Below, one piece after another: positions 1 to 64,000 of a DNA stretch of 64,000 nt. Below the pieces are notes generated by a model, which saw only the letters and a program-made list of their open reading frames with translations, had not been told where the DNA came from and made no database searches. Both the position numbers and the translations under genes were made by a program. Within the stretch, counting starts at the first letter, position 1. Every line of letters starts with the position of its first letter. This DNA comes from Pagrus major (lineage: Eukaryota; Chordata; Actinopteri; Spariformes; Sparidae), in NCBI RefSeq assembly GCF_040436345.1, contig NC_133230.1, positions 8,019,297-8,083,296 on the forward strand. Reading direction: 5' to 3'.

Positions 1-229
1 CCAAAACAAAAACATACTCTTTTCTTGCTTGGTTCATATCTTGAGTGTTATTCAAAGAGATCTGAAGACTGTTCTGAAATCACCTGCGTTGCATAAGTCA
101 GCAACAACAGAACAGACAATTACTAAGATGAAAATATGGGAAATATTCACACATATTCACACGTATCTGCATGATTACATTCATGATTAATTAAGGCTTG
201 AAGTAACAAACAAAAATGTTTTATTGCAG

Positions 230-7135
<6,906 letters not shown>

Positions 7136-8463
7136 AACATGCACTGAAGTTAAAAAAAAAAAAGAAAGGGAGGAAAGTCATTTAACATGCTTTCCTATGA
7201 TAAAAGAAAGAAAGTAATTACAACACAAAAACTTTTATTTACCCATGAATGTTTGTTGAAGGCTCTTTCGAGTGCCAGTTTCTGTTACAGCACTTTCATC
7301 ACTGTTCAGTTTCCTGTTTTCTGGAAACGAAGGTAACTTGTTTTGCATTTCTGTTCATTCTCTCATAATAAAGGATGTGTTTTGCAGATTTGATTTTGCC
7401 TGTAAATGTGTCTGTGAGACCTGTGTCGTCTAATCTCTTAACCCTGCTTAGATTCTCTTAAGCGGTCGGTTTAAATCTCCTCTCGGTGTGTGTGTGTCTG
7501 TGTGTGTGTGTGTGTCTCTCCTCTTGCACATACCTAACGGTCCAATCAGCTCACCTTTTTCACAGGAGCACCAATAGGAGCTAAGTGTTGCTTGTGAAAA
7601 GCCTTATGAGGCTGAAGACTAGATGAAGTTAGTGGTGTGGAATATCTTCACAGTGTCCAGTCATGGGCTCCGACACACAAAAAGTGGCTGTATTTTTTAT
7701 CATGGTCTTTCTCATTCTTGTTAATGCATGGCTGCTTTTGCAGGTTGCTTTTGGATAGAAGGCTTTCAAACCGGAACTGGATTACTTGCATTTTTTAGAG
7801 GATGGGAATGAGTGACTCCTGTGTTTTTACATCATGCAGTATGGCAACAATATGCTGGAGCTATTCTTTGGGATAACAATGACCTGTGAGCTGTACCATG
7901 ATGTGGCTTTGACTGACGAAGGAGCATTTTTATTAGAACAATTATCAATACGGAAAACCACTGAATGTTAGTTGCATTTTTTTGCATCTGATTATCTTGT
8001 TTTTTATGTTTAGTCATTGTGTAGTGCAGGCTATGCTTTTATTTTGAAGGCCTTCGCCGGAAGTATGGGATGCTCTGCTTTATCGATCATTAGGATCTAA
8101 TTTTTTTTCATCTTTTTGTCTGTATTTTAATGCAGTTTAAGACGGCTATCAAAGTCTATAGGTTGACGGCAGTTTTGCTGTGTAGCACCCTGGTGTTTGG
8201 AGCATCCAGCATGGCCGGAGGATAAACTGAGCAGCACACGCAGGTGCCTCCACTTGCATCTCCTTCGTCTATGTGCGGGGCTGGTCGGCGTTATCGGGCT
8301 GTAATCTGGCTCAGGTTCATAGAGAAGGGAGGCTGAGAGGCCAGGACGAGGTTGACTGGCTGTTGTTGTAGTTGTCGTGGGTTAGCGGGCTTTTTATAGC
8401 TGACGCCAGCTCCGTCCTGCTGGACCACCGGGGAGGACGCTGCGCGACCTTGCAGACGCAGAC
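7136..8463 (+). other. atr 3' UTR, spacer and upstream region of the endophilin-B-like gene
   Basis: After the atr 3' UTR this stretch holds a GT-rich tract near 7486-7515 and an upstream region whose G+C rises at 8160-8460. That part includes GC-rich stretches close to the start codon at 8464 and probably contains the promoter and 5' UTR of the next gene. No obvious TATA box is seen. No further coding sequence was recognised. Confidence 0.5.
7367..7372 (+). terminator. Poly(A) signal of atr
   Basis: AATAAA lies about 230 bases after the atr stop codon at 7133-7135, and is the first canonical hexamer downstream. It gives a 3' UTR of roughly 250 bases, short for a vertebrate gene. Confidence 0.7.
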
Positions 8464-11209
8464 ATGGACCTGACGCGGCTGGCGGTGGATGCGGGTCAGT
8501 TCATCAACCGCGCTGTTCAGGTAAAAAATACAAAATACTCTATTGTATTCCATTCGCGTCGAGTGTCTGCAATACTGTCGTTTTTTAAAGTGGTTGCATG
8601 GTGTTAATCTCAGTCTGTAATCCTGCTCTAGTACACCGGGGAGAGTCTTGGTCAGGCGGATAAGACAGAGTTGGACCCCGGGCTGGAGGAGCTCCTGGCC
8701 CGGGCAGACGCCACCAAGACCTGGACGGACAGGATGATCTCCCAGACTGAGGTTTTACTGCAGCCCAGCCCCGGTGAGAGAGAGCATATTGTTCATCTGT
8801 GCGTATTTATTCATTGAAGTTGTCTGCAGCTGCAGTGCTTCATTTAAGTCTTAAAGGGGCAGTCTGTATATTTGGAGAAGAAATTCAAACCCAGAGATTT
8901 ATTGTTTACAATATTATTGACAACATAATAATATTTTTCCATATGTGAATAAACAAGCTGTTCTCAGAGGTAAATAAGGTCCCCAGATCACTGTTTGAAT
9001 CTAGAAAGGTGGCAGGGTCCGCCACATATAAACAAAGTGAAACAGTATGAAATTGGCTATTCAGTTTATTCAGTCCTGAAAACATAGTTTGTTTATGTAG
9101 TTTGTTTAATAAATCAGTAAATGAGAATCTTTCTTTCCCTAAAAACTACATAGTGCACCTTTAATTCATCCATAGCGACCCTTTAGAAATTGTCCTACAT
9201 ATTAATTGTGCATAAATCGTCTAATTAAAGGTGTTGGTAGGAGCTGTGATATCAGTGAGTATATGAAGTTTATAAATACATGATGTTTTCAACAATACTT
9301 GAACATTCAAGATGTTGTATTGTACATGTAGACACGTTTGCGTCACACCACGACCACTTGTAGACGTCACCAACACGTGGGCTCTAGTCGTCGTGGTCTC
9401 CTTAAAACCACTGAATGATGACGACTATGAGTCTTCACCTCTGCCCCCCCAAGGCCCGTATTTCCGCTCTGTTTTTTGCCATCCTGCAATATATGTGCTC
9501 TTCTGTTTTGCTTTGACTGTAATTGGCCTGTTCAGATGAATAGGAACGGTCATTCTTTTGCCTGTTTGAATCCAATTACCTCAGCTAATGGATTCAAGAG
9601 TGGACGTGGTCTGTAATCTATCAAATAAGGGGAGCATTCAGCTGCCAGAAGTAATAGTCTCATACGTCAATTTATTAAGGATGTGTTTGCAGATCATGTC
9701 TTTAATCTCTGTGAGGAGCCATTTTTGTTTTCTTTAGATACACATCGGTTTCTGACGAGGGATTGCAAACTGTTTTTTTTACATTATTTTATAAAAATGT
9801 CGGTTTTTATCACTTGTCCTTGTAGATTGAAATATTAATTCTATGCAGCGAGTTAAGTAGCTTGATTAGTGGTGTTTTAATAGCATGCATTGTACTGACA
9901 TCCGTTTTGACACCCATGTTTTGTCAGTGGCTTTTTAGAAAGGATAACCCTTAAACCTGAATATAGCTCTCTGATCCCTGATGAACAGGAGCGCGGTTAG
10001 AGGACCGGCTGTATGGGCATCTGGATTGGACCGTCCCACCACGGCCTCGTGCAACTGAGGCTCTGGGAGACCAGATGATCCAGGCTGGGATGGAGTTTGG
10101 GACCAATACACCCTATGGTGAGTATATGTGAATATGGATAATGTTGATTCCACTTTTCTTCTCCAGTATGGACATGTTGAAATGTTCTGAGACAGCAGCA
10201 TGTTCTGTGTTCAGGAACGGCTCTGCTCAGATGTGGAGAGGCTCAGAAGCAGCTTGGCGAGGCAGAGAAGAAGTTCGTCCAAAGCACCAACATCCACTTT
10301 CTCAACCCTCTGAGGAGGTTCTCTGAGGGGGAGTACAAAGCTATACAGGTGACACACGTCTGAATCCATACCCGTACACACCACCATTGTGATTGTATGT
10401 TTGGGCACCACACTCAGCAACTGCATTTCTAATCTGTGTTCCTTTATTCGGGCCCACTCTGTTGTTTACAAATTGTAAACAATAAACATGGTTTATTAAA
10501 AAGTGTGTGTGTGTTTTGTTTTTTCATAGGATGAGCGCAGGATGTTGGTAAATAAGCGTTTGGACTTGGACATCGCTATTGCCAGAGTGAGGAAAGCCCA
10601 CGAGGCTGACCGAGAGGCCAGAGTGAGTTCCAATAACCTTTTCTTTTTTAGAAACGAGAACAGTTTTTTTTTTTTATACCTGTATCATACCGGGATCGAT
10701 CCAAAAACTTAAAACCTTTTTTTTTCTTAATCATGCAGTGAATACAGTATCTTCTCATCCCATGCTTTTCCCTGTCTCTGTCAGAACCTGAATGCAAACC
10801 CCCTGGATGACGACTACATAGCTCATGTCTCCTACATGTTCAGCTTCCTGCGTGTTAAATGGCTGAAGGTCAGTGACGCTAAAGTGACATGAACATCGTC
10901 AGGCACACTTAAGCTTGCTGTTTGGTCATTTGTCCTTCTCCGTCTCTCTCATCCAATCAGATATGGGCTCAGGAAATCTCTCAGGTGAGTTTATCTTTGC
11001 TTGCACATTGTTTCTGCTGTAATGGAGTGAGACTACTTTGACTCTTCCAGCAGTTATACTGTGAAATTGAGTACGGCCCTGTTAGTTGCAGTAATAGTTT
11101 TCTGTTGTTTAGTTCATTTAGAGTTAAGCCCTTCGGGGATATGGGTTTTGCTAATGGGAAATTTTCAGAAAAATAGCTGGGTATAATTGGAAAGACCATA
11201 AAAGGCTTA

Positions 11210-11240
<31 letters not shown>

Positions 11241-12546
11241 TGTGTTGTAGGCTGAGATGGAGCTGAGGATCTGTCAGAGTTTGTTCGATCGTCAGTCGGA
11301 AATGACAATACAAGTTGCGGAAGGAATCAGCAACATTCACGTATGTATATAAATGTATGCATTAATATTTGTAACATGAACTTTAAAGTATCCAATGCCC
11401 AGCAAAATGCTATTGTTGTGTCTTTTTTATTCCAGATCAACCACATGCGGACCCTGACTGACTTTGTGGAGGCTCAGGCCTGTTATTTCGACCAGTGCCA
11501 CCAACATGCTCAGGACCTTCAGAAACAGCTGGCCAGGTCTGTATACAACCTAAAAACTAAATCTTTAGTAGAGCTAAACTAATGCAAGGAAGTTCCTCAT
11601 TGCTTAGGAAATACCAACATTGTTTTTTTCTTTTTTATGCCTCAGGTATTTTAAATGAATTATGAATGAAGTTTTCTCACAGTTTTCCAACAAAGCATTA
11701 CCGAGCTAAAATTTGGAGCGGAGGTATGAGTCTTTTATTGGACACTGACAAGATTGAAAAGCAAATGTAGTACAACATGGGATCCAATTTTTTCATCCAG
11801 TCAAAGCTATAACCCAGTTGGCAAAGAAGATGCCAAATTTTTACCATTTCTAGGAGCCAAGACATCTGTGCTCACAGAGAACACAAGACTATTGAGAATA
11901 CGTTTTAAAGAAAAAATACATTTTTGGTTGGTTATGAATTTGTTTTTCTCCTTGCAGCATTCCAGCAGTCCTCTGCTCCAATAACTGGCAGTCGGCAGTT
12001 AATGAGCCATCAACAAGCAACCATGTAGCCAATGATGCTGTCGGGTTAAATCAAGTCATTCCACTTCCCGTAATCGTCCACCAACTTCCAGAATTCAACC
12101 AGGACTCGTGGACCGTGAATCCAGCAGATTCCTCTGTAAACACACAGCCAGTTAATCAGACAAATAACAACAATAACAACACCCTCTTCACCGATGGCCA
12201 GGCAACCACCAGCTGTCCAGCGAGCGACCATCATGTCTGTACATCAAACCTGGTCGGTAACCCAACAGATCAGATCTCAACACTCAGCAGAACCAACGGT
12301 GCAGATAGTCTAACAACAACAGCTTCCCCAACTTCTGAGCTCAGTGGAACGTCAAACGAGTCCCAGGCAGCAGATACAGCAGCTAGTGAGACCATAACAA
12401 CCGCCGACATGGATACGGAGAACTTGACAACCAATGGCACGGCTACTGAAACCCAAACAACCAATGGTACCGCAAGCGAGCTGCCCACCATTAATGCAGA
12501 AGATGTTCAGGAGTCATCAATTGACGGTCAGGCTGGGGTTCACTAA
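8464..12546 (+). CDS. Endophilin-B-like N-BAR protein lacking the SH3 domain
   Basis: Ten exons read by splice sites: 8464-8520, 8632-8773, 9989-10117, 10215-10348, 10530-10622, 10785-10868, 10961-10984 (a 24-base microexon), 11251-11340, 11436-11536, 11958-12546; total 480 residues. The start MDLTRLAVDAGQFINRAVQ matches the amphipathic helix 0 of SH3GLB1/2, and TEVLLQP, FLNPLRRF, NKRLDLDIA, FDRQSEMT and LQKQLA mark an endophilin-B N-BAR domain over about residues 1-285. Family members bend membranes in autophagy, mitochondrial and endosomal traffic. Family members normally end in an SH3 domain after a short linker. Here the last exon instead encodes about 196 residues rich in Thr, Asn, Ser and Ala, with a near-duplicated NGTATET/NGTASEL motif, then a stop. 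No SH3 motif (ALYDY-type) was found downstream. It may be a third endophilin-B paralogue; membrane binding is inferred, partner recruitment by SH3 is not expected. Confidence 0.88.
8851..9164. mobile_element. MITE with TTAA ends in intron 2 of the endophilin-B-like gene
   Basis: The 314-bp block starts TTAAAGGGGCAGTCTGTA and its other end, read on the opposite strand, starts TTAAAGGTGCACTATGTA. The inverted ends agree at 15 of 18 positions and both carry TTAA. TTAA target sites are typical of piggyBac-type elements. There is no coding sequence, so it would be non-autonomous. The family assignment is inferred from the ends alone. Confidence 0.6.
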
Positions 12547-14400
12547 AGACTAATGTCTGGTGGCGGGGGATGTGACATGGCACTCCCTATAAACCTTGTA
12601 TTTCACCTGAAACTGCCTGATGTGCGTTGTTGTCGGCTCGGATTGGGTGTATTGCCGCCTGTCAAAGAGATGATTTTTATTTTGTTGTGATCAATCGCTG
12701 ATCGTGTCCTGAATGAACCCAAAAGCTAAAGATTTATTATTATTTTAATCCAAACCATGATCTTTCTCACTAGTTTTGTTGCTTAAACCTAACCAAACTG
12801 CAACTGAAAACTAAAAAAATCAAAAACCTCTAACCACACATGGGTCAACAACTCCAGCTGCATGGAAGTCATATGCAAGATCCACACGTCCAGCACTACT
12901 TGTCCACTTCTATACCATATCATACCTTCCTAAAGGCTTTCCAGCAGATAGCTTCTCATATGACCACCCAAACACAGATGGGATGAGGTCAAATAACCAA
13001 TTGATTGAAAAATGTGCCCTCGAGCACGGGCTGAGACGGTCACCACGCCCATCCAGGCGAAATACCAAGTTTTTTAGTGAGAGCTCATGTGACATCTAGC
13101 CAAAGACACATCAGCTGCGATGGACTTTGATTGGAGAATACAGACTATATTAGAAAGGAGCAGATACACAATCATTATTAACATGTCGTGTAATTAAGAA
13201 AACATTAATTAATCCCATAGGGAAGATGATGTGAAGTGGTTGTAAAAGTGCTTATTTTTCTAAACGTGATATAGTGCCACAATAACTTTTAGCCTTTAGC
13301 CAAATTCATATATTATTCATGTTGTGTGAAAATGCTGACTGTTGAGTATCAGTCCCCTCTTGTGGCAATGGATGTCTACCCTTGTAATATCTCCTAGCCT
13401 GTGGCTGGGAGACGAGGCCTGACTGACTGTTATATTTGCAATGTGCGATTTATGAAAAGTTGTTTTTCAGTCCGTGAAACTAAATCTTTATTTTTACATT
13501 TAGCTAAACAAGAGAACTAACAAAGCTTTGTGCCAACTGTATGTTTGTATATTTGTCCGTGTGAAAACGTCCGCTCACATGCGGGCGTCTGTATGTTTGT
13601 GTTCATGTCTGTCAGTGACCCGTGTGCACTCACCTGTGTTTACAGCGCCCCCAAACCTGTGACACCTTTAAAGAGAGGTGTGTGTATATATATATGTATG
13701 TGACTGCCACCTCTTGACACGTGTTTCTATAAGCTGAGGTCATTTTCCATATGAAACATGTCACTTATGTGTGTCGGGAAGTCCGAGCTGAACAGGACCT
13801 TTATGCCGGGTTATAAAATATGTCTCCTCATACGTACTCGGGGTGTTTCCCCACCAACACACAGTCAAATCACATATTCACTTTTACCCTTTTACCCCCT
13901 TAAAGCCCCCACTAGGTGAAATGGGTAGAAGTTTCCAAGTCCAGATGTTGTTAATTTTCCTTCATGAGGGCAGCCCCGCTCTACTGTGGTGTGGGTCTAC
14001 TCTGGGGACCCTGGATGGAAACACACATTAATGTAGCGCTGGTCCTACTGATGTAATCGCCCACCAGCTCTAAGCTCTACGCTTTTGTCCCAATACGTAA
14101 AGGTGTGTGTGTATGGATGACCGCAGTATACACAGTTGTAGCTGCTGCCAGCTTTAAATGCAGTCATTACTGAGTCACATGTACATTGAGCTGATGTCAG
14201 CGTGAGGTCGGAGTTTTCACTTGATTCATGTAAAGATGTGGAAATAAATATGCAAACAGTGATGTCGAGGTGTTTTTGTTGTTTCCTCATTCTGCTGCTG
14301 ATGCATTTGTTATAGCAGCCAAACCTCCTGACCTAGATTTACAACAACAACCATTTCCAGGTTGAGGTTTTGATCAGGCTTCCCAGGTGAAGTCTGATAA
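12547..14400 (+). other. Putative 3' UTR and spacer after the endophilin-B-like gene
   Basis: No SH3-coding or other recognisable exon is present. A canonical AATAAA occurs only at 14243-14248, so the 3' UTR may be long or may use a variant signal. There is a short TA/TG tract near 13680-13705. Nothing else was recognised. Confidence 0.4.
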
Positions 14401-14405
14401 TATTT

Positions 14406-14910
14406 TAAAGGTGCAATACGTAAGAATTGGCCACCCGTTGAATTAATGCTCCAAACATGGCCGCTGACTACTGCTAACTATAGCTGCCATTAACTAGTAC
14501 ATTAACTAGTAAGTAAAGACATTTCTTGTCTTGCAACTCAACTGTCGTGATTACAAACAAGGGGTTCTGTAACAATTTATCAGATGTAATGTGACATGTC
14601 ATACTTGCTTCTCGTTGAGCCCACTACCGGTCCTGGTGCCCATTCTGACCCCGCACCTGAAGACCTCCACCTCCAAAGCCGCTATGAGGAGCAGAACTAA
14701 CTCGTAGCTACAGTACGCAGCGGTTACAGGCTGCTTTCAGGAAACTCAAAGGAAGGCAGACAAACTGGAGAACAGAAAACATTTTTTCAATATAATGTGA
14801 TCCAGTTTCACCAAACTCATTGGCTGAGTCACTATTCACCCTAAGCAACATTAAAATGATTTTGAAGCTGTTATTTTGATGTGAAATGGTTACGTAATGT
14901 TGCTAAAGAG
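14406..14910. repeat. MITE-like dispersed repeat (AAAGGTGCAATACGTAAGAA family)
   Basis: The left end AAAGGTGCAATACGTAAGAATTGGCC is a start I associate with a common teleost short interspersed family. The right boundary, near GGTTACGTAATGTTGC, is diverged and approximate. There is no coding sequence. A (GT)n tract follows at about 14975-15004. Confidence 0.4.
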
Positions 14911-14970
14911 GTAAATGCTTTAAATCATGCTGACACATTGTGAGTCTTCACTGATTGCAGTGCATTACTA

Positions 14971-15006
<36 letters not shown>

Positions 15007-15559
15007 TCCCGTAATGTGCTCCCTCTTCTTCACCTCTTTCCTGTCTGAGACTGTACAAACAGATTAGATGGATTAAGCGCAGGTTGGAGTGATATCGATT
15101 CGAGTACAGTGAGGAGGCCCGTGGTTCAATAACACCATAAAGACTTATATCACGCCTTTATATCGGCTCTACGTTTTATGAGAGGCCTCACAGGAGGCAC
15201 ATGGCCTGTGCTTAAAGGCTGATTAAATCGTGTTTCGTTCATGTTGATTTCCTGTGACTCAGCAAAACAAGAATAGATTCTGCTCAGTCTGTCCCTGTTC
15301 TGTTTCCAAATTATTTTTATAATTTCCTGTATGCGCCCTGTCTGTCAGCAGCTCTCTCTCTCTCTCTCTGTCTCTGGTCTTCATGTGGTTTTCTGCTCAT
15401 GTGTGATACAGGAAGGATGCAGAAGATGGGATGATGTTTTGCAGGTCTGGTTGACATGAGTGAGTTATGAAAGCAGATAAAGGGAATTGAGATGTTTCTA
15501 ATTATGTTTTGGCTTGGTCCTTTCCTCTAGCTGAGGGGCACAGACAGACAATATTTTTA

Positions 15560-16440
15560 TGGATAAGTACAGTATGTTATTCTATTTGTTATTTAATAAC
15601 CAGGTAAATCCCGCAGAGGATATAAACCTCTTTTGCACGGGAGACCTTGGCAAGACGATGGCATAGAAAAATGCAGACAAAATGTACAAAATCAGACAGC
15701 AGGTAAAGCAATACCAGCTACAGATAATAATACAGAAATAAAGGTAATTATAGGCAAACATACAGGAATAGACACAAATAGTATCAGGTAACTTCTATTG
15801 CGCGTGGTGTAACAATGCCCACAATATCTGTAGGCCACATTTTAACATTAAAAGAAGCAACATCAACTTTGATTTATCTGCATTAAGCACAAGTTTAAGT
15901 TGAATGTGACTTCAAAATATTAAAGGTGGATTGTAGTTTATGAAGTGCATCTGGACAAGAAGATCACAGGGAAACACAACTCTTTCTTCAGTCGATAATA
16001 TATATTATCAGATTCCCACTGATGTCATTTAAGTCAATACGTTTATTGTTAAACTGTAAAATCTCCTGCCTCTGTTACATATCTGTCAGTAGTTTTTGAT
16101 AACCACATTTGAGGGATCATTGCAGAAAATATGCATGTATCAGCTGATATATTGATATCAGATTTTTATTCCCCCTACTATCAGTATCTGCATCAACCAC
16201 AAAAAACTGAGTATCAATGAGTTGAACTCTAACAATGAATATTAGTTTCATGCTCATTAACATCTTAACTATTAATGTAATAAGAAAATAAAAGTGGGCC
16301 AAGTATAGAGCCTTGAGGTACTCCGTTTAGTAACATACGGTAAGCCAGTTTTAACTGCATGCACTGACTTTGACACATGGAGTAATACCCGAGAGGTAAT
16401 TGATAAACCACTCTACTGCCAGATCAGATTACCTTTTAAA
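15560..16440 (-). mobile_element. Degraded LINE retrotransposon (L2/Rex1-like reverse transcriptase fragment)
   Basis: Read on the minus strand, 16324 down to about 16268 encodes GVPQGSILGPLLFSYYIN, the hallmark reverse-transcriptase motif of non-LTR elements. Just before it (16430-16325) are remnants like AVEWFINYLSGITPCVKV. Further along, 15894-15871 gives LVLNADKSK, a motif that follows the active site in these enzymes. The 3' tail region around 15790-15580 resembles teleost LINE 3' ends. The frame is broken, the catalytic YADD-type motif is lost, and a different repeat seems inserted at about 16120-16250. It is dead and 5'-truncated. Confidence 0.8.
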
Positions 16441-19390
16441 GCAAAAGGGTACAGTCACACTTATGCGAATGCAGATGAATGACCTCTGCCTGGTGACGCT
16501 GAATGCGTGCAGTGCAAGATGTTAGAAAGACAGAACTCAGAAGACAGAAGTTTGTTGGTTTGTGGTCCATTTGAGGGATCAACCACAAACATGTCTTTGC
16601 TATTCGTTGTGGCTGCAACAATGTTTTATTTGCCCCTCCACCCATAAAGATTGGAAGCAAACCAAGGTGAATATTATCCACTGTTTATTTCCCATATATG
16701 TAACCGTGCCCTTATTCAGCTGGGCATGTTCCACAGTATCAGACTTTTTCTGAGCTCAGATATCAATTATCTTGAATCCTGTGTCTCTCGCTGTGCTATT
16801 TTTAGAAAAAACATTGAGCCATAACATAATCATCAACTAATGAATCCATTTTAACATCATTATACATCATTATAAGCGGGCTATATTCTGACAATGGCTC
16901 CATTGTTTTTTCCCCATGCGGTATTTCAGTCATATCTCCATATTTTCCTCCTCGTCCTACATACTGGGGATAAAACAGGGATACACCCAGTTCTCATAAA
17001 ACTGGCCTGTGTTGGCTGACTTGGTTGCTATGTTAGTGGTACTATGTGGTTTGTTCATCAGTAAAGTCCTGTTGCTGTTTTAAACCGTCTGTTTTTAGCC
17101 AGATTAAGTTGTGCTGACACCACCCATTGTCCCATTTTCCATCACATCTCTGGGTTCGTCAGGATCTATTTCTCTTCCAATTCTCTCTACTGTGAATAAT
17201 GCAACTTAACAAATGCAACTTTTATGCAACTTTTATGCTCTATCCCTCTTTCTTTTCCCTTCCCGTCTTCCTCTCTCTGTCCATCCTTCATCTGTCATCA
17301 CTCCTCCTCCCCCTCACTGCTGGCTTGGACTGTTTTGGATGACAGCTAAACTGTAGGTGTGGTGTGCAGGTGGGGGTGGTAAACAGCGTCTGGTGGCTGC
17401 TGATAAATGTTGCTCCTCTTTTATAGAGCAATGACCTAAATAGAAAGATGACCTACGGCGAGAAGTAAATGGTGGACATGCCTCAGATGGGCACCAAAGA
17501 GGACAAGGTGACAACATCAACGGATTCTGACATGCATACACGCAGATACATTTATTGCTGTCCTGAAGGGATCCTAATTACTTGCATTTTTATAGAAATT
17601 AGCCAAGGAAGTGCACACACTCGAGCTCACAGTGAGGTGTTTTTGCTGCAACGAGGAAAGGAAAAAATATTCAAATTTCCTCCACCTCTCCCCACTCTCT
17701 TTATGTCCATCTCTTCCTCTGCAGATTCTCTCTTTTCCTGAGATAAACCTGTCCACTCTCGCCAAAAGTAGTCCCTCTGCTGCAATCACAGCCTGCCAGA
17801 CAGAGAAGACTGGCAGACATGCTGACATGTGCAGGGGGAGCTCAGTCTGGAGGTCTGCAGAGAGAAGAAAGGTCGGGGCTTTTCCTTTGACCTTGACATG
17901 TCCTACTTCTGCTGCTTAACCCCAACACCTGTTGACCAGAGCTCTCAGTCTATAAGAATAAGGTCATGTGGCCTTGCTAGGAGTCCAATAACTCTTAATG
18001 TTTCCTTGGGGAATGTTTCATCAACAAAATAAAATCACAGCCAGAAGCAAACTTAACATTGTCGCATGGCAACAAATTTAAACTTCATGTGGTAAAAACA
18101 AACTAATCAAAGGCTTAAAATAAAACCCCATTTCTGCAATGTTGCAACTTTTTTTATGTTAAGGGATTTGGTGTTGATGCACAGAACAGGGCGTGACTCT
18201 GACTCATCAGTAAAAAGGTTAAAGAGGTGCACAGACACAGAAAAGAGTGTGTGGACTGAAATGTCCTGTGGAAACAATGTAAATATGGCTGTAGAAGATT
18301 TAAGAATGAAGCTCACTGGGATCTTTTAATCATAAAAATGCATATTTTTAGGGATCAGTGGATTTATGTCATTGTCAAAAAATGTTTAAGAAGAAAAAAA
18401 TCAATTCAACTGTGTAGGTCAATACATATTTCATAATACAGTATTTTTCTCCTTCAGTGCTACCACTACTTAAGCGTTGTCCTTCCATGTTCTATCTACA
18501 TAAATATATAAATATTTACCCTGTTTAATTTCTTTGTAATATTTTTGCAATTACTGTTTGTGAAGCATAAAGGCACAACTGCATTTCATAGTGCGATTCT
18601 CTGTTGTATAATAATAACGAAGCTGAACCTTTACTGGTTTTAATGTTTGCGATCCAAGTCTTGGGAGCCCTAAAATCCTAAAGTGATTTGAAGAGCCGTT
18701 ATTTAAACCTTTTTAAAAACCCAACATCTTCACTTTAGTGCACACCCTGTCTGAAGTGGGTGCACAAGCTGAATTTAAGTTTTAAAACAGGTCCCCATCT
18801 ACTTCAGTTGTTCAGGATAATTCAACTTTCCATCAGCATGAGAATGAGTAAATAATGAATGAATATTCTTTTTTTTTGTTTTGTTTTGGTGAACTTATCC
18901 TTGTTGTTCCTGATGGTCTTGTTTGCTTATGTAGGTCATATAGAGGTATTCAACTGAGACTGTTTCATAACCAGTTAAAAGCTACTTGAAGTACAATTAA
19001 AGTTTGATACCTTTAGCAGACTTTAGCCACCATAAGATACAGGTCGGGCCAGACCAAGTAATGTTGCACAGGAAATGGTTATTTCTCAAATATTACAGAG
19101 TCTTTCAGTAGAAAGTTCTCTCAAGCAACTGAAACAAAAATACATTTAAACTGTTTATGTTCTGCCTGGTGGGTCTTCCTTTTCTCCTGTTTCTCTCTTT
19201 CCTCCCTCCATCCCTTTCTTTTCACCCCAGCTTTGTACCCCTGTAACTCTCCTCTTTTCATTATAATTCCCCTATTTCCCACTCAGTTTGACTTTTGACA
19301 TGTTACCTCCACCGAAGCATTACTCACCCAACCTCCGCAGAACCCCCACCTCTGTCCCAACCCTCCTTTACCTCCCGCCTTCTTTCCTCG
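16441..19390. other. Gene-free spacer
   Basis: This stretch is mixed AT-rich and CT-rich DNA. Open frames here are short and match no family I recognise; the CT-rich patches at about 17225-17310 and 17690-17740 account for several. No gene, RNA or mobile element is supported. Confidence 0.4.
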
Positions 19391-19391
19391 T

Positions 19392-19397
19392 TATAAA
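19392..19397 (+). promoter_or_regulatory. TATA box of the PTX3-like gene
   Basis: TATAAA lies 118 bases before the start codon at 19510, preceded by a C-rich stretch. This predicts transcription starting near 19420-19430 and a 5' UTR of about 80-90 bases. Confidence 0.55.
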
Positions 19398-19509
19398 CTC
19401 AGCACCCGCAACAGTTGGCTCAGTGTGAGGAGCGTTGCATGTGGTGAAGGGCACGAAGAAGAGATTTGTGATTTTTTTTTTTTAAAAGCAACACATTCAG
19501 CGTAACATC

Positions 19510-21401
19510 ATGCATGTGTTCGGGGTCTGGCGTGTGCTGTGTGTGCTTGGTTTGGTGGGTGCATCACTGTGTGGGAATGAGGTGGAGTATGAAGGGAACT
19601 ACGCCGACAGCTATGACAACGAGATCTCTCAGGACCAGCAGGGGGGTGAGTTTTGTTTATTTATCCTTTTGTCTCTTTTATTCCCTGCTTGTTTGTACAG
19701 ATGGCTCATTGTGAAGAATCAGCTGCCATGCCGGATTTCACTAAGCCAATAAAATAAGTCTTATGTGTTTTGATTAAAAATTCACCAGCAGACACTGATT
19801 TGTTTGTTTCCTTTAGTTAAGTAAAGGTGTCCTGCAGGCGTCTATTCTTGGTGCACTTCTATTCACTACATGAGCCTTGCTCCCACCAAACTGTTTGGCT
19901 CAGTTCAGTTCACATTTTGTTAAACATATGAACAGTTCTTTTTGCCTTTCCATTATCTTAAATTGTGGATGTTACCAAAATAATGAAAAGCTTGTTTCCT
20001 TGTTGTATTAACCAACCACACTTGTGTGCCGTATAGCTGCAAGTAGCGAGTGTGAAGCAATGCAAACCGGATCTCACATTTAGGTACAGTTACCACAGGT
20101 TATGTACAGTTCAAAGGTTACTATACTGAAAATACATTGGTGGAAACAAGGCATAAAAATACATCTGTGCCGGTCCACGTTGTAATGTACATTTTTATGC
20201 AGATGATGCCATTTTTAGCTGTCATGGAAGTGATTTGCGTTTTACTTCATTTATCTTAAAAATTCCCAAACTATCGTTGCTTTCTGATAACATCAAAACA
20301 GAGTAAGTGTAATGTCAGGTGACAGGTTATTCAAACTTTAACGCATGTTCAAAAAGAGCTAGGGAAAGCTAGTTTTAATGGTATTGCTTGTAAGAAAAGT
20401 TGATTTTTAAGTCTCATTCCCAACTTGTCAAAAACTGACTTCTTGGGATGGCAGCCAGTCGATGCACAGTACCAAATGATCAGTAATCCTTTCATCTTCC
20501 AAAACCTTCTTTATTACCCTACTGCAACTGTGAAATACATTCTGAAGAATATCAGTGTTGTTAATACGATTGTTCCAATTTTTTTTTTTTTTTTGTTCTT
20601 CCACTGTACCAACATTTAAGATCTTGTAAGTATTTTATGATATGTGCAATGAAGTTACACTGTATTATAACATGTAACCAAGTTAAATAATATTTCATAT
20701 TTGTTATTTTTTTGGTAACTTTTGGTATTTGATAATAACTTATCAACTGACAGTGGGACTTGTATAATTAATACTCCCTGTGGTATTTGTCAACAGGGGA
20801 AACTCCAACCACCCCATGCCAGACTTTAGACTTTTCCCGCTGGGACAAGCTGTTCATCGCTCTCGAGAACTCCCACATGAGGCAGAACATGCTGCTGGAC
20901 TCTCTTGAGCAATGTTGTGGAGGAATGTCCTCTCTTAGGACGCAGGTGGACAGGCTAGCTCAGGGAACATGCCAGCAGTGTCTACCCAGCCTGGAGTCAG
21001 TGTGCAGGGCGCAAGCGGAGCAGGCGAGAGTCAGGCTGCAGCAAGGCTTGGTGGAGCTCAGACAGGAGGAAGCAGCAAGGCAGAGGAGCTTGAACGCTAC
21101 CTTGCAGCAGCTCCTGCACAGTAGCCATGAAGGTAACGCTCGGCTGAAGCGGCTGGAGGAAACATCAGGACCATCAGACAGCAGGTTCGGGCACCAACCA
21201 ACGCAGAGACCGGGAGGTTTAGGGGGGATGAAGTCATTCCCATCTCTCCTGAAGGAACAGGAGGTGACTTCACCAACGGACATGGCCACAATGGAAATGG
21301 CCCTGGTTGCCATAGCAACAGAGCTTCAGAAGGTTCACCTGCAGCTGAGCAAAGTGATCGAGCAGGCAGGAACAATGAGGAAGGACAGAGGAGACACATG
21401 A
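19510..21401 (+). CDS. PTX3-like protein with the N-terminal domain only
   Basis: Two exons, 19510-19645 and 20797-21401, joined in phase 1, give 246 residues. Residues 1-22 form a signal peptide (MHVFGVWRVLCVLGLVGASLCG). The acidic stretch after it and the core WDKLFIALENSHMRQNMLL match human PTX3 (WDKLFIMLENSQMRERMLL). The exon 1/2 junction after about 45 residues also matches PTX3. Exon 2 is coiled-coil-like with several Cys (EQCCGG, GTCQQC), which in PTX3 mediate oligomers. PTX3 is a secreted pattern-recognition protein; its third exon encodes the pentraxin domain that binds C1q and microbes. Here the frame ends at TGA 21399-21401, followed by poly(A) signals, and no pentraxin exon was found anywhere in the window. 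It is either a truncated paralogue, a decoy-type secreted coiled coil, or a decaying gene. The open frame is intact. Confidence 0.82.
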
Positions 21402-21421
21402 ATTGCCCACAGGGAAAAAAT

Positions 21422-21531
21422 AATAAAAGATAAGCTGGGGACACTCCAGCGATAACGATTTTGCACATACTCATTTTTAAGGGCCTTTTTTTAAAAAATA
21501 CGTGAGCTCGTTTATTTCTGGTGACAATAAA
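21422..21531 (+). terminator. Poly(A) signals of the PTX3-like gene
   Basis: AATAAA occurs at 21422-21427 and again at 21526-21531, 21 and 125 bases after the stop codon. Their closeness supports a transcript that ends here, without a third exon. Confidence 0.65.
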
Positions 21532-23900
21532 TTTAGATGTACCGTAAATGTTGTGGGTTCACTTTAATGAATAAAAGCTTAATAAACAACCTAATCAGCC
21601 TCATGGAAAGGTTTCCTCCCTCCTCCTACACAGCAATCAACTCATTTACAGAGCTAATGTTTTCATGCACATGCCTACACTTTCATCTGTCTGACTCATG
21701 TGCATGAACACTATCCTTTCCTGCATGTGCCAGAGTTGACACCACCACTACTACCTCAGTGTTTGTGTAGTTGTGGTGATGTCTGCAAATACCCACAACC
21801 GCAAGAAAGTGTGTGAAAGGTTTTGGAATGTGTTTTAATTGTGGGCAGGTCTCACCCTCTCATTAGCTGCTTTAAAGGTCTGTACGCTAAGAGAAAGTGA
21901 CTTACGATCCCCTGACTGTTTATGATTTATGAAATCCTGCCAGAGCCATTAAGCTGCCGCCCATCCCTCCTGCAGCCGCACACACACAATCATTCATTGT
22001 TATGAACCCACACGGTGGCTGGTGTTGATTGGAGGTACTTTCCATGTTTTTTACAGTCATCATTCATTTTTAAAAGTGTTTATATTTTTGTTTTGTGAAG
22101 TTTTGTGAGAGTTGGAAGGGAAATTCGACAAATGAGAAACCAGAAAGAGCGAGAAAGAGAGAAAAATCAGTGATTAGTACATTTACTCAATCACTCTACT
22201 TAAGTATAATTCTGAGATACTTCACTTGAGTATTTCCACCTCTATTTCCAAACTTATAATGTGTTTTAGAGTGCCTTTTAATTATAAACAATTATAAATA
22301 TTCAATAAGTGGTCATTGTTTGCTTTAAGTAAAGTGAAAAAAATATATATTAAGACAACATGCCGTGAAACAGACATTATACTAATAAAATATAGTTCAT
22401 AAAGAATTATAGAAATTGGTGTGATAATGATTATTCTTATGATTATTCTTATAAAGAATTCTGAATATTGATGAGTGCTTATAACTATAATATTATAGAG
22501 CTATATATATATATATAAGTATGTTCATAATGCATTATAATGCATTATAGACATGGACGTCACCGTGTTACCTAACCAGTATTTATAGCTGTCAGATAAA
22601 CGCCATGGATTAAAAAAGTTCAACATTTTCCTCTACAAAGTAATAAAGTAGTATGTAATATGGAGCGGCAATAATGGAAGTAAGGTAAAAGTCTTAAGAC
22701 GCGCTTCACTAAATGTACGTAATGACTTTCCACCGCTGAGCAAAGTGTTGCATCAAAAGAACATTTGAACCGTATGTGAGTTTAATTAGGCCAGCGCACT
22801 GACATCACACAAGTATTCCCACTAATGAAAGGCTTACAGCCGAAGCATGAATGCATACTTTGTGTAAGTGTGTGTGTGTGTGTGTGTGTGTGTGCACCTT
22901 TCCTTATAAATCTGTAGCGTAGTGGAGATTTTCATGCAAGATCAGATTTTTATATTTACATTTTTTCTGGCCTATTTTTTAAATGTCTGAACTAACAAGG
23001 AGGATGGAGTAATAAACATAGTAGCTATAGCTCATGTCCAGACTGCCAACAACACCTGTTTCAACACAGTATCCACACACGCACACATACACGCAGGTGG
23101 TACTTGTTTTCATTAAAAGTCTCCATCTGTGCTGTGTGTGATTTATCGTATCATCTCATTTTTTTAAATTTTGTTTTTGCTTCATTCATTTTTGAACCTG
23201 ACAAAAAGAAAAACAGGAGGCTAATGATGAGGAAAATACAAGAGGAGAGACCCAGAAAGTGACGGTACTTATGTGTCTGACAGGTAGTTATTAGACGTAA
23301 TGACTGCTCCCCTCGCACAGAACAGTGTTTTTACCAGCCAGCTGGCTAGACGCGGCACAACACCCAGCTGCCATCAGCCTCGCTTTCTGCCCCGGCTTCC
23401 TTCTCTTTCATCTCCGTTTCGTCATCTGCCATCACTCTCCTTTCTCCCCCTGCTTCTTATCTGTATGCCAATCCCATCATCTCCTCTCCCTCTGCCCCCA
23501 TTTATCTTCCACTGATTGTGTGTCTTGCTCTTCTCTCCTTCCTCCCATCCCCTGTTTTTCCTCTCTCTCTCGCCAGCAGTTGAATAGATGGCATCAATCC
23601 TTGGCTAACCCTCAGCTGGCTGGTAAGAATGACTGTTGTGAAATGTAGCCAATGTACGCACACACGACGCACACTCACTCTTACGGAGGCGAGATACTGA
23701 TTACAAGTGGCTTCAAGAATGTGTTTGAGAGATTTTAATATCACATCACAGGTACTGGAACAGACGACAACAATATTGGCACTTTCCCAAAAGCAAAGAG
23801 GACAATACAAAATAGATAAAGCTCCAATAAACATTTAGCAGTCTCTTATGTACACTGGAAACAATCTCATGAGGTGACGGGAAGAGATGGAGGCGGTGTG
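21532..23900. other. Spacer between the PTX3-like gene and slc35g2
   Basis: No exon was recognised on either strand, and in particular no pentraxin motif. The stretch holds a common teleost repeat (22177-22741), a (GT)n tract at about 22868-22893, and a CT-rich patch at 23385-23580. On the minus strand an ATTAAA variant poly(A) signal at 23734-23739 could serve slc35g2. Confidence 0.5.
22177..22741. repeat. Teleost dispersed repeat with inverted ends (GTACATTTACTCAA family)
   Basis: The left end reads GTACATTTACTCAATCACTC then TACTTAAGTATAATTCTGAG. The right end, ACTAAATGTACGTAATGACT followed by TTCCACC, resembles the inverted partner (GGTGGAAAGTCATTACGTAC). This matches a very common fish non-autonomous repeat. 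The interior contains AT-rich runs including (TA)n at about 22500-22516. Exact ends are uncertain. Confidence 0.55.
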
Positions 23901-23909
23901 AAGAGAAGT

Positions 23910-25274
23910 CTATTTAATGGGTGAGTCCAGAATCTCCTCATACTCCTCCCTCTGGCGGCGCCCTGCCCCGCGGGAGGGTAGCAGCTTCATCGCCACCAGC
24001 CAACCGACGCTCAGTATGACCATCACGTTCCCGACGACCTCCGGCGCAGTGGGAGCCAACGGCAGCACGGCCAGATGCAGCAGCATGGCGACAGGTATCT
24101 CCAGGCTCTGAGAGGCGGAGACCAAAGCCGGGTGGAGTCGTGTGAGGGCGTGCGTCATACCCAGGAAGGCGGCAACCGAGCAGGCGACCAGGCCAAGGAC
24201 GAGACCCCAGGCTTGGGCACTTGTAGGCCAGGACCAGCCCTCCTGGAGCAGAACCAAGGAGGCCGGGGCGAGCAGGCAGCCCGTCCAGCTGACTGTGAAC
24301 AAAGCCGTGCCCACTCCCACCCTCTCCTTCAGGGAGCGATACCCGACCAGCGCCAGAGCCATCCACAGCCCTGCGAGAGCCGCGAGAGACCAGCCGAACG
24401 CACCCCTCCAGAACACAACTGGGTCGGTCGGTGCGTCTGAATTGCTCTCGTCATCTGTGGGAAGCAACACAAGCCCCAAACCGCACAGTCCTGCAGCTAA
24501 GGTGATCCCATCAGCCAATCCCAGCCTCTCCTCCAGGAGCAGGAAGGCCAGGGTCACCGACAGCGCCGTGGTTGCTAGGCGCCACATCGTTGTGCCATTT
24601 CCAGGAGAGACGAAGGTTAATGAGGAGTAGGCGCAGCAAAGGGAGAGAGAATAGGCGATGCCGTAGCAGAGGAGACGTAGGCGGTAGCCCTCTGGTCCAA
24701 AAGGGTTCTCCCCCCTGTGCAGTGGTACAGCCACAGACAGCAGCTGGACGATGGATCGAACCAAGAGCAGAAACAGGGGGCCCAGGCTGAAGCGTTCAGA
24801 GGCGAGGCGGGTCAGGACGATCAAACAGCCGTGAGCCAGCGCCGCACCAACCAGCCCCACCCAGGTGAGCCGGGACGCAGACACAGACGCCTCCCCGAAA
24901 CTGGCCAGCTGTTCCCCTACCCCTCTCCCTGACCCCTTTGCCCCTCTAGCTACCCCCTCGCCTCCATCTCCTCCCCCAGCAGCAGCAGCAGCCGGAGGTT
25001 TGCTGCTCGTGTCCTTGTCTTTGGAGCCAAACAGAGTCAATGGCCACTTCTTGGACTCCGTCAACTGTTTCTTGTCTGACGTCTCCTCCAGGAAGGAGCC
25101 AAAGTCCTCAAAAGATGGAGCATCGTCGTAGCCTTCGTCCCCAGGTTGGGGGAAGTGTGTGTGCACCCCAGGTTGAGGGGAGTAGGGGGTGTGCGTGGCG
25201 TATTTGGCAGTGACAGTGTGAGGGTGGATCTTTACTCTCTTCTTAGAGCTGCCCAGGAGGTGAGTTGACTCCAT
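23910..25274 (-). CDS. slc35g2: SLC35G2 (TMEM22), EamA/DMT-type multi-pass membrane protein
   Basis: One uninterrupted coding exon, 454 residues. The N-terminal KKRVKIHPHTV, the QPGDEGYDD stretch and the exact C-terminal EILDSPIK identify SLC35G2. From about residue 137 there are ten hydrophobic segments in two EamA repeats (LTWVGLVGAALAHGCLIVLT first; CAYSSLTFVSPGNGTTMWR after the fourth; the second repeat runs to LSVGWLVAMKLL). The family belongs to the nucleotide-sugar/drug-metabolite transporter clan, but the substrate of SLC35G2 is not established. An Ala/Gly-rich insert (PPAAAAAGGGDGGEG, around residues 93-107) makes the cytosolic N-terminus longer than in human (454 versus about 412 residues). 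A 3' splice site on the minus strand (CCCTCGCAG then GTCTTC, exon beginning at 25294) shows that at least one non-coding 5' exon lies upstream. The gene faces the PTX3-like gene tail to tail. Confidence 0.96.
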   Translation of the reverse strand: MESTHLLGSSKKRVKIHPHTVTAKYATHTPYSPQPGVHTHFPQPGDEGYDDAPSFEDFGSFLEETSDKKQLTESKKWPLTLFGSKDKDTSSKPPAAAAAGGGDGGEGVARGAKGSGRGVGEQLASFGEASVSASRLTWVGLVGAALAHGCLIVLTRLASERFSLGPLFLLLVRSIVQLLSVAVPLHRGENPFGPEGYRLRLLCYGIAYSLSLCCAYSSLTFVSPGNGTTMWRLATTALSVTLAFLLLEERLGLADGITLAAGLCGLGLVLLPTDDESNSDAPTDPVVFWRGAFGWSLAALAGLWMALALVGYRSLKERVGVGTALFTVSWTGCLLAPASLVLLQEGWSWPTSAQAWGLVLGLVACSVAAFLGMTHALTRLHPALVSASQSLEIPVAMLLHLAVLPLAPTAPEVVGNVMVILSVGWLVAMKLLPSRGAGRRQREEYEEILDSPIK

Positions 25275-28200
25275 TTTTAAACCTCAATGAAGACCTGCGA
25301 GGGAGGAGAAAGGACACTTTTAGAGCCACATACAACATAAATTTTACACAAACGTTACCTCTCTCTACTTTCACCCTCCAGCAGCCTCTCTCTCTGGGAT
25401 GTTGCCTGATATCTCATATATCTTTAATATCCCAGATAATAATAGCAGGAGATGTGACTCACATCTTCCCATGTGCCCCGCATGTTTGGCGGGGGATGCA
25501 CGTAAGCACTGCCCGTCTGAGCAATCACAAGTTTAATTGTTTTTTCTATGTGATGAGAGTTCACATTGAGTTCATTTTAGCGGAATCATACAGAACCAGA
25601 ACGACAGATTAGCAAAGCCATTACTGCTCCTTTTAGTCTTCTTAGACACCGCAACCTTGAAGGGGGGGTTAGAGATTGCTGGCAATGACAGTTACATAAG
25701 GAAGTGCTGACTGCCTCATTTGTCTTTTATCTCTCTGTGTCTAACTATGTTTTCTGCCTCTGTCTTCTTCCTTTTCTCTACACATTCATGCACGGAAAAT
25801 CAGAACTATAATAGTCTATGAATTGTGCATCCCATGTCTCATCTAATCTCTCCTTCTCCTTTCTTCTCTCCGTCTCTTCAACTTTTCCCTTCAAGGTCCT
25901 CCCGCTCCACGGATGACTAACCTATTACCGACGTAGTAACAGCCCTCTGCAGCAGAACAATATGGTCATGCAGGTGCTGTATGGCACACTGCTGCATTTC
26001 AGCTCGTAAAACTCTCAGCAGTCCACCGGTTTCTCTGGGAACGGGGAACACTTTCACACGGTGTAATGTTTATTTTTCATGTAAAGCCATATGGAGCATA
26101 GTGCTCAGTTATTTCCCAGGAGCTGCAAAGTAAGCCATTACCCAACAGTAATTTGGCCTCTTTTCTTGTCTATATTGAAATTTAAAAAAGCCATATATAC
26201 GTACAATAACTGTACAAGCATGTCCTCTGTGGACTCTGACAGTGTTTGCACTCTGTAGAATTGCTTTGAACAGAAATAAAAACATTGGCTTTTTCTTGCA
26301 ATAGTTCTTATGAACTGAATGCGACACAACCACAGCAAACGAACCACATCGTCACTTGACTTTTTGATATACTGTAGCTACACACACAATCTAAGTGGCC
26401 ATTCATACTTTAATCACAACATGTCAGCAATAATTCAATGGCAAGACTGACGCCTGCTTAACAGCCTGCATGAGCCACACAACACGCATCATGCAGAGCT
26501 TCGCCTATTTTTCCACGTCAAGCATGCAGTTCTCAACAAAAATAGACCTGAAAGTAATATATAGCTAGTCATACCAACATCTAACCAAATAAAATAGATG
26601 TGTTTTGACATTATTGCATGTTGATTTAAGTCAGTGTAAGCAAAACAAGGTCATAAACTTAGCATAATTGTGGATCTGAGCCATTGTGTGAAGCAGTTTT
26701 GTCCAAATGGAGGTTGTTGGGTAAAATGTGCCAGATGTTGGGGCAGGTTCAGCCAAAGGACTACTTTTTTTCATTGTTATGAAACCATCATAATTAGATA
26801 ACTTGTTATAATTTCCATGGGTACACAACAACCTGAGGTATATATAGTAACTATTATTAGAAACAATTACACTTTCATTTTGCAGCAAAATAATCAAATG
26901 TAAAAAGTGGCTCATCTTACCCCTTCGTCCTCTGCTTAGGCAGAACGGTGATATGATCTACATGCTAATGTCATCGTGCTAACATGCTAATTAAACACCT
27001 GAAACCAAAGTACTTTATCACATTAATGCAAAAGATATATATATAAAAAAAACAATGCTGCCACAAGACAGTCCTGCACATCGACTGCCAACACTGACCT
27101 CATACTGCCAGAGTTGTTCAGGGACACTACAATATAACCTGCATCTACTCTCTGACATCATCTTCTCATACCACCCAACTCTGACAATTCAAATACATGC
27201 CAGACAAAGTCACATTTTATCAGGCTAGTGAAACAGCTCTTCAGTTTCACTATATTTTTTCCTGCTCAGCCTAAAGGTCTGGATGAACGATCTGACTGCA
27301 GCAGTTTTAGCAGCTCGCTGCTGTTTCTCACACTCTCGGTGGTGCAGTCTGTTTGATTTGGTGGAAGCAGGAGGATGCGAGTGAATTTGTGGCCAGCTAG
27401 GAGGCCTTTACCCTCTCTGGAGGTGTCGAGTAGTCCCACGGATGAGCCTGAATTATAAACAGACAGGAGGGTCATGGTGTGGAGTGCTGTTTTAAATCAT
27501 AACATAACATCAATTATTTTAAGTAGGATATAAATACTTGTCTTTGAAAATATTGGTTTTGAGGAAATTGAACTTTTCAGCTTTAATGAATCCCTTCTTA
27601 AATCTCCAAAACTTGTAAATCTGTCCTGCGCTCAAACGATGAATCTGGACTGAATGAAACTGTGGCTTCGATTACACAACTTCTCAGCCCGCTGAATGAA
27701 GTAAAAAATAGCCACAGGCTTGAGTTTGCACTGGTGACATTTGAGAAGATGTAGTCATTCACTTCTCAAAGGTAGACGGAAAGAAAGAAGCCTGATCTGC
27801 TGCTCAGGAAGAGCAAAAAAGAGATCAAAACGTTCCTGTGTGACTCTTTGCTTCTCAGTCGGTAATATTTACGGCCGTGGATGATGCAGCCTACCTCTGC
27901 AATGCCGCTGCTGCTGCTCTCAAAAGCTTGTTTCACACCTTACACAACCCTAAAGTGAGCGGCTACGAGCCAACACCAAAAAAAGAAAAGAAAAGGTGAG
28001 CCCAGCAGCAGAAAAATCTAACTGTATGCTGTCCTCCTGGTGTATTTATATCCATCTTCTACTATATTTCATTTGACAAACATCCTCTAAAGACTCCCAT
28101 GCTTTTACGAGCAATAACATATTTGATATGGACTATTAACAGGCTAATCAATTTGTCACTGGTGCTCCTGAACAGCCTGAAAGCTTTATGCAGCTGTCAT

Positions 28201-28310
28201 ATCTTATTTATGTTTGTAGGTTACTGTGGAGGTAAATATATACATTAAAATTATATATTTATGTGGGTGGGTGTGTGTTCTTTGCTGAGGGTTACTGAAT
28301 GTTATGTAAA

Positions 28311-28311
<1 letters not shown>

Positions 28312-28367
<56 letters not shown>
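28312..28367. repeat. (GT)n microsatellite
   Basis: About 28 GT units. It is the first of four alternating-strand dinucleotide tracts in 1.25 kb. Confidence 0.95.
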
Positions 28368-28369
<2 letters not shown>

Positions 28370-28469
28370 AAGTCAGTGGGTGTCTGGCTGGAGATGTTAT
28401 TCTCAAGGTTATCTGGGTTCCTGAGTGATGCGCCCCAGTGACGCCAAGGGCTCACACACACTCTCACGC

Positions 28470-28474
<5 letters not shown>

Positions 28475-28510
<36 letters not shown>
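28475..28510. repeat. (CA)n microsatellite
   Basis: About 18 CA units, complementary to the flanking GT tracts, so an intronic transcript could fold back here. Confidence 0.95.
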
Positions 28511-28513
<3 letters not shown>

Positions 28514-28596
28514 GGAGGCAAACAGAGGGGTTGTGCAGCATTCGCACTCAAATTCAATAAAATTTCACAAAATAAATAAATATGGCATCATATCTC

Positions 28597-28640
28597 TGCT
28601 GGTCGCCTGCAAAGACCGCGGTTCGATCCCCGCCCCTGGC
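28597..28640 (+). repeat. Possible tRNA-derived SINE head (B-box only)
   Basis: GGTTCGATCCCCGCCCC matches the polymerase III B box (GGTTCGANNCC) and a T-arm. No acceptor stem, anticodon loop or A box could be folded, so this is not a tRNA gene. It probably is a fragment of a tRNA-derived SINE. Confidence 0.35.
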
Positions 28641-28687
28641 ACACTCTGTGAGGTGTTTTGCAGCATGTATCAAACAGCATGTGTGTG

Positions 28688-28690
<3 letters not shown>

Positions 28691-28740
<50 letters not shown>
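28691..28740. repeat. (GT)n microsatellite
   Basis: About 25 GT units, preceded by interrupted TG at 28679-28690. Confidence 0.95.
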
Positions 28741-28745
<5 letters not shown>

Positions 28746-29003
28746 TGTAGCCGACAATGACAGCCAGACCCGTGACCCATGACGAATTATTGAATGGAGA
28801 CAAGCGCGCACTCGCTTGCGCTCTGCATGCGCCCGCAGATCGGCACACGGTGGCTCAATCGATGAACCCCGACTGAGTCCTCAGACGGTTTTCCAAATCA
28901 GTCACCTACCACTGAATCTCGTGTTATAACTACATAATATATACATCCGATCAATAAACCACCAGGTGGATCGTTAATGGTGACACAGAAAGCCTCAGCT
29001 CAC

Positions 29004-29400
29004 CTGCTTTCCCGCAAACCAGCGGATCCCGCCGGGTTGAACTTCACTCTCGGTCAGCCTCAGTCATCAGCCGAGCATCTCCAAAAGCTCCATCACCTCT
29101 TCTTCTCCATGTCTTCTTCTCTGTCCTGCGGCAAGTCTCCTGCTCCTCCTCCTCCTACTCAAGGGCACCGCGACGGACGGACGCGCCTCTCAGCCCCGGC
29201 CCGACCGCGACACCTGCGGTCACCTCACCTCACTCAGCTCTGCGGGAGGAGACCGTGCGTTTTATGGCGACCTGCTGCCCGTCCATCCCTCTGTGCACTG
29301 ATACAGATGCTCCTCCTCAGCTCGGCCAGAGAGCGAGACAGAGAGAGAGAGAGAGAGAGACAGAGACAGAGAGTGAGAGGGCGCGAGAAGAGGGGGACTA
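29004..29400 (-). promoter_or_regulatory. Probable promoter and non-coding first exon of slc35g2
   Basis: The segment is CpG-rich, with GCACCGCGACGGACGGACGC around 29165-29184, against AT-rich surroundings. On the minus strand it ends in a good 5' splice site, AAAGCAG|GTGAGC, with the last exon base at 29004. It lies 3.7 kb upstream of the slc35g2 coding exon, which starts at a 3' splice site. A (GA)n run at about 29336-29362 may mark the upstream edge. The transcription start is not determinable by eye; 29250-29350 is likely. Confidence 0.55.
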
Positions 29401-29485
29401 ATCATAACGTCTGAGCATGCGTGACATGCACTGAACACCAGCACTACACACCCCTAATCATTGTGTCATTGTATGTTATCTGTCA

Positions 29486-29488
<3 letters not shown>

Positions 29489-29552
<64 letters not shown>
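29489..29552. repeat. (GT)n microsatellite
   Basis: About 32 GT units, just upstream of the proposed slc35g2 promoter. Confidence 0.95.
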
Positions 29553-29555
<3 letters not shown>

Positions 29556-29589
29556 TATATATATTTTTTTTCATAACCTAATAAACAAG

Positions 29590-29920
29590 CTGTTCCAATG
29601 TTTTGCCAGTTTGGTTTGGATCAACTTGACTGGTCTGCAGGGAGCCCAGACCTCAACCCCATCCAACACCTTCGGCATGAACTGGATAAATGAGTCAGTC
29701 GGCCACATCGCCCAACTTCTTTGGCTGACCTCATTAATGCTCTCATGGCTGCTTGGCTACTAATCCCGTGCTACCAGGTTACAAAATCTTGTGGAAAGCC
29801 TTCACGGAAAAGATGAGGCTGTTACAGCAGCATCTTTGGTTTTGGAATAATATGTCAACTGTTATAGATAGATATTATGTTTGGGTGTCCGTCCACTGAC
29901 CTTGGCTATGTAATGGCTAT
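29590..29920 (+). mobile_element. Degraded Tc1/mariner transposase 3' end
   Basis: The plus strand around 29628-29690 translates to LDWSAGSPDLNPIQHLRHEL, the conserved Tc1-like SPDLNPIE region that carries the third catalytic acid. It is followed by remnants of LTNALMA and QNLVESLHG. The tail near 29880-29915 (GGTGTCCGTCCACTGACCTT) resembles the usual 3' end of this fish family. The catalytic Glu position reads Gln and the frame is broken, so it is a dead fragment without its 5' part. Confidence 0.8.
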
Positions 29921-31984
29921 GTAATTCAGCAAAGACTAAATATTGGCAATGTAGGAGTCTGCAAACCACTTTTATGTAGAAACTTTACATTTCTTAGGTT
30001 GAATTTACAATTTTACCTTGTAACCTTGTAAAAATGACATGGTTAGGGTTCGGAAAAGATCATGTTTTGGCTTAAAATACCTGTTTTGGTTTCCAAAAAC
30101 ACAGCTTGAGATATCTCGAGGTCACTACAGGGACGCTTAAATTTAAGAGCATTTTCAAGGTCAGTTTGTCATCTGTTATCTTTCACTTGAGTTCAAAATG
30201 TAATTTTTATTGTCGTCACAAACATACCTGAAAATTGGAAATTAGAGATCTCCCTAAAAATATCCAGTGGCGTCAAACTTACAATTGTTGAAACACAGTA
30301 TTGAACTGTGGTCACTGGCTTGGCAGCCTTCTCATTTTTAACTCCACTCCACCATCGCTTACCATCTCCTGATGTGATTTTATCCTGGCAATTTGGATGT
30401 AATCGCGATAATGGTGGTGAGACGAGATTGAATAAAGAGAACCGAGCTCAGTTTCTTCATTTTCTTTCCTCTGTTCGACTCACAACCGCAGCAGAATCGC
30501 TGACACTTTCATCTTTCTGCAAGCTAACAGTAATTGCTTTGACATTTTGTTGCCGAAACACTTGCGTGCTCTGCTGTATTCCGAGCAGTATTAACCTTTG
30601 TCAAATACACCTGGGTTCACTGTTGTTAGGTTGGACCATCGTACTGTGAAACGAGAAGCCTCCGGCTGCTGCAACGCTGTTAGCGCGGGAGACTGACTCC
30701 TCCACTGGGACCACTGGGAGATGCAGAACAGTCAATAACAAGATCAAATACAGTATGAACCCATGAGCATATGATGGGAAGAAAACATCTTTCTGTTGAC
30801 TAATTGCCCCAGATATTTGGATTGTAGAAATAATACAGCCAGTAAATGTCAGTATCATTTGTTGGAACAAACCGTTTCTGTTCTACATGTTGTGCTTTTT
30901 CTATTTCTGTGTTGTCCAAGTGAGTACCATGGAGAGTCTGCAGGTTTCTTTGCCAACCAATTAATGGAGATTTCCCTAATTAGCTCATGACTCTGTGACG
31001 ATGCCAGTGCAGATACCGCTGTCACTTTATATTCGCAAACACTTAATGGATAATCTGTGCCGCAGGCTATTGTCTATTGCAGATAACGAGGCAACTTTTA
31101 GCACTAAGCAAACAGTTGCCTAATTACACATTAGGCAGACACAGTGCAATGTTAGCATTTATTTGGAGTCATGTCTCTGACCCCCCCAACAACTGTAAAT
31201 CCAATCTTAATTTCCCTTCAAACTCTGGTTGAGCTTTAATAATTCCTTAAGGGAGTTGTCTGGCTCGTTAGCGGCTTAATGCTCTGCTATGTTCACCAGC
31301 TAGTTGCTAATTTTGTCTGCCTGCTGTTTGGTTCTGAGCAGGTAGTGCACAGTCGGGGTTTACCAAATACAGCTGCCTGTTGTAGCTGAAAATGCATTTG
31401 TCAAGACCGGTGAGACTGAACCAAAAAAAGCAGCTGATGTTACAAACGCTAAAATGCTCCTTAGAGCTGAGGAGAACTGGGTCGAGTGATAATTCTCCGT
31501 TGGTTTGTCACTACAATCGACCCCTTCTGAATTACACATGGTCACTTGAACCATTATTGATTTAAAATATTGATAAGTGCAGCTTTAAGTTGCTCAAGTA
31601 TGTGAGGATGCTATTTTTAGATCACTTCCTTGTGTTGCAAGTCTCTTTGCACTGCTGCTTTAAAGCTTTCTCTGTAAACGCTGGTCACATTTTTACTGTT
31701 GACTGAAGCTGGGGTTGGTAGGTGTCTTGAAACAGCAAGAGCAAGCTAAATTTTGATGAATCAAACTAAAAGATCCTACCCCCTCCCCTCAGGCCTCCCT
31801 TCAGAGAGACTGCCGTATAGCTCCTGCTGGTCAGCAGGGTGGTGTGTTAGCGGCTAGTTCGCTTTAAGCTTTTTAAGTCTAAAAAATACATATATAAACA
31901 ACTCTGTTAGCAAATTAGCTGTCATTAACATACCTCAGTCCAAAAGGCTACCTGATGCGACAGTTACTCTGTACTGAGGAAGGT

Positions 31985-32215
31985 GTATGCTTTGTGCTAA
32001 CAGGGTAAGGTATACTCAGGGGCTATGTGCTTTGTGCTAATGTTAGCCGCTGAACAATGCTGTTGCTGCTGCCGGGGGTCTGTTTATTTGGCTCAGGGGC
32101 TGTGTGTTTTGTGCTAACGTTAGCCGCTGAACAAGTCTGTCACTGGCGCTCACTCATTCTATGGCTCAGGGGCTGAGTGCTTTGTGCTACTGATTGCTGA
32201 ACAACCAGCTTAGCG
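31985..32215. repeat. Imperfect tandem repeat, unit about 75 bp, three full copies
   Basis: CTCAGGGGCT followed by GTGCTTTGTGCTAA and GTTAGCCGCTGAACAA recurs starting at 32015, 32092 and 32165 (spacings 77 and 73). A partial copy of the GCTTTGTGCTAAC part lies at about 31989. The copies have diverged and the last has lost several bases. Confidence 0.75.
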
Positions 32216-35200
32216 GCTGTGTACTGTGAGTGCAGCGCATAGTTGTCATCACTAACCGTATCCAACTACCTCATGTGTCACGCACATGGCAAAAAACACC
32301 TCACGTTATTGTGATGAACGAACATGGCTTTTGTTAGGATTCACCGCTGTCAAGCTAGCTTGTTAGTGATTGGACATTTTTGCTGCTCTTTCTCTGCCAG
32401 TCTTGTGCGGCTAGCTTGCTAATAGCTTTTGCAAAATATCCATCTAGCCTTGTGGAAGACTCCAGTCATGCATTATGAGTACAGAGTGCCAGGAGGCAGA
32501 AATGTCCGTGGGCAGACAGACAGGCAGCCTGTCCAATCTTTCCATACAAGCTGAATGAGATGATTGTATGGGCTTATTAGAGGTCTGCAGCCCTACACAT
32601 ATCACAAAAAACGCTTCTGGAATATCTTATCAACCCTTCAAAAGATCTGCTGTCTGGTTGGATTATAAAAGGGATCATGGACGTTCATTTAAAGACAAAT
32701 TTAAGCTGGAGCTCAAGAATACTGTGCGTCATCTCATTCAGAATACAGAATCTGAGCTTACTCTCAGGAGGCCCGCTCTCCTTAAAATCCCGAATAGCAT
32801 TATGTAAATCAGGGACGTCAGACTCTAAAGTTGTGCTGTTTACTTATTTAACACAACGGGGGTGAAGTTATCACATAATTGGCCTGGAAATGCCACCCAA
32901 ATTGGCTGTTCAAAATGAGTTCAATATGGACAAATTGAGCATTGGTAGAAAAAGTTAATGTACTTGTGAGCTGGACCCGGTCCTGGGGCTGTTTTCATAG
33001 CGGCAATGCTCCTCGGAGAGATGCATGGTGGTCCAGAATTTAACTGACAACAATATTTTTCTTTCTTTCTTTCTTTCTTTCCTTCTTTCTTCATATCATC
33101 CATGCATTTGCTTTCAGCTGTTTCTCTGAGGATGAGGAGGAATATCTAGTGTTTCCATGGTTACGATGAATAAGAGACACATCTATTTAGGGCATTGTAT
33201 AAATCCCATCCATACTCCGCGGCCAGGTTTTGGGAATCGGTTCATCATATCCAGAACTTGGAGGTGCAGCCTCCGGGGAGGAGTTGGTGACTTGCTGGGA
33301 TAAGAATATGCTAAGTGAAGCAGAGATGAGCTGACAGCAGGGAGGAAGTGGAGAGAAGGAGGGAGGCAAGAGGAGGGCGGAGGGTGGAGAGTTTGAGAGA
33401 ACCAGAATCAAGAAGCTCTCTGCCTCTCTTACTCCATGTCTGCTCAGGATGAGATGAATTATAGAGTGTGGTGGAGGATAAAGCCACAGCTGGAAGGGGC
33501 AAAGTCGACTTTCGGTGCGCTAAATTTGGGTTTTTTGTTTAGTGTCTTTCACTTTTTTTGCTGCAACCTCATCTGTGTTTTCATGCATTAAACCACAAAC
33601 ACATATTATCTATGTCTGTTTCTCACTTATTTTCACACATTAGCACATGTAGGCTGGGATGTTTCTCTATCAATTTCACACTTATTGGCCACATAATGAT
33701 TCTCAGTCTGTCAGTCATATATTCATGGCATGGAAGCCCATTCCTGCCAGTTAAAAGAAAAAAGTGATAAATATGTATACTGTATGTATATATATGTGTG
33801 TGTATACATATATATGTATATCAGTATGGAAGTATGGAATTTCAAAATTCATAATCGAGATAAAAAGTTGAAATCATGACATAAAAAGTCAAAATTATCA
33901 TATAAATTTAACTAGCTGAAATAGGCTCCCATATCATGGATGTTAAATTTACAGTTTAATTAACAGTGATGCTTTCTTTAATAAATAAACAGGAGCTATT
34001 CACTGATGTATCAATCAATATCCTCTCGCAATGACTGCCACAGGGGATTAAATGGGCCTGTTTTGGGGGTGTTCGGTGTTTATGAAGCATAAACAGGATG
34101 CCATTATTCAAAGCTTGGGTCCTTGGATGTCTGAGCGCTTGTTCTCATTACAGCATGAGCTGATGAGAGCAGAAATAAGCGAACCGCAACCGCAGACAGG
34201 ACACATTCATCAACGGGCCTCCGCGGTGGAGGGGAGGAAGACGGGAGGCAGGAAAGAAAAGTGAACAGAACACCCCTGTTGAGATTAAGATGAGGATCTT
34301 CTGCAAAATTAGGAGCCTTATGGGCTGGTGGTGTATGACACACACACACACTGCAGCAAAAAAAAGAAATCTTGGCTCTGTCCACTAGACCATCTGTAAG
34401 TGTGTGCGTGTGTTCCAGTGAAGGAGGTGGATGTGACTGACTGGTTCACAAGTGAGGTTTGTGATAGACTGTAATGGCTTTTTTCCAGCTAATATAGCAC
34501 TCAGCCTTCTCATACATTTTGCATCACTACAGTGGTGGAAAGGAGGATAGAGGGCAGAAGGAGAGGTAGAAGATAGGAGTTAGAAACAGAGTGTCAGAAA
34601 AGCAGCAGACAAAAAGAAAAAGCCTTGGGAAAAGCTGCCAGCAAGGTCAGAGTCAAAAATTAAAAATAGAACAGACGTAGAACGGCCACGTAAAGCTTCT
34701 CTGTTAGCCAACAGCCTCGGCAGAGATGAGACAGAGCAGGGGATAAAACAGACCTCTCACTACGTCAAGCGAGAGTGTTCCTGCATACATAAAGAGCCCA
34801 TGCAGGCGTCATCAACTCCCCCCGCGGACACCTGTGTTTTGAGATGTTTGTCAGCCCTCTTGACTATTGGAGTGATAACCTGTGATTACCTTGACAGCCT
34901 AAAAGGGTTTCGCTGCGCTGACACCGCACCAGACAGCCTCTGTTGCCATGGTTACAGTCCTGGGATAAGTTTTGTAGATTATGGAGGATGCTTCTGATTG
35001 AGTATGGCAAAAAGTGTCTCTCGCAACCCAGACGTTTGGATGCAGACACTGTGGAAGTCTACTGGTTATGTAACCCCCAACACATAAACAGGCGCCATGC
35101 ATGCTTAAAAAATAAGGTGTAGTCTGAATGTTAGCGCCTACATTACTGGATGGATGTGAATCAGATTAACTTTGATATTAACAAGTGTTGGCAGAATGAG

Positions 35201-38164
35201 TTTAAGAGGTAATGTTGAGGATTTGGGCCTAAGGGGACAATGAAAAGCTCAAAACTAAAGATAGACCCTGCAATACATTGCAACACCCTGCACAGACAGC
35301 CCCCTTTGTCTGGGTTTGTCTGAACATGGTTGAAAAAAAATGCACAAGAGGATATTCAGCCAGACAGTATCGCACAAGTAGTGCATATAGGTTAGACATT
35401 AATTGTGTAATCGCACAGATGTAAACGAGAGAATGCAGCAAGAGGTTAAATGTGCAGGGTTATAAATATGCAACTAAATTATTCATCTGTTCATGAATAT
35501 ATGTTGATTCAAACTGCATCGCCGCTGTGGGTCAATATGTGTGAGTGTAGTTTTACATTTAGAACATAAAGATATAGATTGTGTTCAATAATGACACTCC
35601 TGGTCTCAAAATTGATATATTGTTGAAGATTTCTTAAGGTGCAATGTCATTATTCGAACCTGGGTCAAGAAACAACTTCTACATGTGCTGTAGATTAAAT
35701 ATTGTTGAATAAAAATTGTGTGCAGATGGTTTCAAAACACAGTTGATACAAAGATATTTTAGCATCTTATCACTGATACTCCGACATGCACCAGATCCTC
35801 CTCCAGCCTGGCAAAAAACATCAATTTCTGGCACTGATGTAACTCATTTTCATGTTTTTTTTCATGGACAAAGACATCATGGTGACCTCTCCTGTTCTGA
35901 CCCAGTTCTTGCATCTTTGGTTCTTCTGGTTGTTGTACAGAATGTAATTTGCTCTCGAGTGGGATATTCTTTCATCGGGAGCAGCTACCTTGAGATTTGA
36001 GTATTAGAGAACTAATGTTTTTTTTCTTTTATGGATCATATAACCTGATAGGTTAGTCACAAATGCAAAAAGATAGAACAGGCTAACGATAAACAAGTCA
36101 TCCACTATCTGAGCCTCAGACCTGCTGAATTGATCCGGAGTAACACTGGAAAAACAATTAATACAAGCCATTTCTTGTTTGTGATAAGTAAAAAGAAATC
36201 TGCCAATGGAACAAGTGAAAATGGTTTAATACCAGCTCCCATATATCTCACTGAAATGCTTCTTTCTAGGTGATTGCATATTAAGTGCTATGAGATGGTA
36301 TTGACTACAAATCAGACAAATACACTCCTCTGACCTCTCAGTAATTAGAGGAAAGGGGAAGGGCTGTGCTGTTTTCTTTATGTGAATCAACAGAGCACGT
36401 CAAGACAGCAGACATGTGGATTATTCCACTGGTTTGGATCTCCAGAGCAACTGAGGAGATATAAATGTTGGCCATCAATCACTGAGGCGTTCCCTGAAGT
36501 GGCCTTTCACGAGGCACTTGTCCATAAAGCTCCAGACAGCAGGCTCTTGTGAGTGAACATGTCTTCTGTGAGTGAGCATGTGTACTCAGCAGAGACAGAA
36601 CAGGTATTCAAAGCATGGAATTAGACAAAAATGATGATTTTATTCACATATCATTCACATACTATATATGTTAAGGTTAACTCTGGTATTTTTAAGCACT
36701 GGCCCTATTTTTTTTTGCAAATGGTTGTTGTGTAAGTCTAACAAGTAATGAAAAACAGCATTTGAAATTGGCCCAGTGGAGTGCCTCAGACAGCAGCCGT
36801 GAAACAGGCTCCAGCGGCTGCAACATAATGTTGTGGGGCAATTGTCGTCTTAGTCCGCCCACTAACAGTGTTTGTTTTTGCCACTGAAGGGCTCAAACTG
36901 TTATTCTGAGTGTTTGACAACAGGACCATTTTGCTAAAGAGTCAAATCCTTCCTGTTCAACCAGAAAACAGCTATTATATCGCTCTTTTCAAAGCCACCA
37001 TTTTACCAAGCAGAACATGGGAGTTGCTAGTCTACCGCTGCCTCAAATCTGTTAGTTTGTTTGTCTTATTGTGTGTCTTATAAAAGGTTAGTTTAGATCC
37101 GACTTAACCTTTTAATGCACGGTAACTTTTACAAAACTTTTGCACCTATTAGTCTTTCAGACACCAAAATATGTAAAAACAAAAAACAAAAATGGACTCA
37201 GCAATACTCTTTAATGCATGAGCAGGGTTTTCAGAATAAACAAAATAAACAATAAATATTTTATAACATCTTTTCCCCATTTGTTTTGTCAGAAAATACA
37301 CACATTATTTTAGAAAATGTTAATCAAAGGATTATTCAAAAGAATTATGAAAGGAGCAGCTTTATAATTGCTTTTTGTATCGTTCGATGCGCATGGCACC
37401 TGTGGAATGCCTCATTACCCAGAATATCAGACAATAATAATGTCTGATTATTCGTGTGTGTGTGTGTGTGTGTGTGTTTCTGTATGTGTGTGTGTGCGCA
37501 CGTGTGTGTGTGAAATAACCCTGAGGGGAGGATCTGGCTGCAGCTTTTATGAGGAAGACGTGCTGTTGCTATGGCAAAACAACAGTGCGTCCGTCAGATG
37601 AAGCACCACCCGGTACACTTGCGTGTGTTTGTGTGTGCGTCATTGCTTTATCTATTACAAAGATACATGGAAATAAAAAAAGACTTTTTGTCATCCTTTC
37701 TTTTTTCTCATTCACCCACACACACATACACACACACACATTCATAATGCAGGTGTTTGATTTCCGCTTAATGACTCTCAAGTGGGAATAATATAATTAA
37801 CTGAAGCCTCTCTGTCTCTATCTCTCTCTTTCTGGCAGTATCAGACCATCGTGAGCAGGTCTGAGTAATGTGCGCACATCCAGACTCTGTAATTGGGTTT
37901 ATGCGCATCCAATTCCAGCCCAAGGACCTCATGGAGACGAATGGCATAGGAGTTTGGCCATTGGCACACGCTCACTATTTACTTTTTCCTCTCTCCATTT
38001 AATGTTGAGAGGCATAGGTGGAAGAAGAAGGAGGGAGAGAGAGAGGTGGAGAAAGCATCAAACATAAACCTCAGGTCAAAGGTCATTGATGCACTGATGT
38101 GCTCTGCAAGCTGGGTGAAAAATCCTTCATATCTCTATGCGGACATGTGCCCAGTGAGTTTATT

Positions 38165-38400
38165 AGAGCTGCAGTGATTAGTCGAGCGAAAATTAAAAAT
38201 TGATCTGCATCTACTTAGATAAATAATTCATTGTTTCAGTCACTTTAAAAATAACAAACGTTTACTGCTTCCAGCTTCTTCCGTGTGAGGTTTTGCAGCT
38301 TTTCTTTGACATAAATAAAACTTCTTGGGGTTTTGGACTCAAATCAAGTAATTTGAAGACCTTGCTTTTGCCTCCGTGAAAGTGTGATTATTGTTTTTCA
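38165..38400 (+). repeat. Dispersed repeat, copy 1 (GCTGCAGTGATTAGTCGA family)
   Basis: It begins AGAGCTGCAGTGATTAGTCG and contains GGGGTTTTGGACTC and AATTTGAAGAC, in the same order as the copy at 45238-45490. This is a widespread teleost non-autonomous repeat. Confidence 0.6.
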
Positions 38401-38402
38401 CT

Positions 38403-38780
38403 AGAGACCGACCGATATTAGATTTTGGGGCTGATGCTGCTCAAAAATGACAAAATTAGATATCGATATATTTGCTGTTATATACTCGGTTTTTTTTTTG
38501 CAATGATACCTCAAATAACAATAAACTTTTTGTTTTTTAAAGATGATATTTTAGCGTTTATTTAAGAAAAAATTGTTTCACAGGAAATTGGGCAGAGACA
38601 GAGAGAGGAGATGATATGCAGTAAAGGGCCACAGGTTGGAATCGAACCCCAGTGCACTGAAACACCAAAATTACTGGGATAACTAATTTATATTCTCTAC
38701 AAGAGTTTTTAAAAAACGATGCATATCGGGCAACATTTCCAGATACCAATATATCCATAATAAGCCAATACCCAGCCCAG
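38403..38780. repeat. Dispersed repeat of the GACCGACCGATAT family with a nested SINE piece
   Basis: The left part is GAGACCGACCGATATTAGAT; the right part, CCAATATATCCATAATAAGC then CAATACCCAGCCC, looks like the other end of one element. Related sequence recurs at 39240-39297, 62710-62825 and about 16125-16230. The middle (38570-38665) looks like a separate tRNA-derived SINE inserted on the minus strand. Confidence 0.5.
38570..38665 (-). mobile_element. tRNA-derived SINE fragment
   Basis: On the minus strand GGGGTTCGATTCCAACCTGT contains a polymerase III B box. It runs into GGCCCTTTACTGCATATCAT and CTCCTCTCTCTG, a layout common in teleost tRNA-SINEs. No A box was seen, so it is a partial copy. 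Confidence 0.5.
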
Positions 38781-39599
38781 TCGCCATGCCGTATATAATG
38801 TTAGGAATTAACCTTTCTGCAAAACCCACAGATACATCCAAGGTGGACATTTGTACCAATCACGGTCTCATTATATGCTTATCGGCTGACTTTTACATCC
38901 GGACATGGAGGGGACGGCGGTGGCGTCGTTACATCCAACAAGGCCGCTAAATGGCAGACTGCAGTCCGAGTCACACGAGGGGGATATTTTTAAGGACTCC
39001 CGGGGTTATTGTTTATGCGGTGTTAAAAGCAGCTGTCTGTCACGGGAAGACGGACCATGCTTATATGTGACTGCGGCAAACAAAACAGGCATTCTCTGCC
39101 AAACCATGCTGTTTTCCTAAGCCTGACCGAGGGGTGTTTGAGTTGTGTCGAGAGAAGGAGAAAATTCAACCTAAATAAAGATTGCAACATAAAGAAACAG
39201 AAGAACAGGAACGTTTGAACTTACCTGTGGTTTTGCAAAAAATGATTGCAATGTCGGTCGATAATATTGGCCAACATATATATTGGTTGCGCTCTATTTT
39301 TCTTTTTTTATAGCATTTTGAACGCTCAATGATAAATGGAGGAATTAACACACAGATAAAGAGTAAAAACCATAATTATTTGCATCCCGACAGTTTAGAC
39401 AGGCTCTATTATATCTCATGAATATATCCTTTAATCTCCTCTGGTGTTATTTAAGGATTTTGTGACTTATTTAAAGCCATAGTGGTTTTATTATAACATA
39501 ATGTGTATTAAAGGTAATAACTGTGTGTTGTTTTTCTGAGTCACACCCTTCAGAGTGCTTTACATTTCAATTAGACAGCCTTGTCAAATTAATAATTGA

Positions 39600-40060
39600 G
39601 CTGAGAGAGAGAGGGAGAGAAAAAAGGGGGGAGTCTCTCTTCTCCTGTGCGCGTCCCCGCGAGCGTTGTGTTGCGGGGTCTTGCGGTCCCTCCCTTTTCC
39701 CGTGCTCGTGCACCCCCATCCTGAGGCGCGTGCCCGACGCGGCTCAGTGTGTCCGCCAGGGGGCAGCTGTGTCTCGGTCTGAGGCTGCGCCGCTCCCGCT
39801 GCATCACAGAGAGGAAAATACCACCAGATGGCGGTTTAGGATTGCTGCTCTTCTCTCAAGGCGCGGTTCCGCTCGCACGGCCAATTTTCAATATTAAAAT
39901 ACGCACAATATTAAAACGAAAATCGATTTATTATTCCGGAAGGTGATAATCGATTCGGGGATGGTCGTTAAAGGTGAGTGTCTCGGGTTTTTGTCGTGTT
40001 TTGTGCGGTGGGAAGGGAGACGGAGCACAGATTAAAGATGGTGGACGCAGACAGGGGAAG
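39600..40060 (+). promoter_or_regulatory. CpG-rich promoter and candidate first exon of an unidentified downstream gene
   Basis: From about 39640 to 39790 CpG is dense (GCGCGTCCCCGCGAGCG). The exon candidate ends in a strong 5' splice site, TTAAAG|GTGAGTG, with the exon end at 39973. ATGGTCGTTAAAG just before it would code only MVVK and may simply be 5' UTR. Human SLC35G2 is followed by NCK1, whose first exon is non-coding and first intron long. That makes nck1 a fair candidate, but none of its coding exons lie in the window. Confidence 0.4.
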
Positions 40061-43000
40061 ACTGGTTGGTTGGGGGATGGGCATTAGCGGCTAACGGAGG
40101 TGAATGTGCTTTCTCGCTCTTCCTCAGTTACATTATAGCCTAGCAGAGCCATTAGCTCCAGGAGCTAGCCCCTACAATTTCGGGCAAGGCAACTTGCAAG
40201 AGGGGGCAAGTAAGCTGCCGCAGCACCGGCCTGTTATTACCCCCCCAATTTCCATCCGGCGCTGGAGTTTGGCTTGTCAACAAATAAAGAGCCATGCGGT
40301 GTGACGTGTTTTCTTGCTCTTTGCGAGGCAGGATTCAGAGCATCACCTTCTCTCATTTGCACAGCCCAGTATTATGATTGTACGCTACGATGCGGTGCGT
40401 CCTCTCTTTTGCTTTGGTTTGTCATCAACCTCAAATGCAACAACCTTGTTGCTCACTTTAGTTCCCAGCAGCCTCGCCAGGTAGTTCACCTCCGTGCACA
40501 CTCAGAAGATGTGCAGGCAACAATGTAAAGACACATGGACGCTGCTCCTTGTTGCTACTTTTTCTCGTGTCAACATCCCCCCTCTTGCCTTCCAAGTTTT
40601 TCAGAGTAGTGGTGACTCCTCGCACGCCTCATAAAAGCATGTTGCGTTTTCTAATGAATGACAGCACGTGATTGCTTTTTAGTACAGTGTTTGCATTATT
40701 ATTATAATTATTATGGCGCTTCTTTCCCCCCCTCTTCCCGCCCCCTTCTGTGCGGGAAGCAGGCAACACTGAGCGGGGAAACATGAGTCACATCAGGGGG
40801 GATGGGCTCCACCAGCCGTCCCCACAGGTCTAAATGGGATCCAGTTTTTTTTTCTCTTTTTTTTTTTTTTTGTTGTGACCCACCCTCCCCATCCCACACT
40901 CAGACCCTATGTGCAGCTCACCCTCCGCTGTGCAGCTTTGGGATGGTTCACAGTGGGTCAGAGAGTGCCTCCTGGCAGTGTGCATGAATCTCAGATTGTT
41001 GCATAACTGCTTTGTTTACAGTCAGCCATGTGATTTCTCATCCAGGCTGTCTTGGATCGCTATCTGCAGCCCGCTTGCCTGCCAACTTGTCTTCCATTAT
41101 CACTCAATGTTTCCACCCCACACTGCACAAGTCATTTTTTATCCTTCATCCTTGCAGAACCCGCATGTGAAACATTGTGAGAATTTCATTTTCCCCCTCT
41201 AGAAATACTTTTATCCCTTTTGCTGTTGAAAGGGATACAAATTTAAAGCAATTTCTTTAAATTGAAGTCTGCTGCCTCAACTATCAGTTAATTATTGATC
41301 ATTTTTTCCATTTTCCCCCACTTTTTCCCATTACAACACAGTTTTAACCACTGACATGGTCTATGTTCAATGCAAAATCAGATTAGGTTATGTTCGGAGT
41401 AAGTAAATACCAATTTTCTTGAATAGCAAACTGAATAATGCAAAATAATGACCTTTTTCAATAGCAGAGCTCTCTCCTGTCGCTATTTAAAAACTGGTCC
41501 AACAAAATCCGACCCATATTCAGGCTACCAAAGGGCTACGAATTATTTGCATTTTAGTTATGTACGTTTTCTCATACCAGTATTTTGGTTGTATTGAAGC
41601 CCATCTCTGATTGTCGGAACAGGCGGCTGAATAACTTTACGAATTAGTGTTATCAGCAGTTTCGCTTCCTAATGAAGGCGTAACCAATAGAGATAAAACC
41701 CTCATGATGAATGTAATTTTAAATCACGATAGCACTATATATCACGATTTTGCATCATCAACAGAAAAACTAAATGTGTTTTCTGCAAATCCGGCAACTA
41801 AACACCTGACAAATAGATTACTTCAGAAGCAGTGCTGCTCATTGATTTGCAGCATTACACAAAATGGTCTAATACACCCAGAGATGTTGGATGAAATGGG
41901 GAAGCTACCACAGTTGAAACTGAATGGAAAAAGTCTTGGATGGTTGCCAATTTTCTTTTTCTTTTTAAATTGTTTTAGTTTTAAATCATCAGATTTCCAT
42001 TCTAACATTAATTATTGAATTTAGCTTTGGGAAATCCCAATGCAGCCAAGCACAATATCCAAATTGGAGGAACTTCAACTTATTGATAAAAGAAAAATGT
42101 GTAACAAAGACATACCATTATAAATGAATCATTGTGGTCCTATAGAGATGTCTGGTCGTACACATCATATTCTCCTGATGTAATGTAAAAAGCTTGTTTG
42201 AAAAAGAGCCCAGCAAAAATCACATCAGCATCATTTTTATTGATTTTTTTTTTTTTCACTGAAACTTAAATGCAAATGCAAAATGACTCATCCCAATCAC
42301 AGCATCTGTGACAGTGGAAGTGAATATGTTTTTTTTTGTTTTTTTTAACTTCCTCCTAGAGTCTGTCAAGTGCAGTGTTTGGCTTGATTATTACATTATT
42401 ATATCATGTCCTGTTTTATCGTCATTCGTTGCACAATATTATTAACTATGACCCACTTTTCCCACACAGAAAATGTATAAATAAATTGCTTACGCAAATT
42501 AATTTATCTCTCCTCACAAATGGGTTCTTGTATTTATTATAGGCTACAAGAACAATTTAATATTTTTGCATGCAGGGTGCAAAATTGTGAATTATACCAG
42601 CCACCCAATAGATTACCTTTGTTTTTTGGCTGGTGAGTAAAGCAAATCCACACGCCAGTTGCATACTTTACCGTCTGGCTTGTGGCTGGTGCTTATCTTG
42701 AGACTTGTTTGCATGTATTGAAAACCCTACTTGAATAGTGTGGTCATGTGCAAAGATAAGATCTGAATACAGCTCTGAGTAGACTGAGTAGTTAGCTGGA
42801 AAAATCTTGGGTTTTCTCTCATTGCCTTATCAGGATTCTTCAGTGTGATATGTATAAAGATATTTGAGATCCTCAGTTCCCACACACAAATAGCACACAA
42901 CGTGACCTTTGCCCCTCCTCCATGTAAAGATGCACAACAAGCCCCATGAGCACATACAAGTCAGATTACATTGCGGATGTTGTTCACTATTTCAAGCAGG

Positions 43001-44823
43001 AGCATGTCTATGGCCTATTGTATGCTGCTGTAGCACTTGGACTTACTAAAACACAATTACAGTTGTGTTATAGACATCCAATTAAGGAACACAGTTTATT
43101 TGGTTCACAAATTGTTGCTTCATACATCCACATTAATAAAAATGTGTATAGTTGGTCTTGCTAACCTGAAGAAGAGATACTTTCTAAGTTTTCCTTTCTG
43201 TTTGTGGATTACAATAATAAATGTTTATTTACACGCCAGCCTGTCCTTTCCTTGGGTTTGGGAAGTGAAACAGTTTGAAGCGTACATCTTGTGGCATTTC
43301 TTGCATAACTCTCTAAAGGTGGTTGATATGAAGAGTGTGCCATTGTTTAAACCTTAAGAAAGCATTCAGGGTTAACAAAAAATGGTGACAGATCCCTCCT
43401 CCCTTCTTTATCCTTTGAATTGCTTGGCTGTTTGCCCTGGCTCTTCCCATAGTAAAAGACTGAAAATGGTTTTTATTAGTAGGACATACACATACTGTTG
43501 TTTGTTGTCATTTTAAAGGTAATTATGGGCAGATGTGAATATGCAATGTGTTTGTTTTGGGGCAGCTGCTGTGAAGGAAAGAAAATAGCTAGAACATTTA
43601 CTTTATGAATTAATCCCAATAAAAGCAGAGATACTGTTAATTGTTTTAAACATAAAGGTATAAACAAGTATGAAGACAATGAATAATGCATAATGAAGTG
43701 TGCCATCTAATAGTCACTAAGCCAGAAGCTCTCAACACTCAACTGCAGTGGGCTTTTTGTTCGAGCCATATGCTTATAATGACACAGCCAAGGAGATTAT
43801 GTAATGGCTTTGACATTTGTCAGAGCCTATTACACGGTGACCTTGATTCAAAATGTTGAAATGTTGGCCATAGAGAGAATATTTCCTCCAGCCTTTGGCG
43901 TTTTTTAGCACAGTGGAAGGAATGTCAAAGAAAAAACGGATACTGAAGATAGAGATTTGAGTTAATTCCACGCAATATAAAATCAATACAGTATAGTTTT
44001 CTTCTATAAACTAAAAGAATAAGGCAGATATAAGAGATTTCCCCTTTAACTCAATAGTGTGGTGCTGCTGTGAAATACATTATGCTAATGCATGTGACAC
44101 CTTATTGTCTAGGTGAAATGATGCTGCAATTATTATCAGCCCTGAAGTCTGCTCTTGTTAGTGTGCAAACAGACCTGCGTAAAGCTTTCTAAAATAGTTC
44201 TGTCACCCCTGGCTGGTGTTAAGGCGTTCCTTGTAATGTGGTTTCTGTTGTGTAATTAACTGTGTTGCTGTTGTCACTTTTTTGGTGCAGGGCAACTAAG
44301 GTCAGGTCAGCAATAAGCTTTGTGTAAAGCTGGGATGAGTTTGTTTACTTAATTCTAGGCTGCTGAAATGAGATCCAGCAGGAGTTCAGAGCATTTTTTT
44401 CCCGTTTTTATACATCACAGTTGTAGAGAAGCAGCATCACAGGCGAAATAAAAAACATAATCACATTAGAGACTGAAAACACTAACTTTACTTTGAACTT
44501 TGAATCATTTTGCACTTTAAAAAGCTGGGAAACAGTAGCTGGTTTCTTTGTTTTGGCACGTTTCATTGTGTTACTGCTTCAACATGATGTACTGTAGATT
44601 TATTGGCCTTACATCATTTCTTTGCAGCCTCATTACAAAGACATTAGAGGGGTGTCACCTACTTGTTCTGACCTTTTCAAAAGCTATTACACTAGCACAG
44701 AAAACTCAGGCGCCATCAAGGAATATATTGATTGTTTGGAAATGTTATGCACAGCAGAGTGTGATCAGCAATGAGGAGGTGCCAAAGTGTGAAGAGCTGC
44801 TGACCAAGATGTACATTTAATTA

Positions 44824-45155
44824 CCCCTGCCAAAAAGGTTGTGTTTTCACCCATGTCTTTGTTAGTTGGTTGGTTGGTTGGTTGGTTTGTCAGCAGGATT
44901 ATACAAAAACTACAAAAACAGATTTCTACAAACTTGGATGGAGGATGGACCTCAGCCCAGAATAGACTTAATTAACTTGTGGTACGGATTCGGATAAAAA
45001 AACAGATCCAGGAACCTTTTCTCACTTTCTTTAACATTGCGAGATAGGGCGTTTTTTCAAATTCTGTTAATTTCTCAGGGAATAAAGCATGGATCTCTAA
45101 GGAAAAATCCGGCGTATTTAGGTGGCTGGCGGGTATGCACTTAGCTGAGTGCCAT
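44824..45155 (-). repeat. Dispersed repeat, inverted copy A (GGCACTCAGTAGAGTGCATA family)
   Basis: Read on the minus strand it begins ATGGCACTCAGCTAAGTGCA, includes TCCTGGATCTG, TTTTTATCCGAATCCGTACC and CCATCCTCCATCCAAGTTTG, and ends with TAATCCTGCTGACAAACCAA, a CAAC run and GGGTGAAAACA. It matches the copy at 48719-49045 block for block. There is no coding sequence. Very common in teleost genomes. Confidence 0.75.
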
Positions 45156-45237
45156 TTAGTTAACTATGAGATGTGCGTATTTGGAAGTATGGTATATGGC
45201 AACATTGCTAATGCTTTTATATACAAATCCATTAATA

Positions 45238-45490
45238 GAGTTGCAGAGATTAGTCAATTAATCGATGGTTTATCGGAAGAAAGTTGGTTGCCAACTATTT
45301 TGATAATCGGTCAATCATTCAAGTCCATTTAAAGCAATTTTAAAACTGATACCAGCTTAAATGTAGGGATTTGTCATTTATGACAGTAAACAAAGAGTCT
45401 TTGGGTTTTGGACTGTTGGTTGGACAAAGGAAGCAATTTGAAGATGACTCTTTGGGCTCCTCGAAAATGTGATGAGCTTCTTTCACAATG
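45238..45490 (+). repeat. Dispersed repeat, copy 2 (GTTGCAGAGATTAGTCAA family)
   Basis: Starts GAGTTGCAGAGATTAGTCAA and shares TTTGGGTTTTGGACT, GCAATTTGAAGA and GAAAATGTGATGAGC with the copy at 38165-38400, in the same orientation. Confidence 0.6.
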
Positions 45491-48400
45491 TTTAGACCTT
45501 CAGAAGAGAGTGAGTGGGTGCAGCTGGTACTGATGTATCGATACTTCTGAAAATGAAACTGTTTCAGTGTTTGAATCATGATTCAGCATTGGTCTGTATC
45601 AATATACCGATATTTTTCACACACAGTTGTCGACCCCTCCGTAAATCAAAAGTACAACAAGGTTACAGGAACAGCTGCCGACCGCAGCATGTGTACAGGC
45701 TGGGAAGTTTCCCCCTGTAGATGTTTATACACACATTAAAAAGGATTACAACGGATCTCTGGCTTGTGTTCAAAGTGATAATGCGTGCTAGCTGTGCTTA
45801 ACACATGGCCGGGGCTCATCTTTTACCACACCACCAGTGGTGTTACAATGCTGAATTTTTACTAAAAAGAGTGTGTTGGATATTGCTAAGGAAATTGGGA
45901 AGGAAAATTGCATGTTGTCAGATATCAGACTAATGCAGTGTTGACACAATGATGGTTCAGTTAACATGATATTTCCAGTACGACAAGAGCAGTAGAATCT
46001 GCAGTCAGAGGATATTTGTTAAAGTAATGCTCTTCAGCTGTCAGGTTGAGCAGTAATGAGATGAGGTACGTCATGTCTCGTTTGTGTGTGTGTGTGTATG
46101 TGTGTGTTACAGGTTTGTGATGTCTCTCTGGTATTCCTACATGGCTCAGTGGTTGCTAGGCTGAGCAAGCTGCTTTTACCTGCAGCTAACGCACAAGTGT
46201 GTTTGCTGATGCAGCCAAGCCACCAGCTGCCAGTGGCTATTACTAGTTTAATGAAGAGTCAAGAATGTAGAAACAAGACTATGGTTTTACTTTCCATCGT
46301 CAAGAAAGACACTTCTTTTTTTCATAAAACCCAGTCCTGGATCTGACTCAAACATACTGCTGCTGTAGTGCAATTATGAGTCTCAGCCAAAGCCTTCTGC
46401 TCCTGCTGATCTAACTATTCTGACTCCTCTGGCCTTGAAAATTGGTTTCAGAGTTGGATGGCTGGCTTTACACTGTTCTGATTTGCTCGGCTGGTCAAGC
46501 ATACACAAATGCTCTGTAAATCATTTGTCCTGTGTTCTCCTTTGAAAGAAACAATCGGAAACCAGAAGCGAGAAACTTATATCGTATATTTTTTTTGGTT
46601 TCATGATGTCGCCCCCTAGTTCTGTATTAATTCGACAGAATAGGTTCCCCTTCTATGTAAAGAGAGACTGTCTTTCCACAAGTCTTTCCACTCAGCAGCC
46701 ATCTTGGCAACAACCCCATGTTATGTTTGAATTACGACACCCTTCTATGTAATTCTGTGCATTAGCGTGATATCCTCATCTTCCATGCTCATTAGGAGTC
46801 TGTCTCCAGCTGCACCAAATCTGTTGAAACTGTCGCGAATCTCCTCTCTTATAACGCCTCTGACCGCATTGCAATACAGCCATCGAATCTTCTATAAATC
46901 AGTAACATTGGCATCTATCACAGGCTGAGCAGGCGGTCAGACTGAGCCAGGCAACACAAGTACCACAGATTTTAAACAGCAACCCACATTAGCGTTCCTG
47001 CTAGTCTCCTTCTTATCTAACTGAAAAACATTACCATGTCTCGCCCTGCACCGTAGCTTGCTGAACGAGTGACAAAATAAAAAAATTAATCAGTGAAAAG
47101 TGCTCTGCTAATGCCATTTAGCTAGCCAGATGGCTAATAAGCTGCTCAGCTAACAGCATGTAAACGTACATAAAAATGCCTCTGTTGACTAGTTAGGTTC
47201 CTGGGTATTTTTGAAAAGAGAGTTTTATATGTGACATACAATATGATGTATTGTTGGAGGTTAAACTAGCAGCATATGCGAGCACTTTAACAGCTACAGC
47301 ATTAAGAAATTATTGTTTAAATCGTGAAAGGTGTTCCGATACATTATACTTTTGACTCTGAAATGTATTTTGCAGCCGAGAGTTTTGCTTATCGTTACTT
47401 TACTTGGATTTTCGACCCTCAGGGCCTTAAGCGATGTATGTGCAGAGTTTGACGCTAGAAGGCTGTTTTCACATTCATCCGCTGACAGGGGAAAGTTTCT
47501 CTGTGCTCACCTTAAATCTGAGTTTAAACTTCTAAACTGAAAAACATTTGCACGCTCATGTTCAGATTCTGGATTTTTCACCATTGTCTGTGCTCTCATA
47601 AAAGCCTCTAATGAATCATAAATCTCAACCACACAGTGGCTCAATAGGATGTAAATCCATGGTAACACAACCCAAAAATAACCAAGGTAATTAGTGTTAT
47701 TCTGAATGGTGTTAATGTGATCTGTGATAATGTGTTAATTTGCTATCTCTTCATTTTGTTAAAGCCCACTGCAACCACAAACTTGCCTCTCTCTGGCAGC
47801 ATAATAGGTGAAACTGTGTTGCCATTTCCTTTGCTTGGAAAACATCCAATTAAAATGCCAAAGCATGTGGTATGGTTCCTGTGACAGTTCAACTAATATA
47901 AAGGAATATAATGACTGCTATTATTGGCCCGCTTGCATCAGATATGTTATGTTATATCTGGGGCATGAAAACAGGTACCACAGATATATTAACAGCCACT
48001 ATTTGATGAAAATTGCTCATGAAATAAATCATATTAGATGGTTAAAAGATTGAAAATGGTGTGTTCCTCACTTTTTTATAAGATGTTTGAATGGGTGTTG
48101 GTGGGCCGTTAGGACAGCGAGGAACTGATGCTCCAGTCTGTGTTTGGATTGCCTGCTCTGTTGAGACTGACAGCAGTTCATTTTTACATCAGCGCTGTAA
48201 AGTGGAGCTTTGTAGACTGGAACACCTTATTAAAGACTGAGCCTCAGACAGACGGCTCTAAGAAAAAGGCTGCCACCAGCGCTTCACTCGCATTCAACAC
48301 AGGGGAGAGTTTGAGGTCGTATGAACACTGAGCTTTTGTGTGAAGAAGCAGATGCAGGTCTCCATACATTTACTACAGTACTTTGAACACAGTTAGACGG

Positions 48401-48718
48401 TGGTTCTGATCATTTTTTGTAAGACATTGCCCCACAGCCCTGTCAGATTATCTCAAGTAACCCCTTAGACTTATACTGAGCCCCTTTATAATAGTGAATG
48501 TTACAATATTTTCATGCATTCGTACTACCACATGAGTAGTATCTTGATAACTAGTTTTCACACACTGTTACTTGCAATTCAAATGTGTTAAAACACCCAA
48601 ATAAATTGTTAAAGTTAGCCCAATTAGGGGATGTTTTCTTCAATTCAGTTTATTAATTCTTTATTTTATATTTCAGCTTTTTGGCACTGTACATCTCTCG
48701 AAAATAAAGTTTAACTAG

Positions 48719-49045
48719 AATGGCACTCAGTAGAGTGCATACCTCTGCCAAGGCTCAACACACCAGCAAAATAAGTACAGCATATTTTTTTCATCAAGAT
48801 CCATGCATTATTCCCTTGTGAAATTAACCAAAATGTCAAATGTCTCACAATGTTGGAGAAAGTGGGAAAAAATTCCTGGATCCATCCTTTTATCCGGATC
48901 CGCACCAGAAGTCAATGGAGTCTATTCTGGGCTGAGACCCATCCTCCATCCAAGTTTCATGGAAATCCGTTTTGTAGTTTTTCTGTAGTCCTGCTGACAA
49001 ACAACCAACAAATGGACACGGGTGAAAATATATCCTGGCAACAGC
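48719..49045 (+). repeat. Dispersed repeat, inverted copy B (GGCACTCAGTAGAGTGCATA family)
   Basis: Starts ATGGCACTCAGTAGAGTGCA and includes TCCTGGATCCATCCTTTTAT, CCATCCTCCATCCAAGTTTC and GTAGTCCTGCTGACAAACAA, ending at GGGTGAAAATATATCC. It is oriented opposite to copy A, 3.6 kb away. Confidence 0.75.
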
Positions 49046-50859
49046 AGAAATACCTCTGGTTGGGAACAACTGCTGTAAGAAATACACTAGAAAAGACTAC
49101 AGACATTGTGCATAAACTTAATTTACTCTATGACTATGATTCATAACACATTAAAATGTAGCCGTAGTCGGATATGAGGACATTTTAAGTCTTTATTTAT
49201 TACTTTGTTGACAGCTTTTACTCCTCCATTGAGGCATCCATATGTGGAATAAATGAGGAGTACTATGAGTTAAACCTGCTGGTAAATACTGTCCATAAAT
49301 AGATGCATGTTAGTAATTTTTCACAGGACTGTATTACAATGTGCTATTAAATGATGAAAAATAAAATAAATAAAAGACAATAACAAATGCAAGAAATAAT
49401 CAGACATTTGAGTGAAAAGCCAGGCTGTAGAGCTGCTTGACGATCATCTGGCAGGCTGATCCAGCATGAGAACTCAATGCTAGCTCACCAAATAACTCCT
49501 GGGTGGAAAGAATTTCTTTTGGAGCATTGGCCAACAGTATGGTAGTGAAGTGAAACTCCTGGATTTCCAAAAACATTGATTGAAAATTGTGTCTGTGTCT
49601 CCGTTGGGAATGGGTTTTTATGAATGGAAAAGAAAGGCTGTGATACATTATTGATCTCTTTGTGGGGCATTAAAGGATTCCTCCAGTTTCAAAGGCAGAT
49701 ATTTGAAATGTTGCGCTTAGATGCTCGATGTTTGGGGTGGTTAGTAAATTCTCGCCGTGGCTTCGTAAGGTTTGGAGTTGTTATTTGAATTTATTTTAGT
49801 TGTCAGAGCAGCCAGATCTAAGTTTGGCACCAGTTCAGACCCGCAAATCCTCTAGGTGTCATTTATACAGGCGAGGTTAACAACCAGCTTCAAGCACCAG
49901 CAAATACCACCTCCTCAGCATCAGCTGTGGCTGTGTGTGTCTCAGCGGTCAGTGTTATTTGTACACACTCTTATTTAATATTGATTCACTGGCCTGTGCC
50001 AAGGCAGTTCTGTGGTTTTACAGAGTGAAAATGAAGTGGTCGCAAGATGAAAACAGAATTTCTGTAAAGTGAGCGCTTGACAGGGCTTCCTTGCAGGTCT
50101 GGAAGCTGTAAATGTGCAAATATTTTTTGGGATTGGAGACAGTCATCATGAAAATCTCTTTACCATATAAAAAAAAACAATTGGTAGTCTCACAAAAGCT
50201 TCTCTGAATAAAACTGAGGTCTGGAAAAGCCTTGTAGAGCAGCAAAGGAAAGAAAGTTGGTTTGATGCTTGGACCGTATCAACAAAGCTGTGTTATCTAG
50301 TGAACATGTTTCTGTGGACTTCAGATGAATCGCTTTGAGGTCTCCTGCTAGTGGAGATGTGACGGGCTAGATTTCCTCGCAAACCTGCCCTGAGACATCA
50401 TTAGTTTGTATCACTCAGACCCCATCTGCTGTTTCAGCCTGTGTACAGAGGATTAAGGGGTTTCCCTGCCCGCTCTGGCTGACTCCAACAGATTATTTAC
50501 CCATAAACCTCCTTCCTTATTCCCCACTGACTGCACTATTCCTGCCAACATTATCCACGTGTAGCACAACAGTTGGACACAGCATCAGACAAACCTGCTG
50601 CGAACAGTTTCCTAAAACTGTTGATAGTTTTAGTCGAGGTTGAAGCCTTAATTGAACACCAGCTACACCGACTTATGGACTTTAACTGCCAAGACTTGAT
50701 TAAGATTTGACAAATATGATACATTTAGTTGTCTTTACAGAAAGAACGGAAAGATTTCTACTTCTTGAGATTATTTTGCATGTTCATAGATAAGTTGATG
50801 GATCCTACCTAAATGTTACACAATGCCTCACGAAATAATGCATGTTCATCTTGGTAGCA

Positions 50860-51400
50860 ATACCCGTTTTTCCATCTTGTTGTGAAGAGAATTTGAAGCA
50901 GACTTTCGAAATGTCACAAAAAATGAAATGTGAATTAAGCATGTTTCCATATGCTAGCTTGGAGCAAAGAAGCCAGGCTAACCAACGCGTAGTTTCATCA
51001 GACAACTTATTCGTAAAAGGTGTTTCCATACCCTAGTAAGCGCTTGAATACTGTGAGTGTTAAAGCCTTTTTGTGAAATTGAGGACTTTCTTTTAATTTA
51101 GCTATTTCCGTCAACCTTTTCTAATGCGATACTAGGGGATATGAAAAGAGGAAACACCTCAGGTTTTAGGGTTTGGTGTTTACATATTATAAATGACAGA
51201 ACGGATGAAATGATTATCATCAATGTCGTTAACTACATTTTCTGAAATTTGACGAATCTTGTGATTGAATCTGTCTCGGCTCCACTCTGAAGTAACAATC
51301 TTTTCTTTATGTGATTGTCTGAAATGAACAAACAGCTCCCAACACCCCAAAACTGTTGCAACTCCCTCAGCAGGAGACATTCATCTCAAAACATTATTGA
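50860..51400. repeat. Possible DNA-transposon remnant with a mirrored GTTTCC/GGAAAC pattern
   Basis: GGTGTTTCCATACC (51020-51033) and GGAAACACC (51150-51158) are partly inverted to each other, and the surrounding 500 bp looks like mobile sequence. A 66-codon minus-strand frame at 51380-51180 matches no family I know. The boundaries are guesses. Confidence 0.25.
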
Positions 51401-54400
51401 ATGTACCTCTCACTATGATTCCTGCGATTTTCTTTTTTAGCCACGCTCCTTCTCTCCGTTTGTGTCAGACACCTGGCTGGGATTTTAGTACATCACATCT
51501 TCGAAGCATTGTTTTAAATCAGCCATCTGCTTCATCCAAAGCTCTGTAGCCTCGTCTTCTTGTTCCCTCACACTCAAGTCTATATCTGGGCAGTCCCCAT
51601 TATTCCCCTCAGCTTGCCTCTACATTATCGCTACATAACACCATTTTTTTTTTTTTTTTTTTGCTCTGACTGTTCAGATTAGCAGGCTTCTCCTGCTCCT
51701 GTGAAAATCTTCGACGTGCCGCGAGATCATTAGGTAGTAATAATGGGTGTGAGAACTAATGGCCTCCGCAAGGGCTGTGTGTAAGCCTGTGTGTTTGTGT
51801 GTGTGTGTTTGTGAGTGTGTGTCTGCCCCTCTATTACAAGTGAATATGAGGCAGACAAAAAATCGGGGCCAAGGTGAGAGAGGGAGCCCAGACAGATGAG
51901 AGAAGAACAAATGAGTCTCTCCTTCTCTTCTGCTGCTCTTCCCCTCTGTGCTGCTGTCACACTTTCTCCCCCTGTTTCCCCACCTTACCCCTCCTCCTAT
52001 TTGCCCCCTCACTTTTCCCCTCCTCATTTTCCTCCCTGCTCTCACGGCTCCATTTTGCGTCAGCTGCAGCCAAGCAGGCAGCCATTGCACAGAGAGGGGG
52101 AGAAACATCCGCTGCCTCCTCTATCCGTCTCTTTTATGCCGTTCCATAGCCTTGCCCTTTTTTTTTTTTTTCCTTATGATCTATTTATCCTTTATTCACA
52201 GAGGTAGTTCTCAGGAGATTGTGGGGGGGGGGAAAAATCTATTTTTCAACACAGATTTTATCAGTTTGTGCAGTTTCACACAGCATCCTTCCCCTCCCCT
52301 GCTTTGTGCTAAGATCAGGCTTTGTGTGCTGCAGAGAACGAGTGTACAGTAGTTTGTAGCAATAACAGATGGCTGTGCATTGCTTGTGAGTGTGTGTGCG
52401 TGTGTGCGTGCGTGCAGGAACATGACGATGTGTCTGACTCTGTGACTCTGTGTCGGATGGGTAATCTCCCGTGTGACATAATCATAATCTGGTTAAACCA
52501 GACGGCCACAGTTGGCCTCAAGGCTGTTACACTGTATAAGGCCAAGGCACTTCGTTTGCAGTATGTATGGAGGCTGGCAGCATGATAAAGTGCAATTATT
52601 GTCTTGGTGGTTCAGCTTGTAGCGGTGGCCCGGAGGGACCGATTGTGGTACAAGCACACAAGTCAGGCTCTGGATGGCCTTAATTTTACATTGGTTTTGG
52701 AAAAGCACGAGAGCTTGCTGACTCTTTTTAGTTTAGTAGTTCAGAGTTTTATGACTGTCCTGCTTAGGGCTTAGTAATTAATCAGAATACTACATGAAAT
52801 CCCAATATGACGATGAAGTGCAACATCAAATCATACTCTGCAGGCGTGAGGGAAGAATGAGGAAAACATTAATTTTTTTAGGTTCAGACAACAGCAAAAA
52901 ACACATCACCATCATTACTTTTTATATTTTTCAGTGAAATTGAAATGCCGCTAAAATAGTGACCATATCTCATTTGCAATATTGCCAAAAAAAACATTTT
53001 TTAGCTTGACTGTTGACGTGCCTCTTGTGGCCTGTGTCTGGGCCACTGTAACTGTACACTGTAAAATCTAAGTCTGTATTCCTCATTCAAAGAGGGAAAC
53101 TCGAAGACTTGTGGCTGCAGATAAACAAACCGTGTTTTTTGACACTACTCTTGCTGATATAACCAATGACACTGGTAAAGATGCGGAGTCGAATAAAGGG
53201 AGAAACCATGCTAAACACAAGTGTCAGAAAAGCCGCCAATTAGTGCCGACAGTGTGGGACGTTAGATATGCATGTGGATACGGACGGAGCCTTCTCTTCG
53301 TACTCTGCATTCATTTCGTCCGTATGTCTTCACCTTTTCTGAAAGCTTACGGATACGGACCAACGGAGCAGTACCTCCAGTAGTCGTTGGGGGCAGTGTA
53401 GCAGTGTAGCCAATAGTTCAATTGAGACACGACCACAAGACAAGAGGACAAAGTTTTTAAATAAACTTTTTTTTTGAGGAGCGGTTATGTGAGTTGTTGG
53501 GAAGTTGTAAACATCTGTATGACGTTACTTTGCCCGGGCACCGAGTATGTAAAAGGAGCATAAATGAGCCTAAGACCACAGAAGCTCCCCAATGGCCACG
53601 TCATTGGCTGACTGGGTTGTGCCAGGGCACTCAGTAAGTGATTGTCGGATAAAAGTTTAGCTCGGTCAATAGTCAAATATTTGTTTCATGATAAAACTTT
53701 GTCTTTGCACACATTTGTGGTGCATAAGTCAAACATGTACATCCTTATTTTTTCCCTCCAGATCAGTGATGACACACTCTCCACATCTGGCCCTAAACAC
53801 ATTCAGTTACATATTTTCCAGGGAGGAGGAGAGAGCAGACTGCCGTTGTGGCAGCAGGAATGATTTAAGTAGTCTTTAATGTGCTGTTTTCCGAGGCACT
53901 CTTAATGCTAAACGCTGTTGTAATGTACAGTAGGTTCAGTGAGGGGATCAAGAAGGTGCACACAATACAGTTTTAAAGTACTATGGCTGCCATCTCTCTG
54001 TCTGCCTTGTATCAGTTTTAACCACATGGTTTTTGAATTGTGCAGAAGTGAAAGCCATGTGTTTAAACTAGTATTTGCCCTGGGTCGTAAAGATGTTAAC
54101 ATCACTTTATTACCGTTTTAATTTGAGCTGGCAGGTGCTAGAGTGAATGCTTCATCACACCAAACTTGAACTCTCCCAGCTCTGCCTTTCTGAGGTTGAC
54201 AGGACTTAATTTCTGCAGCCACAGAGAGCCCTGTTGAGAGTAAGTATGCATGGTGTCAAGCAGTTAAGGCTGAGAAGTGATTATGAACTGAAGCTATTGC
54301 GATTATGTGACATATGCCTCTGGTCTGCTGAGTCACAAGACAACTCAAACTTCCTGTTTGTAGTTGGTTATTGTTGCAGCATGTACAGATCATGCAGGTT

Positions 54401-57400
54401 ACTGCCTGCTGTTGCCATCTCTTGTTTCTGTTCCCTTTATTCACAAACAGATCAGTCGCGTCTGATCTTCCAGTAAATCGCTACCTGTTTGGTTTGCATC
54501 TGTCTTGATATTTCTTCCCTGACACAAATGCTTTGTGCTGACTCGCATACTTTTTCATCTGAAGCAATTGTAGTTCACACATTGACACCCGAACTGTGGG
54601 CACACAGGAATATAAATTCAAAGCCCCTCTCAGATATACGTTCCTTTACGTTAATCTGACAGCAGTTTAACCTGCTCTTAAATAGTAACCCTGGTCACTT
54701 TAAAGTGTTGTCACGACAGCAATCTTACTAAGCCTTCAAAACATCACACACATTTGAATTAAAGGCCCTGAGATTGACGTGAAGGCTGCATCAGCTCAAG
54801 GTGAAACATGCAGAGAGAGGCAGATTAAATGCACGGCTTGTACTAGCTTCTAAGATCATTGTTATGAATGTATTTTCTCAATCTGTGAGGGAAACACTGT
54901 GAACAGGTCAATTTTAAGGTGGTGAGGAGATCTACCTCCTCCTATCAGATCAGTATGTAAAAACTATTTTCCCTTCACAATGGAACCAGGGCAAAAGACT
55001 AACAGCCTCTCCAAGAATTTCCATGTTCATTAATGCCAACTGTGTGGATGATTAAATGAACATCCTGCAAAACACTTCACATACAGCATGATAGCAAATG
55101 GAAACAACTAAACATCCTCTCATTCAATGCTTGTGCACGGTCTGCTGTTGTAAAAGAGGCAACAGTATTTGCTGTTTAATAGATTTAAATGATGACACTG
55201 ATGAGAAAAAGTACCAGTAATTTCACTGTATTCAAATGTCAGAATGGCAAAACGCCAACACTTTAACAGATTGATGAAGCCGGCAGTGTCGCATATTCCT
55301 TGTCTGAAAAGGTCCTAAGACGTAGCATTACCTCCTACAAGATGCAGTTGGTGTGCCAGGGCATATGTTTTTTAAAAATCATATACTTTCCAGTTTTCTC
55401 TTTGCCTCACACACAAAGTAGCCATTTCTGTATTTGCCACCTGTTCGAAACCAGAAAATGTATTTCTGTTAATGCAAACAGAGTGAGACTGAACCTGAAA
55501 CCTATTCTGGTCCTTTTTCATTGTCGTTGCTCAGTAAATTAAAAACAGTGGGAATTATAACTCTGAGCTGCTCCCATCTGCTCATTATAAAGTATTATAT
55601 CGTATATTATTATATCGTTATCATGATGTAAGAATATATATACTCAATCAATATAGATTGAAGTATTTGGTCAAAAGTATCATGATATTTTATTTTGTCG
55701 CCCAGTCCTGGTATTAATGAAGTGCTTTTAAGGAGATGAGCATCCTGATATAGCCTAAAAATATCCTAATTTTATTTTAAGGCAATGTTGCCATATTCTG
55801 GCTGTTATTTAACTTTAACTTAACTTTTAAACCAGTCCTATCTGTAAATGAACACCTGCCCATAGTTAGTTTGCTTTATTTGTACTGTTAAATCTATTAT
55901 AATCAAATGAATGCACTACTCTGGCTATATGAAAATGCTCCATTAACACATCTAGGTTGTTTGCTTTGCCATTTATTTTTTTATTTCTTTGCATAGTTAA
56001 GTTTCATCCTGTGGTCTGCATTTACTCACATGCTCAAGAAAGGTCACTTCTTTCTTCTCCTAACACTCCACCTAATAGGGCTTGTGGATATTCATCACAC
56101 TGAAGAAAGACTCGACTCTCTCAGTTTCCCTCTCTTACTTTTTTGTATGAATGAGACATTTCCTGCAGCCCGCTCTACTTTTCACACATTAACTCAATTA
56201 ATAAACATATCATATAATGTCAGACTTTAAGAGAACCATAAAGGCTTTAATTGCAGTGTCAGTTATCCGTGTCAACGTACCGGCTGACTTTTTGAGTAAG
56301 AGAATAGTAGTACTACTGACCTTTATGTAATAAAAGTTGGTTAGATAAAATGTAGTCTCTCTCCCACTAATTTTCTCCCTTTGCGAGTATTATATTCACT
56401 ACATATTTAAGTCATATTGAAATCTCTGCATATATGAAAGCTACTCAAACATGTCCATCAGTATTTGTCCCAGCGCATGATTTTTTCCCTTTGATTTATT
56501 TCTCAGATCTGAACTGAATGGCCGGTCTGTTGCAATCAGACACCAGCGTTAAGATTAAGATCTGCCCTGTGTGATGCAGCAGGACTTTTTCGGTGTGAAA
56601 AACAGTAAAAAGAAAGAAAAAAAAAAAACTGGTGCTGGGGCTTGCTATGACAAGCTGAAGGGTCTGGGATGACTGAAATATTTAAAGATGACATGTTTTA
56701 CTAATCATACCGTTGCATGGACCTCGTTGGCCCTGCAGCCCCAGAATGTTAAAAACTGAGCAGCTTACTCTGAATGGATGCTGGTCCCTCGCCAGGGTGT
56801 CTTGTAGAACAGAAAAGTCCTCAGATTTAACAGTTTTTCCTCCAGTGGTTTGTGATGACAGGCTCTCTAGTATTACATTTAATTATAGAAGTACATCATT
56901 TTTGTCAGTTACAACCGCTAGATGCCGTTCACTGTGCTGCTTAGCCATTCCTCTGAGTGCTTCTGCCTTTAAATTATATTTATATAGCAGCTCACAGCTT
57001 TTCTCGCAGACATAAAGCACATGACCTTGGCCAGTTTATTTAATGCGATTCATAATGTACAGCCTGAGTGAGGCTGTTAGAAGCTGCCTGAAAAATACAG
57101 TTGTCAATATTTGATTCTGGCACAAACACATCTTTGATTATCGAAGCTGCTTAATGTAATTTATGAGCAGCAGACACATTACTCAATCGCCCATGAATGA
57201 CTAGAGGAAGGTGTTGAACATTTGTATTTTTACCAAATTGCATCAGATATCAAAAATGTCCTATCAGCATCAAAATGCATTTTATCATTGTAGTCTTTAG
57301 GGCTGTCTATCCATGGCTTATATTTACCTTGCGGTCTCACGCACTCGCAGACTTGGCGTGATGACAGTGAACAAGTCACAGTACGTGCAACTGGCGCTTG

Positions 57401-59371
57401 GTGCAATTTATCATTTGCTAAGGGATAGTTAAACATACTCCTGCACAAATCCCTTTCGTCCTGGAAGCATGCTGGGGAAGATCTCAAACACATTTTCTAT
57501 TGTCCCTGAGTCGGTCGTGACACTCTTAGTCTCAAGCCCGGATCAGATTTTGTAAGGACCAATGAGAGATTATCATTGTCCTAACTCGCGTGAGATAAAC
57601 AGATGTTTCGTAAGAACAACAATAACCCTTTAGGTGTGGCAAGTAAAGACCTGAGTTCACAGTGTTTTATTAGCAGTGATAGCCGTGAGGAAACTGGTTC
57701 TTCCTGAATTGTTCTGCAGCTCAGATTTACACATGCAGCTGTCTGACTTGATTGCAGGCTATTTGTTTTACTTTAAGCCTCTGTGATGTATTTTACAACA
57801 CATACTGAAGATGTCTGGGGGGCTGCATGAAAACTAAACAGGTGGTTCCTCTCGCATTTACAGGAAACAGCTAATTCAGCTCTGACAGACATCATCAATC
57901 TAATTATGGATTTTCTTTTCCTGAAATAAATTGATGAAGGCCTCTTTTCTTCCTCTTTCCATCACATTTGTTTAATTTCACACTGTTTTATGCACACTGG
58001 TTTTCCTTATAATTCAAAAACACTCTCAGTCAGACGGCTCTTTAGCTTGTTCTTGGTGCTTTCAGGAGACTTTGACCTGCCGTCTAAAGGATTGACCCTC
58101 TCATTTTCCATGTCATGCGATGATCCCTCAGGCAAGCAGGTCAACCAAGATTCAGGTTAATTGAATCCATTTAAATCCATCCGGGTTAAACTAGACCGCT
58201 ACCCTCGAGTTCTCAGCGTTCACCTTTTGCTCTTCAGTGATACACCACAAATCAATTAAGATTAGAGACACCTCTCTCTGCCTCCTAACAACATCTGAAC
58301 ACTGTGACAAATTGAGGTGGTGAAAGTACATCGAGCAGACCAAAGCCTGCCAGGGAGAAGGAGATAACACAGCATGGTTTACAGTTCCAGATAACAGCTG
58401 AGGCTGATTTGGGTCAAACTCTCCACAAGCCAAAAGTGTCAAAATCAACAGTTTTTTGAGAAAATAATAAGTGGTAGATGACCGCTGAGCAGAAAATGCC
58501 TTGAGGTCTGTGTCGGGTTATGTTGCTATGGAAACCAACCTTGTAAAGACAAGTGTTTTGAAAAGGGGCTCACACCTATTTGTTCAGACGGGTTCATCAA
58601 TCGGTTTTTATGTGATTGTGCCTCCCAGATTATTGTTGGGATGTCTTTAAATAGAGCAACATATAGAACAAGAGAAAGAGGTGTAAAAGTTAATCCATTT
58701 CAGCCCGAGCTGAATGTAACATCAGTACTGTACAGTGTCAAGAGACTGGAGGGACAAAGTTAAGCAGCTTTAGCTTGTGCCAGTCAGTTAGAGCTCTACA
58801 GAGCAGTGCATTAGCTCTAATCTAAAGGGAGATAATAACTTCGCAGTTTCTTCAGCTTGAATTTTCTTTAGTGCAACCCCTCAGCGGTTCATTAAGTAAT
58901 ATAGTGGATCGTTTTCCTCTTAAGTGGCTTTTTATCTTGCACAGCCTTTGTTTGCTTCAAGGACAGTGATTTGGTCTTAATACAAACCATTTCTTTGGAG
59001 GCATGTTTATAAATCTCCCTAAATATCTTCTTTATGGCACATAAAGTTTAGCTTTTTCTCGTCTGTTTTTGAAAAGCTGAGGAGGTTTCGAGGGAACACA
59101 CTCCTTGTGGCATTCAGTCGTCTTGTTAGCCGTGCTTGACCGCACTCTTTACTTGAAGAGGCTTAGAGGAGTCATATTATTTTGCAGATATGTTGAGGAG
59201 TGGAAGTAATGATGCATGATATTGTGGTAGCAGGGAAAAGGCTGTAAAGCTGCTAGGAAATGTTTAGTGGTAAACTCTTTAAACTAGTACAGTATGTCTG
59301 GGGTTTAAGATTGTCAGCACCTCTTGTATGGGACCAAGGAACCTAAAAAAGAAGGAACGGTGACCAAAGTG

Positions 59372-59377
59372 AGATTC
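59372..59377 (+). repeat. Target-site duplication, left copy
   Basis: AGATTC directly precedes the terminal TAC of the element at 59378-60125 and is repeated exactly at 60126-60131. Confidence 0.8.
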
Positions 59378-60125
59378 TACGGAAGCCCTAAAGAGCCATG
59401 CATTCATACATTTTATTTCCTCCATTTTCCCGTGATAACAAGTTAATTTCATTTGTTTTCTCGAGATCTCGAGTTATTATGTCGAAATAACAACTGCCGT
59501 TTTCCGGAGATAACGGGATAACTTTCTCGAGATAACGAAACTTTGTTTTCCCGAGATAACGATATAATTAATTCGAGATCTCGAGATAACGACTGTGATA
59601 TGATAGGCCTGAGATTATGGAGACGCCCGGGACCTCGTAGCTGGTCAGCTATGTAGTTAACGACGACATCAGGCTCACTTAGATTGCGCCGCCGATATAG
59701 CTGAAGCCTTGCCAACCATCTTTTTAGATTACGCACACTAATGTGTATATTATCTGTAATAGCAAGGCATAATGCTATTTCAGCCTGTGTCAGGCCTTGA
59801 TTGAAAAGATATGTGACGTGGTGATGGATATGCTCCTGCTCCTCTGACATTGCTACACTGAATAATGTTTCCTGCAATGATTTAATATACTACACTATCG
59901 TTTTGTTTTCTCAAGATCTCAAATTGATTATATCGTTATCTCGGGAAAACAAAGTTTCGTTATCTCGAGATCTCGAGAAAATTATCCCGTTATCTCGGGA
60001 AAACGGCAGTTGTTATTTCGAGATAATAACTCGAGATCTCGAGAAAACAAATGAAATTAACTCGTTATCACGGGAAAACGGAGGAAATAAAATGTACGAA
60101 TGCATGGCCCTTTAGGGCTTCCGTA
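59378..60125. mobile_element. IS3EU-like DNA transposon, non-autonomous, long inverted repeats
   Basis: The 748-bp element has inverted repeats of about 215 bp (59378-59592 and 59912-60125), starting TACGGAAGCCCTAAAG and ending with its complement in GTA. It is flanked by a 6-bp duplication, AGATTC. The arms are built of repeated palindromic CTCGAGATAACG-type motifs, likely protein-binding sites. TAC/GTA termini and a 6-bp duplication fit the IS3EU superfamily as I recall it. The 320-bp centre keeps a piece of protein-coding sequence on the minus strand (separate entry). Confidence 0.8.
59630..59850 (-). pseudogene. Remnant of an integrase-like transposase N-terminus
   Basis: About 74 residues on the minus strand, starting MSEEQEHIHHHVTYLFNQGL and continuing with LTQAEIALCLAITDNIHISV, then RNLKRWLARLQLYRRRNLSE and NYIADQLRGPGR. 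This resembles the N-terminal helix-turn-helix-like part of the integrase-core (rve-type) proteins that are abundant in fish genomes. The frame then runs into the inverted repeat (LSREN-type artefactual repeats), and the catalytic DDE core is absent. So the element cannot move itself. The start at 59850 was chosen because the preceding residues look non-homologous. Confidence 0.65.
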
Positions 60126-60131
60126 AGATTC
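60126..60131 (+). repeat. Target-site duplication, right copy
   Basis: AGATTC, identical to 59372-59377, immediately after the terminal GTA. Confidence 0.8.
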
Positions 60132-61471
60132 AGTGATTTAATGACTTCCTTCTTTTTAAGGTTCCTTGTATAATAACCCAGATTGAGGAAATGTAGTGCC
60201 TGTCCACAACCATTTACTAAAACAAGAACTACAGATGATTATTTTTGTATTATCATCATTTACCTTGGTTGGGTCTTGAAGGTATTATTGAGGCCATTCC
60301 TGGAGAAATCTTTCACCAGTTTGAGTCGAGAAGTAAGCTGGATAGAAAAAACATAATTAACATAATTATGACTTCCTTCCTATTCCTGTATGTTATGTGT
60401 GTTTTCTATTTTTATTTTTTCCCTTCCTGCACTACTCTTCATGCCTTTGCTACCGCCCCTCGGGGACAAATATAATGATTTGAATTTAACTAATTTGACT
60501 AATCCTGATTTACAAATGACAATTGTGGTTTTCCGAAGCAGAATTTGGATGTTAGTTCATTCTTCTGAAATGTCCTGCACGTCTTTTGTTTTGTGCGATT
60601 TAATGCATTTTTAATGAACTCGTGGGGCGTCCTGTTGACACTCTGTCCTCTTGTGGAGCTTGAATCTCTTTGTGCTTTCACAGGCAGCACACTTTGATGT
60701 TTTGCATTGTGCCCGCTGCCTACCTGAGGCCACACAGACACTGTAAAAAAGGGCTAATTATGCATTGTAGCTTAATTACCATGACAATAAAGGCATTGAC
60801 TTGCAAACAGCTGGTAACTGTTTGACAAAACACACTGAATCCAGCTTATACACCAGCACAATGAATCTAATTAATATTACTTTGTGCACTTCATTAGAAT
60901 ACATTTTTCTCTGTCAGGTTGTCTTGAGTTGTTTTTTTTCCAAGTAATTTCATAAAAGTGACCAACCTGTAACGCAAAGATGACATGTTTTCTGGATTAT
61001 TCTCCAAAAAGTGTCTTTCTTTCTGTGATTTTTGTGTCTGTTTTTTCGACTTTGTTCTTTCCTGTTATAAATGTACACGTTCCTCTCATAGGTGGCCCCA
61101 GTGGGAAGTGTTAATACCCAGCTTTACTCACCAATGCAGGATCTCACATACTGAAATATTGACTGTAGAGACAGAAATAGTGCGCGAGTCTCGATTGGCT
61201 TTATTGATGGCAACACATACAGAAGGACATGTTCAGCATCTGGACAACCATCCGTTTTTAAAGTCTTGTGCTTTTTCCCTCCTGATGTTATTAGTGGTGA
61301 ATCCGGTCTTGAGTTTTTTATACTATTCGAAACGCTGCACAGTCGTAGCCCACAGTATTGGATACAGGGGCTCACTACTGTCTGTCTCAAGAGATAACGG
61401 CCAATTATAGCAGACGCGGTGCAGGTTATAGTTGTCAAAAGAATCGGCCGACAGGGACCATGACAGCAGGA

Positions 61472-61473
<2 letters not shown>

Positions 61474-61557
<84 letters not shown>
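61474..61557. repeat. (GT)n microsatellite, about 42 units
   Basis: The longest uninterrupted dinucleotide tract in the window. It is likely polymorphic and able to adopt Z-DNA. Confidence 0.97.
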
Positions 61558-61559
<2 letters not shown>

Positions 61560-62709
61560 GCTGAGTTTTCAGAAAGATTTGCAAGCCGAGCTCACTCTGC
61601 AGTCATCACCTTATTGTTATCACCTGTTAAATCCTCTTCACGCTGCTTTAAAATCTTAATATTTTAAAGAGAATTAAAAGGGAATGATTTTACAGTGCTA
61701 CAATCAGTTATCCACCTGCAGTGAAAATGTTAAGCCCCCCTCGGCTACTGGCATCCACCTTGCTGAAGTGTCACCATTACAAGTGCTCAATCATAACGAG
61801 CTGCAGTGGCACTGTAGTGTGATTGACCCTGCACTCTCTGATCTCCCTGTAGCATGAGGGAGAGAGGTTTCCTTCAGGGATCGGTGAAATAACACCTCAT
61901 AATAAGCTGTGGGCTATTTTCTCTCCATGTTGCCATAATGGTTTAGCTGTTGCTTCAGTACAGAGCTGTTAAGACGTGTTGTGAACTTGTTATTTTGCTA
62001 ATCGGTGGACATACTGTGTGTTTCCTTCATGCAATTGCAGTTGTTTTGTTGAAACTGGAGCAGAATTTTAAATGTAAGAAATGAGAAAGACAAATTATTC
62101 AACACTATTTTCACAGTTGAAGGGCATGAAGTGACCATGAAAGACTTAGCTACAGTGAGAGGTATTTTATAAAACTGGATTAATGCTTTTCTGTCAAGGT
62201 GTGTTGGCTGTCTCCCCATACAAGCCTCTGGCACTGGAATTGATGTATTACCTTGAAAAGGATTTCATCCATTGATTGTCATTACACTACTGCATCACTA
62301 GCTGGATGCGTCATACATAATCAGGTAGTGTCGTGCATTCATTGTGTTGACTCTCTAACATTTGCTCAGTGATAAGACATTTGCCTCTGCAAATTGTTTC
62401 GCCTGCTAGAACAGAAGTTTGTCGAGCTATTACAAAAGGAGTTTATTGCTATGCTGTAACTTTTATAGCCAAAGTAATCCTGTTGCTTTACTTCACTTCA
62501 TAATAGTGGCACTAGTGGTGAGAAGAAACTTTGCACTGGAGCTGGAGTTGGTCTGCAGTACTACATTTCAAAACAAAAAAAGGGATTGTGTCAGGTATTG
62601 GTGAGGTTTGTCTGAGTACCGCATCTAGTAGTTTTATGCTCATCAGATGACAAAACAAATGTTGTGTTATTACTTTATTCTATTATCATCACTATCTTAT
62701 TGTTGCTGT

Positions 62710-62825
62710 TTACATACACCCTGTTTATGTATATTTTTATATCAATAAAAGTAAATACCAATATCTGTCATAGGCCAATATGGGCAGATAATATCAGCTG
62801 ACTGATATAACAGTTGGGCTCTGAT
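62710..62825 (+). repeat. Dispersed repeat fragment (ATATCGG-type family)
   Basis: CATAGGCCAATATGGGCAGA followed by TAATATCAGCTGACTGATAT and GTTGGGCTCTGATT resembles the ends seen at 39240-39297. Confidence 0.45.
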
Positions 62826-63594
62826 TAAAATAGACTACATTGTGTTGCAGCAAAGGTAAGCTCGGTTCAAACTTTTTAACTTGGCAACCCTCTGTTTTTT
62901 GTTTGTTTTGTTTTTTGGCCTGGATGAAATGAATGAAGCGGCTGAGTTTCTTTTTCTTTCTTTTTTTTCTTTACACTGTGGTGTTGTCTGTCCGAATGTG
63001 GCTATGTAACAGGCCTGTGTCTAAACAATGCAAGGAGCTGCACTGTAAGCGGTGTGTTGTTTTAGGTGCTGGTGAGACAATGAAGTCCAGAAATCCAGGA
63101 AGCCCGGTTTCATGAAGAAGTCAGTGATTCTGAAGGCTACCAGAAATGTGTGCTTGCACGCCTTTTGATAATGTTCATGTTGCGTTCAAGTAAAAGTTGG
63201 GCCCGGTTTTGCGCGATGTGTCTGCATTTTTTTTCCTTAAGCCCGCTGTTTGTGGCACTCTCGCTTTTATTTTTTAACTTTTACTCAACAAACTCTGCAG
63301 TGTTCTGAGGTTAAGAGTTGTTGCAAAGTTTTAACAATATCATGAATGGGATTGAATGGTGACCAAAAAGAACTGAAGTAGCAGGCTAATTTAAACAAGC
63401 TGTGTGACAAATGTGTGTGGACACCTACATAATTGTCTGAGAGAGAGGAACTAATCTGACAATAACTTTCCTCAGCACTGTAGGAGTCCTGTAAGAGTCT
63501 GTAAGTCAGGTTTCACTGATTGGATCTGTAACTGGTCCCGTTCTGTTCTGCCCCCCCCCCCCCCCTCTTGTACTGTGGGTCCCTCCTGTCTCCA

Positions 63595-63660
63595 CTCAGC
63601 CAATCAAATATGCCGTCACCGCCGGGCTTATGACCCACACCAGTTGCTATAGCAACGCCG
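63595..63660. promoter_or_regulatory. Promoter-like cluster: CCAAT box, CRE-like site and perfect RFX X-box
   Basis: AGCCAATCAAA at 63599-63609 holds a CCAAT box. GCCGTCACC at 63612-63620 contains a CRE half-site. GTTGCTATAGCAAC at 63643-63656 is a fully palindromic RFX-type X-box. Local G+C is high (CACCGCCGGGC, AACGCCGGCC). The patch sits 340 bases from the window edge, so the controlled gene, if any, is unknown. Confidence 0.4.
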
Positions 63661-64000
63661 GCCTGCCTCCTAGAGAACATGTCATGCATGTTAAGTGGTT
63701 CTCAGATGCTCGCTCGTTGTCTCTCTGTCTTATGCTCTCTCTTAAGTAGACACACACACACACACTTACAAATCTCTGCAGACCAGAGATAGTTAACATG
63801 AGGGTTTGTTTCTAGTTCCTCTGAAGCAGCGCTTGTAACTGCACCACTTGACCCACGGTGTGTTTGTGTCTACAGTTACCTGCTGAACATCTTGCCACTT
63901 CTTCTGAATTTGTTACCAGTTATAAAATAGAGAAAGTTTTGAGTGTGAAATCAGACTGAAGCTTACCTGCCTGTGCATGTTTAGTTCGTCCAGTTCTCAC

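Follow-up and report, generated by a model that had tools for sequence, protein, structure and literature searches.

The stretch of Pagrus major DNA analysed here (64,000 nucleotides, hereafter the window) contains a short gene resembling the first part of PTX3, which raises the question of whether a PTX3 gene that ends before its pentraxin domain is a working protein, a broken copy or an accident of assembly. The sequence-only reading of this locus had described PTX3-like exons 1 and 2, a frame that stops in exon 2 with poly(A) signals 21 and 125 bases later, and hence a gene reduced to a signal peptide and a Cys-bearing coiled-coil N-domain. This description is borne out. From the ATG at 19510, exon 1 reaches a GTGAGT donor at 19646, the acceptor CAG ends at 20796, and the two exons, spliced in phase 1, give an intact coding sequence of 741 nt (246 aa) closed by a TGA at 21399-21401. 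The features are listed below; P0001 is the headless (i.e. pentraxin-less) PTX3 protein of Dicentrarchus, and row counts refer to the alignments discussed further on.

19392..19397, + strand: TATAAA, a likely core promoter element (judged from the sequence)
19510..19645, + strand: coding part of exon 1, with a predicted signal peptide (about residues 1-21) and the acidic YDNEIS segment, ending in phase 1
19646..20796, + strand: intron GTGAGT...CAG, phase 1, 1151 bases, across which protein relatives are uninterrupted
20797..21401, + strand: coding part of exon 2, with the PTX3-type N-domain and the stop TGA (P0001 match, E 5.0e-99)
20817..20819, + strand: Cys53 codon, an old stalk cysteine aligned to human Cys47 (alignment, row counts)
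20913..20918, + strand: Cys85-Cys86 codons, a pair gained in the headless clade (row counts)
20979..20981, + strand: Cys107 codon, aligned to human Cys103 (alignment, row counts)
21003..21005, + strand: Cys115 codon, common to ptx3b and absent from ptx3a (row counts)
21093..21101, + strand: N-glycosylation sequon NAT at residue 145, common to ptx3b (row counts)
21387..21398, + strand: C-terminal RGDT (endings of the listed relatives)
21422..21427, + strand: AATAAA poly(A) signal, 21 bases past the stop
21526..21531, + strand: AATAAA poly(A) signal, 125 bases past the stop

The encoded protein consists, in order, of a hydrophobic leader, the acidic YDNEIS segment, the WDKLFIALENSHMRQNMLL block and RGDT at the end. 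Its best two matches among solved structures are both human PTX3 (7zl1, E 6.8e-12; 8s50, E 9.9e-12; query residues 26-119), which indicates a likeness beyond chance, and its alignment with full-length PTX3 extends through the last N-domain helix. A genome search with P0001 recovers the two window exons (exon 1 at E 5.6e-19) plus a weak match to ptx3a. Pfam finds no pentraxin in the 246-aa protein and has no model for the PTX3 N-domain part. The N-terminus is hydrophobic by inspection and a structure model of P0001 has a helix at residues 3-20; on these grounds the product is predicted to carry a signal peptide and to be secreted.

The third, pentraxin-coding exon is missing. With the pentraxin domains of full-length PTX3 (five proteins) as tblastn queries, the window yields, over all frames, a best match of only E 0.16, and a whole-genome search with PF00354 gives 64 matches, all on other contigs and none on the contig that carries the window (C16). 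The earlier statement that the window holds no pentraxin exon is thereby confirmed, and for a transcript spliced onwards from exon 2, which that reading had weighed against itself, the contig offers no pentraxin exon as a target. It had likewise considered an assembly deletion at a locus with an intact exon 3 in relatives; the listed relatives are headless too, and the window with 100 kb on each side (264 kb) contains no N, so that an assembly gap does not explain the missing exon. Of the three-exon PTX3 layout (leader, N-domain and pentraxin), exons 1 and 2 are present and exon 3 is absent. The protein has the PTX3-type N-domain that marks the PTX3 lineage by descent and has no C-terminal pentraxin domain with the HxCxS/TWxS signature of the pentraxin family (PF00354). 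Defined by domain, it falls outside the pentraxins; its ancestry makes it a PTX3 gene. Elsewhere in the genome, short-pentraxin clusters, probably of the CRP/SAP type, lie at C17:16750965-16785177 and C23:26738469-26759667, and several of their pieces contain in-frame stops.

A full-length ptx3 elsewhere in the genome, for which the sequence-only reading had proposed a search, does exist. It is ptx3a, located on contig C2 (22.086-22.092 Mb); its pentraxin exon is open over 220 residues and shares 97.7% identity with its counterpart in Acanthopagrus schlegelii (P0237). Its exon 1 is not found within the fetched stretch (C2:22086000-22094500). In the same stretch, on the minus strand, an intron interrupts its N-domain exon, one more than in the three-exon layout reported for zebrafish, and its exon 2/3 junction reads CCCGCAG/GTAAG. 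Exon 2 of the headless gene is unsplit and has no donor at the place matching this junction, and P0001 aligns to just 33 residues of ptx3a.

Genes of the headless type occur widely in other fishes. A protein search returned 169 relatives, of which the 120 listed are 178-293 aa long and have no recorded Pfam domain. Named species among them include Osmerus, Polymixia, Lampris, Centroberyx and a wide range of Percomorpha; the listed relatives without exon 1 are the shorter ones, mostly read from single contigs. Limited to longer proteins, the search returns five full-length PTX3 proteins (Chanos, Myxocyprinus, Alosa, Conger and Danionella) and one Sebastes fusion model. In euteleosts, database entries named 'pentraxin-related protein PTX3-like', 'uncharacterized protein LOC...' and 'Pentraxin 3, long b' belong to the same headless family; they are about 230-260 aa when complete, and their names give no hint of the missing domain. 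We found no pentraxin-less PTX3 in fishes described in the open-licence literature. Judged from these proteins, the headless state appears to be old and common to many bony fishes, not a local accident, and its presence in so many of them makes it look like a working protein, not a broken copy. The counts below use an alignment of 64 headless models hand-picked among the 120 listed, and a search for full-length proteins in which 120 of 319 matches are listed.

The ancestry of the gene is addressed by a tree of 59 N-domains (15 headless and 44 full-length), made up of the window gene and 58 proteins chosen from 242. The labels a and b follow database names, the zebrafish paper (PMC7409334) and a Danionella model fused to golim4. 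All headless proteins fall into a single clade (100/100) on a long stem branch (0.83); this clade joins the full-length ptx3b of Otocephala (100/100), followed by the elopomorph copies (95/92). Full-length PTX3 of euteleosts, that of Osmerus, Lampris and Myripristis among them, falls in the ptx3a branch, as do the listed proteins of salmonids, pike and other early euteleosts, which are full-length; the deep a/b split is less well supported (86/69 and 91/76). Trees that place the headless proteins with euteleost ptx3a, or with the whole ptx3a sample, are rejected by AU tests (p 9e-8 and p 3.6e-5, respectively). These tests and the different exon layout rule out a partial copy of ptx3a. The ptx3b branch holds 40 of the 121 full-length proteins; 39 are named, and all 39 come from Otocephala or Elopomorpha, with none from Euteleostei.

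Two single characters agree with the ptx3b placement. Cys115 is present in 64/64 headless, 26/36 ptx3b and 0/71 ptx3a rows, and the sequon at residue 145 in 61/64, 22/36 and 0/71, respectively, eight full-length rows having been dropped from the sequon counts for a failed domain cut (P0137, P0149, P0163, P0185, P0188, P0201, P0217 and P0240). A KEQ motif was discarded as a ptx3b diagnostic; it occurs in 41/64 headless (as KEQ[EDK]), 25/40 ptx3b and 0/75 ptx3a rows, which is weak evidence, and a similar xEQEV is found in 32/75 ptx3a rows. At the level of sequence, the tree, the AU tests and the shared characters show that the gene groups with full-length ptx3b and belongs to the ptx3b branch, not to ptx3a. 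Taking anatomy and descent together, we are nearly certain that it is a headless euteleost ptx3b.

The surroundings of the gene are as follows.

6384-7132, + strand: 3' atr exons (match to an atr query)
8464-11537, + strand: endophilin-B-like gene (tblastn matches; BAR domain by Pfam)
23910-25283, - strand: slc35g2 (EamA transporter by Pfam; name taken from the sequence-only reading)

The earlier placing between atr and slc35g2 holds on one side: slc35g2 is next downstream, but atr is not the direct neighbour, as the endophilin-B-like gene intervenes. Just after the endophilin-B-like matches comes an open 202-aa frame with a high content of N, S and T and no Pfam match (11938-12543, + strand), which is perhaps part of that gene or of another one. 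A database protein of Sebastes umbrosus (P0121) is a headless PTX3 fused to an endophilin-B protein. Because an endophilin-B gene is also the upstream neighbour in the window, the arrangement is probably common to both fishes and the fusion a gene-model error.

According to PMC7409334, zebrafish ptx3a and ptx3b lie on chromosomes 18 and 2, respectively; each gene has three exons and encodes a pentraxin domain, and ptx3b adjoins golim4b. Full-length ptx3b of otocephalan and elopomorph fishes is thus the closest branch, with which the headless gene has Cys115 and the residue-145 sequon in common; it differs in lacking the pentraxin domain, the three-exon layout and the golim4b neighbourhood of full-length ptx3b such as that of zebrafish. 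No golim4 is found within 100 kb of the headless gene; genome-wide, golim4 matches occur solely at C2:22029249-22042378 (minus strand), about 45 kb from ptx3a. Since golim4 lies only beside ptx3a here, synteny gives the ptx3b assignment no support. As zebrafish ptx3b has golim4b nearby, exon 3 and golim4b may possibly have been removed together in one event.

Sequence divergence suggests that the headless gene is under constraint. Over 210 pairs from 21 genera, headless proteins share a mean identity of 0.682, ptx3a N-domains one of 0.727 and pentraxin domains one of 0.817, and the headless protein is more similar than the ptx3a N-domain in just 33 of the 210 pairs. (Of the 23 genus pairs set up, those of Labrus and Cyclopterus were excluded after a failed domain cut; for Micropterus and Osmerus the two proteins belong to sister species.) By these figures the headless proteins evolve a little faster than the ptx3a stalk, but nowhere near freely. 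If replacements were neutral, roughly 235 stops should have been gained across the 65-row tree. This figure is only indicative and is inflated, as databases hold intact proteins; since such entries are intact by construction, finding no stops in them adds no independent support. As to transcription, four proteins from unannotated contigs (P0005, P0016, P0050 and P0082) run from exon 1 directly into exon 2. Two of these contigs are only 1046 and 990 bases long, too short for an intron like the one of 1151 bases, which points to spliced RNA, and all four probably derive from RNA.

The headless stalk combines old and new cysteines. Human PTX3 stalk positions 47 and 103 are kept as Cys and position 49 is not; Cys53 is present in 59/64 headless, 34/36 ptx3b and 70/71 ptx3a rows, and Cys107 in 52/64, 35/36 and 71/71. 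In PTX3, Cys47 and Cys103 form inter-chain bonds (PMC3668324), and the hinges contain inter-chain disulfides (PMC10598717). Cys85 (64/64 headless rows), Cys86 (59/64) and Cys104 (47/64) do not occur in any of the 36 ptx3b, 71 ptx3a and 6 other full-length rows. The Cys85-Cys86 pair is situated at the end of model helix 60-86, before the long helix 89-168.

The C-terminal end is RGD plus at most two residues in 97 of the 120 listed relatives, and exactly RGDT in 85; RGD is missing in 22. Across the 64 rows, the R, G and D columns are kept at 84, 88 and 81%, compared with 53-77% in the five preceding columns, and only two of the 121 full-length proteins (P0164 and P0239) have an RGD in their first 260 residues. 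The tail is absent from Osmerus, Polymixia, Lampris, Centroberyx, Myripristis, Thalassophryne and some later groups, from six rows in which the end reads otherwise (P0041, P0043, P0052, P0055, P0062 and P0068), and where several single-residue changes occur. Its absence from early branches and some later groups indicates that RGD was acquired only once the head had gone, and that some lineages can do without it. In P0010, a close relative (94% identical), 18 more residues follow RGDT because its stop codon differs, so that RGD is not terminal there.

We propose that ptx3b, one of two PTX3 copies in teleosts, lost its third exon on the euteleost stem, before the split between Osmerus and neoteleosts; exon 2 now closes with a stop codon and poly(A) signals of its own. 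The product would be a secreted stalk made of a signal peptide, the acidic segment, the N-domain coiled coil, a disordered linker and a last helix. Its chains probably assemble in parallel through the coiled coil and are locked by disulfides of the old Cys53 and Cys107 and of the new Cys85-Cys86 at the helix break. The assembly could serve as a soluble or matrix-bound scaffold that uses partners of the PTX3 N-domain (FGFs, hyaluronan heavy chains, fibrinogen and plasminogen) without pattern recognition, and ptx3a would keep the full-length acute-phase and recognition role. Secretion, oligomer state and binding partners are all predictions. For identity and mechanism jointly, i.e. a headless euteleost ptx3b acting as a secreted stalk oligomer, we estimate a probability of about 0.68; the narrower class of mechanism, a disulfide-locked oligomer with matrix or growth-factor roles, we regard as an even bet.

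Several published observations bear on this proposal. PTX3 stalks are tetrameric parallel coiled coils; the stalk binds FGF2, fibrinogen, plasminogen and hyaluronan heavy chains, and the pentraxin domain binds others such as CD44 (PMC10598717). Overexpression of the N-terminal part of human PTX3 lengthens primary cilia via FGF, and the C-terminal part has no such effect (PMC7409334). Infected lumpfish (a percomorph) show increased ptx3a (PMC9692985). Human PTX3 and teleost ptx3a have in common with the headless gene a signal-peptide exon, an N-domain exon, the DNEI and WDKLF/I motifs, the coiled coil and the two stalk cysteines (human 47 and 103), in contrast to its missing pentraxin domain and exon and its gained Cys85, Cys86 and Cys104. 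The recombinant N-terminal fragment, which acts on FGF signalling (PMC7409334), is the same part of PTX3 on its own; it is a laboratory product of the human protein, unlike the headless gene, which is natural and has extra cysteines and mostly an RGD end. The FGF2-binding stretch of human PTX3, given as 97-110 in PMC10598717, aligns to QGTCQQCLPSLESV with only 2 of 14 residues kept, so that FGF binding is not transferable from PTX3, which counts against a plain FGF trap. An AlphaFold2 model of P0001 (64 rows) shows a set of helices at low confidence (mean pLDDT 67, pTM 0.24), and a Foldseek search with it against the PDB gives two matches, none at E 0.001 or better; the model neither supports nor opposes a PTX3 assignment.

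Other explanations have to be weighed against the secreted stalk oligomer. The pentraxin exon could have been lost in assembly or lie farther away, and only a single assembly was seen for this species; the N-free window and 200 kb of flank, the contig with none of the 64 genome-wide pentraxin matches and the listed relatives, which are also without the exon, reject such an accident or a hidden third exon and leave it practically no chance. A decaying ptx3b remnant that yields a short protein without function would fit the loss of the main domain, a divergence slightly above that of the ptx3a N-domain and a C-terminus that varies between groups. It is nonetheless very improbable, given the intact frame and GT-AG intron (neither frame nor splice sites are broken), the identity figures, the identical architecture of relatives, two cysteines that are invariant in 64/64 rows and the inflated expectation of stop gains mentioned above; a new cysteine pair that is created and then fixed is not expected of relaxed decay.

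Two further alternatives accept a working protein and assign it another role. The sequence-only reading had suggested a decoy, a matrix organiser or a mixed-oligomer partner of full-length PTX3, all of them candidate roles. Headless chains might join Ptx3a stalks by way of the coiled coil and of Cys53 and Cys107, and so reduce the number of heads, as a dominant-negative or tuning partner. Both genes are in the same genome, headless and full-length proteins are both listed in 23 genera, and the conserved Cys53 and Cys107, common to both proteins, make mixed oligomers plausible; Cys85-Cys86 and Cys115, found in 0/71 ptx3a rows, argue for self-assembly instead, the N-domains are far apart (33 residues found with P0001) and a stem branch of this length hints at an altered interface, so that we consider regulation of Ptx3a unlikely, if worth bearing in mind. 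We are somewhat more doubtful of a multivalent integrin ligand, in which head loss would have been followed by rebuilding of the stalk as a cysteine-locked coiled-coil bundle that carries, in most listed percomorphs, one C-terminal RGD per chain where PTX3 has its heads, and so organises the matrix by engaging integrins. The frequency of RGD endings and the better-kept R, G and D columns speak for it, as does a tail outside the last model helix (220-253); the early branches without RGD, the six differently ending rows, the single-residue changes and the extension of P0010 speak against it, and short RGD motifs are also produced by chance alone.

As a headless ptx3b, the gene plainly exemplifies how one copy from a whole-genome duplication can diverge through loss of an entire domain. 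It is also a warning that many fish database entries called PTX3-like hold no pentraxin. Work on PTX3 divides the molecule in two: the stalk engages matrix and growth factors, and recognition falls to the head. A natural headless copy beside a full-length one, across a large part of bony fishes, means that the two halves are separated in living animals, and makes it testable which PTX3 functions require the pentraxin domain.
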